From the NCBI GenBank assembly GCA_028278525.1, contig JANQEE010000010.1:1-53287 (forward strand): a stretch of 53,287 nt of DNA, given 5' to 3'. Shown here in pieces: positions 1 to 53,287 of the stretch. The notes beneath the pieces were generated by a model. That model made no database searches. It saw only the letters and a program-made list of their open reading frames with translations, and was not told the origin of the DNA. The position numbers and the translations under genes were made by a program. The stretch's first letter is position 1; each line of letters opens with the position of its first letter. The stretch comes from Minwuiaceae bacterium (GTDB lineage Bacteria; Pseudomonadota; Alphaproteobacteria; Minwuiales; Minwuiaceae).

Positions 1-46
1 CGAGGTTCAGGCCCGGTGCCGCGTCGCCGCGGGCGGCAAGGCTCAC
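1..46 (-). CDS. Possible start of an ABC permease (partial)
   Basis: A GTG codon at 44-46 opens a minus-strand reading frame that stays open to the window edge (15 codons, beginning VSLAARGDAAP). It lies just downstream of the ABC ATPase gene, where LolD/MacB-type ATPases usually have their FtsX-like permease. The identity is inferred from gene order only, because too little protein is present to show a domain. The ATG that overlaps the ATPase stop codon leads to a stop after five codons, so it is not the start. Confidence 0.3.
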   Translation of the reverse strand, partial: MSLAARGDAAPGLNL

Positions 47-59
47 GGGAAACGCCCCA

Positions 60-863
60 TCAAATGCCGAGCGCCAGCAGTTGATCGTATATCGGCGCCA
101 CCTCGTCGCGCCGGCCGGCCTGGTGACGCTCCGCCGCGATCTCCCCGTCTTTCAGAAAACAGATGCGGTCGCCCCAGGCGGCGTGCTCCGGGCTGTGCGT
201 CACCATCAGCACGCCGGTTCCGTGGCGTTTGGTCGATGCCCTGAGCGCCTCCATGATCGACCGGCCGATCGCCGGGTTGACGTTGCCGGTCGGCTCGTCG
301 GCCAGCAACATGTCCGGCCCGTGCACCAGGGCCCGGGCGATGGAGACCAGCTGCATCTCTCCGCCCGACAGTTGGAAAGGGTGATGCGCGGCCCGGTCTT
401 GAAGACCGACCTCCGCCAGCAGCGCCTCGACCCGGCCGTCCGCATCGCCGCCGCTGCTGCCCGCGATCATCAGCGGCAGGGCCACGTTCTCGCGCACGGT
501 CAGCGTCGGAATCAGGTTGAAGAACTGGAACACCATGCCGATCCGGTGCCGCCGCAGCAGGGTCAGCGCCGCCTCGTCCGCGTAGTCGACGGGCTCGCCC
601 GACAGTTCGACCGCGCCGCCGTCCGGCAGGTCGATGCCGGCGATGCAGTTCAGCAGCGTGGTCTTGCCCGACCCGCTCGGCCCCATGATCGCGACGATCT
701 CGCCGCGGCCGACATGCAGCGAGAGCCCGCGCAACACCGCCAATGTCGACTGGCCCAGTTTGTAGCCCTTGGTGAGGCCGGAAACCTGCAGCCGCGCCGT
801 GTCCAGGCCGGCCCGCTCGTCCCCCGCCACCGATAAGTTTTCGGCCACCACGCCCCACCTCAT
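60..863 (-). CDS. ABC transporter ATP-binding protein, LolD/MacB type
   Basis: This 267-residue protein is the ATPase subunit of an ABC transporter. Visible motifs are Walker [10 protein letters not shown] (61-69), the Q-loop in VFQFFN (about 111-116), signature LSGGEMQ (165-171), Walker [10 protein letters not shown] (about 186-194) and a switch histidine in VTHS (about 222). The signature to Walker B stretch and the TGN after DEP are typical of the LolD/MacB/FtsE group, which drives lipoprotein release, efflux or mechanotransmission with an FtsX-like permease. That permease probably begins at 46 on the same strand. The substrate cannot be told. The first 20 or so residues precede the nucleotide-binding fold, so a shorter start is possible. 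Confidence 0.9.
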
Positions 864-1060
864 ACGCTTGATACGCTTGCGATCGTCAAACTGCCCGACC
901 GTATATCAGAATTCGGTGAGGTTTCGCACCCGCTCGCCGGCCGTTCGGTCGTCCCACGCATATTGGTGGCTGCCGGCCCGATTTCCACCGGGACATGGGC
1001 AATCCCGCCGGATTGGCGCACTATGCGCTCTCCAAAGAACGGCAATAGGATCGGACGGCC

Positions 1061-1465
1061 ATGGCACGCGAAGCGATAAACCCCGAAGACATGTACAATG
1101 CGGTCCAGTTCGGCTTTTCCCATGCGGTCGCCCATACCGGGTCCAGAACCATCGAATGCGCCGGTCAGGTCGCTTGGGACGAGGACTGCAACCTGGTCGG
1201 CGAAGGCGACCTCGCCGCCCAGGCGGCCCAGGCGTTCCGTAATCTCGGCAAGGTCCTGGCCCATGCCGGCGCCACGCCCGCGGACGTGGTGCGCATGCGC
1301 ACCTATGTCGTCGGCCACACGCCTGAGAAACTCGCGGTCATCGGCCCCGCCATCCAGGCCTTCTACGGCGACGTCACGCCGCCCGCCAACACCCTGATCG
1401 GCGTCGAAACCCTTGCGATACCGGGATTCCTGATCGAAATCGAGGTGACGGCGGTGGTGGACTAG
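1061..1465 (+). CDS. Rid-family (YjgF/YER057c/UK114) protein
   Basis: This 134-residue cytoplasmic protein has the Rid/YjgF fold: an N-terminal segment that starts NPEDMYNAVQFGFSHAV, the AGQVAWDEDCNLVGEGD strand region, an AAQAFRNLGKVLAHAGA helix and a closing IEIEVTAVVD strand. RidA proteins remove reactive enamine/imine intermediates, but the arginine that binds the substrate carboxylate in RidA (in PARS) is an asparagine here (PPANTL). It therefore probably belongs to a non-deaminase Rid subgroup of unknown role. It is transcribed away from the ABC ATPase gene and converges on the glycosyltransferase at 1480. A weak AGGA ribosome site lies about 12 bases before the ATG. Confidence 0.88.
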   Translation: MAREAINPEDMYNAVQFGFSHAVAHTGSRTIECAGQVAWDEDCNLVGEGDLAAQAAQAFRNLGKVLAHAGATPADVVRMRTYVVGHTPEKLAVIGPAIQAFYGDVTPPANTLIGVETLAIPGFLIEIEVTAVVD

Positions 1466-1479
1466 AACGCGTCCGGCAT

Positions 1480-2643
1480 TTAAAGCGATGGGCGCGGCCC
1501 GTCGGCCTGCGCCGATACCAGATCGTCCGTTTCGTCCGGTTGCTGCCGGGCGTCCGGCGTACATGCCAGCAGCTTGCGGTACGCCGCCTCGTGCAGATCC
1601 ATGGCGCGGCCGAGTTCGAAGGTCGCGGCCGTGTGGGCGCCGGCTGCCTCGCCGCGCTCCCGCCACCGGTCGTTCTCCAGCAGCCATCTGAGGCCTGCCT
1701 CGAAATCGTCTTTCGCGGCGTGATAGCCGAAATTCGACGCGAAGCCGTCGGGATCGACATAGCTGAGGATCGAACAGCTATGCGCGGTCGCTTCCAGTAT
1801 CGAATTGGGCATCGCTTCGCGCGTCGCCGTGTTCACGAACACCCAGCTCTTGCTCAAGATCTCCGAATGCTGATCGGAAGCGAACTGATCCACGAAACCG
1901 AGCAATTTGAGGTTCTCGAGATGGCCGTAGCGCCGGTGCAAAGACTCTTCCCAGGCCTTGTTCCGGGATTTGCCGGCGACCAGGAAATCGACTTCGGGAA
2001 ACTTCTCGGCCAGGTCCAGGAACAATTGCGGCCGCTTGCGCCGGTCCAGGCGGGCGATGTAGCAGACCGTCGGGCGCGACGCCTTCTCCACGCGCGCCGG
2101 TATCGGCATCGGGGTCGGCAGGAATATGGCGGGCTCGGCCAGACCGTAGATCGCCTGCACCTTTGGGCCCAGATAGTTGGCGATCGTGTAGACGGCATTC
2201 ATCCGCTTGATGCAGCGTCGCACCAGAAGATTGTTTTCGAACAGACAATTGTGCAGCACCTGCAGATAGTTCAGCGAGGGGCGCGCCAGTTCCATCAGCC
2301 AGTCCACGGCGTTGCGCGGATCTCGAAACGTCACCATGTGCCGCCTTTCCGGCATGGCCCGCATGGCGATGTAGGTCGTAAAAGACGGCTCGCAGGAATG
2401 GTAGATATCCGCATTCGCCTGGCGCGCCAGTCGGGCCGCCGCCCATGGATTGTTGGGCGGAAAGCCGAGCACCGTCATACCGTCCAGCTGCTCGACCTCG
2501 CCCTGCTCGGCACGCCGCGGCACGATCGCGAACACCTCGTGCCCGCGCGCCGCCAGTTCGCGGCCGATCAGGCGGGTCGCGCGGCCGAAGCCGCCGTGCT
2601 TTCCCCAGGCGAAGATTTCAACGCTGATAAGACAAATACGCAT
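1480..2643 (-). CDS. Family 4 (GT-B) glycosyltransferase
   Basis: This 387-residue protein looks like a retaining GT-B glycosyltransferase. The N-terminal domain starts MRICLISVEIFAWGKHGGFG, the usual glycine-rich acceptor loop. The C-terminal donor domain starts near VCYIARLDRRKRPQLFLDLA and carries the paired glutamates in REAMPNSILEAT. It probably adds a sugar to a lipid-linked glycan at the inner face of the membrane. It is the last gene of a minus-strand cluster with a flippase-like protein (6 bases between the genes) and two family 2 glycosyltransferases, which points to lipopolysaccharide or exopolysaccharide synthesis. The sugar and acceptor are not predictable from the sequence. Confidence 0.88.
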   Translation of the reverse strand: MRICLISVEIFAWGKHGGFGRATRLIGRELAARGHEVFAIVPRRAEQGEVEQLDGMTVLGFPPNNPWAAARLARQANADIYHSCEPSFTTYIAMRAMPERRHMVTFRDPRNAVDWLMELARPSLNYLQVLHNCLFENNLLVRRCIKRMNAVYTIANYLGPKVQAIYGLAEPAIFLPTPMPIPARVEKASRPTVCYIARLDRRKRPQLFLDLAEKFPEVDFLVAGKSRNKAWEESLHRRYGHLENLKLLGFVDQFASDQHSEILSKSWVFVNTATREAMPNSILEATAHSCSILSYVDPDGFASNFGYHAAKDDFEAGLRWLLENDRWRERGEAAGAHTAATFELGRAMDLHEAAYRKLLACTPDARQQPDETDDLVSAQADGPRPSL

Positions 2644-2649
2644 TCTTGA

Positions 2650-3639
2650 TCAGGACCGCCCTTCCGCGCCCCGTACCGCATGCGGCTGGAGAAATGCATG
2701 ATGAAACTCGACGCAACCGCCAAGCAAGGCGAACAACAGACCCTTCGCATACATCGCCAGCCCCAGCGCCACCGCCGCTTCCGCCGGCACCGCGACCAGG
2801 CCGAGAAGGAACACGTACGACACTTCGCGAACCCCCAATCCGGACAGCGACACCGGCAGCATCAGCAGGACGTCGAGGCAAAGGCGCACAATGGCGAGCA
2901 TCAGGATGGAAACCTCGATGTCGAGCGCCAGGACGAGCGAATACAGCGACAACAGCACCAGACCGTGCCGCGCCAGGCAGACCAGCGCGATCAAGCCGAG
3001 CCTGCCGAAATTCGCATGCGGATAGGCCTGCATCGATGCGATCACCTTCCTGATCCGGCTGGCCGCCCAGGACGGCCAAAAGCGGATCTCGAGCAGGCGG
3101 CCGACCATGCCGAGCAGCGCCGTATTCCAAAGCGCCGCGAAAAGGAACACCGGTATGACGGCGGCAATGGCGACCAGCGGCGCGAAAGGCGCCAGCCGGC
3201 TGTCGCCGTAAAGCGCCCAGCAGACCGCGCCGACCGCACAGAGAACCGAGAACTCCATCATGCGGTTGAAGCCGAGCGCCGCGGCGACCTGCGCCCGCAA
3301 TTTGTTGTCTTTCGAAAGGTAGTACCAGCGCAGCAGACCGCCGCCGAGATAGCCCGGCAGGAACAGGCTGTAGAACTTGACCCGCATGTTGGTAACGAAG
3401 ATCCGCCCGAACGGCAGGTGAACGTCGGGCACCGCCAGGACAAGCCGCACCTGATGGGCGGCAACCACCTGGGTCAGCAATGTGACGGCGATCGACAGCG
3501 CGCATAGCGCCGGGTCGATCCGGACCAGTGCGCCCCACACATTCTCAATCGGTATCTGCCGGAACAACAGCGCCAGCAGCGTAACCGACACCGCTGCTTT
3601 CAGCAGGAATTTGGCGCTTTTGGAAAGCGGGATCCGCAT
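2650..3639 (-). CDS. Flippase-like membrane protein (UPF0104/AglD2, LPG synthase TM family)
   Basis: This is a polytopic membrane protein of 329 residues. It starts MRIPLSKSAKFLLKAAVSV, has a run of about eight hydrophobic segments, and shows the family pattern FxxxxPGxxGGxxxR (here LPGYLGGGLLRWYYLS) and LPVSLSGLGVRE near the end. Members of this family are lysylphosphatidylglycerol-synthase-like or flippase-like proteins that often sit with glycosyltransferases. The ATG at 3637-3639 was chosen because the longer frame upstream is arginine/proline-rich and overlaps the glycosyltransferase gene. It lies 8 bases after that gene's stop, so the two are probably co-transcribed. Its job here is likely to be glycolipid transport or modification. 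Confidence 0.85.
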   Translation of the reverse strand: MRIPLSKSAKFLLKAAVSVTLLALLFRQIPIENVWGALVRIDPALCALSIAVTLLTQVVAAHQVRLVLAVPDVHLPFGRIFVTNMRVKFYSLFLPGYLGGGLLRWYYLSKDNKLRAQVAAALGFNRMMEFSVLCAVGAVCWALYGDSRLAPFAPLVAIAAVIPVFLFAALWNTALLGMVGRLLEIRFWPSWAASRIRKVIASMQAYPHANFGRLGLIALVCLARHGLVLLSLYSLVLALDIEVSILMLAIVRLCLDVLLMLPVSLSGLGVREVSYVFLLGLVAVPAEAAVALGLAMYAKGLLFALLGGCVEFHHAFLQPHAVRGAEGRS

Positions 3640-3647
3640 CGCCGCCG

Positions 3648-4667
3648 CTACCGCGCGACCTTTTCCATGCTGTAGGCCCAGCCGGAGAAATCCAGCGACG
3701 GCCGCACGATGGTGACGGCAAGACCGGCTATGTAAGCGACGGTCACCGCCAAGACGATCGGCAGGGCAAGCGGCAGCATGACCAGACGGCCGGGATGGCC
3801 GCGAAGCGCTGCCGGAAGACGGTAAATCGGAAGGATCGCCGCCCGGCCGGAAAGCCGGATCGCTTTCCAGACATGCTTCCACAGCCGCGTGCCGGCGCCG
3901 CCCGCCTGCGCCAGATCCTCGCCATACAGATGCGCCATCCAGGCATGATGGCCCGCAAGGAAGAACCGCTGCAGGAAGCGGGATGGAAGCAACAACGGAT
4001 GAAACGCCCGTCCTTTCGGCTGGCCCCAATTCGGAATGCCGGCCAGCCGCAGTTCCTCCGCGTGCATCTGGCAGTTGCCCCGGTAAAGTCCCAGCCCGGT
4101 CGGTATCGGATGCCTCTCGAGCAGATCCCTGCGCATCGCGAAATTGTTGGCGGCGTATCCGCGTCGCTGGCTAAGCTCGGCCCCGCCACTGAACGGCGGA
4201 AAGAAAAAGGTGAGCAACAGCGCCAAACCGTAGGGTCCCTTGACGTCGTAAGAGGTTTCGCCGCTCACGAACTGGATATCGCGGTTACGGGTGAACGGTT
4301 CGAGCATCGCCTCCAGCCATCCGGGATTGTATTCCAGGTCGGAGTCGCAGAACATCACGATATCGCCGGTGGCCAGCGCCGCGCCGAGCATCTTGGCCTC
4401 GTAGTAGCCCGTGTCTTCCGGCACATCCTTGAACAACAGGTTGGGAAAGTCGGCTTTCAGCGACGCCATGATGTCCGGCGGCACCTCGCCGCTGTTGGTG
4501 ATGACGACCTCCGACGCGCTCCATATATCGAGACTCTGCCGGCGCAAGCTGCCCAGACAGCGGATCAACGCCTCCGGGCCCTCGAGCGCCAGGTTCTCGG
4601 TTTCTATCACGATGGAAAAACTCACCGCCGGCACGGCGGTGGAGTCCTGAGATACCCCAGTCTCCAC
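3648..4667 (-). CDS. Family 2 (GT-A) glycosyltransferase with C-terminal membrane anchor
   Basis: This 339-residue protein has the GT-A fold: SFSIVIETEN (16-25), a GYYEAKMLGAALATGDIVMFCDSDLE stretch read in parts (88-112) whose DSD (108-110) is the metal/nucleotide-sugar site, and an acceptor-side region with an AANNFAMRRDLLERHP segment. A hydrophobic stretch near 295-320 should anchor it in the inner membrane. The start is GTG at 4665-4667 with GGGAG about 7 bases upstream. It sits first of three closely spaced genes (this one, the flippase-like protein, then GT4) and after a second GT2 gene, so it likely builds the same surface glycan. Confidence 0.87.
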   Translation of the reverse strand: METGVSQDSTAVPAVSFSIVIETENLALEGPEALIRCLGSLRRQSLDIWSASEVVITNSGEVPPDIMASLKADFPNLLFKDVPEDTGYYEAKMLGAALATGDIVMFCDSDLEYNPGWLEAMLEPFTRNRDIQFVSGETSYDVKGPYGLALLLTFFFPPFSGGAELSQRRGYAANNFAMRRDLLERHPIPTGLGLYRGNCQMHAEELRLAGIPNWGQPKGRAFHPLLLPSRFLQRFFLAGHHAWMAHLYGEDLAQAGGAGTRLWKHVWKAIRLSGRAAILPIYRLPAALRGHPGRLVMLPLALPIVLAVTVAYIAGLAVTIVRPSLDFSGWAYSMEKVAR

Positions 4668-4717
4668 TCTTAACTCCCACCCCTATGACACGGCCGTTCC
4701 GAAGATCCGGCCGTAAT

Positions 4718-5611
4718 TCAGTGCGATATCAGGGATCCCCAGAGGAATCCCAGCCCCTGTACCTTTTCTCCCACCCAGAACGTTAAAAAATCCCTTTTGC
4801 GCCGAAAACTGGCCACATCGAACGGGCCGCAGATCTTCCGCCAGAAAATAATGAGCCATCGAAACCGGGCTAGCCGGCCGGACGCGCCATCGGACCATAA
4901 CAGGCTTCGATGCGGTACGCTAAGCGACGGATCCTCTTCAATCCGTTTGTTCAGCGCCGCGATCCCTTGACCGCGCCCGAACTGCAGCTTCAGGTAATGG
5001 ATCCAGTTCGTCCGCTTCAGGTGTTTCACGCGGGCGGCGCTGAACGCGAAGACGGCGTCGAGCCGCCGGCACCGGATTACCAGCTCCCAGTCCTGGGAAA
5101 TACGAAACGTCTCGTTGAAAACGAACCCGTCCGTCCGCAGACAGGCGTCGAGCACGGGCCTCTCGAACATGATATTGCCGCCGGCGCCGACAAAGCCCTG
5201 ATCGTCCAGCATATCGGTCCGGGGAAAGTTGCGCCGTTCACGGCAGTCCGCCAGCAGCCCGTCGGTTTCTTCGTATGTGCCGCCGACAACGTTTGCGCCG
5301 AACCGGCGCGCGGTATCCAGCAGTCGTTCCAGCCAGTCGCTGGGCGGAATGCAATCGTCGTCGAGGAACGCGATGTAGTCGCCGCTCGCATGTTCGATAC
5401 CGCGATTCCGCGCCCATGCCGACCCTCTCCGGTCGGCGTCCCACACCCATAAGGCCTCGGCCGGCAGGCATGTCTGCGCTTCGACGGCGCTCCGCTGTAC
5501 GTCGCTCATCCGGGCACGGGTACTCGGCACGACAAGCGAAATGCTCGGCGTTTGTGTCTCCGGCGACAGCGGTATGCGGGAAATAAAACTTGGCAGAGGG
5601 TCGTTCGCCAC
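4718..5611 (-). CDS. Family 2 (GT-A) glycosyltransferase
   Basis: A GT-A glycosyltransferase: SISLVVPSTRARMSD begins the Rossmann half, RGSAWARNRGIEHASGDY contacts the nucleotide, and the acidic DDD motif (AFLDDDCIPP) lies near residues 84-86. A GGNIMFERPVL segment and ISQDWELVIR follow, the latter likely holding the catalytic acidic residue. The start is uncertain. GTG at 5609-5611 leaves 23 residues before the domain, which is normal. An in-frame ATG at 5705-5707 would add 32 residues but has no ribosome site and lies in a small hairpin. The codons at the 5' end are less GC-rich than in the neighbours. It belongs to the surface-glycan cluster. Confidence 0.83.
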   Translation of the reverse strand: MANDPLPSFISRIPLSPETQTPSISLVVPSTRARMSDVQRSAVEAQTCLPAEALWVWDADRRGSAWARNRGIEHASGDYIAFLDDDCIPPSDWLERLLDTARRFGANVVGGTYEETDGLLADCRERRNFPRTDMLDDQGFVGAGGNIMFERPVLDACLRTDGFVFNETFRISQDWELVIRCRRLDAVFAFSAARVKHLKRTNWIHYLKLQFGRGQGIAALNKRIEEDPSLSVPHRSLLWSDGASGRLARFRWLIIFWRKICGPFDVASFRRKRDFLTFWVGEKVQGLGFLWGSLISH

Positions 5612-5686
5612 CTTGGTCCACCGCTGGTGATTACGATTGGCCGGCGTCTGTTTGAGAAAGCTACGGAAGGTTCTAGTGCCTAACCG

Positions 5687-5710
5687 AAAATGCGTCGAGA
5701 GACGCATTTT
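5687..5710. repeat. Short perfect hairpin (10-bp arms, GAGA loop)
   Basis: AAAATGCGTC (5687-5696) and GACGCATTTT (5701-5710) are perfect inverted arms around a 4-base loop. A T run follows on the plus strand, which gives the look of an intrinsic terminator. It sits between the glycosyltransferase start and the large inverted repeat at 5714-5801. Confidence 0.7.
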
Positions 5711-5713
5711 TGG

Positions 5714-5801
5714 ATGCCATGCCGGCCCGCTCCCCTGCCCCAACCACCCCGAGGGTACCCTGTATGGGTGGTTGGGGCAGGGGAGCGGGCCGGCATGGCA
5801 T
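5714..5801. repeat. Perfect 36-bp inverted repeat with G-quadruplex-type arms
   Basis: Arms 5714-5749 and 5766-5801 are exact reverse complements over 36 bases. The 16-base spacer itself contains the palindrome AGGGTACCCT. The right arm holds four G runs (GGG, GGGG, GGGG, GGG) separated by 5, 2 and 3 bases, which is a canonical G-quadruplex pattern, and the left arm gives the same on the other strand. It lies between an AT-rich orphan gene and the glycan cluster. It could act as a strong terminator or cruciform, or it could be the remains of a mobile element. Confidence 0.9.
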
Positions 5802-5815
5802 TCTTGAACGGACTC

Positions 5816-6298
5816 TTAATTATCGACCGTTTCAATGAACTCGTACATTTTTGACTTCGCTTTCTCGCACACGGCGCTTAATTTTTTTGCGTCGATAACG
5901 CACTTTCGAATGCGCCGCTTCGAATTTCTTTGCAGATAGTAATTAATATTTTTCCTAATTTCGAAAACCGCCCGTTCGATTTGGTCTTCGATGGTCGGTT
6001 CCGGCATATACATGCGGCTGACATTGCTGGCGCCGGGCGTGAAAAACGCGATGTGAAAATGCCCTCTGTCCTTGCCGAAACAATCGAATTTCATCATTTC
6101 CTCGCCGAGGACGAAAACCGAGATACTCGGCCCTTTTCCCAGCTCGACGTCCTTCCAATAAACGTCGACAAAAACATCGTCCTGCACATGCAGTCGGACG
6201 CGGTCCCGGCGATGAGGAAATTCACCGTCCAGACGGCCAAGTTTGCCGACATAAGCGGACAGAAAGGTGTATTCCAGAACAATCTCTTTTAGGCGCAT
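5816..6298 (-). CDS. Hypothetical AT-rich orphan protein
   Basis: This 160-residue protein starts MRLKEIVLEYTFLSAYVGKL. I do not recognise its family. It shows an N-terminal half with alternating short strands (VRLHVQDDVFVDVYW, SISVFVLGEEMMKFDCFG) and a basic, helical C-terminal half (QRNSKRRIRKCVIDAKKL). No signal peptide or membrane segment is seen. Codon use is clearly poorer in G and C than in neighbouring genes, with runs such as AATTTTTTTGCG near its end, so it was probably acquired by transfer. It stands alone between the big inverted repeat and a region with no other gene of similar composition. Confidence 0.65.
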   Translation of the reverse strand: MRLKEIVLEYTFLSAYVGKLGRLDGEFPHRRDRVRLHVQDDVFVDVYWKDVELGKGPSISVFVLGEEMMKFDCFGKDRGHFHIAFFTPGASNVSRMYMPEPTIEDQIERAVFEIRKNINYYLQRNSKRRIRKCVIDAKKLSAVCEKAKSKMYEFIETVDN

Positions 6299-6407
6299 GT
6301 TTCAGCTATACGTGCCTTATTTCAGATTTTTGCTCGCGAGCGTCGCCAATCTAGGCATGCTCGGCTGAGATCGCAACGCTTTCTCGAAAGCGGCCGGCCA
6401 CGCCCGG

Positions 6408-6491
6408 TCACCGCAGGCCGAAAGCAGTCGCGGCCAAGACGACGGCCAGTGTCGTTACCCAGAACGCGATCATGATCAGTCGGTGTCGCAT
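6408..6491 (-). CDS. Candidate 27-residue single-pass membrane protein
   Basis: An ATG at 6489-6491 opens a 27-codon frame. The peptide starts MRHRLIMIAFWVTTLAVVL and ends AATAFGLR: a basic N terminus, one hydrophobic helix of about 20 residues and a short tail. A strong GAGGGGCGGGGA purine tract precedes the start, which lies 12 bases after the stop of the ferric-reductase-like gene. The arrangement resembles small accessory subunits of membrane oxidoreductases such as CydX. No family is recognised, so the role is inference. Confidence 0.5.
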   Translation of the reverse strand: MRHRLIMIAFWVTTLAVVLAATAFGLR

Positions 6492-6503
6492 CGTCCCCGC
6501 CCC

Positions 6504-7865
6504 TCACCCGTAGCTGAACTTTTCGGAGAGGATTTGCCTAAGCGGCACGCCCAGTTTGCGCAGCGCTTCCTCGACGGCGTCGATCATCGGCGCCGGCCCG
6601 CAGACCACATAGAGCCATCGCTCGTAGCCGTCGAACCGCAGCAAACGTCGCAGCAGCGCCTCGTCGAATTGACCGGTGGCGCCGGCCCAGTCGGCCGACG
6701 GCTCGCGTAGGACGTGATGGATTTCGAGGGCTAGGTCTTCCTGCATCCGGTCCAGTTCGTCCCCGTATAGGATCTGCTCGGCGACGCGGTTGCCGTACAG
6801 CAGTTTCAACGGCCGCCCGTCCGGCGCGGCCCGCAATTGGCGCAGCATGCTGATGATCGGCGCCAGGCCGACGCCGCCGGCAATGAAGACGATGCCGTCG
6901 CCGGTCCGGCCGGCGAGCGTCATATTGCCGTGCGGTCCGTCCAGATAGGCCCGCGCCCCGGCCGGAATCGTGCCGATCCGCCTGGTGAAGTCGCCCGATT
7001 CCTTGATCGTGAAGGCGATACGCGGCCGGTCGTCCGGGCAGGAGCTGGCGGAGAACGGATGCTCGGTGATGGCGAACGCCGACCGGTCCAGAGTCAGCCA
7101 GAAGAACTGGCCCGCTTCGAACGGGACCGCTGCGTGGCCGACCGGCTCGATGGCCAGGTCCCATGTCTTCAACGCCACGCGCTCGACCGAGACGACCCGG
7201 TACGGACGCCGGCTTTGGCGGAGCGGGCCGATCACGTATACATACAACAGCGTCAGCAGCGCCACGCCCAGCATAGCGAGCCACAGTCCCGCCAGATAGG
7301 GGTGGCCGCTATAGCGCCCCGCCTCGATCGCGTGGTGCGCGCCGAGCGCGGCGATGACCGCGGCGCCGATCCCGTGCGTGATCCGCCAGGTCTCGTAGCT
7401 GTAGGGAAGCTTGTCGCGAAAGATCGCCGCCATCACGAAACTCGCCAGCAGCACCCAGGCCAGAATGCCGGTGACCAGCGACCAGGTATCGAGGCCGAGC
7501 GTCAATTGTCCGGTAACGTCCCACGGCAGCGGCGTGCGGAGCGGCGTCGTGTACAGGAACGGGTGGACCAGAATGAACACCGTGAGCGACCGCGCGATCA
7601 CCTGATGGAAGCGCATCGTGACGTCCATGCCGATGCGCCCGGAGATCGCGTTGAACCGGCCGGAGAGCACGAACTCCATCAGCAGCATCGAGAAAGCGGC
7701 AAGCGCCAGCGCCGACGACAGCTCGTCGGTGAAGCTGCGCGGCGGCAGGCCCTCCAGATAGGCCAGCAACAACGGCAGCAACGCCATGAAGAGATAAAGC
7801 GCCGCCAGCAGCACCGGGTGACCGCCGCGGCGCCGCGGCGCCAGGGCCTTTATCCCTTCCTGCAT
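6504..7865 (-). CDS. Ferric reductase-like flavocytochrome (FRD transmembrane + FAD/NAD domains)
   Basis: This 453-residue protein has an N-terminal membrane half with about six helices (beginning VLLAALYLFMALLPLLLAYL) that carry histidines suited to haem binding (IARSLTVFILVHPFLY, ITHGIGAAV). A soluble ferredoxin-reductase half follows: FAD site ITEHPFSASS, phosphate loop FIAGGVGLAPIISML and terminal VVCGPAPMIDAVEEAL. Such proteins pass electrons from NAD(P)H through FAD and haem across the membrane to ferric iron or oxygen. The ATG at 7863-7865 is preceded by GGGGGAG; the longer frame upstream has no such site. It is divergent from the ATP-grasp gene, and a tiny membrane ORF follows it. Confidence 0.87.
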   Translation of the reverse strand: MQEGIKALAPRRRGGHPVLLAALYLFMALLPLLLAYLEGLPPRSFTDELSSALALAAFSMLLMEFVLSGRFNAISGRIGMDVTMRFHQVIARSLTVFILVHPFLYTTPLRTPLPWDVTGQLTLGLDTWSLVTGILAWVLLASFVMAAIFRDKLPYSYETWRITHGIGAAVIAALGAHHAIEAGRYSGHPYLAGLWLAMLGVALLTLLYVYVIGPLRQSRRPYRVVSVERVALKTWDLAIEPVGHAAVPFEAGQFFWLTLDRSAFAITEHPFSASSCPDDRPRIAFTIKESGDFTRRIGTIPAGARAYLDGPHGNMTLAGRTGDGIVFIAGGVGLAPIISMLRQLRAAPDGRPLKLLYGNRVAEQILYGDELDRMQEDLALEIHHVLREPSADWAGATGQFDEALLRRLLRFDGYERWLYVVCGPAPMIDAVEEALRKLGVPLRQILSEKFSYG

Positions 7866-7988
7866 GGCCACTCCCCCGCAACGCAGTGCCGACGCCTCGT
7901 CCCGCCCCCTATTTTGCATTGTGGAGCATTGCCGGAGAATTGACCTATCGCAAAGCCTCCTATCGGCAGAAAGCGACATGCTGGCCTG

Positions 7989-9509
7989 ATGACGGAGTCC
8001 GCCACAGGCCGGGCCTTAGCCGACGAGAAGCAGGCGTTCCGCGACCTGCAGGCGCGGTTGCCTGCCGTGTTCCGCGACGTTTTCCCGGACCCGCGCGCGC
8101 CGCGCACGGTGCTGATACTGCCGAGCCTCAGCCTCGACCAGGAGGTGATGTCGCGGATCACCGGCGTGCATCACTACGAAGAGCGCATGCTCTGTCTGCT
8201 GTTGTTGCTGCGCATGCCGCGCACCCGGGTGATCTACGTCACCAGCAACCCGATCTCCGAGCCGATCGTCGACTATTACCTGCATCTGCTGCCAGGCGTG
8301 CCGCCGCAGCATGCCCGCCGCCGGCTGACCCTGCTCTGCTGCCATGACGCTTCGCCCGCCTCGCTGACCGCCAAGATCCTCGCCCGGCCGCGGCTTATCG
8401 AGCGCATCAGGCAAGCGATCCGGGACCCGGCGACCGCGCACATGACCTGCTTCAACGTCTCCGAGCTGGAGCGTACGCTTGCGGTCCGCCTCGGCATCCC
8501 GATCTACGGCTGCGATCCGGACCTGCTGACGCTCGGCTCGAAAAGCGGCTCGCGCCGCCTGTTCCGCGAAGCCGGCATCGCCATGCCGCCGGGCTTCGAG
8601 GACCTCGCCGACGCAAAGGCCGTCACCGAGGCGCTCGTCGAATTGAAGGCGCGGGAACCCGAATTGAGACGCGCCGTGGTCAAGCTGAACGAAGGTTTCT
8701 CCGGCGAGGGCAACGCCGTCTTCTCCTTCGACGGCGCGCCCGAGCGCACCGGCCTCGATTCCTGGGTCCGGAAGCGGATCGACAAGATCGCCTTCGAGGC
8801 GCCGGCCATGACCTGGGAGGCCTACCGCGCCAAGATCGCCGAGATGGGCGCCATCGTCGAGGCGTTCATCGAGGGCGACGAGAAACGCTCGCCCTCGGCG
8901 CAGTATCGCGTCGACCCACTCGGCAATCTCGACGTGATTTCGACCCACGACCAGGTGCTCGGTGGCGCCAACGGCCAGATCTTCCTCGGCTGCCGCTTCC
9001 CGGCCGACGAGTCCTACCGCTTACAGATCCAGCGGGATGGGTGGAAGGCCGCCGCCCTGCTCCGCGACAAGGGCGTACTCGGCCGCTTTGGCGTCGACTT
9101 CATCTCGGTCCGCGACGGCCGACACTGGCGCCACTACGCGATCGAGGTCAACCTGCGCAAGGGCGGCACCACCCATCCCCTGCTGATGCTCCAGTTCCTG
9201 ACCGACGGCGACTACGACCCGAAGACCGGCCTCTACCGCACCGCCGCGGGCGGCCCGCGCTTCTACTACGCCTCCGACAACCTGGAGGCCGAGGCCTACC
9301 GGCGGCTTACGCCGGACGACCTGATCGATATCGCCGTGCTCAACGACCTGCATTTCCACAGCGCCAACCAGAAGGGCGTGTTCTTCCACCTGATCGGCGC
9401 GCTCTCCGAATTCGGCAAGCTCGGCATCGTCTGCATCGGCGACAGCCACGAAGAGGCCGAAGACCTCTACCGGCGCACGGTCGCCATTCTGGAGCGCGAA
9501 GCGGGTTGA
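7989..9509 (+). CDS. ATP-grasp ligase, PGM1-related, with pre-ATP-grasp domain
   Basis: This 506-residue cytoplasmic protein begins with a domain containing TVLILPSLSLDQEVM (40-54) and a YEERMLCLLLLLRMP helix. An ATP-grasp region follows, with nucleotide-binding lysine K232 in AVVKLNEGFSGEGN and metal-binding E386 and N388 in AIEVNLRKGG. A C-terminal domain of about 90 residues ends the protein. The layout matches proteins annotated as PGM1-related peptide ligases, which join a carboxylate to an amine using ATP; PGM1 itself acts in pheganomycin synthesis. No peptide natural-product genes lie next to it, so the substrates are unknown. It is divergently transcribed from the flavocytochrome gene, with 123 bases between the starts. 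Confidence 0.82.
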   Translation: MTESATGRALADEKQAFRDLQARLPAVFRDVFPDPRAPRTVLILPSLSLDQEVMSRITGVHHYEERMLCLLLLLRMPRTRVIYVTSNPISEPIVDYYLHLLPGVPPQHARRRLTLLCCHDASPASLTAKILARPRLIERIRQAIRDPATAHMTCFNVSELERTLAVRLGIPIYGCDPDLLTLGSKSGSRRLFREAGIAMPPGFEDLADAKAVTEALVELKAREPELRRAVVKLNEGFSGEGNAVFSFDGAPERTGLDSWVRKRIDKIAFEAPAMTWEAYRAKIAEMGAIVEAFIEGDEKRSPSAQYRVDPLGNLDVISTHDQVLGGANGQIFLGCRFPADESYRLQIQRDGWKAAALLRDKGVLGRFGVDFISVRDGRHWRHYAIEVNLRKGGTTHPLLMLQFLTDGDYDPKTGLYRTAAGGPRFYYASDNLEAEAYRRLTPDDLIDIAVLNDLHFHSANQKGVFFHLIGALSEFGKLGIVCIGDSHEEAEDLYRRTVAILEREAG

Positions 9510-9510
9510 T

Positions 9511-9620
9511 GCTTCGAGACGCCTGCTGCGCAGGCTCCTCAGCATGAGGGCTAACTTACTGAAAACACGACAACCTCACCCTGAGGAGGCCCGCAGGGCC
9601 GTCTCGAAGGGTGGGCAATC
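9511..9620. repeat. Dispersed intergenic repeat, copy A
   Basis: The element starts GCTTCGAGACG and ends CGTCTCGAAGGGTGGGC, with inner blocks CCTCAGCATGAGG and CCTGAGGAGGCCCGCAGGGC that are themselves inverted repeats. The same element, longer, is found at 17213-17361. It is of the palindromic dispersed type common between genes of alphaproteobacteria. It fills the gap between the ATP-grasp gene and the TRAP locus. Confidence 0.85.
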
Positions 9621-9646
9621 GCTCACGTGCCCTTCCTTCTGCTTCC

Positions 9647-9772
9647 TCAAGTCATGCCCGTCGCCAGCGCGAACATCAACACGATGATCGCCACGGCGGC
9701 CGCCACGCCGATAATCGTCGGCCAGATACCGAAGCTCCGCGAGTCGTCGTAGACGCCGTTCTCGTTATCCAT
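9647..9772 (-). CDS. Small single-pass membrane protein behind TRAP permease
   Basis: A 41-residue frame runs from ATG at 9770-9772 to TGA at 9647-9649. It has an acidic N terminus (MDNENGVYDDSRSFG) followed by a single hydrophobic helix (WPTIIGVAAAVAIIVLMFAL). Its start is 12 bases after the TRAP permease stop, behind the purine-rich site GGGGGACAAGG, so translation is probably coupled to the permease. No known family is recognised. A role as an accessory subunit of the transporter is inferred from position. Confidence 0.6.
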   Translation of the reverse strand: MDNENGVYDDSRSFGIWPTIIGVAAAVAIIVLMFALATGMT

Positions 9773-9784
9773 CCTTGTCCCCCG

Positions 9785-11785
9785 TCAACCGCTTAAGAGT
9801 TTCGGCAGCCAAAGCGCGATCTCTGGAAAGAACATCACCAGCGTCAGGCCGATGATCTGCAGGCCAATGAACGGCAGCACCGAGATGAAGATCTCCTGCA
9901 GCGTGATTTCCGGCGGCGCCACCGACTTCAGCCAGAAGCAGGCCGGCCCGAACGGCGGCGACAGGAAATAGATCTGGATGTTCATTACGAACAGCACGCC
10001 GAACCATACCGCCGCCCACGACGGATCAAGCCCCAGTTCCGGCGCCATCTCAACCACCACCGGCGCGAAGATCGGCACGGTGATGAAGACGATGGCGATC
10101 CATTCCATGAACGTGCCAAGCACCACCAAAATCGCCATCATCACCAGGATGATGCCGCGCGGCGGCAGGTCCAGCCCGGCGAACAGCGAACGCATGAAGT
10201 CGCCGCCGCCGATCAGGTTGTAGATGCCGACGAAGCTGACCGCGCCCAGGATCAGCCAGATGATGGTGCCGACCGTCGACATGGTCTGTAACAGCGCCGT
10301 CTGCAGCATGCGCCAGTTGAAACGAAGCCTGACCGCCGCCACGACGATGGCGCCGAACACGCCGACGCCCGCCGCCTCGGTCACGGACGCGATGCCGGCA
10401 TAGATCGAGCCCATGACGCAGCCGACCAGCAGGATCGACAGCAGCACCGCGGTCTTGCGGTTGGGCGAGAGATGCGTGTCGCCGCCGGTCCGTTCGGCGA
10501 CTTCTTCCGCCGTCGGCGCCAGCGACGGATCGAAGTAGCAGCGCACCAGCACGAAGATCACGTAGAACAGCGCCAGCATCAGTCCCGGCACGGCGCCGCC
10601 GATGAACAGGTCGCCGATCGAGACCTGCGCCGACAGGCCGTAGACGATCATCACCACGCTCGGCGGGATCAGCGTCGCCAGCGAGCCGGAGGCGCAGATC
10701 GTGCCGATGGAAAGCCGGCGGTTATAGCCGAGGCGCAGCATCTGCGGCAGCGCCACCAGGCCCAGCATGACGATCTCGCCGCCCATGATGCCGGACATCG
10801 CCGCCATGATCACGGCGACGGCGATGGTCTGCACCGCAACGCCGCCGCGCAGGTTGCCGGCGAAGATCGACATGGCGTCGAACAGGTCCTCGGCGATGCC
10901 CGCCTTCTCCAGGATCGAGGCCATCAGCACGAACAGTGGCACCGCGACCAGCGGATAGCTTTCCAGCAAACCGAAGGCGTTGGTCGAGACCAGGTAGAGC
11001 CCGCGCGGGCCGAAAAACAGCAGCGCGCAGGCAATCGAGATGATCAGCGTCACCACGCCGAGCGGCATGCCGGTCATCATCAGTACCAGCATGGCGGCGA
11101 CGATACCGATACTGACGATGCCGATATCCACGTCGCGCAGGCTGAACACCTGCGTCGGGTCCAGCGCGTCCGCGAGTCCCGCGGCCCACAGGTTAATCGC
11201 GCTGACGACGCCGTCGTCGCCGGCGTAATGCGCGATGCCGAGGACCGCCAGCCGGGCGAACAGCAGCACCGCGATGACGATCACCGCGACGCGTAGAAAG
11301 CGCGATTGGAAATGGCCGTGCAGATTGACCAACAGTTGCGCCAGATAGATCGTCGCGCCGATCACCAGCGCCGTCTTCAGCATCATCGGCTGCGGCGAGT
11401 TGAACGCGCTGCCGTAGCGTTCGACGATGTCGATGGAATCCAGCGCCCTGACCAGCGTGTCGGCCGACAGCAGGAACAGCGCGACCACGCCCACCGCCAT
11501 GGCCAGCACGTCCAGCCACCACTGCATCCGCGGGCTGGCCATGATGTAGAAGACGGTGATGCCGATATGCCGGCGGCGCTGGGTGATGTAGCCGGACGAC
11601 AGCATCCAGGCTGTCGCGCACAGCACCATCACCACCTCGAACGCCCACTGCGTCGGCGCGTCGAACACGTAGCGCGAGATCACTTCGTAGAGCGTGACGG
11701 CCGCGCAAAACAGATAGAACTGGCCGACCGACAGACCGGTGAAGCGACTGAAGATGTCGATCGAGGCCGAAACCGAACGGGCCAT
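9785..11785 (-). CDS. TRAP transporter fused permease (DctQ-DctM)
   Basis: This 666-residue membrane protein is a fusion. The first 160 or so residues are a four-helix DctQ-type small subunit (FYLFCAAVTLYEVISRYVF), and the rest is a DctM-type large subunit with about twelve helices. The DctM part holds the motifs GMPLGVVTLI, VPLFVLMASILEKAGIAEDLF and ASGSLATLIPPSVVMIVYG. With the DctP protein at 11857-12879 it forms a TRAP importer that takes up an organic acid using a sodium or proton gradient. A GAGAGG ribosome site lies before the ATG at 11783-11785. A hairpin separates it from the DctP gene upstream. Confidence 0.92.
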   Translation of the reverse strand: MARSVSASIDIFSRFTGLSVGQFYLFCAAVTLYEVISRYVFDAPTQWAFEVVMVLCATAWMLSSGYITQRRRHIGITVFYIMASPRMQWWLDVLAMAVGVVALFLLSADTLVRALDSIDIVERYGSAFNSPQPMMLKTALVIGATIYLAQLLVNLHGHFQSRFLRVAVIVIAVLLFARLAVLGIAHYAGDDGVVSAINLWAAGLADALDPTQVFSLRDVDIGIVSIGIVAAMLVLMMTGMPLGVVTLIISIACALLFFGPRGLYLVSTNAFGLLESYPLVAVPLFVLMASILEKAGIAEDLFDAMSIFAGNLRGGVAVQTIAVAVIMAAMSGIMGGEIVMLGLVALPQMLRLGYNRRLSIGTICASGSLATLIPPSVVMIVYGLSAQVSIGDLFIGGAVPGLMLALFYVIFVLVRCYFDPSLAPTAEEVAERTGGDTHLSPNRKTAVLLSILLVGCVMGSIYAGIASVTEAAGVGVFGAIVVAAVRLRFNWRMLQTALLQTMSTVGTIIWLILGAVSFVGIYNLIGGGDFMRSLFAGLDLPPRGIILVMMAILVVLGTFMEWIAIVFITVPIFAPVVVEMAPELGLDPSWAAVWFGVLFVMNIQIYFLSPPFGPACFWLKSVAPPEITLQEIFISVLPFIGLQIIGLTLVMFFPEIALWLPKLLSG

Positions 11786-11816
11786 CGAGGCCTCTCAAAT
11801 CCAGGCGGGAGGAAAC

Positions 11817-11844
11817 GGCCGGGCGCGTCCGAAGGCGCCCGGCC
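11817..11844 (-). promoter_or_regulatory. Intercistronic stem-loop between dctP and dctQM
   Basis: GGCCGGGCGC (11817-11826) and GCGCCCGGCC (11835-11844) form a perfect 10-bp stem with an 8-base loop, starting 12 bases after the dctP stop. There is no T run, so it probably protects the 3' end of a dctP message or partly stops transcription. Either would give more binding protein than permease. Confidence 0.6.
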
Positions 11845-11856
11845 GCATGGTCGGCG

Positions 11857-12879
11857 TCAGTCCAGCAGACCGATACGCTTCATGTAGGAGACGTGCGCGG
11901 CCAGCGCTTCCTTGGCGAGGTCCGACTTGCCGCCGTAGTCTTCCCACGCCGCGACGGCCAGTTCGCGGAACCGGTCGCGCTCTTCCTGCGGCCAGTCGGT
12001 GATGGTGAGCCGGCCCTCTTCCCTGTCCTTGGCCACCAGGTCGCGGTCCTGCAAATCCGCTTCGCGCCGCATGCTGGTGTAGGCGGCGACGTACCAGACC
12101 TCCAGGATGGCCCGCTCCGCGTCAGTCAGCTTGTTCCAGACGTCCTTGTTGACGATGAACTGCAGCACCGCCATCGAATGGATGCCGGGATAGAGCGGAT
12201 GGGTCGCCACCTTGTGCATGCCCGACGCCGCGTTGTTCACGTAGGCCGAGGCGTCGGCGGCATCGACGATGCCTTTTTCCAGCGCGGTGTAGACTTCCGA
12301 GAACGGCAGCGATACCGGCGACGCGCCGGCCCGCTTGAACACTTCCGCCGCCAGGCCTTCCGGCGAGCGAATCTTGACGCCCTGCAGGTCGTCGACGCCG
12401 TTGATCTGAACCTTGGAGACCAGCGCTTCCTTGGCGTACGGCCCGCAGCCGACCACGTGCACCTTGCCGCCGGCATATTTGTCGTACAGCTTCTGTAGGA
12501 TCTCCTTGCCGCCGCCATGCATGCAGAAGGTCTGCACCTGGTCCGGCATGTCGTAGGCGGCAATAAGATCGCCGAGAATGGCGAATGCCGGGTCGCGGCC
12601 GGAGAAATACGATACCGCGTTCAGGTCGCCGTCCAGGATGCCGTTGGCGACCGCGTCGATGGTCTCGCGGTGCGGCACCACGGCGCGCGTCGCCAGCACC
12701 TCGACCTTGAGCGACCCGCCGGTCATGGTCTCGACCCGCTTCGCCCAGTCGTCGGTCATGAACCGGTGCGCCCAGTCGCCGGAGCGGGAACTCGCCTGCA
12801 GCTTAAGCGTCTTCGCTTCGACGGCGCCGGCGGCCAGCAGCAATCCGACGGCCGCCGCAACAATCGCGGTCTTCCTCAT
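11857..12879 (-). CDS. TRAP transporter substrate-binding protein (DctP)
   Basis: This 340-residue periplasmic protein has a cleavable signal peptide (MRKTAIVAAAVGLLLAAGAVEA) and then the DctP fold. The family fingerprint is present as VKIRSPEGLAAEVFKRAGAS followed by PVSLPFSEVYTALEKGIVDAAD. The arginine in KIRSP normally binds the carboxylate of the ligand, so an organic acid substrate is likely. It is the first gene of the TRAP operon and is followed by a stem-loop and the fused permease. The ligand cannot be told from sequence. Confidence 0.92.
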   Translation of the reverse strand: MRKTAIVAAAVGLLLAAGAVEAKTLKLQASSRSGDWAHRFMTDDWAKRVETMTGGSLKVEVLATRAVVPHRETIDAVANGILDGDLNAVSYFSGRDPAFAILGDLIAAYDMPDQVQTFCMHGGGKEILQKLYDKYAGGKVHVVGCGPYAKEALVSKVQINGVDDLQGVKIRSPEGLAAEVFKRAGASPVSLPFSEVYTALEKGIVDAADASAYVNNAASGMHKVATHPLYPGIHSMAVLQFIVNKDVWNKLTDAERAILEVWYVAAYTSMRREADLQDRDLVAKDREEGRLTITDWPQEERDRFRELAVAAWEDYGGKSDLAKEALAAHVSYMKRIGLLD

Positions 12880-12977
12880 CTGCGCATCTCTCCCGATTGA
12901 ATTAATTGGTTTTGTATTCGCCCATCATACAGGCAGCGCAGCGCCGCTTGTCAATCGTTGGCCGGGGCTACGCCCGC

Positions 12978-13064
12978 CGTCATTGCGAGCGAAGCGAAGC
13001 AATCTCGAAAAGCCTGGCCCTATGTTTTCCAGATCGCCGCGGCCCTCCGGGCCTCGCGATGACG
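12978..13064. repeat. Dispersed intergenic repeat, second family
   Basis: The block runs from CGTCATTGCGAGCGAAGCGA to GGGCCTCGCGATGACG. Its ends CGTCATTGCGAG and CTCGCGATGACG are imperfect inverted copies. This looks like the CGTCATTGCGAG family of small palindromic elements found between genes in many alphaproteobacteria. It differs from the CTTCGAGAC elements at 9511 and 17213. It lies between the TRAP and tricarboxylate transporter loci. Confidence 0.8.
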
Positions 13065-13077
13065 AACAGGTCCACCG

Positions 13078-14616
13078 TCAATCGGCGCTCGGGCTGTCCC
13101 CGAAAACTCTATTCTTCAAACGCCCGATGTAGGTCGTCGCGAACGGCAGCACCAGGCAGACGGCGGCGATCAGCAGGATCGACAGCGTCAGCGGCCGTTC
13201 CCACAGGAACGACCAGCTGTCGTCGTTGATCAGCAGCGCCCGGCGCAGGTTCTCTTCCATCATGCCGCCGAGGATGAAGCCCAGGATCATCGGCGCCATC
13301 GGGAAGTCCAGGAAGCGCAGGACGACGGCGGCGACGGCGAAGATCACCATCAGCTGAATGTCGAACGTATTGAAGCTGACGAAATAAACGCCGATCAGCG
13401 AGAAGAACAGGATCAGCGGCAGCAGGAACCGCGACGGGATCGCCAGCAGACGCGCGATGTAGGGGATCAGCGGCAGGTTGAGGATCAAGAGCACGATATT
13501 GCCGATCCACATCGAGACGATGACCGACCAGAACACCGCCGGCTGGTCGATATAGAGCCTGGGCCCCGGCTGGATGCCGTAGCCGATCAGCGCGCCCAGC
13601 ATGATCGCCGTGGTGCCGGACCCCGGAATGCCCAAGGTCAGCAGCGGCACGAACGATCCCGTCGCCGCGGCGTTGTTGGCCGTCTCCGGCGCGGACAGCC
13701 CGCGCACCGAGCCCTTGCCGAACTTGGCGCCCTTCTCCTTGCCGGCAAGCCGCTGCTCGGTTCCATAGGCGAGGAAACTGGCGATGGTCGCGCCCGCCCC
13801 CGGCAGCACCCCGATCAGGAAACCCAGGATGGAGGACCGGCCGATCACCGGCGCCATGTCCTTCGCCTCGGCCATGCTCACCGCCATGGAGCCGAGATTC
13901 TGCGAAGCGTCTTTTTCCTTCAGGCGATCCGCGTCGTCCTTCGGCTTCAGAATCGCCATCAGCGCTTCGGAAAGCGCGAAGGTCGCCATCACCAGCAGCA
14001 GGAAGGAGATCCCGTCGACCAGATCGATCATGCCGAGGGTAAAGCGCGGCACCCCCTGGGTCTGGTCGGTTCCGACCGTCGACAGCATCAGGCCGACGAC
14101 CGTCATCAGCAGCGCTTTCGCCATGTCGCCCTTGCCGGCGAAGGCCGCCACCGCGACCAAGCCCAGCACCATCAGGGCGAAATAGTCCGTCGACTGGAAC
14201 GCCAGCGACACGTTGGCGAGGAACGGCGCGGCGACCAGCAGGAACAGCGCGGCGATCACACCGCCCGAAAAAGACGAGTAGGCGGCGATGGCCAATGCCT
14301 TGCCGGCCTTGCCCTGCTTCGCCAACGGATAGCCGTCGAACGAGGTCGCAACCGTGCTGGCGACCCCCGGCGCGTTGATCAGGATCGACGAGGTCGAGCC
14401 GCCGAAGATCGCCCCGTAATAGACCGCGGCCATCAGGATGATCCCGGCGGAGGGGTCGAGGCTGGCGGCGATCGGGATCATCAGCGCGATAGCGGACATC
14501 GGCCCGAGTCCCGGCAGCATGCCGACGAAGGTGCCGACCAGGCAACCCATCATGACGAACAGCAGGTTGCCGGGCGTCAACGCCGTGGAAAGGCCGATTG
14601 CGATCCCTTCCAGCAT
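13078..14616 (-). CDS. tctA: Tripartite tricarboxylate transporter large permease (TctA)
   Basis: This 512-residue protein has about twelve membrane helices and the two duplicated TctA signatures: GTFVGMLPGLGPMSAIALMI near the N terminus and GVLPGAGATIASFLAYGTEQ in the middle. TctA forms the channel of TTT importers, secondary transporters that use a periplasmic TctC protein to take up citrate or other carboxylates. Its ATG follows the tctB stop with one base between, so the two are translationally coupled. The order is tctC, tctB, tctA on the minus strand. Confidence 0.93.
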   Translation of the reverse strand: MLEGIAIGLSTALTPGNLLFVMMGCLVGTFVGMLPGLGPMSAIALMIPIAASLDPSAGIILMAAVYYGAIFGGSTSSILINAPGVASTVATSFDGYPLAKQGKAGKALAIAAYSSFSGGVIAALFLLVAAPFLANVSLAFQSTDYFALMVLGLVAVAAFAGKGDMAKALLMTVVGLMLSTVGTDQTQGVPRFTLGMIDLVDGISFLLLVMATFALSEALMAILKPKDDADRLKEKDASQNLGSMAVSMAEAKDMAPVIGRSSILGFLIGVLPGAGATIASFLAYGTEQRLAGKEKGAKFGKGSVRGLSAPETANNAAATGSFVPLLTLGIPGSGTTAIMLGALIGYGIQPGPRLYIDQPAVFWSVIVSMWIGNIVLLILNLPLIPYIARLLAIPSRFLLPLILFFSLIGVYFVSFNTFDIQLMVIFAVAAVVLRFLDFPMAPMILGFILGGMMEENLRRALLINDDSWSFLWERPLTLSILLIAAVCLVLPFATTYIGRLKNRVFGDSPSAD

Positions 14617-14617
14617 G

Positions 14618-15085
14618 TCACGACCCGCCGTTTTTCAGGAATGCGGGCAGCGGTTCGATGAAAACGTCCAGACCCTGGGTCATCAGCACCCAGAAGACGA
14701 CCACCAGGGGCACGGCGACCAGCAGCAGGATGTGCGGCCGCCGCTCGCCCAGCAGCGCGAAGCCGATCATCAGGAACAGCGACGTCGAGACAATGAAGCC
14801 GAGCGGCCGGATGGTCAGGCCGTAGACCGACATCAGGCCCAGGAACAGGGCGCATTGACCCCACCGGTAGCCGCCGAGTTCCGGCCGTGCCGCCGAGCCC
14901 GGGAACACGATCACCGCGAGGGAAAGGCCGATGCCCAGCACGGTCAGCACTTCCGGCATGGTCCGCGCGTTGAACGCGACGTCCATCTGGAACGGTAACA
15001 GCTTGATGTTGCGGCTGAGCAGGCCGTAGGCGATGCAGAACAGCAGCAACAGGACACCGCCGATGCGGTCCTTCGAATACAGCAT
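14618..15085 (-). CDS. tctB: Tripartite tricarboxylate transporter small permease (TctB)
   Basis: This 155-residue protein has four predicted membrane helices (GVLLLLFCIAYGLLS; VLTVLGIGLSLAVIVF; CALFLGLMSVYGLTI; HILLLVAVPLVVVFWVL), the usual size and layout of TctB. It is the small membrane subunit that pairs with TctA. It lies 27 bases after tctC and next to tctA, in the standard operon order. Confidence 0.9.
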   Translation of the reverse strand: MLYSKDRIGGVLLLLFCIAYGLLSRNIKLLPFQMDVAFNARTMPEVLTVLGIGLSLAVIVFPGSAARPELGGYRWGQCALFLGLMSVYGLTIRPLGFIVSTSLFLMIGFALLGERRPHILLLVAVPLVVVFWVLMTQGLDVFIEPLPAFLKNGGS

Positions 15086-15112
15086 CGCCTACCCCCCTTT
15101 AAAAGACTGGGT

Positions 15113-16087
15113 TCAAAGGAACCCGAGCTCGCGCATCAGGTTGCCGATCTGCTGTTCCTGCGTCTCCAGGAACGTCGTGAACGCGTCGCCCTTGTTGAAG
15201 ATGTCGACCCAGCCGTTGCGGTCGCGCACCGTCACCCATTCCGGCGTCTCGTACATCTCTTCCAGCGCTTTCTGAAAGGCTTCCGCCTTGTCCTTCGACA
15301 GGCCGGGCGCCGCGAAGAAGCCGCGCCAATTGACGAACTCGGCGCCTTCCGCGCCGGCCTCGTCGCAGGTCGGCGTTTCCTTGGACACCTCCAGCCGCGC
15401 GGCCGACGTAACGCACAGGATGCGCACCTCGCCCTGGCGCGCCAGTTCGATGGCTTCGCCGAAGCCGGTCGACAGCGCCTTGATCTCGCCGGACAGCAGG
15501 CCGGCCATGGCCTTGCCGCCCGCGTCGTAGGGGATGTACTTCACTTGTCTCGGGTCGGCGCCGGTGCTTTTCATCACCAGGGCTGCGACCAGATGGTCCA
15601 TGCCGCCGGCGACCGAGCCGCCGCCGATGGCCACCTTGCGCGGATTGGCGTTGTAGGCGTCCACCAGGCCGGCGAAATCGGCGATCGGCGAATCCTTGTT
15701 GACCACCAGCGTCGCGTAGTCGCCGATGGTTCCCGCGATCGGCGTCAGGTCCCGGAAAGACTGCGGAAACACCTTTTGCAGGGACCGGATCACGATCGGC
15801 GTGGAATTCACCATCAGCGTGCCCTGGTCCTTGGTCTCGATGATATGGGCGATGGCCTTGCCGCCCCCGCCCCCGGACATGTTCTCGTACGTCGCGGCGC
15901 CGACGAGGCCCGATTTCGTCAACGCCTCGCCCGTGCCGCGGGCGGTGCCGTCCCAACCGCCGCCGGCCCCGCCGGGGATAAGAAAGTGCACCTTGTCGAG
16001 AACCTTGTGTCCGTCGGCAAATGCCGCGCCGATGGACGCAATGGAAATTGCGGCGACGGCAAACGTCGCCTGCAGAGCCTTCAGCAT
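15113..16087 (-). CDS. Tripartite tricarboxylate transporter substrate-binding protein (TctC)
   Basis: This 324-residue periplasmic protein has a signal peptide (MLKALQATFAVAAISIASIGAAFA) and the Bug/TctC fold: VHFLIPGGAGGGWDGTAR is the ligand loop and YIPYDAGGKAMAGLLSGEIKA the second domain signature. It captures a small carboxylate and hands it to TctA/TctB. It is the first structural gene of the operon and the LysR gene lies 95 bases upstream on the same strand. Ligands of this family vary widely, so none is proposed. Confidence 0.92.
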   Translation of the reverse strand: MLKALQATFAVAAISIASIGAAFADGHKVLDKVHFLIPGGAGGGWDGTARGTGEALTKSGLVGAATYENMSGGGGGKAIAHIIETKDQGTLMVNSTPIVIRSLQKVFPQSFRDLTPIAGTIGDYATLVVNKDSPIADFAGLVDAYNANPRKVAIGGGSVAGGMDHLVAALVMKSTGADPRQVKYIPYDAGGKAMAGLLSGEIKALSTGFGEAIELARQGEVRILCVTSAARLEVSKETPTCDEAGAEGAEFVNWRGFFAAPGLSKDKAEAFQKALEEMYETPEWVTVRDRNGWVDIFNKGDAFTTFLETQEQQIGNLMRELGFL

Positions 16088-16182
16088 GTCTTCCTCCCTA
16101 AAGTCCGGCCAAAGCCATTTCGGCCCGTTCGATCATTCTTGCTGAATTGTCTAACGGAATAGAGGCGGAAAGGAAATCAAAT

Positions 16183-17124
16183 CTACCAGTTCGGGTGCTT
16201 GCCTTTGTCCTGCAACACGTGGGACTGCCGCGCCGAGACCTGCATCCGCTCGACCAGGGTATGCAGGAACATCTGCACCGCGATCGGCAGCCGCCGGTTC
16301 TTGCGCACCATGATATCCGTCGTCGCGAGCTTGAGCTGCGGGTCGATCAGCGGCACCGACACCAGTGACCGGTCCGCCAGCTCGCGCAGGATGGTGATGT
16401 TGGGCAGCAGCGAGATACCCGCGCCGGTGCGCGCGAAACTGCGCAGCGCCTCGATGGAGTTGGTCAGCAGCGCCGGTTTGACCTGCAATCCCTTGTCCAG
16501 GCAGACCTGATCGATCAGCGCCCGGATGCCGAAGGTCGTCTCCGGCACCGCGATGGGATGGTCGAGGCAGCGTTCGAACCCCACCTCCGTCTCGACGGCC
16601 AGCGGATGCCCCGGCGCCACCGACGCCGCCAGCGGGTCCGGCGTCCGCGCCGCCATCTCGATATCCGCGTGCGGCGGATGCTGGAAGGCGATCCCGATAT
16701 CCGCATCGCCGGAGACGATGGCCTCCGCCACCTGCTGGGTGCCGATCACCGTCACCTCGAAGGTCACGCCGCTATATTGCTCGCGAAACTGCGCAATGGC
16801 CGACAGCAGGGTTTCGGCGACGACACCCTCGATGCTGCAGATCCGAACGTTGCCGCGGCGCAGGCCCCGCAACCCGTCCAGCTCCGACTTCAGCACCTCC
16901 AGATCGAACAGACTGTTCCGGATGTAGTCGGCGCAGATCAGGCCGGCCGGCGTCGGGATAACGCCGTTGGCGTGCCGTTCCAGCAACGCCATGCCCATCT
17001 CGTGTTCGAGCTGCTGGATCTGGCGGCCGATGGAGGACGGCGCGACATCCAGTTTCGCCGCCGCCTTACGGATTGAGCCGGCCTTAATGACCGCGTCGAA
17101 GTACCGGTACTGAATTAAAGACAT
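16183..17124 (-). CDS. LysR-family transcriptional regulator
   Basis: This 313-residue protein has the LysR winged helix-turn-helix at the N terminus (YFDAVIKAGSIRKAAAKLDVAPSSIGRQ, read in parts at about 7-35) and then a linker helix. A periplasmic-binding-like effector domain starts near NVRICSIEG. It lies directly upstream of tctC on the same strand, so the TTT genes are its likely targets and their substrate its likely inducer. That link is inferred from position. Its own upstream region holds a dispersed repeat. Confidence 0.9.
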   Translation of the reverse strand: MSLIQYRYFDAVIKAGSIRKAAAKLDVAPSSIGRQIQQLEHEMGMALLERHANGVIPTPAGLICADYIRNSLFDLEVLKSELDGLRGLRRGNVRICSIEGVVAETLLSAIAQFREQYSGVTFEVTVIGTQQVAEAIVSGDADIGIAFQHPPHADIEMAARTPDPLAASVAPGHPLAVETEVGFERCLDHPIAVPETTFGIRALIDQVCLDKGLQVKPALLTNSIEALRSFARTGAGISLLPNITILRELADRSLVSVPLIDPQLKLATTDIMVRKNRRLPIAVQMFLHTLVERMQVSARQSHVLQDKGKHPNW

Positions 17125-17212
17125 CGGAAACCCGCCACCCTCCGGTCCGCGCGACTTCCCTATAGTACGGTTCTGGCAGGTCGCTGGAAAAGGTGCCGCT
17201 TCGTGGCCTGGA

Positions 17213-17361
17213 TGCTTCGAGACGGCGCTTCGCGCCTCCTCAGCATGAGGGCCAACTCATTGAAAACACGACGACCTCATCCTGAGGAGCAGCCCGAAGG
17301 GATGCGTCTCGAAGCCTCATCCTGAGGAGGCCCGCAGGGCCGTCTCGAAGGATGGGCAACC
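17213..17361. repeat. Dispersed intergenic repeat, copy B (long form)
   Basis: The element starts TGCTTCGAGACGGCGCTTCG and ends CGTCTCGAAGGATGGGC. Compared with the copy at 9511-9620 it has an extra internal block (GGAGCAGCCCGAAGGGATG, then CGTCTCGAAG and a second CCTCATCCTGAGGAGG), as if one half had been duplicated. Shared blocks with copy A differ at only a few bases. It lies between the LysR gene and the aspartate dehydrogenase gene. Confidence 0.85.
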
Positions 17362-17375
17362 GCTCCAAAGCACCG

Positions 17376-18173
17376 CTAAATCACCACAGTCGCACTCATA
17401 TTCCGAATCGTCCGCGCAACGCTATAAGCCGTCGACGCGGACGTCTTATCGTTGCCCGGCTCGGCCCTGCCGTCCATCTCCAGGGTCAATGTGCCCAGCG
17501 CCCCACGCGCGTCGATCCGCCCGCAGTTGGTGGTGACGGACGGGTCGGCGACCAGGGCCACCCTGGTCCGGTCCAGGCCGATGCCGGCCAGCGCGACGAT
17601 GGCCGCGATGTTGGCGTTCTTCGGATAGTCGGTCGTCGCGTCCCGGGCGCTGCCTTCGAACAGCACCGTACGGCCGGTCATGCCGCCCAGGTCGAACCTC
17701 GCCTCCGCCGGTGTGCCGCGCCACGCCCCGGGCGGTTTGACGGAGGTGTAGTGCACTTCGTCCAGGCCGCCAATGGCCAGCGCCGACAGGCCGTCGATCC
17801 CAGCGATGGCGCCGGCGGGCAGATGGATCCGGCTGCCCGCCCGTTCCGCCGTCTCGACAAGCGACCGCCGCAAGTCGTCGTCGGCCAGCGCGCCGACGGC
17901 GATCACGATAAGGTCGATCCCGGCCGCCAGCACGGCCGGGCCATGTTCGGCCACGGCCGGCTGGCCGGCGCACTCGGCGACCACGTCCGGTTTCAGGGCC
18001 AGCAGGTCCTCGATCGTCTCCACCGCCCGGCAGCCCGGTGGCAGATCCGGGCCGACAGTCGCCCCGCGCCCCGGCCGAACCAGAACGCCGGCGATATCGA
18101 CCGCCGCGTCGCCGGACAGGATCGCCGCGACCGACCGACCGATGGCGCCGAAACCGATCAACCCAACCCGCAT
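17376..18173 (-). CDS. nadX: L-aspartate dehydrogenase-like protein (NadX family)
   Basis: This 265-residue protein has a Rossmann domain starting MRVGLIGFGAIGRSVAAIL (GFGAIG near residues 6-11) and a C-terminal domain with HYTSVKPPGAW and the NANIAAIVALAGIGLDRT signature of the aspartate dehydrogenase family. The enzyme oxidises L-aspartate with NAD(P)+ to iminoaspartate, the precursor of NAD in some bacteria. The ATG at 18171-18173 was chosen because GFGAIG follows at once. It lies 19 bases after livF and is probably the last gene of the Liv operon. A role in catabolism of an imported amino acid rather than NAD synthesis is therefore possible. Confidence 0.85.
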   Translation of the reverse strand: MRVGLIGFGAIGRSVAAILSGDAAVDIAGVLVRPGRGATVGPDLPPGCRAVETIEDLLALKPDVVAECAGQPAVAEHGPAVLAAGIDLIVIAVGALADDDLRRSLVETAERAGSRIHLPAGAIAGIDGLSALAIGGLDEVHYTSVKPPGAWRGTPAEARFDLGGMTGRTVLFEGSARDATTDYPKNANIAAIVALAGIGLDRTRVALVADPSVTTNCGRIDARGALGTLTLEMDGRAEPGNDKTSASTAYSVARTIRNMSATVVI

Positions 18174-18192
18174 GCTTCGCCCGAACTCCCCG

Positions 18193-18908
<716 letters not shown>

Positions 18909-18912
<4 letters not shown>

Positions 18913-19667
18913 GGTCCGCCTCCTTCGGCCGACAGCGCGGCGGCGTATTTCTTGCCGAGATAGGCTTCGATGACCTTCTGGTTGTTGAGCACCGCCTCCG
19001 GCGTGTCGTCGGCGATCAGCGCGCCGTTCTGCAGCACGACGATCCGCTCAGAGATGCCGACCACCACCTTCATCAGATGCTCGACCAGAACGATCGTCAC
19101 CCCCTGTTCGGCGATGCGCCGGATTAGCGCCAGGGCGTCGTCGATCTCCGCCGGGTTGAGGCCGGCATTGACCTCGTCCAGGAACAGCAGCTTCGGCTTC
19201 ATCGCCAGGCTCTTGGCCAATTCCAGGCGCTTGCGCCGCGCCAGCGTCAGCGTATTGGCCGGCTGGTCGACCAGGTCGCCGAGACCGACGCCGGCCGCCA
19301 GTTCGCCGGCCTCCTGCATCGCCTGCTTCAAGGAGGCGATGCGCCCCGCGAACGCGCCGCCCGCCGCGATGTTCTCGCGCACCGTCATGTTGGGAAACGG
19401 CTGCACCACCTGGAAGGTGCGGGCGACGCCGCCGCGCGCGATCGCGTGTGGCTTGGCCCGGGTGATGTCGCGGCCGTCGAAGACGACCCGCCCGGCGGTC
19501 GCCGGGTGCACGCCCGACACCACGTTGATCAGCGTCGACTTGCCCGCGCCGTTCGGCCCGATCAGCCCGACGATCTCGCCCGGCGCGATCTCCAGGCTGA
19601 CATTGTCGACGGCACGCAGGCCGCCGAAGCTCCGGCTCACCCCGTCCAGTGTCAGCAGCGCGCTCAT
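18909..19667 (-). CDS. livG: Branched-chain amino acid-type ABC transporter ATPase (LivG)
   Basis: This 252-residue ATPase shows Walker A GPNGAGKST (about 37-45), the LivG-specific ARTFQVVQPFPNMTVRENI stretch, the Walker B LLFLDEVNAGLNPAE and H-loop VEHLMKVV. The signature is degenerate: LTLARRKRLELAKSLAM takes the place of LSxGQ, a known feature of LivG. It pairs with LivF. Its start overlaps the end of livM by four bases. Confidence 0.95.
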
Positions 19668-20596
19668 GCCGCCTTACCCCGGAACCGTCTGGCGATCTGC
19701 TCGAACGAGGTGGCGAGCCCACGCGGCAGGAACAGCACCATGGCGACGATCAGCACGCCGAGCACGGCGGCGTGCACGCCCAGGAAATTGCGCCAGACCG
19801 CCTCCTCCAGCGCCAGGAAGACGATGGCGCCGAAGATCGGGCCAAACAGCGTGCCGAGCCCGCCCAGCAGCACCATCACCAGCGGCTTGACCGAATGCAT
19901 GATGTCGAACACGTCCAGCGGCTCGATGTAATGCACCCAGTTGCCGTAGATCGCCCCGGCGACGCCGGAGAACACCGCCGACAGCCCGAACGCCGCGGTC
20001 TTGAACGTCCGCGTGTCGACGCCCAGCACCGTCGCCGCGTCCTCGTTCTGCTCGATGCAGCGGAACGCGAAGCCGAGCCGGCCGTGATGCACCAGGATCG
20101 CCACCGCCGTGGTCAGCACCGCCAGCCCCAGCATGCAGAGATAGAACGCCTGCGCCTGCACCTCCGGCGGCAGCCGGAGCAGCGGCAGGTTCATGCCCAT
20201 GCCGCCGCCGGTGATCTCCTCGCTGGTATTGACCACCTCGCGCAGGATCTCGCCGATGGACAGGCTGGCGATGGCGAAGTAGTGGCCTTTCAGGCGCAGG
20301 ATCGGCAGGCCGATCAGCAGGGCGAACCCGCCGGCGACCAGGCCGGCCGCCGCCCAGCCCACCGCCATCGGCATTTGCGCCGCCTGCAGTATCGCCGAAG
20401 TATAGGCGCCCAGTCCGAAGAACGCGGCGGTGGCAAACGACGGATAGCCGGTCATGCCGCCGATGAAGTTCCACGACATCGCCAGAACGGCATACATCGC
20501 CAGCATGGTGCCGAGGCGCAGCAGATAGGTGTCGCCGCTCAGCGCCAGCAGGCCGAACAGCAGCGTTCCGACGCCGAGGATCAGCCAGTCCCTCAT
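19664..20596 (-). CDS. livM: Branched-chain amino acid-type ABC permease (LivM)
   Basis: This 310-residue membrane protein has about nine helices and the LivM motifs AMSWNFIGGMTGYPSFATAA (read as the conserved GxxGYxSFG-like loop), KGHYFAIASLSIGEILREV and a GLSAVFSGVAGAIYG segment. It forms the membrane channel with LivH. Four-base overlaps with livH before it and livG after it show one operon. Confidence 0.94.
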   Translation of the reverse strand: MRDWLILGVGTLLFGLLALSGDTYLLRLGTMLAMYAVLAMSWNFIGGMTGYPSFATAAFFGLGAYTSAILQAAQMPMAVGWAAAGLVAGGFALLIGLPILRLKGHYFAIASLSIGEILREVVNTSEEITGGGMGMNLPLLRLPPEVQAQAFYLCMLGLAVLTTAVAILVHHGRLGFAFRCIEQNEDAATVLGVDTRTFKTAAFGLSAVFSGVAGAIYGNWVHYIEPLDVFDIMHSVKPLVMVLLGGLGTLFGPIFGAIVFLALEEAVWRNFLGVHAAVLGVLIVAMVLFLPRGLATSFEQIARRFRGKAA

Positions 20597-21459
20597 TCGT
20601 AGCCTTTCTTGCCCAACAGGCCGGTCGGGCGGACGATCAGGAAGACGATCAGCAGGCTGAAGGCGAGCGTGACCGCATGCTCCGGGCCGAGGAAGAACGC
20701 GCCGAAGCTTTCGATGATGCCGAGCGCCAGCCCGCCGACGATCGCGCCCGGCACGCTGCCCAGGCCGCCGAGCACGCAGACCACGAACGACTTACCCAGA
20801 TAGACCGTGCTGTTGAGCGGCGAGATCGGGAAAATGATGGAGAGCAAACAACCCGCCGCGCCGGCCATGAAGCCGCCGATGCCGAAGGTGATGGCGTTGA
20901 TCTTCATCACGTCCACGCCCATGAGCGCAGCCGCGTCCCGGTCCATGCGCACGGCGACGATGGCGCGGCCGATGCGGCTGTCCTTCAGCAGCCGGAACAG
21001 CATCAGCGTCAGCAGCATGGCCAGCGCCATCGCCGCGATCCGGTCGACCGGCAGCGTCACGCCGCTGAAGCTCCACGACCCCAGCGGGTTCTCCAGGATC
21101 AGCTTGCGGTAGTCGGCCTTGAACGCCGTCAGCATCGCGTTGTTGAAGATCAGGTCCAGGCCGAAGGTGAGCGTCAGCGTCATCAGCACCGGCGCGGCGA
21201 TCACCCGGTTGATGATCCCCCGTTGCAGCGCGTAGGTCAGCGCAAACACGATCCCGCCGGCGATCGGCACGGTCAGGAACGGGTGAATCCCGAACGTGGT
21301 GTAGGCGAACAGCGCGATGTAAGAGCCCAGTACGATCATCGACCCATGCAGCAGGTTGATGACGTTCAAGACCCCCCACACGAGGGAGAAGCCGACCGCG
21401 ATGCAGGCGTACAGGCCGCCCAGCGCCAGGCCGTTCGCCAGTATCTGAAGGTAGATCAT
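20593..21459 (-). CDS. livH: Branched-chain amino acid-type ABC permease (LivH)
   Basis: This 288-residue membrane protein shows the LivH pattern: ILANGLALGGLYACIAVGFS at the N terminus, WGVLNVINLLHGSMIVLGSY, and the coupling-loop region FGIGGFMAGAAGCLL with VVCVLGGLGSVPGAIVGGL near the end. It is the second membrane subunit of the Liv importer. It follows the binding-protein gene after a 75-base gap that contains a stem-loop. Confidence 0.94.
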   Translation of the reverse strand: MIYLQILANGLALGGLYACIAVGFSLVWGVLNVINLLHGSMIVLGSYIALFAYTTFGIHPFLTVPIAGGIVFALTYALQRGIINRVIAAPVLMTLTLTFGLDLIFNNAMLTAFKADYRKLILENPLGSWSFSGVTLPVDRIAAMALAMLLTLMLFRLLKDSRIGRAIVAVRMDRDAAALMGVDVMKINAITFGIGGFMAGAAGCLLSIIFPISPLNSTVYLGKSFVVCVLGGLGSVPGAIVGGLALGIIESFGAFFLGPEHAVTLAFSLLIVFLIVRPTGLLGKKGYE

Positions 21460-21483
21460 GCGTGCGTTCTCGAGCAGGTCGAA

Positions 21484-21519
21484 CGGCCCGCGCGCGACGG
21501 CGAAGCCGCCCGCGGGCCG
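21484..21519 (-). promoter_or_regulatory. Intercistronic stem-loop after the Liv binding-protein gene
   Basis: CGGCCCGCG (21484-21492) pairs perfectly with CGCGGGCCG (21511-21519), and an inner GGC-GAA-GCC stem lies within the loop. It follows the binding-protein stop by about 15 bases and has no T run, so it probably stabilises that message or dampens read-through into livH, like the hairpin after dctP. Confidence 0.55.
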
Positions 21520-21534
21520 GACCGACGGGTTACG

Positions 21535-22740
21535 CTACTTCACCCCGAAGTTGATGTCGGCCTGCTTGATCCCGTCCGGATAGACCACCATCGGCTTGCT
21601 GCCCTGGATCTGGAAGGTCGGCGGCTCCAGCGAGGTGATCTGCCCCGTGTCGCCGAACTTGATCGGGCCATAGAAGGTGGTGGTGTCCAGCGCCGCGATG
21701 GCGTCGCGCACCTTGGCGGGTTCGACCGTGCCGGCGGCCTCGATCGCCAGTTGCAAAATCACGCCGGCCGCAGCGGCGGAGGCCTGCACGTAGTCGGCCG
21801 CCGCGCCGTACTTCGCCTCGAACAGCTTGTTGAAGTTCTCCGTCGTGCCGAACACGTCGTCGCCCTTGTAGCGCACGGCCGGGTGCCACCAGGCGGAGCT
21901 GGTGATGTTCTCGGCCAGCGGGCCGCTCGCATCGATGAACTCCTGATAGGCCGGGCCGGCGATCATCGTCACCACTTCGGCGCCGACGCCCAGGTCCTTC
22001 ATCTGCTTGCGGATCAGGATCAGGTCGTTGATGTAGCCGGTGGCGAACACCCATTCGGGGTTGGACGCCTTCAACTGCGTCACCGTCGACGAATGGTCCA
22101 TGGTGCCGATGGCGTATTTCTCGGACATCACGATGTCCAGGCCGCGCTTCTCCGCGCTCTTGGCCATCTCCTTCGCCAGCGCCGTCGGGAACAGGTCATT
22201 GCGCGACAGGATGGCGACGCGCTTCAGGCCGGGCTTCTTGCCCAGCACGATGTCGGCCAGCGGTTCGGTCAGCGTCCGGTTCGGCGTGAACGTGCCGAAC
22301 AGGTACTTGTAGCCCTGGTTATAGACGGCCTCCGACGACGCCGTCGCCGCGATGGTCGGGATGCCGTACTTCTCGGAAACGCCGCCAGCCGCCTTGGCCG
22401 CGCCCGACCCGAACGGCGAGAACAGGAAGTTGACCTTGTCCTGGCTGATCAGCCGGTCGGCCGACTGTACCGCCTTCGGCGTGTTGGAGGCGTAGTCGAC
22501 ATAGACGATCTCCACCTTGTAGGTGTCGCCGCCGGCCTTGATCCCGCCCTTGGCGTTCACCGTCTCGGCCCAGATGTCGTAGCCCTGCTTCTGCTTCAGC
22601 CCCTCCGGCGACAGCGGCCCGGTCAGCGGCAGCGGCGCGCCGACCTTGATCACGCCGTCGGCAGCGGCCGCGCTGCCCATGGTGGCAAACGACAACGCCG
22701 CCGCGCCCAGCGCGGCGAGAATAACTTTTTGAATAGTCAT
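21535..22740 (-). CDS. Liv/HAAT-type ABC transporter substrate-binding protein
   Basis: This 401-residue periplasmic protein has a signal peptide (MTIQKVILAALGAAALSFATMGSAAAA in parts, cleaved near residue 27) and a type I binding fold: IKVGAPLPLTGPLSPEGLKQ, then the central VNFLFSPFGSGAAKAAGGVS ligand loop. It delivers an amino acid or related compound to LivHMGF. It is the first gene of the operon. The presence of an aspartate dehydrogenase in the same operon hints at aspartate or a compound converted to it, but this is inference. Confidence 0.92.
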   Translation of the reverse strand: MTIQKVILAALGAAALSFATMGSAAAADGVIKVGAPLPLTGPLSPEGLKQKQGYDIWAETVNAKGGIKAGGDTYKVEIVYVDYASNTPKAVQSADRLISQDKVNFLFSPFGSGAAKAAGGVSEKYGIPTIAATASSEAVYNQGYKYLFGTFTPNRTLTEPLADIVLGKKPGLKRVAILSRNDLFPTALAKEMAKSAEKRGLDIVMSEKYAIGTMDHSSTVTQLKASNPEWVFATGYINDLILIRKQMKDLGVGAEVVTMIAGPAYQEFIDASGPLAENITSSAWWHPAVRYKGDDVFGTTENFNKLFEAKYGAAADYVQASAAAAGVILQLAIEAAGTVEPAKVRDAIAALDTTTFYGPIKFGDTGQITSLEPPTFQIQGSKPMVVYPDGIKQADINFGVK

Positions 22741-22806
22741 GAATGCATACCCTCCCTCGTTCGAACTAACGATGAAGGCACGGCGTGCATCCGCATAGTG
22801 CTAATT

Positions 22807-22847
22807 CGACGCCGTAGCGTTGCACAAAACGCAACACTACGGCGTCG
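22807..22847 (-). terminator. Stem-loop terminator after the GST gene
   Basis: Arms 22807-22823 and 22831-22847 match at 16 of 17 positions around a 7-base ACAAAAC loop, starting 7 bases after the GST stop. The T run is weak. It separates the GST gene from the Liv operon promoter. Confidence 0.65.
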
Positions 22848-22853
22848 ATTGGA

Positions 22854-23459
22854 TCAGGCCTCCCAGGCCTTCTTCAGCGCCGGGCGCGCCTGCAGCCGTT
22901 CGATATAAGCCGCGACGTTCGGCTTGTCGGATATATCGGCGCCGAGCCGCGCCGCCACGATGCAGGCATGCCCGGTCATGATATCGGCACCGCTGAAATC
23001 GCCGGCCAGGAACTCCCGTCCCTCCAGCCGCGTTTCCACCGCGCTCAGCATCCGGCCCAGCAGCTTGACCGCGCGGTCCGCGTTGCCCTGGTTGCGCCGT
23101 TCCGGCGGCAGCAGCATCGTCTCGACGACGATGGTGTTGACCGGCGGCATGATCATGCCCTCGGCATAGTGCAGCCATTGCAGGTACTCCGGAAAGTCGG
23201 CCGAGGCCGTCTCCGGGATCAGCCGGCCGCCGCCGTGGCGCGCCAGGATGTACTCGACGATGGCGCCGGACTCGAACATCCTGACGTCGCCGTCCTCCAG
23301 CGCCGGCACCCGGCCCATCGGATGCACGGCCAGGTAGCCCGGCTCCCGCATCGACTTGTCGCCGAGCTTGAAGCGTTCGAGCTCGTAATCCAGGCCCAGC
23401 TCTTCCAGCAGCCAGACGATGCGCACCGCCCGTGTGTTGGGCGCATAGTAAATTTTCAT
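22854..23459 (-). CDS. Glutathione S-transferase family protein
   Basis: This 201-residue cytoplasmic protein has a thioredoxin-like N-terminal domain (MKIYYAPNTRAVRIVWLLEE; VPALEDGDVRMFESGAIVEYI, where ESGAI binds the glutathione gamma-glutamyl group) and an all-helical C-terminal domain with FLAGDFSGADIMTGHAC. Members conjugate glutathione to electrophiles or act in catabolic isomerisation. The ATG at 23457-23459 follows a GAGAGGGAG ribosome site, and the longer frame upstream is unlike a GST. It follows the flavoprotein gene at 23503 by 43 bases. Confidence 0.92.
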   Translation of the reverse strand: MKIYYAPNTRAVRIVWLLEELGLDYELERFKLGDKSMREPGYLAVHPMGRVPALEDGDVRMFESGAIVEYILARHGGGRLIPETASADFPEYLQWLHYAEGMIMPPVNTIVVETMLLPPERRNQGNADRAVKLLGRMLSAVETRLEGREFLAGDFSGADIMTGHACIVAARLGADISDKPNVAAYIERLQARPALKKAWEA

Positions 23460-23502
23460 CGCAACTCCCTCTCTTCTTAACGTTGTCCGACGCCCTGGGG
23501 GA

Positions 23503-24498
23503 TCACGCCGCGGCCGCAGTCTTGCCGGCCAGCATGCCTTCAAGCCGCTGGCGGATCAGCGCGTCCGCTTCCGCCATGATGCCGTCGATCAGTTCCTTGC
23601 AGGTCGGCACGTCGTGGATCAGCCCGGCGACCATGCCGCAGGACCAAACGCCCGCATCCATCTCGCCCTCCATCATGATCTTCGGATAGACGCCGGCGAC
23701 TTCCTTGATGATGTCCTCGAATTTCAGGTCCTTGCCGAGGGACGCTTCCTTCTCCAACAACCGCTCGGTCGCGGCGTTGTTCAGCACACGTTCCGTATTG
23801 CGCAGGGGCCGCATCACCAGTCGGGTATCCAGCTCGCTCGCCGCGACGATCGCCTGTTTCACGTTGTCGTGCACCGGCGCCTCTTTCGTCGCGATGAAAC
23901 GCGTGCCCATGTTCATGCCGTCGGCGCCCATGGCCAGCGACGCCACCAGGCTCCGCGCATCCGCCATGCCGCCGGAGGAGACGAACGGGATGGTCAGCTC
24001 GTCCGCCGCGCGGGGCAGCAGGATCATGTTCGGCACGTCGTCCTCGCCCGGGTGCCCGCCGCATTCGAAGCCGTCGACAGAGACCGCGTCGCAGCCGATC
24101 TTCTCGGCCTTCAGCGAATGCCGGACCGAGGTGCATTTATGGATCACCTTGATGCCGGCGTCCTTCAGGTAAGGCAGGTACGGCTCCGGATTGCGGCCGG
24201 CCGTCTCCACGATCTTCACGCCGCCCTCGATGATCGCCTTGATATAGGCCGGGTAGTCCGGCGGGTTCAGCGTCGGCAGGAAGGTCAGGTTCACGCCGAA
24301 CGGTTTGTCGGTCATGTCGCGGCATTTGGCGATCTCGTTGGCCAGGTCGCCGGCCGACTTCTGGGTCAGCCCGGTGATGATGCCGAGCCCACCGGCGTTC
24401 GACACCGCCGCCGCCAACTCCGCGAAGCCGACATAGTGCATGCCGCCCTGGATGATCGGATGCTCGATGCCGAACATTTCCGTGATACGCGTCTTCAT
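23503..24498 (-). CDS. Nitronate monooxygenase-like FMN oxidoreductase
   Basis: This 331-residue TIM-barrel flavoprotein shows the family pattern EHPIIQGGMHYVGFAELAAA, VSNAGGLGIITG, the CDAVSVDGFECGGHPGED phosphate-side loop and VSSGGMADARSLVASLAMGA. Nitronate monooxygenases and 2-nitropropane-dioxygenase-like proteins oxidise alkyl nitronates or act as FMN-dependent reductases. It lies upstream of the GST gene and downstream of the HxlR regulator, all on one strand, so the three may form a detoxification unit controlled by HxlR. Confidence 0.88.
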   Translation of the reverse strand: MKTRITEMFGIEHPIIQGGMHYVGFAELAAAVSNAGGLGIITGLTQKSAGDLANEIAKCRDMTDKPFGVNLTFLPTLNPPDYPAYIKAIIEGGVKIVETAGRNPEPYLPYLKDAGIKVIHKCTSVRHSLKAEKIGCDAVSVDGFECGGHPGEDDVPNMILLPRAADELTIPFVSSGGMADARSLVASLAMGADGMNMGTRFIATKEAPVHDNVKQAIVAASELDTRLVMRPLRNTERVLNNAATERLLEKEASLGKDLKFEDIIKEVAGVYPKIMMEGEMDAGVWSCGMVAGLIHDVPTCKELIDGIMAEADALIRQRLEGMLAGKTAAAA

Positions 24499-24555
24499 GA
24501 ATAGCCTCTCCTTGCTGTCTCAGGCGGGCCCGGCATCGGCCGGACCGGGTTGTCG

Positions 24556-25032
24556 TTATCGGTCCGCCGTCGCGCGGTCCCGCGCCATCTTCGGCGACAG
24601 ACGCACGGTCACCGACCGGGCGTCCACCGGCTCGCCGCAGGCGGAGCAGTGCATGCTGGGCCGCGTTATCTGGCCGCAGGCCTTGTGGGTCAGTTCGATC
24701 GGCGGCGCGCCGGTTTTGTCCAGCCAGCGGTCGCCCCAGTTCTTGAGGGCGATGACCACCGGCCAGAGATCCCGACCGCGTTCGGTCAAGCGATACTCGT
24801 GCCGCGGCGGGCGCTCCGAGTAGCTCCGGCGTTCGACGATTTGTTCCGCCTCCAGCCGCTTCAGCCGCTGGCTCAGCAGATGCGGCGAGCAGCCGGTCCG
24901 CCGCTGCAAGTCGTCGAAGCGGCGCGAGCCTAAGAACATCTCGCGCAGGATCATCAGGCTCCAGGTCTCGCCGACCATCTCGACCGTGCGGGCGACGGTG
25001 CAGACATTTTGAGAGAGGTCGGAACGGCTCAT
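24556..25032 (-). CDS. HxlR-family transcriptional regulator
   Basis: This 158-residue protein has the HxlR winged helix: CTVARTVEMVGETWSLMILR, then RTGCSPHLLSQRLKRLEAE (recognition helix) and the wing ERPPRHEYRLTERGRDLWPV. HxlR regulators respond to electrophiles or redox stress, often through an N-terminal cysteine such as the one present here (residue about 11). The C-terminal tail has three further cysteines (ACGQ, HCSACGEP) that could bind zinc. A perfect palindrome lies against its start codon. Its likely targets are the flavoprotein and GST genes downstream. Confidence 0.9.
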   Translation of the reverse strand: MSRSDLSQNVCTVARTVEMVGETWSLMILREMFLGSRRFDDLQRRTGCSPHLLSQRLKRLEAEQIVERRSYSERPPRHEYRLTERGRDLWPVVIALKNWGDRWLDKTGAPPIELTHKACGQITRPSMHCSACGEPVDARSVTVRLSPKMARDRATADR

Positions 25033-25035
25033 GGC

Positions 25036-25062
25036 GACTCACTTCATATTTTGAAGTGAGTC
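25036..25062. promoter_or_regulatory. Palindromic operator at the hxlR start
   Basis: GACTCACTTCA (25036-25046) and TGAAGTGAGTC (25052-25062) are perfect 11-base arms around TATTT. The site begins 4 bases upstream of the hxlR ATG and covers its ribosome binding region. HxlR-type proteins bind palindromes with an ACTT/AAGT core, so autoregulation is likely. Confidence 0.7.
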
Positions 25063-25105
25063 TTATCGCGGATCCGTGGCCCTGGTCAAGGACGCGGCGG
25101 CGGCG

Positions 25106-25783
25106 TCAATCCGCGCGCAGTTTATAGCCGGCGCCGCGTACTGTCTGCAGCTTGTCGCCCTGCGGCCCCAGCTTGCGTCGGAGCCGGCCGACATAGACGT
25201 CGACGATGTTGGTCAGCGGGTCTTCGCTCGCGCCCCAGACGCTGTTCAGGATGCGCTCGCGCGAGAACACGCGGCCGGGCTTGGACAGGAACAGTTTCAG
25301 GATCTCGCGTTCCTTCGCCGTCAGGTCCAGCGGCTCGCCCTCGACCGTCGTCTCCAGCGTGTCCAGGTCCAGCGCGATGGCGCCGGCGCTTAAGACCGTC
25401 TCCGGCGCCGCCTCGACGAACCGGCCGGAGCGGCGCGCCAGCGCCTCGACCCGGGCGATCAGTTCGTCGAACTCGAACGGCTTGACCATGTAGTCGTCGG
25501 CGCCGATGCGCAAACCCTCGACCCGTTCGTCCAGCGCATCCAGCGCCGACAGGATCAGGATCGGCGTATAGTCGCGCCGCGCTCTCAGCTTGCGGCAGAA
25601 ATCCTGCCCCGGCAGGCCCGGCAGCATCAGGTCCAGCACGATGACGTCGAACCGGTCCTGCCGGGCGAGTTCCAATCCGGTCTCCCCGTCGGGCGCGTGG
25701 GTGACCGTCCAGCCCTCCGCGCGCAGCCCGCGGAGCACGAAGTCCGCAACCCGCGCCTCGTCTTCCACCAGCAACACGTTCAT
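25106..25783 (-). CDS. OmpR/PhoB-type response regulator
   Basis: This 225-residue regulator has a receiver domain (acidic pocket E7 D8, phospho-acceptor D51 in VIVLDLMLPG, lysine in DDYMVKPFEF near 100) and a winged-helix DNA-binding domain (EREILKLFLSKPGRVFSRERIL; VDVYVGRLRRKLG). It is activated by phosphorylation, most likely by the kinase encoded at 26072-27649, 288 bases upstream on the same strand. The ATG at 25781-25783 overlaps the stop codon of a small upstream frame (25780-25857), which suggests coupled translation. Confidence 0.93.
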   Translation of the reverse strand: MNVLLVEDEARVADFVLRGLRAEGWTVTHAPDGETGLELARQDRFDVIVLDLMLPGLPGQDFCRKLRARRDYTPILILSALDALDERVEGLRIGADDYMVKPFEFDELIARVEALARRSGRFVEAAPETVLSAGAIALDLDTLETTVEGEPLDLTAKEREILKLFLSKPGRVFSRERILNSVWGASEDPLTNIVDVYVGRLRRKLGPQGDKLQTVRGAGYKLRAD

Positions 25784-25857
25784 CGGCCGCCCCTTCCATC
25801 TCGTCCGTCGTTCCGGGCAGGCCGGGAACGGGCTGTTGCATACGCCGGGAAAAGCAT
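25780..25857 (-). CDS. Possible 25-residue upstream peptide coupled to the response regulator
   Basis: An ATG at 25855-25857 has an excellent ribosome site (GAGGAAGGAG, 7 bases before it) and opens a 25-codon frame (MLFPAYATARSRPARNDGRD then GRGGR). Its TGA overlaps the ATG of the response regulator as ATGA. The peptide is arginine- and glycine-rich and matches no family I know. The same frame could be extended upstream to a GTG at 25987-25989, giving 69 residues with a CRCPHCKR stretch, but that start has a poorly placed ribosome site. The rest of the 288-base gap (25858-26071) holds nothing else I can support. Confidence 0.4.
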   Translation of the reverse strand: MLFPAYATARSRPARNDGRDGRGGR

Positions 25858-26071
25858 CGTCTGGCTCCTTCCTCTTACCTGCCGTTTACAATGAGGACAA
25901 CGACACCTGCGAGGATTTATTCCATCGATGCTGTGACAAAAATACGCGCGGTAATCGCCGCGCGCCCAGAAAAGGCCAAATAATATCACCCCTTGCCTAA
26001 GAACAAACTACCAATTCCGGCAGGGGCGGACTTTGTTATTTCTGTCCAATTAGTTGAACGAATGCCTGATT

Positions 26072-27649
26072 TTACACGGCGGCTGCCAGGCGGGGTCTTT
26101 CCGGCAAAGTAAAGCGCGCCTGCACGCCTTCGCCGGGGTCGCTGGAGAGCGCGATCCGGCCGCCATGCGCCTCGACGATCGCCTTGGCGACAGGCAGGCC
26201 GAGGCCGGCGCCGCCGTCGTAGCGGAGGGCGGCGTTGGAGCCACGGAAGAACCGTTCGAATACGTGGTTCATCTCTTCCTCGGTCAGGCCCGGCCCATTG
26301 TCGGCGACGGTGACGGCGAAGCCGCCGGGGGCCTGGTCCACCCGCACCCGCACCTCTTCTCCGCCATAGCGCAGGGCGTTCTCCAGCAGGATCGTGATCA
26401 CCTGCTGGATGCGGCTGGGATCGGCGGCCAGCTTGGCCGGCCGCACCGAAGCCTCGAAAATCACGGCCTTCTCGGACCCACCGAGCGTCCGGCTTGCCTC
26501 GACCGCATGTTCCACCAGTTCGGCCAAATCCAGCTCCTGCGGGCGGATGCGCACATCGCCGGTTTCCTGCCGCGCCACGAACAGCAGGTCGTCGACGATC
26601 CGCGCCGTATGGTCCGCGGCCTCGCGGGTGCGGCTCAAGACTTCGCGGTACTCTTCGGTACTGCGCTCGCCGCCGCGCAAGGCGACGTCGGCCTCGCCGC
26701 GGATGATCGTCAGGGGGGTGCGCAGCTCGTGACTGACGTCGGCCAGCAGCCGTTTGCGGTTCGCCTCCGTCTGCCGCAGGGTCTGCAAAAGCTTTTCAAG
26801 CTGCGCGGTGCGGCGCGACACCTCTTCCTCCAGCGCGTCGCGGGACGCGCTCAAGCTGTCCTGCCGCGCCGCGACGCGGTCGATCATCTTGTTGAAGGCC
26901 TGCGCCACCTGGTCCAGCTCGGTATCGCCGGGCGCGTCGATGCGGTGCGCCAGTTCGCCGCGTCCGACCGCCGCCGCGCCGTCCAGCAGACGCTGCAACG
27001 GCCTGGTCAGGCCCCGGCGCAGCAGGACGATGCCGAAGAACGCGCTAAGCGCGGCCAGTACGCCGGCCGCGACCGCCGCGCGTTCGTAAAGCGCGATGGC
27101 CGCCCGAAGCGCCGCCTCGGTCTCGGCCACCTCTTCCTTCTCCTCGGCCAGGGCCTCCAGGATCAGGGCCTGAAAGTTGGCGTCGATCTTCCGGTCGAGA
27201 ACGTCGGCGAGATGCGCGGTGTATTCGGCCGGATCGGCAAAACTCGCGCGCGCCTGCACTCTGTCGAATTCGTTCAGCACGCGGTTGATCTGCCGTTCGA
27301 TCTGCGCCAGCAGTTCGAGTTCTTCGATCTCCTCGTCGCCGACCAGTTGCACCTCTTCGGCGATCAGAATTCTGAGCTGGCTGATATCGGCGCGGATCTC
27401 GTTCAGCAGCGCCGCCTCGCCCGCGCCCCGGTCCCTGTCGCCGATCAGCAGCGCATCGCCGTACTGCTTGAACAGTTGGTAAGCATGGCTCGACAGGGCG
27501 AGGTATTGCTCATGCACCAGATGCGCGAGCTGCGAACGCTCCAGATGGTATTCCGCGGAACGCGCGCTCCAGAATGCCAATCCGGCGGAGACCAGCGCGA
27601 TCGCCAGCAGCCCGCTGAAGGACAGCGTCAGTTTGGTCAGATAACGCAA
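26072..27649 (-). CDS. Membrane sensor histidine kinase with HAMP domain
   Basis: With a TTG start at 27647-27649 the protein has 525 residues: a first membrane helix (about 7-30, TLSFSGLLAIALVSAGLAFW), a periplasmic helical sensor of about 160 residues, a second helix (about 192-210) and HAMP (211-264). A HisKA domain with phospho-acceptor H307 in ADVSHELRTP follows, then HATPase_c with ENALRYGG, DNGPGL, FERFFRG and GGAGLGLPVA. TTG was chosen because GGAG lies 10 bases upstream and the ABC exporter stop is 16 bases away, while a longer frame would overlap that gene. The partner is the regulator at 25106. The signal is unknown, but operon position suggests the exported product or its target stress. 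Confidence 0.9.
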   Translation of the reverse strand: MRYLTKLTLSFSGLLAIALVSAGLAFWSARSAEYHLERSQLAHLVHEQYLALSSHAYQLFKQYGDALLIGDRDRGAGEAALLNEIRADISQLRILIAEEVQLVGDEEIEELELLAQIERQINRVLNEFDRVQARASFADPAEYTAHLADVLDRKIDANFQALILEALAEEKEEVAETEAALRAAIALYERAAVAAGVLAALSAFFGIVLLRRGLTRPLQRLLDGAAAVGRGELAHRIDAPGDTELDQVAQAFNKMIDRVAARQDSLSASRDALEEEVSRRTAQLEKLLQTLRQTEANRKRLLADVSHELRTPLTIIRGEADVALRGGERSTEEYREVLSRTREAADHTARIVDDLLFVARQETGDVRIRPQELDLAELVEHAVEASRTLGGSEKAVIFEASVRPAKLAADPSRIQQVITILLENALRYGGEEVRVRVDQAPGGFAVTVADNGPGLTEEEMNHVFERFFRGSNAALRYDGGAGLGLPVAKAIVEAHGGRIALSSDPGEGVQARFTLPERPRLAAAV

Positions 27650-27665
27650 ATGTTGCCACGCTCCG

Positions 27666-29345
27666 TCACGCCGCCCGGCGTGGTGCGAAGAACTTCGCGG
27701 TCGGGCCGTTGCCGGCCAACAGGTCGGCGGGCGGCCCGGCTTCGCGGATACGGCCGTCTTCGACGTACCAAAGCAGGTCCATACGCCGGGCAATGGCCAG
27801 ATTATGCGTCACGATCAGCGTCGTTGCATCACTTTCCCGCACCAGCCGCTCGACCAGATCGGGGCCTTCGGCATCCAGCGCGTCGTCCGGCTCGTCCAGC
27901 AGCATCAGCTTTGGCCGGGCCAGGGCGGCCCGGGTCAGCAGCACCCGCCGCGCCTCCCCGGCGGAGAGGTTGCGTCCGCCCTCCGTCACCTTGCCGCCCA
28001 AACCGCCAAGCCGCTCGATCACATCCTTCAGACCGAACGCCGCCGCGGCGGCCAGGACCGTCTTGTCGTCGGGCCGTTTCGGCGCGCCCATCACCAGGGC
28101 CCGGCGGAGCGTGCCCGCCAGGATCGGCGAACGCGTGCCGACCAGGGCGATCGCCCGCCGCCGTTCCGCGGCGCTTAAGCCGCTCGGCGCATGGCCGCCC
28201 AGCATGACCTCGCCTTGCTTCGGCTGTTCCAGGCCGGCGGCCAGGCCGATCAGGGTCGACTTGCCCGATCCGTTGCCGCCGACGATGGCGATCTTGCGAC
28301 CCGCCGCCGCCTCGATATCGATCTTATCCAGCGCCCCCGCCGACACTTTGGCGAAGCTCAGCGGCTGCGGCGCATCCGGCAGCGGCTCCTGCGCCTCGAT
28401 GCGCGGGCGGCTCAGCTTGCGGGCCGACAGCATGATTTCGCATTTATCGCGCGCCGCCACCCAGGCCCGGTGTCGGTCCCAGACGCCGGCCAGGTCGCGC
28501 ATCGGCTGGATCATCAGGCCGACCGCGGCCAGCGCGCCCGCCGCTTCCGCCGGCGCGGCGCCGCTTTTCATGGCGACCAGGAACAGGCTGGCCGCGGCGA
28601 TGCCGGAGACGGCATCGGGCACGGCGCGCAGCAGCGCGGCGCCCTTGGCCCGGTCCAGCGCGGAGGCGATCAGTTTTTCCGTCCGGCGCAGCAGATGCGC
28701 GGTCTCCGTCTTGGTGCGGCCGAGCAGGCGCAGTTCCGGCGCGTGTGGGATGCGCTCGCTCATATCCGCGGCCAGTTTCGCCCGCCGCGCGCGCAGCCGT
28801 TTGTGCGCCGGCCCCAGGCGCGGGCCCATCAGCGCCATCGCCGCCAGGCCGAGCGTGATCGGGACAGCCGCGGCCAGGCCCAGATGCGGATTGAGCAGGA
28901 AGAGAATGCCGGTGGCCGCCGGCAGCACGATGCTGGCGGAGATCAGCCGGGCGACCCCCAAACTGACCCAGCCGCGCACCGCGGCCAGGTCGCCGACGAA
29001 GCGCATCGCCAGCCCGCCGCTTCGTCGCTTGGAGACATCGCGCGCCGACATCTGCGTCAGATGGGTGAACAGTTTTACGCGGAGGGATGCCGCATAGTCC
29101 TGGCCAACCCGCTCCGCCACCACCCGCTCGACCACCCTCAAACCGGCGATGGTCAGGCCGGCCGCCGCGATCAGGGCCAGCGCGGCGAGCGGCAGCGCGG
29201 CGCTCTCGTCCCGGAACGCCGCGAACACGTCCCGGGTGGCGAAGGCCGCGACCCCGGCTGCCGCCGCCTGCCCGAGGGCGAGGACGGCGACCAGGGCAAT
29301 GCTACGCCCGCGGCCTTCGCCGGCAATGCGCGGCAGGTGGCTCAT
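27666..29345 (-). CDS. ABC exporter half-transporter (permease fused to ATPase)
   Basis: This 559-residue protein has an N-terminal six-helix export domain and a C-terminal ATPase: Walker A GGNGSGKST, signature LSAGEARR, Walker B KLMLLDEPDD, D-loop ALDAEG and H-loop VTHN. The layout resembles CydC/CydD or peptide and lipid exporters and should work as a dimer in the inner membrane. Two details are unusual: alanine for glycine in the signature (LSAGE) and DEPDD in place of DEPT/DEAT. The ATG at 29343-29345 overlaps the stop of the P-loop gene upstream, and the kinase gene follows after 16 bases, so it belongs to a tight operon. The cargo is unknown. Confidence 0.9.
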   Translation of the reverse strand: MSHLPRIAGEGRGRSIALVAVLALGQAAAAGVAAFATRDVFAAFRDESAALPLAALALIAAAGLTIAGLRVVERVVAERVGQDYAASLRVKLFTHLTQMSARDVSKRRSGGLAMRFVGDLAAVRGWVSLGVARLISASIVLPAATGILFLLNPHLGLAAAVPITLGLAAMALMGPRLGPAHKRLRARRAKLAADMSERIPHAPELRLLGRTKTETAHLLRRTEKLIASALDRAKGAALLRAVPDAVSGIAAASLFLVAMKSGAAPAEAAGALAAVGLMIQPMRDLAGVWDRHRAWVAARDKCEIMLSARKLSRPRIEAQEPLPDAPQPLSFAKVSAGALDKIDIEAAAGRKIAIVGGNGSGKSTLIGLAAGLEQPKQGEVMLGGHAPSGLSAAERRRAIALVGTRSPILAGTLRRALVMGAPKRPDDKTVLAAAAAFGLKDVIERLGGLGGKVTEGGRNLSAGEARRVLLTRAALARPKLMLLDEPDDALDAEGPDLVERLVRESDATTLIVTHNLAIARRMDLLWYVEDGRIREAGPPADLLAGNGPTAKFFAPRRAA

Positions 29346-30433
29346 GCCGCGACCCCGACCTCGGCGACGCCCAGTGCCGGCGCGTGGCGGGCGCCGGACA
29401 TCTTGCCCAACAGGGCATTGGCCTGGGCCGGATCGCATAGGGCGTCGCGAGCGATGACGCCGATACCGGTCGCCATTTCGGCCTCTGCGGCGCCCAGCGG
29501 CGAGCAACTCACCATGCCGGTCACGGCGGCCGGTTCGACCCCCATGCCGCGCAGCGCGGTGCAGCCGCCGGCCGCGGCCAGCGCGTCGGGCGCGGCGAAA
29601 ATCACGCCGGCGAAACCGTCACGCACTTTCGGCTTGCGCAACAGGTCGGCGGTCTCTTTCTGGAACACGCCGTCGGCCAGTTCGACCACCGCGACCTCGC
29701 AGCCGTCGCGCGCCGCGTGGGCCAGCAGCGTGTCCAATCCGGCCTCGATCCGGTCGAGCGGCTGCAGGTAGGTGGACACCATGCCCGCGTCGGTGAAGTC
29801 CGCGACGTAGCGGGCGCCGGTATCGACGAAGGCGTTGAAGTCGCCGAACGCGCCGGTGCCCGTCGCCTTGATCGCCGCGACCCGGTGGCCCGCCGCGCTG
29901 AGCCCGTGCGCCAGGCTGGCGACGGCCGTGGTCTTGCCGGAATTCATCGAGGCGCCGACGACACCGATCACCGTCATGCCGATCGGCCGCGCAGCCTTGT
30001 CCAGCGCGTAATCGGCAACGTTGATCCGGTTGCCCGACGCGTCCGCCAGCAGGCCGAGCGGGACGACCAGGGTCGGCGCCGACATCCGCGCGTGGCGATG
30101 CCGCATCCGACCCAGCACGCCGCCGCCGGCCAGCATGTCCGCACCGTCCGGGTCCAGTTCCGCCAGCCCCTCGAACTGGTCCGGGGCGTAGCGGTCGCCG
30201 CAGGCCAGGACCACCAGGTCGCCGACATACAGCGTCGAGGCGCGGCCGGCGGCCAACTGGATTCTCTTGTGCGAACCGATGCGCTCGACCCGGCCGAGCA
30301 CGACGTCGCCGGACACGGCTTGGGCCAGGTCGTCGGTCAGCGACACGGCGTCGCCACGGAAAACGCGGCGGGTCGAAAAGGCCCATTTGGCTTGGGCCAG
30401 CATGTCCGGGACGATTGGGTTGATGGCGGTCAT
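29342..30433 (-). CDS. P-loop protein resembling DUF1611
   Basis: This 363-residue soluble protein has an N-terminal domain of about 145 residues (GDVVLGRVERIGSHKRIQL; YVGDLVVLACGDRYAPDQFE) that I do not recognise. A P-loop domain follows with GASMNSGKTT (160-169) and a downstream ATGTGAFGDFNAFVDTGARY stretch. The overall plan recalls DUF1611 proteins, one of which (DgcN) acetylates D-glutamate, and dethiobiotin-synthetase-like NTPases. The resemblance is by eye only. The ATG at 30431-30433 has AAGGAGA just upstream; an in-frame ATG 120 bases further up has no such site. It overlaps the ABC exporter gene by four bases. Confidence 0.72.
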   Translation of the reverse strand: MTAINPIVPDMLAQAKWAFSTRRVFRGDAVSLTDDLAQAVSGDVVLGRVERIGSHKRIQLAAGRASTLYVGDLVVLACGDRYAPDQFEGLAELDPDGADMLAGGGVLGRMRHRHARMSAPTLVVPLGLLADASGNRINVADYALDKAARPIGMTVIGVVGASMNSGKTTAVASLAHGLSAAGHRVAAIKATGTGAFGDFNAFVDTGARYVADFTDAGMVSTYLQPLDRIEAGLDTLLAHAARDGCEVAVVELADGVFQKETADLLRKPKVRDGFAGVIFAAPDALAAAGGCTALRGMGVEPAAVTGMVSCSPLGAAEAEMATGIGVIARDALCDPAQANALLGKMSGARHAPALGVAEVGVAA

Positions 30434-30579
30434 GGTCTTCTCCTTGGATCTGTTCGGCGCCGAACCGGCTACCGACATTCGATGAGATTTAAGAGTGCGA
30501 ATTTCTGTTGAAGCGCGCTTGTCGCGAAGATGAATGCCCCCGCAGGCTTTCATGAACGGCGGATGAAAGATCAGGCCGG

Positions 30580-31467
30580 TCACGAAGCGGAAAGCGGGGT
30601 CCCCTCCCCCTGGCCGACGGTGAACGTTCCCGCGACGATCGCCACCGGGTCCGGCAGCACCACCCGGTCCAGGCCGCCCCGTTCGACGCAGGCCTGAAAG
30701 TCGTGGCCGCAGTCCGGCAGTACCGCCAGCGATACGGTCGGCTGTATGCCACGCTCGGCGGCCGCCTGGCGAAGCGCGTCGGCCCAGCGGCCGGCCCGCG
30801 TCACCCGGTCCGCGCCCTGCTGGCGGTCGATCTCCGGACCGCTGCGCGTGTTGGGATCGACGATGTTGTCTTCCGCCCCGACGCAAACCTGGATCGGCAG
30901 GCCGAGAAACCGGTCCAGGCCGGCCGCGAGCTTGGGTCCCCAGTCGTCCGTCCGTCCAGGCCGGGCGGCCAGTCCATAGGGAAACGCCGCCTCGTCCGGG
31001 AACGTGTACCAGCCGGCCGCGGCCACGGTCAGCCGCGACACCAGATGCGGATACAGCATGGCGAAGCGGTGGGCGAACTGCGCGCCGCCGGAATAGCCGG
31101 CCAGTTCGAAGGTCCGCGTGCGCCAGATGCCGGCCAGCCTGAGCTCGGACAGCAGGGCGAGCAGGGCCAGGTCGGCGCGCTTGCGCCGCACCACCCGCTG
31201 GTAATGCGGCCACCGCTTCTCGTCGAACAGCGGCGCGATCACCGGCCGGCCGAGCGCCGCGGCCCGCGCCGCGTAAAGCGCGGCCTGGTTGCGGGCGCCG
31301 CGCTGAATGCCGTGGATCGCGACGATCGGCGGAGCGCCCGTCGAGATTTCCGGCGGCAGTGCGATCCAGCAGTCCAGGGCCTTGCGCCCCTTGGCCTGCC
31401 GCTGCTCCAGCCGAAAGCTCTCGGCTTGTCGCGACGCTTTGGTTTCTGGGTTACTCGTGACAGGCAT
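30580..31467 (-). CDS. Alpha/beta hydrolase
   Basis: This 295-residue protein has the alpha/beta-hydrolase fold: oxyanion loop IHGIQRG (51-57), nucleophile elbow GYSGGA with S126, an acidic residue in VGAEDNIVDP and the catalytic histidine in PDCGHDF near 254. It has no clear signal peptide, so it is probably cytoplasmic. The closest look-alikes are PHB-depolymerase/esterase-type hydrolases. It starts 16 bases after the beta-hydroxylase stop. A 146-base gap with no convincing gene separates it from the P-loop gene. The role could be hydrolysis of an ester or peptide bond in the operon's product. Confidence 0.85.
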   Translation of the reverse strand: MPVTSNPETKASRQAESFRLEQRQAKGRKALDCWIALPPEISTGAPPIVAIHGIQRGARNQAALYAARAAALGRPVIAPLFDEKRWPHYQRVVRRKRADLALLALLSELRLAGIWRTRTFELAGYSGGAQFAHRFAMLYPHLVSRLTVAAAGWYTFPDEAAFPYGLAARPGRTDDWGPKLAAGLDRFLGLPIQVCVGAEDNIVDPNTRSGPEIDRQQGADRVTRAGRWADALRQAAAERGIQPTVSLAVLPDCGHDFQACVERGGLDRVVLPDPVAIVAGTFTVGQGEGTPLSAS

Positions 31468-31483
31468 TGTTATCGTTCCTCGT

Positions 31484-32056
31484 TCAAGCGGCCTTGCCGA
31501 AGACCTCGGCGACCCGCGCGTTGGGCAACAGGTCGAAGATCATGTGGATGCGGTCCTGGTCGCCGTCGTTGAAGGCTTCGTGCATCTGCTTGTTGTCGAA
31601 CCACCAAAGCTCGCCTTCACGCATTCGAACCTCCTCGTCGCCGGCTTTCAGCCAAGACCCCTGCGTCGATCGCAGTACGAGGTGATAACGGTGGCGCACC
31701 AGATAATATTCCCCGCGATCGACATGCGGATAAACGCGCCGGCCCGCCGGCAGGCAGACGATCTTGGCGCGGCTCAGCTGGCTGTCCTCTTCCCGCGCGA
31801 AATTTCGCAAGAATCCGCAGGCCATCGGATAGAGCCTGGACGTGGTCGTCCACCGGCTCTCGTGCACGTCGCGGCGCTTGCGCTCGCCGATCGCCGATTT
31901 GCGCAGGCCCCGGATCGGGATCGACAGCGCCTCGCGCTGCACCTTGATCTTGTCCTGCCGCCCGGTCGACACGCTCCACGCGTCGTCGATCGAAGCTATT
32001 TCATCCAGAAAGGGTTTGGGATCGACGGTTGATTTGACGCGTCGAAAATACTGCAT
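31484..32056 (-). CDS. Aspartyl/asparaginyl beta-hydroxylase-like 2OG-Fe(II) oxygenase
   Basis: This 190-residue protein matches the aspartyl/asparaginyl beta-hydroxylase fold: RLYPMACGFLRNF, AGRRVYPHVDRGEYYLVRHR (H111, D113), YHLVLRS with H125, and the closing GELWWFDNKQMHEAFNDG with H159. These iron and 2-oxoglutarate enzymes hydroxylate Asp or Asn side chains in peptides or free precursors. The ATG at 32054-32056 follows GGAGGAGAAGG. It is the first gene of a minus-strand operon with a hydrolase, a P-loop protein, an ABC exporter and a sensor kinase, which suggests it modifies the exported compound. Confidence 0.87.
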   Translation of the reverse strand: MQYFRRVKSTVDPKPFLDEIASIDDAWSVSTGRQDKIKVQREALSIPIRGLRKSAIGERKRRDVHESRWTTTSRLYPMACGFLRNFAREEDSQLSRAKIVCLPAGRRVYPHVDRGEYYLVRHRYHLVLRSTQGSWLKAGDEEVRMREGELWWFDNKQMHEAFNDGDQDRIHMIFDLLPNARVAEVFGKAA

Positions 32057-32360
32057 CGCCTTCTCCTCCAAAGCACGGCGGAGCCGGAACGGCTCCGGCG
32101 CAATCGCTGATCTGTTCGCCCTTTCGGCGGCTCGGAAAGAGAACGCCGCGTAATATCATCGAGGTGGGCCAGCGGCGATGAAGGTTCAACTAAGTATCTG
32201 TTTTTTAACACAACTTTTTGCTGCGCTTCATGTTCTGTTGGGCATCCGTTCACCGGATTTTCAGACGATGTTCATGTTCCGGGATGTGTCACGTTCGCCG
32301 CCGGCAAATCGTCAATAGGGCAAACGTCCGGCCCGCCGGAAACAACACCAAGAGGTAGAA
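32057..32360. other. Divergent intergenic region with 5' hairpin
   Basis: This gap separates the beta-hydroxylase operon (minus) from the secreted Rid gene (plus). It holds a perfect 8-bp hairpin (CGGAGCCG at 32079-32086, CGGCTCCG at 32090-32097, GAA loop) in the 5' leader of the operon, and an AT-rich core near 32190-32225 where promoters are likely. A 60-85 codon minus-strand frame crosses it (GTG near 32253), but it lacks a ribosome site and overlaps the hydroxylase gene, so I do not call it. Confidence 0.5.
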
Positions 32361-32834
32361 ATGCGCTTACCCGGAACCACCATAGCCGCAGGAGTAATGT
32401 CGATCATGACCGCCACGGCACCGGCCTCATCCGCCGCCGAAACCGCAATCGTCAACCCGCCCGACCTGTTCGATCCGGCGCCCAACGGCTTCAGCCATGC
32501 GGTGGTGGTAAGGGGCGGCAGCGGCGTCGCCTATATCGCCGGCCAGGGCGGCGAGGACCGAACCGGCGCCCTGCCGCCAACCTTCGCCGGCCAGGTGAAG
32601 CAGGCCTACGCCAACCTACTCACCGCGCTGGAGGCCGTCGGCGCCGAGCCCCGCCAGGTCGCCCGGATCACCACCTACGTGGTCGGTTACGACCAATCGA
32701 TGCTGGACGTCATGACGCGCCACGTGAAGGAGACCTTCGGCGACGCCCTGCCGGCCCAGACGCTGGTACCGGTCCCCCGCCTCGCCCTCGACGGCATGCT
32801 GTTCGAGGTCGACGCGATCGCGGTTCTCGAATAG
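32361..32834 (+). CDS. Exported Rid-family protein
   Basis: This 157-residue protein carries a signal peptide (MRLPGTTIAAGVMSIMTATAPASSAAE, cut near residue 26) ahead of a complete Rid/YjgF domain: GFSHAVVVRGGSGVAYIAGQGGE, QVKQAYANLLTALEAVGAEP and the final FEVDAIAVLE strand. It should act in the periplasm. The carboxylate-binding arginine of RidA is glutamine here (PAQTLVPV), so classical imine deamination is unlikely. An AAGAGG ribosome site precedes the ATG. It is divergent from the beta-hydroxylase operon and converges on the M24 peptidase gene. Confidence 0.87.
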   Translation: MRLPGTTIAAGVMSIMTATAPASSAAETAIVNPPDLFDPAPNGFSHAVVVRGGSGVAYIAGQGGEDRTGALPPTFAGQVKQAYANLLTALEAVGAEPRQVARITTYVVGYDQSMLDVMTRHVKETFGDALPAQTLVPVPRLALDGMLFEVDAIAVLE

Positions 32835-32846
32835 AGACAGCCGACC

Positions 32847-34031
32847 CTAACCGATCACCGGCATCTCCGGCGGCGCGCGCCGCGTCAGCAGTTCCGCGCC
32901 GCCCTCGGTGATCGCGATGTTTTCCTCGTGCACCATCATCTTGCCCGGCGCGAACTCCATGCCCGGCTCCAGGGTGATGGTCATGCCGCGCTTCAGCACC
33001 GTGTCGTCGCCGGGCCGGTGCGACTGGCCCTCGGTCAGTTGCATGCCGAGCCCGTGGCCGAGCCGCCCGACGCTGTTGCCGAGCGCGCCGCCTTCTTCCA
33101 GCACCGCCCACATCGCCGCCCAAAGTTCGGCGGACGTGGCGCCCGGCCGCGCCGCCTTAAGCCCCGCCTCCGTCGCCCGGTAGACCACCTCGTGCGCCCG
33201 CCTGGCTTCGTCCGACGGGGTGCCGAACGCGAAGTTGCGGTCGAAGTCGCAGAAATAGCCGTCGAAGGTCGTGCCGGTATCGATGATCAGCACGTCGCCG
33301 TCTGAAAGCACCCGGTCGCTCGGGCCCATGATGATGTCGCCGTAGCCGCCGGGCCCAGAACCGGCGATCATATAGGGCGAGTTGTCCGCGCCGCGCTCCA
33401 GCAGGTCGATCCTTAAGTTGCAACAGATCTCCCGCTCGCTCTCGCCAAGACACGCCCAGGACGGCAGCGTCTCGAATCCGCCGGACGTAAGCTGGCAGAC
33501 ATAACGGATCTTTTCGATCTCCGCCGCCGACTTGACCATTTGAAGCTGCCGCACGATCTCGGTCGCATCGTGGATTTCGGTCGGCGCGATCTGTCCGGTC
33601 AGCGACGCGAAGTCCCGGCCCGGCATGCGTAAGTGGCTTTCCTGGCCCAGCATGAAACCGACCCGCCCGAACCGTTTCGTCAGCTCGCGCAAGGTGGAGG
33701 CCAACAACGAAACGCCGTCGTCCTCCGGCCTGGGTGCCGGCCAGGTGCGGATATCGTCGATCCAGGTCTCGGCCATGCCGACGGCGCCGATCTCCGGGAT
33801 CACCGCGATCGGATGGCCGTCGAACGGCACCGCCAGGAACCATGGCCTGGTCGGACTTTCCCAGAACTGCGTATGGAAGCCGGAGAAGTAGCGGACATCC
33901 GGCTCTGTCGTCAGCACCAGCGCGTCCAGCCGCCAGCCCGCCATCAGGCGCTGGGCGCGCTCGGTCCGGCGCTCGAACTCGGATACGGCGAAGCCGCGCG
34001 GCGGCGCTGTCGGCTGTTGCTCCGATGCCAT
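32847..34031 (-). CDS. M24-family metallopeptidase (Xaa-Pro peptidase/creatinase-like)
   Basis: This 394-residue protein has an N-terminal creatinase-like domain (RTERAQRLMAGWRLDALVLT) and a pita-bread catalytic domain with all five metal ligands: the two aspartates in IIDTGTTFDGYFCDFDR, histidine in GHGLGMQLTEG, and glutamates in TLEPGMEF and HEENIAI. It should remove N-terminal residues from Xaa-Pro peptides or hydrolyse a related amide, such as in ectoine or creatine breakdown. The ATG at 34029-34031 has AAGGGA upstream; a longer frame to 34079 is possible. It is monocistronic as far as can be seen. Confidence 0.9.
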   Translation of the reverse strand: MASEQQPTAPPRGFAVSEFERRTERAQRLMAGWRLDALVLTTEPDVRYFSGFHTQFWESPTRPWFLAVPFDGHPIAVIPEIGAVGMAETWIDDIRTWPAPRPEDDGVSLLASTLRELTKRFGRVGFMLGQESHLRMPGRDFASLTGQIAPTEIHDATEIVRQLQMVKSAAEIEKIRYVCQLTSGGFETLPSWACLGESEREICCNLRIDLLERGADNSPYMIAGSGPGGYGDIIMGPSDRVLSDGDVLIIDTGTTFDGYFCDFDRNFAFGTPSDEARRAHEVVYRATEAGLKAARPGATSAELWAAMWAVLEEGGALGNSVGRLGHGLGMQLTEGQSHRPGDDTVLKRGMTITLEPGMEFAPGKMMVHEENIAITEGGAELLTRRAPPEMPVIG

Positions 34032-34200
34032 CGGCGTTCCCTTCCCGCTCCAGTCTGGCGAACGAGGCGGGAAAGTCACGGATTTTCACAACCTCTGGAG
34101 AGGCCGGAATCCGCATGCGGCGTTTTCGGAACGTTTTTGAGGGCGGTTCGGATTACCGACCGACGGTAGAAACTCCGCCCGAAAGAAACAGTGGCGCTCG

Positions 34201-34226
34201 GGCCGCCCGGCGTCGTCCGGGCGGCC
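34201..34226 (-). terminator. Stem-loop terminator after the cold-shock gene
   Basis: GGCCGCCCGG (34201-34210) and CCGGGCGGCC (34217-34226) form a perfect 10-bp stem with a 6-base loop, 14 bases after the cold-shock stop codon. A T-rich stretch comes only about 12 bases later. Confidence 0.65.
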
Positions 34227-34240
34227 ATCGTGCGCAAGTG

Positions 34241-34444
34241 TCAGGCGTCCTGCAGGTTGACCGCCTTCGGCCCGCGCGCTTCCTGCTGGACCTCGAAGCT
34301 GACCTTCTGGCCTTCGGTCAGATAGCCTAGCTCGGACCGCTCGACCGCGGAGATGTGCACGAAAACGTCCTTCGACCCATCGTCCGGCGTGATGAACCCG
34401 AAGCCTTTGGTGGTGTTGAAGAACTTTACGGTACCTGTCGTCAT
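34241..34444 (-). CDS. Cold-shock protein (CspA family)
   Basis: This 67-residue OB-fold protein starts [20 protein letters not shown] and has both RNA-binding motifs, RNP1 (KGFGFITPD) and RNP2 (DVFVHIS). It melts RNA secondary structure and serves as an RNA chaperone. The start has AAGGA 11 bases upstream. The region upstream (34445 to about 34640) has no gene and probably contains the long 5' leader usual for cold-shock messages. Confidence 0.96.
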
Positions 34445-34781
34445 TCAAAGTCGTCCTTTGGTAGGGGGGTCACGCCGAAGCACGGCGCTTCGGCGGCGCG
34501 ATAGGTGCACATGTTGAGAAGGAGAGGCTCTGCCTGACGCAGCGTGGCACGAAAGAGATTCGCCGACTTAAAGATATGCGACCGTCACACGCCACACTAG
34601 ATAGGTTCGAGTCTGCTGCCCTGCAAGTCCGATCCCGCGGCGCGTTCTGGATTGCCCTCGACTGACCGGGCAGCCTTCGATCGCAGGGCGCTTTATCCGG
34701 CGGGCCGGGTCGACCCGGTCCCGCCGGATAGAACCACGCTACGTTTCACAGAGACCGAGCGCCCAGCCGATCTGGGCCCCG
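34445..34781. other. Intergenic region: cold-shock leader and PEP-CTERM 3' end
   Basis: The part next to the cold-shock gene is its likely promoter and long leader. The distal part (34694-34730) carries an inverted repeat that probably ends the PEP-CTERM transcript. No further coding sequence can be supported. Confidence 0.5.
34694..34730 (-). terminator. Nested inverted repeat after the first PEP-CTERM gene
   Basis: TATCCGGCGGG (34694-34704) pairs with CCCGCCGGATA (34720-34730), and the spacer holds the 14-base palindrome CCGGGTCGACCCGG. The long GC-rich stem sits about 50 bases past the stop at 34782. It probably acts as a terminator on the minus strand; the T run is absent. Confidence 0.6.
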
Positions 34782-35411
34782 TCAGCCCTTCCGCCGCCGC
34801 CGTCCGGCAACAGCCAGCCCGGCCAAGCCGAGACCCAGCAACGACAGCGCCCCTGGCGCCGGCACGTCGGCGGCGGCCGATTCCGTGAAGCGGGCGAAGA
34901 CATCAAGCTCGTTCGCAGACTGATCGAAATCCTTCCGTACGTTCCCCGGACCAAAGACTCCGTCAACGCTATCGTTGTCTTCGTTGCGTGCGGAAACGGT
35001 CGCCGCTCTGTCGGGGAAGCTCGGACTTGATGCGGCGTACGGGATGACGGCATTGCAGAAAAGATCGGCCGTATCCGTGCACCCGACCGTCAGATCGGAG
35101 TCGCTGTCGAACATCCCTTCGGGTGTATCCAGGAACACCTGGTCGAGCAGCGCCTGCCCCGCCGCCCGGGCGTCAGTCTCATTGGTGAAGGCGAAATCCG
35201 ATGACTCGTCGCAGCCGCCGAACACGCCGATACAAGTGCCGTCGACGAATTGCACGTCGAACAATTTACCGCCGACATCCACGTTGCGGGCGCCGGTCAG
35301 TTGGCCGCTGCCGTCGACCAGCAGCACCGCGGCGGACGCCGCCGCCGGCAGCCCTGCAAACGCCGCGACCGCGCCGGCCAGGAGAAGCGATTTCAGTGTC
35401 GTGGAAAGCAT
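34782..35411 (-). CDS. PEP-CTERM sorting-signal protein, paralogue 1
   Basis: This 209-residue exported protein has a signal peptide (AGAVAAFAGLPAAASAAVLL around residues 12-31) and ends with VPAPGALSLLGLGLAGLAVA followed by GRRRRKG. This is the tripartite PEP-CTERM-type signal: P-x-P motif, membrane helix, arginine cluster. The middle is acidic with pairs of cysteines (GTCIGVFGGCDE; VGCTDTADLFCN), possibly disulfides. Such proteins are cut and sorted by exosortase to the surface, often together with exopolysaccharide. The neighbour at 35472 is a close copy, so the pair arose by tandem duplication. No exosortase gene is in the window. Confidence 0.82.
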   Translation of the reverse strand: MLSTTLKSLLLAGAVAAFAGLPAAASAAVLLVDGSGQLTGARNVDVGGKLFDVQFVDGTCIGVFGGCDESSDFAFTNETDARAAGQALLDQVFLDTPEGMFDSDSDLTVGCTDTADLFCNAVIPYAASSPSFPDRAATVSARNEDNDSVDGVFGPGNVRKDFDQSANELDVFARFTESAAADVPAPGALSLLGLGLAGLAVAGRRRRKG

Positions 35412-35471
35412 GGTCTCGGTCCCCTTTTACATCCGGGTTGTTATGGGCCGCTGCGGCGGGTGGCGGGCGGA

Positions 35472-36080
35472 TCAGGCCGCCTCGCGCCGCCGTCCGGCAA
35501 CGGCCAGCCCGGCCAGGCCGAGACCCAGCAACGACAGCGCCCCGGGTGCCGGCACGTCGCCGGCGACCGATTCCGTGAAGCGGGCGTAGACTGCGGCGTC
35601 TCTTTCGGCTGTGTCGAAATCTATTCTGCTGAAGCCAACGTCGGTAGAGTCCGGGAAAGAATCCGGGCTGAAATTTGTCGCTTTGGCAAACGACACAAAG
35701 CTGCCTGGTTTGAACGGGATCCGGGCTTCACAGAAAAAAACGTCTGAACACCCGAATGTCAGTTCCGGTTTGCTGTCGAACATCCCTTCCGGTGTGTCCA
35801 GGAACACCTGGTCCAGCAGCGCCTGCGCCGCCGCCAGGGCGTCGGTCTCATTGCCGAAGTCGGTGTCCGAGTCTTCGTCGCAGCCGCCGAACAGGCCGAT
35901 GCAGGTGCCGTTCACGAATTGCACGTCGAACAATTTGCCGCCGACATCCACGTTGCGGGCGCCGGTCAGTTGGCCGCTGTCGTCCACCAGCAGCACGGCG
36001 GCGGACGCCGCCGCCGGCAGCCCGGCAAACGCCGCGACCGCGCCGGCCAGTAAAGCCGCCTTGAAAAAGCTGTTTCTCAT
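35472..36080 (-). CDS. PEP-CTERM sorting-signal protein, paralogue 2
   Basis: This 202-residue protein has a signal peptide (MRNSFFKAALLAGAVAAFAG and on to AAASA) and the C-terminal signal VPAPGALSLLGLGLAGLAVA then GRRREAA. Its first 100 residues are nearly the same as paralogue 1 (AVLLVDDSGQLTGARNVDVG; GGKLFDVQFVNGTCIGLFGG), while the region before the sorting signal has diverged (CSDVFFCEARIPFKPGSFVS). It lies 60 bases upstream of paralogue 1 on the same strand. It is divergent from the membrane AraC-type regulator gene, which may control it. Confidence 0.82.
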   Translation of the reverse strand: MRNSFFKAALLAGAVAAFAGLPAAASAAVLLVDDSGQLTGARNVDVGGKLFDVQFVNGTCIGLFGGCDEDSDTDFGNETDALAAAQALLDQVFLDTPEGMFDSKPELTFGCSDVFFCEARIPFKPGSFVSFAKATNFSPDSFPDSTDVGFSRIDFDTAERDAAVYARFTESVAGDVPAPGALSLLGLGLAGLAVAGRRREAA

Positions 36081-36316
36081 GTCGTTCCCCTAAAACCGTT
36101 TCGCCCACTCTTCTTAAAGGCCGCTTCGCCATTTTCTTAATTGGGCCGGCTTTGCCCCGCCGAGCCGGTAACTTCACGGTGTAGTGACGCTGTGAGTGAT
36201 TGATTTTCAAGAGGAATTCGGCTTTTGTCCGATATACGGACGTATTTGTCCGATATACGCAGATTGACCCGGGCCTTCCGCTCGGTCGGCGCGGTTGGGG
36301 GCGCTGGAGTTTGGTG
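36081..36316. other. Divergent control region between PEP-CTERM genes and AraC-type regulator
   Basis: This AT-richer stretch separates the PEP-CTERM pair (minus) from the membrane regulator gene (plus) and carries the 21-bp direct repeats described separately. A longer TTG-initiated frame from 36200 runs through it, but its codons do not resemble the rest of the gene and the signal peptide begins after 36317. Confidence 0.5.
36224..36259. promoter_or_regulatory. Two 15-bp direct repeats 21 bp apart (likely AraC-type operator)
   Basis: TTTGTCCGATATACG occurs at 36224-36238 and again, without a mismatch, at 36245-36259. The 21-bp period is two helix turns, the spacing expected for two AraC-type subunits bound on one face of DNA. 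The first copy is also part of an imperfect palindrome (GTCCG, ATATA, CGGAC). The site is 58-93 bases before the GTG start of an AraC-type regulator and 144-180 bases from the PEP-CTERM start. Confidence 0.72.
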
Positions 36317-38047
36317 GTGGGAACGACGGTCAATTTCTGCCGGAACTGGTGTCTGGTTCTTTCAGTTCTGCTCCTCCTCCTGTCGCATGCCGTATCGTCG
36401 CCGGCCGCCTGGGCCGAAGAGGCGGCGGACGCCTGTCCGCCGGCGGCCAATACCCTGACTGAAACCCCGGACGACCGGCAGCGGCCCCTGTCGGCAGCGT
36501 TCTATTTCGATGCCACGGGCACGGTTGGGGCGGATGCGATCGTCGGCATGCCGTTCGCGCCGGGGCCGTGCGACGGCATTTTCCACGCCCCTATGCCGGG
36601 CCAGACGCTCTGGCTCCGGTTCTCGGTCGTCAACAGCCACGCGATAGCCAAAACCTGGATGATCGGCTTCCAGCAGATCATCGTCGACGAAGCAGGGGTT
36701 TTCGAACTCCGGAACGGGCGCATGGTCGCCGGGCCGCGCAACGGCCGCACCGTGCCGGTCGCGGACCGGGCCGACGGGACGATCAAAACCGGCGTTCCCC
36801 TGTCCATCGGTCCCGGCGAAGAGAGGGTCTTTTACCTACGCGTCGCGGGCACCTTCGCCCCTACACTGACCCCGTCCATCCTAACGCCGGACCTCTTCGA
36901 GGCCTGGTCGACGGCGGTCCTGCTGATGACCGCCCTGTATTCAGGCTTTATCGCGGCGATCCTGCTCATCGCCGTGGTCCTGTTCCGGCATATCGAGGTC
37001 CGCCTCTATCAGTACTACGCGCTCTACATGGCCTGCCTGCTGGTCTTCTCGATCGTCTGGGACGGCTGGCTGCATGAATTCGCCGGCGCGACATGGCCGG
37101 TCGACGGCACCGCGCCGGTCACGACCTTTCTGTTGGGGCTCGGCATGTTGGCGAATACCCAGTACTGCCGCCTGCTCTTGAGGATCGAACTGGACTCCGC
37201 ACCGTGGCGGTACTTCTTCCTGTTCCTGTCCGGCGTTATCGTCGTGGCGACAGGCCTCGCCATGGCCGATCCCTGGGTTCGGCCGCAGCCATTGCATATT
37301 GTCTTCTTCACCTACCCGCTGGCGCTGATCTTCGTCGCCCTGAAGAAGGTTCGCGACGGCCTGCCCCAGGCCAGACCGGTATGCCTGTCCCTGTTCTGCC
37401 TGATGGCCGGCCTGCTCGTCACCAACTACTTCTTCCTGTTCCCGCTAGACATGGCCGGCGCCAACTCGGCTTTCGAATTCATCCTGCTGCGCCCGGTCGC
37501 CTGGGGCTATTACTTCGGCATTGCCGGCGAGGCGGTGTTCATGATCGTCGCCATCTCGACCATGGTGAAAGCCATGCAGGCTGAGCGGCAGGCCGCGGTG
37601 GCGGAGGCCAAGGCGCTCCGGCGCGACGCCATTGCCGCCGAAGCCCGCCTCGCCGAGGCCCCGGCGGCCGCCCCTGCGAAAACCGCCGAAGCCGACCTGC
37701 CGCCCTCCGCCGAGCAGCGCTTCGTCGAACGCGCCACCGACTGCCTGCTGGACCGGATCGGCGAGGACGGTTTCGGTGCCCGCGAACTCGCCGTGGCGCT
37801 CGGCGTCAGCGAAAAGACCCTCGGCCGCCGCCTGAAGCAGGCGCGCGGCATCACGCCCGCCGCCTTCATCCGCTCCGTCCGCCTGAACTTCGCCCGCGAC
37901 CTGATCCGCCTGCGCCGGCACGGCACCGTCGCCGAAGTCGCCCACGCCGCCGGCTTCGCCGCGACCGGCCACTTCTCCAAACTCTACCGCGAAGAATTCG
38001 GCCAACTCCCCCGCGACGCCCTCCGCGCGGCGAAGCCGGCGGAATAG
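36317..38047 (+). CDS. Membrane-bound AraC-type regulator with 7TMR-DISM sensor
   Basis: With GTG at 36317 (GGAG 7 bases upstream) the protein has 576 residues. It has a signal peptide (NWCLVLSVLLLLLSHAVSSP then AAWA), a periplasmic domain of about 150 residues of the 7TMR-DISM extracellular type (LWLRFSVVNSHAIAKTWMIG) and seven membrane helices (STAVLLMTALYSGFIAAILL onward). A charged linker follows, then a C-terminal AraC-type helix-turn-helix pair (ARELAVALGVSEKTLGRRLK; VAEVAHAAGFAATGHFSKLY). 7TMR-DISM parts usually feed kinases or cyclases. Direct fusion to a DNA-binding domain means the protein would act on DNA from the membrane. Likely targets are its own promoter and the divergent PEP-CTERM genes. 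Confidence 0.85.
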   Translation: MGTTVNFCRNWCLVLSVLLLLLSHAVSSPAAWAEEAADACPPAANTLTETPDDRQRPLSAAFYFDATGTVGADAIVGMPFAPGPCDGIFHAPMPGQTLWLRFSVVNSHAIAKTWMIGFQQIIVDEAGVFELRNGRMVAGPRNGRTVPVADRADGTIKTGVPLSIGPGEERVFYLRVAGTFAPTLTPSILTPDLFEAWSTAVLLMTALYSGFIAAILLIAVVLFRHIEVRLYQYYALYMACLLVFSIVWDGWLHEFAGATWPVDGTAPVTTFLLGLGMLANTQYCRLLLRIELDSAPWRYFFLFLSGVIVVATGLAMADPWVRPQPLHIVFFTYPLALIFVALKKVRDGLPQARPVCLSLFCLMAGLLVTNYFFLFPLDMAGANSAFEFILLRPVAWGYYFGIAGEAVFMIVAISTMVKAMQAERQAAVAEAKALRRDAIAAEARLAEAPAAAPAKTAEADLPPSAEQRFVERATDCLLDRIGEDGFGARELAVALGVSEKTLGRRLKQARGITPAAFIRSVRLNFARDLIRLRRHGTVAEVAHAAGFAATGHFSKLYREEFGQLPRDALRAAKPAE

Positions 38048-38257
38048 ACGGCGGGCTTGACGGCCGGGGATACGACCCGGGCGGTATTTCTGTATAGGCG
38101 GTTTTGGCGTTCCCGCCGCAAAAAGTCAGGCGCTTCAGGCAACAGCGGCGCGTTCATCCCGGTTGATTTGGCATTCCGCAAAAGCGGCCCCATATGAGTC
38201 TCGCGAAACGATGTTCATATCGGTTGGGGTTTCCCAGCGGCGCCGGGGAGCCCGCCA

Positions 38258-39976
38258 ATGACCGAGGCGATTGGCGCCTATATCTTCTACGAAATCGCGG
38301 CTCTGTTGGTACTCGCCGCAACCGTCGGCTTCGTCGGCCTGTTGCTGCGCCAACCGTTGATCGTCAGCTTCATTGCCGTCGGCATTCTCGCCGGCCCGTC
38401 CGTTCTCGATATCGCGCGCTCCGACGAATACATCGAACTCCTGGCCAAGCTCGGCATCGCGCTGCTCTTGTTCCTGGTTGGCCTTAAGCTCGACCTGAGC
38501 CTTGTGCGAAAGCTCGGCCCCGTGGCGCTGACCACCGGGCTCGGGCAGGTCGCCTTCACCACCCTGTTCGGCTTCCTGATCGGCCTGGGCCTCGGGCTCG
38601 ACGCGACCACCAGCCTCTACGTCGCCGTCGCGCTGACCTTTTCCTCGACCATCATCATCGTCAAGCTGTTGTCCGACAAACGCGAGATAGCCTCGCTGCA
38701 CGGCCGTATCGCGCTCGGTTTCCTGATCGTGCAGGACATCGTCGTCGTGCTGGCGATGATCGTGCTGTCGGCGCTCGGCGTCGGCGCGGCCGCCGATTCC
38801 GCGCTCACCGACATTTTGGCGGTCTTCGGCTACGGCGTCCTGATGCTGCTGGCCGTCGGCCTGTTCATCCGTTTCGCGGCGGACCCCCTCGTCGAGCGCC
38901 TATCGCGCGCGCCGGAACTGTTGGTCTCCTTCGCCATCGGTTGGGCGGCGTTGCTCGCGGCGCTCGGTCACTATCTCGGGTTCGGCAAAGAGCTTGGCGG
39001 GCTGCTTGCCGGCGTATCGCTCGCCTCCACCCCGTTTCGCGAGGCGATCGCGGCACGCCTCGCCTCCTTACGCGATTTCCTGCTGCTGTTCTTTTTCATC
39101 GCGCTCGGCGCATCGCTCGACCTCACCGTGCTCGGCGCCAGCGTCGGCGCGGCCATCGTGCTCTCGCTGTTCGTCCTGATCGGCAATCCGCTGATCGTAC
39201 TGGCGATCATGGGCGCCATGGGTTACCGAAAGCGCACCGGCTTCCTCGCCGGTCTCACGGTCGCGCAGATCAGCGAGTTCTCCCTGATCTTCATGGCGAT
39301 GGGCGTCTCCCTCGGCCATGTCGCCGACGGCGCGCTCGGCCTCGTTACCCTGGTCGGGCTGATCACCATCGCGGCCTCGACCTACATGATCACCTACTCG
39401 CATCAGATCTACGGCCTGCTGGAGCCGCTGCTCGGCCCGTTCGAACGTCGCGCGGCGGTGCGGGAGGACGAAGACTGGCAGGGCGCCGGGCAACCGCACG
39501 ACGTCATCCTGTTCGGTCTCGGCCGTTACGGCATGGCAATCGCCCAAGAGCTCAGGGAGGCGGGCCGGCAGGTGCTCGGCGTCGACTTCAATCCGGACGC
39601 CGTGCGCCACGCCCGCGCGAACGGCATCGACGTGGTTTTCGGCGATGCCACCGATCCCGAGTTCCTGGCCCATCTGCCGCTCGACGACGTCCGCTGGGCG
39701 GTTTCCGCCGTGCCGGAGCACGATACCGGCATCACCCACGACGATCCGCGCCGCGCGCTTATTCGCTCGCTGAAGGATCTGCGGTTCGGCGGCCATATCG
39801 CGGTCGCGGCGCACAGCGAACAGGCGGAGGCGGCGCTGCAGACGGCCGGCGCGGACCTCGTGCTGATGCCGTTCCGCGATGCCGCCGCCCAGGCCGCGGC
39901 CCTGGTGCTCAGCGAGGCGCCGCCGGCGCACATCGACCTGGCCGACCCCGACGGCCAGAAGGAACTCTCGGTGTGA
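38258..39976 (+). CDS. Kef-type cation:proton antiporter with TrkA-N domain
   Basis: This 572-residue inner-membrane protein has a 12-helix CPA2 exchanger domain (FIAVGILAGPSVLDIARSDE; KLGIALLLFLVGLKLDLSLV; the VALTFSSTIIIVKLLSDKRE signature) followed by a cytoplasmic nucleotide-binding TrkA-N domain (DVILFGLGRYGMAIAQELRE; VFGDATDPEFL). Such KefB/KefC-like systems exchange K+ or Na+ for H+ and are gated by bound nucleotide or glutathione. No KefF/KefG partner gene is present. It stands alone downstream of the AraC-type gene, with 210 bases between them that hold nothing else I can support. Confidence 0.92.
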   Translation: MTEAIGAYIFYEIAALLVLAATVGFVGLLLRQPLIVSFIAVGILAGPSVLDIARSDEYIELLAKLGIALLLFLVGLKLDLSLVRKLGPVALTTGLGQVAFTTLFGFLIGLGLGLDATTSLYVAVALTFSSTIIIVKLLSDKREIASLHGRIALGFLIVQDIVVVLAMIVLSALGVGAAADSALTDILAVFGYGVLMLLAVGLFIRFAADPLVERLSRAPELLVSFAIGWAALLAALGHYLGFGKELGGLLAGVSLASTPFREAIAARLASLRDFLLLFFFIALGASLDLTVLGASVGAAIVLSLFVLIGNPLIVLAIMGAMGYRKRTGFLAGLTVAQISEFSLIFMAMGVSLGHVADGALGLVTLVGLITIAASTYMITYSHQIYGLLEPLLGPFERRAAVREDEDWQGAGQPHDVILFGLGRYGMAIAQELREAGRQVLGVDFNPDAVRHARANGIDVVFGDATDPEFLAHLPLDDVRWAVSAVPEHDTGITHDDPRRALIRSLKDLRFGGHIAVAAHSEQAEAALQTAGADLVLMPFRDAAAQAAALVLSEAPPAHIDLADPDGQKELSV

Positions 39977-39980
39977 GCGC

Positions 39981-40247
39981 CTAGAGCGGGTAGTCCCGCT
40001 CCGGGTCGATGCCGCAGGTTTCGATGAACTTGCGGATCTGCTGGACCTCCTGCTTCGGCAGGCTGTGGTGAGCGTGCGAAAAGTTCGCGCTGTGGCCGTT
40101 CAGGACCACATGCGACTTCCCGGAGTTGGCCGCCTTTATCTCGGCGCCCAATTCCCTAAGCACGCTCTCGACATCCTTCATGGCGATGTTGGCGTTGATC
40201 GGATGCGCGAACAGCGCGTGCAGTACCTTCCGGTGACGGTGGTTCAT
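39981..40247 (-). CDS. HicA-like small protein (no HicB partner)
   Basis: This 88-residue protein starts MNHRHRKVLHALFAHPINAN and has the dsRNA-binding-like HicA pattern: WxxV-type helix (KDVESVLRELGAEI), GKSHVVLNGHSANFSHAHHS around the active histidine, and VQQIRKFIETCGIDPE. HicA toxins cleave mRNA and are held by HicB, but no HicB gene is adjacent: the flanks are the antiporter (convergent, 4 bases away) and leuA. It may be a solitary, non-toxic member of the family. Confidence is moderate for the fold and low for the function. Confidence 0.7.
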   Translation of the reverse strand: MNHRHRKVLHALFAHPINANIAMKDVESVLRELGAEIKAANSGKSHVVLNGHSANFSHAHHSLPKQEVQQIRKFIETCGIDPERDYPL

Positions 40248-40375
40248 ACTTGTCCTGCCTGACCTGTAACTGACTGCGGGTCAGGCTAGACGGTCCGCCG
40301 GCCGCCGGAATTGATATAAGTCAGGGTGCGTGGGCTCGTTCCTCGATTTTTCAAACGAGCCCCCCGGTCACCCCC

Positions 40376-42052
40376 CTAGGCCTTCGCCGCCAGCCGGTTG
40401 ACCGCGCTGACGATCGCCTTCAGCGACGCCGAGTTGGTGTTCGGGTCGATGCCGACGCCGAAGCACATCCGCTCCCCGCCGTCGCTCAACCGGATAAAGC
40501 ACGCCGCCTCCGCGTCCGACCCGACGGTGACCGCGTGCTGGTGATAATCGATCAGCCGCGCCTGCACGCCGCAGCCCTCCTTCAGCGCGCTGAAGAAGGC
40601 GTTGATCGGGCCGTTGCCGCGGCCGGAGATCTCCCGCGTCTCGCCGTTCGCCTTAACCGTCGCGTCGCAGACCACCACCTCGCTCGCATGCGGTGCCGTG
40701 CCGATCCGGTAGTCGACCAGTTCGAACGGCCGGATCGGTTCCGTATAGGTCTCGCGGAACTTGGCCATGATCTCGTTCGGCATGATTTCGCGGCCAGTCT
40801 CGTCCGACACACCCTGGATCACGCCGGAGAACTCGATCTGGAAATCGCGCGGCAGCTCGATGCCGAACTCCGCCTCCATGATGTAGGCGACGCCGCCCTT
40901 GCCGGACTGGCTGTTGATCCGGATGATCGCCTCGTAGGAGCGGCCGACGTCCTTCGGGTCGATCGGCAGGTACGGCACCTCCCAGAGCTCGCTGTTCGAC
41001 TTCTCCAGCGCCGTCATGCCCTTCTTGATCGCGTCCTGGTGGGAGCCGGAGAACGCCGTGTAGACCAGCTCGCCCGCGTAAGGATGGCGCTGATGCACCG
41101 GCAGCTCGTTGCAATGTTCGGCCACCTTGATCGACTCGTTGATGTCGGTGAAGTCCAGCCTCGGGTCGACGCCTTGGCTGAACATGTTCAGCGCCAACGT
41201 CACCACGTCCACGTTGCCGGTGCGCTCGCCGTTGCCGAACAAGGTGCCCTCGATCCGGTCGGCGCCGGCCATCACGCCAAGCTCGGCGGCGGCGACGCCG
41301 GTGCCGCGGTCATTATGCGGATGCAGGCTCAGGATGATCCGGTCGCGGTCGCGGAAGTTGCGGTGCATCCACTCGATCTGGTCGGCGTAGATGTTGGGCG
41401 AGGCCATCTCGACGGTCGCCGGCAGGTTGAAGATCAGCTTGTTCTCGACCGTCGGCTCCCAGACGTCCATCACTGCGTGGCAGACGTCCCGGGCGAAATC
41501 CAGCTCGGTGCCGGTGAAGCTCTCCGGCGAGTACTCGAACCGAACGTTGGTGCCCTCCAGGGTCGGAACCAGCGATTTGCAGAGCTTGGCGCCCTCGACC
41601 GCGATCTGCTGGATGCCGTCGCGGTCCAGCCCGAACACCACGCGCCGCTGTAAGGTCGAGGTCGAGTTGTAGAGGTGGATGATGGCGTTCTTCGCGCCCT
41701 GGACGGACTCGAAGGTGCGGCGGATCAACTCCGGCCGCGCCTGGGTCAGCACCTGGATGTGCACGTCGTCCGGGATCATGTCGTTCTCGATAATGTGCCG
41801 GACGAAGTCGAAATCGGTCTCCGAGGCGGACGGGAAGCCGACCTCGATCTCCTTGAAGCCGAGCCGGACCAGATGCTGGAAGAAGCGGATCTTCTTCTCG
41901 CTGCCCATCGGGTTGATCAGCGCCTGGTTGCCGTCGCGCAAGTCCACGCTGCACCAGGTGGGCGCCTTGGTGATGGTTCGGCCCGGCCACTGCCGGTCGG
42001 GCAGGTCTACCGGGGTGAAGGCTTGATATTTTTGGGTCGGCATCGTCGCCAT
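40376..42052 (-). CDS. leuA: 2-isopropylmalate synthase
   Basis: This 558-residue enzyme joins acetyl-CoA to 2-oxoisovalerate, the first step of leucine synthesis. The TIM-barrel catalytic domain has the metal and substrate site VDLRDGNQAL (R39, D40), FKEIEVGFPSASETDFDFVR and SLHPHNDRGTGVAAAELG. The C-terminal domain for leucine feedback includes ISGRGNGPINAFFSALKEG. The length and the N terminus (QKYQAFTPVDLPDRQWPGRT) fit the long LeuA group. GGAG lies 8 bases before the ATG. A leader with a short peptide and a terminator-like hairpin lies upstream, so attenuation is likely. Confidence 0.95.
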   Translation of the reverse strand: MATMPTQKYQAFTPVDLPDRQWPGRTITKAPTWCSVDLRDGNQALINPMGSEKKIRFFQHLVRLGFKEIEVGFPSASETDFDFVRHIIENDMIPDDVHIQVLTQARPELIRRTFESVQGAKNAIIHLYNSTSTLQRRVVFGLDRDGIQQIAVEGAKLCKSLVPTLEGTNVRFEYSPESFTGTELDFARDVCHAVMDVWEPTVENKLIFNLPATVEMASPNIYADQIEWMHRNFRDRDRIILSLHPHNDRGTGVAAAELGVMAGADRIEGTLFGNGERTGNVDVVTLALNMFSQGVDPRLDFTDINESIKVAEHCNELPVHQRHPYAGELVYTAFSGSHQDAIKKGMTALEKSNSELWEVPYLPIDPKDVGRSYEAIIRINSQSGKGGVAYIMEAEFGIELPRDFQIEFSGVIQGVSDETGREIMPNEIMAKFRETYTEPIRPFELVDYRIGTAPHASEVVVCDATVKANGETREISGRGNGPINAFFSALKEGCGVQARLIDYHQHAVTVGSDAEAACFIRLSDGGERMCFGVGIDPNTNSASLKAIVSAVNRLAAKA

Positions 42053-42117
42053 GACGGGATCTCCAATCGGTAACGCTAGAAATAGCGGGTTCGGGATCGA
42101 CCACGCGCGACAACGCC

Positions 42118-42144
42118 AAAACCGACCCGCTTATGCGGGATCGG
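42118..42144 (-). terminator. Probable leuA attenuator hairpin
   Basis: On the minus strand CCGATCCCGC, loop ATAA, GCGGGTCGG is followed at once by TTTT. The stem has one bulged base. It lies 66 bases before the leuA start and 32 bases after the stop of a leader ORF, the position of an attenuator rather than the end of a gene. Confidence 0.65.
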
Positions 42145-42175
42145 ATGGTGCGGTCTCTCTACTCGGTGGTTTGGT

Positions 42176-42310
42176 TTACGCTGGGTCCAGCTCATGGGAC
42201 GCAGTCTCTCCCGGAATTCGGTCGCTCAATACGGCATAGCCCCGGCTCTCCTCGAGAACCGGGCAAATAAGTCGTAGAGCGAGCGCCCCGTATGGAACCT
42301 GCGTCTGCAT
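42176..42310 (-). CDS. Probable leuA leader peptide
   Basis: A 44-codon frame runs from ATG at 42308-42310 to TAA at 42176-42178. It contains ALALRLICPVL near residues 9-19, where four leucines, an isoleucine and a valine come within 11 codons, and uses codons that are rare in this GC-rich DNA (CTA, CTT, ATT, later GTA and TTG). Over the whole peptide 11 of 44 residues are Leu, Ile or Val. The leucine codons run into a hairpin at 42241-42263 (CCCGGCTCTC and GAGAACCGGG with one G-T pair). With the terminator at 42118-42144 this fits ribosome-mediated attenuation. The ribosome site is weak and I did not find a clear antiterminator. Confidence 0.5.
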   Translation of the reverse strand: MQTQVPYGALALRLICPVLEESRGYAVLSDRIPGETASHELDPA

Positions 42311-42360
42311 GGCGGGCAAGCTACCCCGGCCGACCCGGGCCGTCAATCGGCGAGTATCGG

Positions 42361-42924
42361 CTATTCCCGCTCGGCCGCGAACGGCTCGCGGGCGAAAATC
42401 CGCTGCACCATCGGCCGGAACGCCTCCAGCGGCATGGTGTCGTAGGCCGGATCGAACGAGGTCTGGTCCCACTTCTCGCAGAAATCGGCGCAGGCCTGGA
42501 AATGCGGGTGGCCGCGATAGCGCTCGCGCAGGTTCCGGTCGGCGCCGATATGGTGGAAAAAGTAATAGCCCTGGAACACCCCATGATGCCGGATGATCCA
42601 ATAGGTCTCCTCCGAGACATAGGGCTTGAGGATGGCGGCGGCGAAGTCGCCGTGGTTGCAGGGCGCGAGCCCGTCGCCGATGTCGTGCAGCAATGCCGCC
42701 ACCACCATTTCCTCGTCCGCCCCGTCGCGGTGCGCCCGGGTCGCCGTCTGGAGCGAATGCCCCAGACGGTCGACCTGGTAGCCCGCGATCGAGTCGGTCA
42801 GCCTGGCCAGTTCCGTCAACACCCGGTCGGCGGTTCCCTTGACGTGCTTGCGTTCGATGCCGTCGAGGAACTGATACTCCTCGTAGGTTCCGTCGGCCAT
42901 CTGCGTGAAACTGACCGTCTGCAT
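42361..42924 (-). CDS. HD-domain protein, PhnZ/TmpB-like candidate oxygenase
   Basis: This 187-residue cytoplasmic protein has an HD metal site: H56, the H80-D81 pair in AALLHDIGD, further histidines in NHGDF, IRHHG and FFHHIG, and aspartates in FDPAYDTMP. The size and stretches such as HHGVFQGYYFFHHIG and ERYRGHPHFQACADFCEKWD recall PhnZ and TmpB, mixed-valent di-iron oxygenases that break phosphonate C-P bonds, rather than HD phosphohydrolases. No other phosphonate gene is nearby. It lies 17 bases after metZ, so it may be co-transcribed and under the same SAM-II control. Confidence 0.75.
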   Translation of the reverse strand: MQTVSFTQMADGTYEEYQFLDGIERKHVKGTADRVLTELARLTDSIAGYQVDRLGHSLQTATRAHRDGADEEMVVAALLHDIGDGLAPCNHGDFAAAILKPYVSEETYWIIRHHGVFQGYYFFHHIGADRNLRERYRGHPHFQACADFCEKWDQTSFDPAYDTMPLEAFRPMVQRIFAREPFAAERE

Positions 42925-42941
42925 AAGGTCTCTCCCGGCGA

Positions 42942-44255
42942 TTAAGCGGCGGCGGACACCTTCCCGGCGGCGTCCAGCGCCCGCGTCAGATCGCCGATGA
43001 TATCATCGATATGCTCGATGCCGACAGACAGCCGCACATAGCCGTCCGAGACGCCGGTCGCGAGTTGATCTTCCGGGCTGAGCTGCGAATGGGTCGTGGT
43101 CGCCGGGTGGATCGCCAAGCTGCGCGCATCGCCGATATTGGCGACGTGGTAAAGCAGTTCCAGCGAGTCGATAAACCGCCGCCCGGCCTCCCGGCCGCCG
43201 GCAAGTTCAAACCCGACCAGCCCGCCGAGGCCGCCGTTCAAATAGGTGTCGGCACGGCGCCGCTGCTCGCCCTCGAACTGGCTGGGATGGATGACATTGG
43301 TCACGGCATCGTGGCCAGCCAGGAAGTCGGCGACCACCTGGGCGTTGCGGGTGTGCTCGCGAATACGAAGCGGCAGCGTTTCCAGGCCCTGCAGGATCAG
43401 GAACGCGTTGAACGGGCTGAGCGCCGCGCCGATGTCCCGCTGCAGGGTTACCCTGGCCTTCAGGATATAGGCGATCGGCCCGAGCGGCTTGGCCGCCTGT
43501 GCCCAGACCGCACCGTGGTAGCTCGGGTCCGGGGTGTTCAACGCCGGCTGCCGATCGGGATGCGCCTCCCAGTCGAAGTTACCGCCGTCGACGATCAGGC
43601 CGCCGATGGAGTTGCCGTGGCCACCGATATATTTGGTCGTCGAATAGACGATGACCGCGGCGCCATGGTCGAACGGCCGGCAGAGCACCGGCGCGGCGGT
43701 GTTGTCGACAATCAGCGGGATGCCGAACTCACGGCCGATATCGGCGACTTCCTTGATCGGGAAGACGGTGAGTTTCGGGTTCGGCAGGGTCTCCGCGTAG
43801 TAGGCGCGGGTCCGGTCGTCGGTCGCGCGGCGAAAGCCTTCCGGATCCTCCGGATCGACGAAGCGGGTCTCGATACCCTGATCCTTCAGGGTATTGGCGA
43901 ACAGGTTCCAGGTGCCACCGTAGAGGTCGGTCGAGCTGACGATATTGTCGCCGGCACGGGCGACGTTCTGGATCGCCATCAGCGATGCCGCCTGGCCGGA
44001 GCTCACGGCCATCGCCGCCGCCCCGCCGTCCAGTGCCGAGATGCGCTGTTCCAGCACATCGCAGGTCGGATTCATGATCCGGGTGTAGATGTTGCCAAGT
44101 TCCTTCAGGCCGAACAGGTTCGCGGCATGCTCGGTGCTGTCGAACTGGTAAGACGTCGTTTGATAGATCGGCACGGCGACGGCGCCGGTTGCCGGGTCGC
44201 TGCGGTAGCCGGCATGAAGCACGGCAGTTTCCGGATTTACGGTACTTTCAGTCAT
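42942..44255 (-). CDS. metZ: O-acetyl/O-succinylhomoserine sulfhydrylase (PLP-dependent)
   Basis: This 437-residue Cys/Met-metabolism enzyme makes homocysteine from O-acyl-homoserine and sulfide. It shows VPIYQTTSYQFDSTEHAANL, YTRIMNPTCDVLEQRISALD, the PLP aspartate in LIVDNTAAP (D184) and the Schiff-base lysine K208 in VYSTTKYIGGHG. The length fits the MetY/O-acetylhomoserine type better than the shorter cystathionine synthases. The ATG at 44253-44255 has GGAGAGGAG just upstream. A SAM-II riboswitch lies about 90 bases before it, so transcription or translation should fall when SAM is plentiful. Confidence 0.93.
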   Translation of the reverse strand: MTESTVNPETAVLHAGYRSDPATGAVAVPIYQTTSYQFDSTEHAANLFGLKELGNIYTRIMNPTCDVLEQRISALDGGAAAMAVSSGQAASLMAIQNVARAGDNIVSSTDLYGGTWNLFANTLKDQGIETRFVDPEDPEGFRRATDDRTRAYYAETLPNPKLTVFPIKEVADIGREFGIPLIVDNTAAPVLCRPFDHGAAVIVYSTTKYIGGHGNSIGGLIVDGGNFDWEAHPDRQPALNTPDPSYHGAVWAQAAKPLGPIAYILKARVTLQRDIGAALSPFNAFLILQGLETLPLRIREHTRNAQVVADFLAGHDAVTNVIHPSQFEGEQRRRADTYLNGGLGGLVGFELAGGREAGRRFIDSLELLYHVANIGDARSLAIHPATTTHSQLSPEDQLATGVSDGYVRLSVGIEHIDDIIGDLTRALDAAGKVSAAA

Positions 44256-44347
44256 AATTCGCTCCTCTCCGATATGCACTGGTTCCAGCACACCGCGCCG
44301 AGACGGAAAAACCACCGCAGCAGGGCCGGGCGGTTCGAGACGAGCCG

Positions 44348-44401
44348 CCTCTTTAGCTGGACTTCTTATGCGCCCGCAAGCTGGCACTCAAATCGGCGCA
44401 G
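44348..44401 (-). ncRNA. SAM-II riboswitch
   Basis: On the minus strand the aptamer runs CTGCGCCGATTTGAG, a short loop, AGCTTGCGGGCGCATAAGAA, then GTCCAGCTAAAGAGG. TGCGCC and GGCGCA form the 6-bp P1 stem, and the conserved elements GATTT, TTGC-GCGC, ATAA and AGCTAAA with AGG are in the same order as in the known metX SAM-II aptamer, an H-type pseudoknot. It precedes metZ, a classic target in alphaproteobacteria. The AGG at the end lies in the P2 pseudoknot region. Confidence 0.88.
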
Positions 44402-44406
44402 GGTGG

Positions 44407-44435
44407 TACCTAGGCCGTCGGGGCGGCATTGTCAA
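44407..44435 (-). promoter_or_regulatory. Sigma-70-type promoter of metZ
   Basis: TTGACA (44430-44435 on the minus strand), a 17-base spacer and TAGGTA (44407-44412) predict a start of transcription close to 44400, which is exactly where the SAM-II aptamer begins. Confidence 0.7.
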
Positions 44436-44534
44436 TTTTGCGATTCGCGTATTCTGTGAGCTTGATCACACTCCCCCTCAATACATCGGTAACGGCATGC
44501 TAACCTAGCTTCGCAAATCAGCAAGGAGACGGGC

Positions 44535-45509
44535 ATGGCGAAAGTGTTGGCTTACGGAGAAATCGATCCAGACGGGCGAGCCGTCCTGGCGGCGCGCGGG
44601 GGTATCGAGATCGTGACCGTCCAGGGCGACGATCCGGCCGGGTTCAGCCGGGAGATCGTTGACGCCGACGCGCTGATCCTGCGCTATCACCCGTTCGGGA
44701 GGGTCGATATCGAGCGGGCGGAAAAGCTGAAGGTCTGCGCCCGCTACGGGGTCGGCTACGACAATATCGATATGGAAGCCGCCACCGAGCACGGCATCCC
44801 GGTCGCCGTCGTCGGCGAGGCGAATTCCGTCGCCGTGGCGGAACACACCTTCTATCTGATGCTGACCGCCGCCAAACAAGGCATCAGGTTCGACCAGGCC
44901 ATGCGCAAGGAAGACTGGAGCTTCCGCACCCAAATCCCGGCCATCGAGCTTTGGCGGAAGACTATCCTGATCGTCGGCTTCGGCCGCATCGGCACCCGCG
45001 TGGCGGCCCGCGCTGCGGCGTTCGACATGGACGTCAGAGTTTACGATCCCCTGCTGCCGGCCGAAACGATTCGCGGCGCCGGCTTCACGCCGGTCGACGA
45101 CTTGGACGGCGCCCTGGCCGACGCCGATTACGTCACCCTGCATGCGCCGCTGACCCCGGTTACCCGCCATATGATCGATGCCGACGCCCTGGCCCGGATG
45201 AAGCCGGATGCCGTGCTGGTCAACACCGCGCGCGGCGGACTGGTCGACGAGGCTGCCTTGATCGAGAGTCTAGGGCGCGGCCATCTGCACGGCGCCGGCC
45301 TGGACGTGTTCGAAAACGAGCCCGCCATCGCCGGCAATCCGTTGCTCGAGATGCCGAACACCGTGCTGACGCCGCATATCGCCGGCCTGACCCGGGAATG
45401 CGCCGCGCGCATGTCGATCGTCTCGGCCCAGAACGCGCTGGACGGCATCGACGGGCAGCTTGAATCGGAATTGATCGTGAACCCGGAAGTGCTTTCGGCA
45501 ACGCGCTAG
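44535..45509 (+). CDS. D-isomer-specific 2-hydroxyacid dehydrogenase (PGDH-like)
   Basis: This 324-residue NAD(H)-dependent enzyme has the catalytic triad R233 (NTARGGLVDE), E262 (DVFENEP) and H281 (TPHIAGLT) and the nucleotide loop GFGRIGTRV (148-156). It looks like the short catalytic form of D-3-phosphoglycerate dehydrogenase or a related hydroxyacid dehydrogenase; there is no ACT domain. AAGGAGA precedes the ATG. It is divergent from metZ and is followed after 28 bases by a lactonase-like hydrolase, so the pair may process a lactone to a hydroxyacid and then a ketoacid. Confidence 0.9.
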   Translation: MAKVLAYGEIDPDGRAVLAARGGIEIVTVQGDDPAGFSREIVDADALILRYHPFGRVDIERAEKLKVCARYGVGYDNIDMEAATEHGIPVAVVGEANSVAVAEHTFYLMLTAAKQGIRFDQAMRKEDWSFRTQIPAIELWRKTILIVGFGRIGTRVAARAAAFDMDVRVYDPLLPAETIRGAGFTPVDDLDGALADADYVTLHAPLTPVTRHMIDADALARMKPDAVLVNTARGGLVDEAALIESLGRGHLHGAGLDVFENEPAIAGNPLLEMPNTVLTPHIAGLTRECAARMSIVSAQNALDGIDGQLESELIVNPEVLSATR

Positions 45510-45537
45510 AAAAACGGGAACAACAAGGGAGTCTCTC

Positions 45538-46341
45538 ATGTCGGGGAACGACGTCTACGAGGTTTACGCCATCCGCTACGCGACGGTCAGCGAACGCCAG
45601 CGCAAGGACAATTTCATTTTCGTCGACGCCCACGACGGGCCCATGCCCATCGATTTCTATGTCTGGGCCATCGTCGGCAAGGACCGGACCTTCGTGGTCG
45701 ACCTCGGCTTCTCCGCGGAGGACGCCGAGGCGCGCGGGCGGGTGCTGGAACGGAGCCCGGCGGAAGGCCTGAAGCTGGTCGGCGTCGACGCGGGCGACGT
45801 GAAGGACGTGATCGTCACCCACCTGCATTGGGACCATGCCGGCAATTACCATGAATTCCCGAACGCCCGTTTCCACCTGCAGGATCGGGAGATGGCCTAC
45901 GCGACCGGCCGGCACATGCAGCACGATGCGTTGCGCCGTTTCTTCGCGGTGGAACCGGTGGTCGGCATGGTACGCGAGGTCTACAACGGCCGGGTCGATT
46001 TCTATGACGGCGACGCGGAACTGGCGCCCGGCGTCAGCGTGCATCTGATTGGCGGCCATACGATGGGCCTGCAGGTAGTGCGGGTGAACACCCGCCGCGG
46101 CCAGGTCGTGCTCGCCTCCGACGGCGCGCACTTCTACGACAACATGCTGGACGGCAACCCGTTTCCGGTCGTCTTCAACGTCGCCGACATGCTGGCCGGC
46201 CACAAAAAGATCTACAGTCTCGCAGACTCCGCCAACCACGTGATCCCGGGACACGACCCGCAGGTGCGCGCCTTCTACCCGGCGGTCTCGTCGGAGGCGG
46301 AGGGCATCGCGGTACGGCTGGACGTGGACCCGACGCTCTAA
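45538..46341 (+). CDS. Metallo-beta-lactamase-fold hydrolase, AHL-lactonase-like
   Basis: This 267-residue protein has the di-zinc site HLHWDHAG (H95, H97, D99, H100), a further histidine in IGGHTMGLQ, an aspartate in LASDGAHFYDN and a terminal PGHDPQV. This ordering and length match N-acyl homoserine lactonases of the AiiA/AttM type. The natural substrate could equally be another lactone. It is co-directional with the hydroxyacid dehydrogenase upstream and its stop overlaps that of the convergent cupin gene by four bases. Confidence 0.88.
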   Translation: MSGNDVYEVYAIRYATVSERQRKDNFIFVDAHDGPMPIDFYVWAIVGKDRTFVVDLGFSAEDAEARGRVLERSPAEGLKLVGVDAGDVKDVIVTHLHWDHAGNYHEFPNARFHLQDREMAYATGRHMQHDALRRFFAVEPVVGMVREVYNGRVDFYDGDAELAPGVSVHLIGGHTMGLQVVRVNTRRGQVVLASDGAHFYDNMLDGNPFPVVFNVADMLAGHKKIYSLADSANHVIPGHDPQVRAFYPAVSSEAEGIAVRLDVDPTL

Positions 46342-46682
46342 AGAAACCGGTTCGGTTTCAGGAAGAAGGCGAGAATCAAGGCGCCGTTCGGCGACCGCGC
46401 GACGTGGCGGCTTTTAGCCGGACGCCAGACGAACTGGCCTGCGGTGGCAATGCCTTCGTCGTCTTCCAGGCTGCCTTCCAGCACGTAGGTCTGTTCGACC
46501 TCGACATGTTCGTGCAGCGGCAGTTCCGAGCCCGGCGCCCAGCGGAACAATGCGGTCAGGAGGCCGGTCTGCTCATCCTGCATCAGCACCTTAATCTCCA
46601 CGCCCGGATAGTCGGTCGGTTTCCACGACAAGGTTTCCGGATCGACGTAGCGGGACGCGAGGTCGCTTAATACGGTGGTCAT
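46338..46682 (-). CDS. Cupin-domain protein (ChrR-like)
   Basis: This 114-residue single-domain cupin shows LHEHVEVEQTYVLEGSLEDD, where the two histidines and the glutamate bind a metal, and the second motif FVWRPAKSRHVARSPNG. Similar small cupins are ChrR-like sensors or dioxygenases of unknown substrate. It lies 15 bases after the acyl-CoA dehydrogenase gene on the same strand, so the two are probably co-transcribed. Confidence 0.88.
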   Translation of the reverse strand: MTTVLSDLASRYVDPETLSWKPTDYPGVEIKVLMQDEQTGLLTALFRWAPGSELPLHEHVEVEQTYVLEGSLEDDEGIATAGQFVWRPAKSRHVARSPNGALILAFFLKPNRFL

Positions 46683-46697
46683 GATACTCCTCCCCTG

Positions 46698-48479
46698 TCA
46701 GGCAACCGCGATTTCGGTCGCCAGATCGAGCGGCACCGGCCGGTCGTCGAGCAACAGGTCGGCGGCGCGCTCCTCCCAGGCGTCGTCCCGGACAGCCATG
46801 GGATCGGCGGCGCTGAGGCGATGCTCCACCACCAGCCGGGACAGCAGCAGGCGGCGGGCGTCGCCACCGGCCGCGCCGGTGCGCGCGCCCTCCCACGCCA
46901 GCAGTGCGGCGCTGGCGGCGTTGTAGAGCGCCCCGGCGGCGAGACGGCAGCGCTTCTCCTGGGCCGGGTCGGCGGCGACGTCCGCGGCGAATGCCGCGGC
47001 GCGGTCGACCAGCCCGTCGAGCCGGGTGCGAAACTGGCCGGGGATCGCGTCGGCCTGGGCCAGACAGTCGTGCAGCGTATCGGCCAACGCCTCGTGCGCC
47101 CGAACCTTGCCGACGGCGCGGGTCACGACGTCGAGGGCGTTGATGTTGCTGGTGCCTTCCCAGAGCACGCCGATCTGGGCGTCGCGGACGAGACGCGCGT
47201 TGACCCAATCCTCGATATAGCCGTTGCCGCCGCGCACCTCCATGGCCCCGGTCGCGACTGCGAGATTGTCGCGGCAGGCGCGGAACTTGTAGAGCGGCGT
47301 CAGGATGCGGAGCAGCGTTTCCGCAGTCGCGTCGCCATCGTTGGCCGCGCCCATCACCTGGACGGTGAAGGCATAGAAGGACAAGGCCTGTTCGGTCGGC
47401 ACCATCAGCTTCAACAACTGCCGGCGCATCAGCGGCAGGTTGACGATCGGGCCGCCGAAGGCGATGCGGTGGCGCGCCACCTGCATGGCTTCGTTCAGGC
47501 AGCGGCGCATCATCGCCGCGGCGCGAACGCCGTGCGACAGGCGCGACAGGTTGACCTGATCCATCATCTGCTTGAAGCCGTTCTCGACATCGCCAATCTG
47601 CCAGGCAAACGCACCCTCCAGCCGGATCTCGCCGCTGGCCATGGAGCGGGTGCCCATCTTGTCTTTCAGACGGGCGATGCGATAGCTGTTGCGGCTGCCG
47701 TCTTCCAGACGGCGCGGCATGGCGAACAGGCCGAGGCCGCGGGTCCCTTCGGGCGCCCCCTCCGGCCGCGCCAGCAGCACCGCCAGATCGGCGTCGGTGT
47801 GGGAGCAGAACCATTTCTCGCCGTGCAGACGCCAGTTCTCGCCGTCGCGCCGGGCGACGGTCTCGATGGCGCCGACGTCGGAGCCGCCCATCTTCTCCGT
47901 CATGAACTGGGTGCCCTTCCACATGACGCCTGGGTCCTGCGACAATAGGCGCGGCAGCAGTTTCTCTTTCAGCGCATCGCTGCCGTATTTGCCGACGATA
48001 TAGTTGGACGTATCCGATACGCTGACCGGACACATCAGCCCGAACTCGCCCTGCACGAACAGGTATTGCAGCGCATACTTCGCGATCGGCGGCATCGGCG
48101 TTTCCAGGCCGAGCACGCCGGTACGGTGGCTGGCGGCGTGCAGGCCGAAATCCGAGTAGGCGATCCGTTCCATCTCGCGGTAGGCCGGATGATACTCGAT
48201 CCAGTCTTCGTCGCGGCCGAACCGGTCACGCGCATGCAGAACCGGAGGATGCCGGTCGGCGATCGCCGCCAACTCGTCGAGCCGGCCACCGGCCAGCTCG
48301 CCGAGCCGGTCGAAATGCGGCGCCATATGCTCCAGCAGCGCCGGATCCATGTAGAGCCCCAGCAAATCGCGGAGGCCCCGGTCGACCTCGTAGAAATTCA
48401 TACCCCGGCAATCGGGCGCGATGTTATCGGGCTGGTGCGGTTCGGTTATTTCGGCGCGGTCGGCGGCACTCATCGGCAT
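46698..48479 (-). CDS. Acyl-CoA dehydrogenase family protein (long form)
   Basis: This 593-residue flavoprotein has the acyl-CoA dehydrogenase core: PVSVSDTSNYIVGKYGSDAL, WKGTQFMTEKMGGSDVGAIE, FAD-binding regions and the terminal IGVLWEGTSNINALDVV, in which the glutamate of WEGTSNI marks the usual substrate-base region. The protein is longer than the normal 380 residues, with an N-terminal extension and an extra C-terminal helical domain of about 130 residues, like AidB or DmdC relatives. The substrate is unknown. It is followed by the cupin gene and is divergent from the NUDIX gene. Confidence 0.9.
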   Translation of the reverse strand: MPMSAADRAEITEPHQPDNIAPDCRGMNFYEVDRGLRDLLGLYMDPALLEHMAPHFDRLGELAGGRLDELAAIADRHPPVLHARDRFGRDEDWIEYHPAYREMERIAYSDFGLHAASHRTGVLGLETPMPPIAKYALQYLFVQGEFGLMCPVSVSDTSNYIVGKYGSDALKEKLLPRLLSQDPGVMWKGTQFMTEKMGGSDVGAIETVARRDGENWRLHGEKWFCSHTDADLAVLLARPEGAPEGTRGLGLFAMPRRLEDGSRNSYRIARLKDKMGTRSMASGEIRLEGAFAWQIGDVENGFKQMMDQVNLSRLSHGVRAAAMMRRCLNEAMQVARHRIAFGGPIVNLPLMRRQLLKLMVPTEQALSFYAFTVQVMGAANDGDATAETLLRILTPLYKFRACRDNLAVATGAMEVRGGNGYIEDWVNARLVRDAQIGVLWEGTSNINALDVVTRAVGKVRAHEALADTLHDCLAQADAIPGQFRTRLDGLVDRAAAFAADVAADPAQEKRCRLAAGALYNAASAALLAWEGARTGAAGGDARRLLLSRLVVEHRLSAADPMAVRDDAWEERAADLLLDDRPVPLDLATEIAVA

Positions 48480-48574
48480 CTCACTATTCTTGAGCTGGCG
48501 GCATCGGAAACGCGACGTCGGGACGGTATACTACCATAGCCGGCCCGCCGGGTTGGCCAGGGCAGGAAGACGGC

Positions 48575-49198
48575 ATGACCCAATTGAATGGCGACGAAGT
48601 ACGCCGGCAGATCGGCGCCCGCATGGCCGGGTTCGAAGCCAAAGAACTATCAGATTCCGGCCGCAAGCGCGCCGCCGTGGCGATCATGATCGTCGATACG
48701 GACGAGGGGCTTGGCGGCTTCGTGCTGACCAAACGGTCGCCCAGGCTGAACACCCACTCCGGCCAATGGGCCCTGCCCGGCGGGCGGGTCGACGCCGGCG
48801 AAACGGTGATCGAAGCCGCCTTGCGGGAGGTGGAGGAGGAGGTCGGCTTTCAGGCAGCGCCGGAAGCCGTTCTGGGGCGGCTGGACGATTACCCGACCCG
48901 GTCGGGCTACCTGATCACCCCGGTGGTGCTATGGGCCGGCCCGGACGCTGCGCTGGATCCAAACCCGGCGGAGGTCGCTTCGGTGCACCGCATCCCGTTC
49001 GGCGAACTGACCCGGTCGGACTCGCCGGAATTCGTCACCATCCCGGAAAGCGACCGCCCGGTTGTCCGCCTGCCGATCGGCAACAGCCTGATCCATGCCC
49101 CCACCGCGGCAGTACTGTACCAGTTTCGAGAAGTCTGCCTGTATGGCCGCGCAACCCGCGTCGACCATTTGGAACAGCCGGTCTGGGCGTGGAAGTAA
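48575..49198 (+). CDS. NUDIX hydrolase, CoA pyrophosphatase-like
   Basis: This 207-residue protein has a full NUDIX box from G70 to F92 (glutamate E76, then REVEEEVGF) and, just before it, the pattern VLTKRSPRLNTHSGQWALPG that marks the CoA-pyrophosphatase (NudL/UPF0035) group. It would split CoA or acyl-CoA into phosphopantetheine and 3',5'-ADP. It is divergent from the acyl-CoA dehydrogenase gene, which fits a link with acyl-CoA turnover. Confidence 0.9.
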   Translation: MTQLNGDEVRRQIGARMAGFEAKELSDSGRKRAAVAIMIVDTDEGLGGFVLTKRSPRLNTHSGQWALPGGRVDAGETVIEAALREVEEEVGFQAAPEAVLGRLDDYPTRSGYLITPVVLWAGPDAALDPNPAEVASVHRIPFGELTRSDSPEFVTIPESDRPVVRLPIGNSLIHAPTAAVLYQFREVCLYGRATRVDHLEQPVWAWK

Positions 49199-49224
49199 GG
49201 CCCGGCGTACCGGACCGCCAACCT

Positions 49225-49653
49225 CTAGACGATCGCGACGAGTTCCAACGCGAAGGTCAGATCCTCGCCGGCCAGCGGATGATTAGCATCCAAAGTCGCC
49301 TTGTCGTCGGTCAGCCCGACCACGGTCAGGCGCACAGGCTCGCCGTTGGGGCCGGATGCCTGTAGTTGTCCACCGACCTCCAGGCCGATCTCCGGCGGGA
49401 TCTGCTGGCGCTCGACCTCATGCACCAGATCCTGGTGATGCGGGCCATAGGCCTGGTCCGACGGGATGGTGACCGACTTGTTGTCGCCCGCCGCCATGCC
49501 GACGATCGCCTGCTCAAAACCGGCAATCAAGTTGCCGTCGCCGATGGTGAATTCGATCGGATCGGCGCCATGCGACGAATCGAACTGCGAGCCGTCTTTC
49601 AGCGTCCCGGTATAATGAACCTTTACCGTGTCACCGCTCTTCGCCTGGGTCAT
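49225..49653 (-). CDS. FKBP-type peptidyl-prolyl cis-trans isomerase (SlyD-like)
   Basis: This 142-residue protein has the FKBP core VKVHYTGTLKDGSQFDSSHG, IEFTIGDGNLIAGFEQAIVG and an inserted-flap region. It lacks the histidine-rich metal tail of E. coli SlyD. It helps folding by isomerising prolyl bonds. The ATG at 49651-49653 has AAGGGAA upstream; the longer frame adds 22 residues with no ribosome site. Confidence 0.92.
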   Translation of the reverse strand: MTQAKSGDTVKVHYTGTLKDGSQFDSSHGADPIEFTIGDGNLIAGFEQAIVGMAAGDNKSVTIPSDQAYGPHHQDLVHEVERQQIPPEIGLEVGGQLQASGPNGEPVRLTVVGLTDDKATLDANHPLAGEDLTFALELVAIV

Positions 49654-49777
49654 GGCATTCCCTTCATGATTTGCGGGCAATCTAGCACGCGCCGAGGTGG
49701 CGTAGGGATTATTCGGCATGGGTAAAGAACTCTCTGAACTTGGTCATCGGCTCGTTTTGCCTCAGCGATGAGATGAA

Positions 49778-50071
49778 ATGAGAAATCTGCCGCACATCGC
49801 TGGCGTTATCCTGTTCTGCCTCTGCTCTCACGCGGCTAACGCTTGCCATGGCCCGGCGATGGAGACACAGACCTTTTTGAAGGACATTCCCGAAGACGCT
49901 TTGTCTGAAGAGATGGTTGGGTCTGTGGAAATCATTGACACGCAGATCGTAAAACCCGGTCGGATCCGGGTCTTTTTCGGGAATTGGACGGGACTGCCCT
50001 ACGAGCAGTTCTGGACCGGAGCGCTGCGCGAGCGACAACCGTCAAGCGGTCCGCGGCATCGGGTTGCCTGA
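49778..50071 (+). CDS. Short exported hypothetical protein, possibly truncated
   Basis: This 97-residue protein starts MRNLPHIAGVILFCLCSHAA, a convincing signal peptide cut near NACHG, and then LKDIPEDALSEEMVGSVEII. The last 25 residues (RERQPSSGPRHRVA) look out of frame compared with the start, so it may be a shortened copy of a longer periplasmic protein. The local sequence is less GC-rich than its neighbours. I do not recognise the family. Confidence 0.5.
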   Translation: MRNLPHIAGVILFCLCSHAANACHGPAMETQTFLKDIPEDALSEEMVGSVEIIDTQIVKPGRIRVFFGNWTGLPYEQFWTGALRERQPSSGPRHRVA

Positions 50072-50084
50072 CGTTCCAAGCGAA

Positions 50085-50107
50085 GGGCGGACCAAAGCGG
50101 TCCGCCC
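50085..50107 (+). terminator. Stem-loop after the short exported gene
   Basis: GGGCGGACC (50085-50093) and GGTCCGCCC (50099-50107) form a perfect 9-bp stem with a 5-base loop, 13 bases after the stop at 50071. A T-containing tail (GGAGTTCTCT) follows. Confidence 0.6.
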
Positions 50108-50145
50108 GGAGTTCTCTCGGCCGGAATCGATTCCATGCTCGGCGA

Positions 50146-50179
50146 GAAGGTCCTCGACATTACCTAATCGAGGACCTTC
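50146..50179 (-). terminator. Stem-loop terminator of katG
   Basis: GAAGGTCCTCGA (50146-50157) and TCGAGGACCTTC (50168-50179) form a perfect 12-bp stem with a 10-base loop, 9 bases after the katG stop. There is no clear T run. Confidence 0.65.
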
Positions 50180-50188
50180 CCACTCAGA

Positions 50189-52381
<2,193 letters not shown>

Positions 52382-52393
52382 TCAGCGCGAGTT

Positions 52394-52408
52394 TTAGAAT
52401 CGTTCTAA
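52394..52408. promoter_or_regulatory. Fur-superfamily box 1 upstream of katG
   Basis: TTAGAATCGTTCTAA is a 7-1-7 palindrome with one mismatch (arms TTAGAA and TTCTAA). It overlaps or directly follows the katG -10 region (TATATA or TATACT on the minus strand), a position that would block transcription. PerR and Irr sites of alphaproteobacteria have this form. Confidence 0.7.
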
Positions 52409-52419
52409 GTATATAGTTT

Positions 52420-52434
52420 TTAGAATCGTTCTAA
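52420..52434. promoter_or_regulatory. Fur-superfamily box 2 upstream of katG
   Basis: This is an identical TTAGAATCGTTCTAA, with starts 26 bases apart. It sits over the katG -35 region (TTGTTA, 16 bases before TATATA on the minus strand). Two identical boxes around the promoter point to tight repression relieved by peroxide or a change in iron or haem. Confidence 0.7.
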
Positions 52435-52540
52435 CAAGGGGATCACGTAGGTTTTACCGATCCGGCGGACCGAATGCCGGCGAGCCGCGGAGCGGCCGTT
52501 CGGAAGGTATCGGCAGGTAACGCGCTGCACTCGCGTGGTA

Positions 52541-52630
52541 TGGCGGTGGGGGTGGGATTCGAACCCACGGTACGCGCAAGCGTACAACGGTTTTCGAGAC
52601 CGCCCCGTTCGACCACTCCGGCACCCCACC
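52541..52630 (-). tRNA. tRNA-Ser (anticodon CGA)
   Basis: The minus strand reads GGTGGGGTGCCGGAGTGG through the D arm, GGCGGTCTCGAAAACCGTT with anticodon CGA, a long variable arm (GTACGCTTGCGCGTAC), the GGGTTCGAATCCC T arm, and CCCCACCG plus an encoded CCA. The acceptor stem GGTGGGG/CCCCACC is perfect. It decodes UCG. It lies between katG and rplU. The spacer 52435-52540 shows nothing else. Confidence 0.97.
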
Positions 52631-52730
52631 GCGGTTGCGCCCCCGGGGCAGGGCGCGGGACGTGCGGGGGCGGTAATAGCGCAAGGGCGAAGGGGCCGCA
52701 AGGGCAAGCCTTCCCGCCCCTTCAGCAGGC

Positions 52731-52758
52731 TTGACAGGCGCGTCGGCCCGGCTATAAA
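52731..52758 (+). promoter_or_regulatory. Strong sigma-70-type promoter of rplU
   Basis: TTGACA (52731-52736), a 16-base spacer and TATAAA (52753-52758) lie 92 bases before the rplU start. The leader between them and the gene (about 85 bases) has no ORF. Confidence 0.75.
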
Positions 52759-52849
52759 GCAGCCTTCGCATCGGACGGTCGCGACGCAGCCGCGCGCGGG
52801 CGCCCTTTTGTTCGGCAGATCGGGTGTTTGGTAGATCGGAAAAGCGGCC

Positions 52850-53287
52850 ATGTTCGCAGTCATCAAGACCGGCGGTAAGCAATATAAAGTCGCCGAAGGC
52901 GACGTCATCCAGGTGGAAAAATTGGACGGCGAGAGCGGCAAGGCCGTGTCCTTCGACCAGGTCCTCGCGCTGGGCGGCGACGGCGACCTGACCGTCGGGC
53001 AGCCGCTGATCGATGGCGCCAGCGTTTCGGGCGAAGTGCTCGACCAGACGCGCGGCGACAAGATCATCGTCTTCAAGAAAAAGCGCCGCCAGGGCTATCG
53101 TCGCAAATACGGCCACAAGCAGCACCTGACGGTGGTGCGCATCACCGATATCGCCGCCAAGGGCAAGAAGAAGGCAGCGCCGAAGAAAGAGGCCGCGCCG
53201 AAAGCCAAGGCGGAACCGGCTGCGAAAGCCGAGCCCAAAGCCAAGGCCGAGCCGAAAGCCAAGGCCGCGCCCAAGGCCAAAGCAGCG
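52850..53287 (+). CDS. rplU: 50S ribosomal protein L21 with long Ala/Lys/Pro tail (partial)
   Basis: The frame begins [20 protein letters not shown] and contains the L21 signature region ([20 protein letters not shown], then VVRITDI) by residue 104, which is the end of most bacterial L21 proteins. It continues with at least 40 more residues of KAEPKAK-type repeats and is cut by the window end without a stop. L21 binds 23S rRNA in the large subunit. Lysine- and alanine-rich tails of this sort are seen in some alphaproteobacterial L21 proteins. The next gene is usually rpmA. Confidence 0.97.

What the first reader, a model, noticed from the sequence alone, without database searches (positions are those of the whole stretch)
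25106..32056. Operon-like set joining an Asp/Asn beta-hydroxylase, hydrolase, P-loop protein, ABC exporter and two-component system
Six genes lie head to tail on the minus strand, with gaps of 16 bases, a 4-base overlap and 16 bases between key pairs. The order suggests that a compound or peptide is hydroxylated, processed by the DUF1611-like P-loop protein and the hydrolase, exported by the half-transporter, and sensed by the kinase and regulator. I know of no described pathway with this set. Gene order and motifs are seen; the pathway is inference.
Basis: partly seen in the sequence, partly recalled or inferred. Interest (0 to 1): 0.72.

Follow-up and report, generated by a model that had tools for sequence, protein, structure and literature searches.

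The report
Sigma-controlled acidic-peptide tailoring and export genes
Six neighbouring bacterial genes, found together in many related bacteria, carry a promoter site matching a known sigma-factor family and likely modify and export an acidic amino-acid or peptide product, which would give a testable job to a sigma factor whose role is unknown.

Summary
In detail: six minus-strand genes at 25106-32056 with gaps of 16, 146, -4, 16 and 288 bases. All six recur together in 19 of 80 fetched relatives, Hyd+PL+ABC in 53. They are not one plain operon. An ECF26-type promoter, GGAATA-N15-CGTT, stands before the response regulator (strict motif in 17 of 30 relatives), and 11-bp-spaced TGAA/TTCA boxes stand before AspH and PL. 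Such boxes occur in 28 of 34 relatives carrying the kinase gene but in 1 of 46 without it. In 33 of 80 loci the cluster lies beside a sigma/subtilase pair; in this genome that pair, with an anti-sigma gene and the same motif, is on another contig. Predicted cascade: sigma, then regulator, then AspH-Hyd and PL-ABC-HK. The products are an Asp/Asn-hydroxylase with intact active-site residues, a poly(Asp)-hydrolase-like esterase, a BioD/DUF1611-type P-loop protein whose N-domain has no detected fold match, and a CydC-like half exporter. Asp-rich tracts in the linked subtilases, and in small secreted proteins of some relatives, suggest an acidic substrate; unproven.

The parts
31484..32056 (-). AspH: 190-aa Asp/Asn beta-hydroxylase family 2OG oxygenase
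   Evidence: PF05118 68.1 bits; H111-x-D113, R123, H125, H159, R169 present and invariant among the 21 aligned sequences
30580..31467 (-). Hyd: alpha/beta hydrolase, LpqC/poly(Asp)-hydrolase-like; no signal peptide seen by eye
   Evidence: PDB 3d0k E 3e-18, 6ve6 poly(Asp) hydrolase-1 E 2e-13; S126, D200, D204, H255 invariant in 9 aligned sequences
29342..30433 (-). PL: P-loop (SIMIBI/BioD type) protein with all-beta N-terminal domain
27666..29345 (-). ABC: CydC-like half ABC exporter
   Evidence: ABC_tran, ABC_membrane; TIGR02868 180.2 bits, under its cut-off 329.05; Walker A, signature, Walker B present
26072..27649 (-). HK: HAMP sensor histidine kinase (TTG start)
   Evidence: HAMP, HisKA, HATPase_c; HELRTPL at 307
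25106..25783 (-). RR: OmpR/PhoB-type response regulator
   Evidence: Response_reg and Trans_reg_C
25899..25923 (-). ECF26-type promoter GGAATA-N15-CGTT, 115 bases before the RR start
   Evidence: strict motif before RR in 17 of 30 relatives, 0 of 30 on the wrong strand
30509..30567 (-). TTCA direct repeats at 11/22/22 bp before PL, candidate RR boxes
   Evidence: 10 chosen sequences; unbiased count of 3 or more copies: 25 of 80 PL upstream regions
32226..32275 (-). TGAA direct repeats at 11-bp steps before AspH, candidate RR boxes
   Evidence: 12 chosen sequences; unbiased count: 18 of 24 AspH upstream regions; the triple repeat occurs twice in the whole genome

Best explanation
The six genes likely form the effector arm of an ECF26-type (RpoE6-like) sigma regulon, in which the sigma factor, encoded on another contig beside an anti-sigma gene and an Asp-rich subtilase gene, is predicted to switch on the response regulator, which would switch on AspH-Hyd and PL-ABC-HK through 11-bp-spaced TGAA boxes. 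Shown: the genes, their conservation as a set, the motif and box conservation, and the sigma/anti-sigma/subtilase trio with the same motif in this genome. Inferred: which protein binds which site. Biochemistry, inferred: in the cytoplasm PL uses a nucleotide to modify an acidic amino acid or peptide (amide formation or acylation of the BioD/DUF1611 kind), AspH beta-hydroxylates an Asp or Asn residue, Hyd trims or releases the product by ester or amide hydrolysis, and a homodimer of the ABC half-transporter exports it; the HK senses the product or the envelope state. The likeliest substrate class is an Asp/Asn-rich peptide or an Asp/Glu-derived small molecule.
For: Synteny: all six genes in 19 of 80 loci; AspH always with Hyd (24 of 24) and nearly always with ABC (23 of 24). 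In L056, L064, L065, L070, L071 and L080 subtilase, sigma, PL, HK, RR, ABC, Hyd and AspH all lie in one locus. Promoter: GGAATA-N14-16-CGTT occurs 118 times in 1.19 Mb of the 80 loci against 0, 1, 4, 7 and 0 in five first-order Markov simulations; 83 of 118 stand near the start of a cluster or sigma-module gene on the right strand: RR 17 of 30, Hyd 19 of 54 (two of these, L008 and L014, lie inside AspH coding sequence), subtilase 13 of 32, sigma 9 of 33, F11 lipoprotein 7 of 10, AspH 5 of 24, PL 4 of 80, ABC 0 of 70, HK 0 of 34. It also occurs in loci titled Thauera, Marinobacter and Halieaceae. In this genome three of 11 matches (N14-15) are the sigma/subtilase divergent promoters and the RR promoter. 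GGAATA is the published ECF26 -35 consensus and rpoE6 is divergent from a serine protease gene (PMC6180224 section 7). Boxes: 3 or more TGAA or TTCA at 11/22-bp steps before AspH in 18 of 24, before PL in 25 of 80, before Hyd 0 of 54, RR 0 of 30, ABC 0 of 70, HK 2 of 34; background 276 of 20000 windows. Boxes before PL or AspH: 28 of 34 loci with HK, 1 of 46 without (Fisher 1e-14, relatedness not corrected; with full flanks only, 22 of 27 against 0 of 28). Genome level, this genome left out: 3 of 5 genomes with strong AspH also have strong PL, of 288 (hypergeometric 5e-4, relatedness not corrected). Subtilase of this type at 150 bits or more: 5 of 12 PL-positive and 1 of 18 PL-negative genomes that I picked (Fisher 0.026; at E 0.001 it is 6 and 2). 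Acidic theme: Hyd resembles poly(Asp) hydrolase-1; the linked subtilases carry Asp-rich tracts, three unlinked paralogs in this genome do not; secreted Asp-rich proteins lie directly before PL in L153, after RR in L154 and before Hyd in L182.
Against: No substrate is shown. AspH is missing from 56 of 80 loci, so hydroxylation cannot be the core step. The subtilase tract is acidic also in loci without AspH. No Asp-rich secreted gene was found in the window, and by the same crude test only 1 of 47 loci without a linked subtilase has one. In this genome the motif is not more frequent than its backward control (11 against 10), so only position supports it here. The window holds a second match inside AspH coding sequence (31687-31712), taken as chance. 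The strict motif is absent before RR in 13 of 30 relatives, among them close ones (L003, L005, L007, L010; L007 and L010 have one mismatch, L005 two), and alignment A6, which shows it invariant, left L005, L007 and L010 out. It is absent from the annotated plasmid clusters L182, L183 and L185. Wrong-strand matches were 8 for Hyd, 8 for subtilase and 10 for sigma, expected near divergent promoters but not sorted one by one. The general-stress sigma recognises a similar motif. Eight other genomes of the family gave no PL match. ECF26 membership was not scored with an ECF model.
Confidence: 0.55

Rival explanations
1. The set makes and exports a small acidic metabolite (for example an N-acylated or hydroxylated aspartate or glutamate derivative); no protein or peptide is tailored, and the Asp-rich subtilase is only a co-regulated protease.
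For: PL P-loop fold is of the BioD/CTP-synthase/DUF1611 kind; distant PL homologs lie with argC-, argB- and argD-like genes in three genomes in which ArgJ was not found; sigma-type sites also stand before glycerate kinase and a DASS anion symporter in relatives; the half-transporter resembles the thiol exporter subunit CydC.
Against: PL with the arginine genes is only about 27% identical to the window's (36% or less among themselves in part) and may have another function; no donor or ligase gene is conserved in the set.
Confidence: 0.35
2. The promoter before RR belongs to the alphaproteobacterial general stress sigma (EcfG/RpoE2, GGAAC type), not to the ECF26 sigma; the set is then one of many general stress targets.
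For: PMC6180224 reports that 27 of 40 RpoE6 targets overlap the RpoE2 regulon and that the consensus motifs are similar (section 7).
Against: GGAATA rather than GGAAC is what recurs; the same motif marks the sigma's own locus and loci titled as Beta- and Gammaproteobacteria, where EcfG is not expected (recalled).
Confidence: 0.12
3. The set is a periplasmic redox or oxidative-stress exporter, working like CydDC to send a reductant out, with AspH and Hyd as side enzymes.
For: CydC is the best NCBIfam match of the half-transporter; L183 carries katG, cytochrome b and PepSY genes beside AspH-Hyd-PL-ABC; other ECF26 sigmas answer sulfite (PMC3511301 abstract and passages).
Against: The CydC score is under its cut-off and no second half-transporter lies in the set; [quoted passage not shown]
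Confidence: 0.15
4. The genes are only neighbours carried on a mobile or selfish island, without a joint task.
For: Patchy occurrence, plasmid copies, gene order varies.
Against: Conserved boxes before AspH and PL that track the two-component genes and recurrence with rearranged order fit selection for joint use.
Confidence: 0.06

Closest known systems
ECF26 sigma modules, RpoE6/SMa0142 type of Sinorhizobium meliloti (PMC6180224)
   Same: Sigma factor with downstream transmembrane anti-sigma factor, divergent serine protease, GGAATA promoter; a S. medicae copy was seen, and this genome's sigma is about 47% identical to that one
   Different: There the protease, a glyoxylase and hypothetical genes are the most prominent reported targets and no role is known; here the motif reaches a response regulator and, in relatives, Hyd-PL-ABC and AspH
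DgcN/DUF1611 (TM0796, 2g0t)
   Different: All-beta N-terminal domain instead; no PF07755 match; no BLAST similarity to this genome's own DgcN-like protein, which has a DgcA-like neighbour (the names DgcN and DgcA are my reading)
Poly(Asp) hydrolase-1 / LpqC-type esterases
   Same: Sequence match and conserved Ser/Asp/His
   Different: No signal peptide seen by eye; best match is LpqC; substrate untested
CydDC thiol exporter
   Same: CydC is the best-scoring named family
   Different: Single half-transporter in the set, score under cut-off
AspH / cis-proline hydroxylases (PF05118)
   Same: Family, active-site residues
   Different: 190-aa stand-alone form with HxD..H, no signal peptide seen by eye

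Membership tests
ECF26 sigma module (RpoE6 type) | Sigma gene divergent from a secreted serine protease gene, anti-sigma gene downstream | tested here: met
   C11 locus L163; the anti-sigma membrane segment was read by eye
ECF26 sigma module (RpoE6 type) | GGAATA promoter at its own locus | tested here: met
ECF26 sigma module (RpoE6 type) | Match to the ECF26 group model | not testable with these tools
   no ECF library at hand
DUF1611/DgcN (PF07755) | PF07755 match over cut-off | tested here: not met
DUF1611/DgcN (PF07755) | SIMIBI-type P-loop domain like TM0796 | tested here: met
   other P-loop families tie within about 1 Z
Asp/Asn beta-hydroxylase (PF05118) | Family score over cut-off and iron/2OG residues | tested here: met
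   residue roles recalled from human AspH
Asp/Asn beta-hydroxylase (PF05118) | Hydroxylates Asp or Asn | not testable with these tools
   needs an assay
CydC | TIGR02868 over cut-off | tested here: not met
   180.2 against 329.05 bits
PHA depolymerase (NF050058) | NF050058 over cut-off | tested here: not met
   30.4 against 150 bits
RiPP biosynthesis cluster | Conserved small precursor ORF | tested here: inconclusive
   none conserved by eye in the two gaps; Asp-rich secreted ORFs in some relatives only

The most novel reading that the evidence does not exclude
A new kind of post-translational system: an ECF26 sigma cascade that makes secreted proteins or peptides with poly-Asp/Asn tracts (Asp-rich subtilases, EF-hand-like proteins with Asp tails) and tailors those tracts by beta-hydroxylation (AspH), a nucleotide-driven side-chain modification (PL with a new N-terminal fold) and trimming (Hyd), before export or for signalling; in some relatives a vitamin-K-carboxylase-like HTTM protein is added.
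Probability: 0.2. Interest if true: 0.88.

Novelty: new variant of a known kind. Interest (0 to 1): 0.62.

Why it matters
The protease-linked RpoE6-type ECF26 arrangement is described as widely conserved and without a defined role (PMC6180224, section 7). A conserved effector set with readable control sites turns that into direct experiments. PL belongs to a family with at least 1713 scored homologs (candidates were capped), an unassigned reaction and an N-terminal domain without a detected fold match, so its chemistry may be new. If the Asp-rich tracts are the substrate, it would be a bacterial parallel to hydroxylation and carboxylation of acidic residues in animal proteins.

Tried and rejected

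Corrections and choices: the Hyd motif count (19) holds two matches inside AspH coding sequence, by a looser rule, labels 96 of 118 matches with an ORF of the set (Hyd 17, RR 17) and leaves 22 unlabelled. Alignments A5, A6 and A7 were of chosen sequences; A6 left out L005, L007 and L010, A5 left out loci without a Hyd-PL gap, so I made unbiased counts over all loci. In the tract count (20 of 33 subtilases at 50% D/E or more over 40 residues) the ORFs of L022 and L046 were wrong-frame and count as misses; one search shows Asp-rich tracts in their true frames. In one search the control (220 kb, window included, 0 hits) is small and from other genomes. Of the arginine-type neighbours only the L161 genes were scanned, and only argC passes its NCBIfam cut-off; the beta-aspartyl-peptidase and M20 matches are also under theirs.

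Literature searches for DUF1611, DgcN, peptidase S8 with ECF, Asp-rich protease with ECF, ECF26 and GGAATA listed no paper on this set. Seen: section 7, abstract and passages of PMC6180224; passages (for PMC3511301 also parts of its abstract) of PMC6695200, PMC6143709, PMC12363236, PMC10845958, PMC3511301 and PMC6527743. DgcN chemistry and the EcfG motif are otherwise recalled.

Full report
Observation. Six genes lie head to tail on the minus strand at 25106-32056, with gaps of 16, 146, -4, 16 and 288 bases in the order AspH, Hyd, PL, ABC, HK, RR.

Conservation. One scan of genome contigs with PL found 149 relatives and kept the best 80 loci. By tblastn with set score limits, ABC is present in 70 of 80, Hyd in 58, HK in 34, RR in 30, AspH in 24, all six in 19; a subtilase and a sigma gene occur together in 33 and never apart; a recognisable anti-sigma in 26. 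Only 55 of 80 loci have both 8-kb flanks, so these are lower bounds. Order is not fixed: in six Roseobacter-type loci PL-HK-RR faces ABC-Hyd-AspH, with subtilase and sigma beside them and a recognisable anti-sigma in four of the six. Eight other genomes of the window's own family gave no PL match, and plasmids carry it, so it probably moves. In 289 genomes of the class, counting strong matches only, PL (150 bits or more) is in 13 and AspH (120 bits or more) in 6; 4 have both, the window's genome included. At E 0.001 the counts are 17 and 26. G192 and G285 have an AspH-like protein at about 40% identity without PL.

Promoter motif. In the HK-RR gap of 13 chosen sequences GGA, TA and CGTT are invariant or nearly so: GGAATA-N15-CGTT, in the window at 25923-25899, 115 bases before the RR start. 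Over all loci the strict motif stands before RR in 17 of 30; close relatives L007 and L010 have it with one mismatch, L005 with two, and L003 with an extra base. The strict motif occurs 118 times in the 80 loci against 0-7 in five Markov simulations; 83 stand near the start of a set gene on the right strand. In this genome it matches 11 places, no more than its backward control (10), but three of them are the divergent sigma/subtilase promoters on C11 and the RR promoter here.

Boxes. The upstream region of AspH in 12 chosen sequences keeps TGAA repeats at 11-base steps, and the Hyd-PL gap in 10 chosen sequences keeps TTCA repeats at 11, 22 and 22 bases: the same box in the other direction, the layout typical of OmpR/PhoB-type regulators (recalled). 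Counted over all loci, three or more copies in step occur before AspH in 18 of 24 and before PL in 25 of 80, against 0 of 54 for Hyd, 0 of 30 for RR, 0 of 70 for ABC, 2 of 34 for HK and 276 of 20000 random windows. Boxes before PL or AspH are found in 28 of 34 loci that carry HK and in 1 of 46 that do not (L052, a short contig); with full flanks only, 22 of 27 and 0 of 28. So the box goes with the two-component genes, as expected if that regulator binds it. The triple TGAA box occurs only twice in this 5.95-Mb genome.

The sigma factor. PMC6180224 (section 7 read) states that the ECF26 consensus is -35 GGAATA and -10 GT, that rpoE6 is divergent from a serine protease gene and that this arrangement is widely conserved, and that microarray data have failed to define a role for RpoE6. 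The listed promoter of that protease, SMa0142, resembles the one before the subtilase in L077, Sinorhizobium kostiense. S. medicae has subtilase, sigma and anti-sigma in the same arrangement. So the trio is a known kind; the link to AspH, Hyd, PL, ABC and the two-component system is what I did not find in print (searches).

Acidic tracts. Subtilases of the sigma module carry, after the signal peptide, long Asp-rich (in some Gammaproteobacteria Glu/Ala-rich) tracts: at least 50% D/E over 40 residues in 20 of 33, counting two wrong-frame ORFs as misses. This genome's C11 subtilase has one; three unlinked paralogs do not. Small secreted proteins with EF-hand-like loops (under Pfam cut-offs) and Asp runs lie directly before PL in L153, before Hyd in L182, and near Hyd in L078; L154 has a 160-aa acidic repeat protein after RR, with a subtilase just beyond; L183 a PepSY protein with Asn/Asp/Ser repeats. 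A crude scan found no such protein in 220 kb of control sequence and 26 in 25 of 80 PL loci, 24 of the 26 being the subtilases themselves. In L063, L078, L081 (partial) and L182 an HTTM protein lies near; the L063 copy matches the vitamin K carboxylase lumenal domain. This is suggestive, not proof, that Asp/Asn-rich chains are substrates.

Verdict. The set is real and shares control sites, with good support; the sigma-to-regulator-to-operon cascade is a prediction from sites; the chemistry is open. I rate it a new variant of a known kind (an ECF26 regulon with an undescribed effector set), with a categorically new tailoring system as a live minority reading.

Noticed in passing
L159, L160, L161: PL-like proteins (about 27% identity) stand beside arginine-biosynthesis-like genes of three genomes in which ArgJ was not found: a candidate for an unrecognised first step of arginine synthesis.
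   Followed up: partly
window 34782-35411 and 35472-36080: Tandem secreted paralogs ending in VPAPGALSLLGLGLAGLAVAGRRR, PEP-CTERM-like by eye.
   Followed up: no
window 50192-52357: KatG-like gene, 71% identical to the KatG near AspH-Hyd-PL-ABC on a Sulfitobacter plasmid.
   Followed up: no
L023, L025, L064, L071, L080: ECF26-type motif before glycerate kinase and/or a DASS anion symporter gene, in 5 of the 7 loci that carry these genes.
   Followed up: partly
L063, L078, L081, L182: HTTM / vitamin-K-carboxylase-like gene near Hyd-PL-ABC (partial match in L081); a DUF393 neighbour is annotated in L182 and similar in L063 and L078.
   Followed up: partly
L185:13838-17316: Peptidase-domain ABC transporter and HlyD adaptor beside the HK and RR of a PL cluster on a Paracoccus plasmid: peptide-export flavour.
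   Followed up: no
L077, L039, L065: DUF6065-type gene near the sigma module; ECF26-type motif before it in L077 and L039; also beside the S. medicae trio.
   Followed up: no
L001:1120-3105 (G000 contig C63): This genome's only PF07755 protein, with a DgcA-like enolase neighbour by eye, separate from the window's PL.
   Followed up: partly
L162:5325-7316: PL-like gene next to a beta-aspartyl-peptidase-like gene.
   Followed up: no
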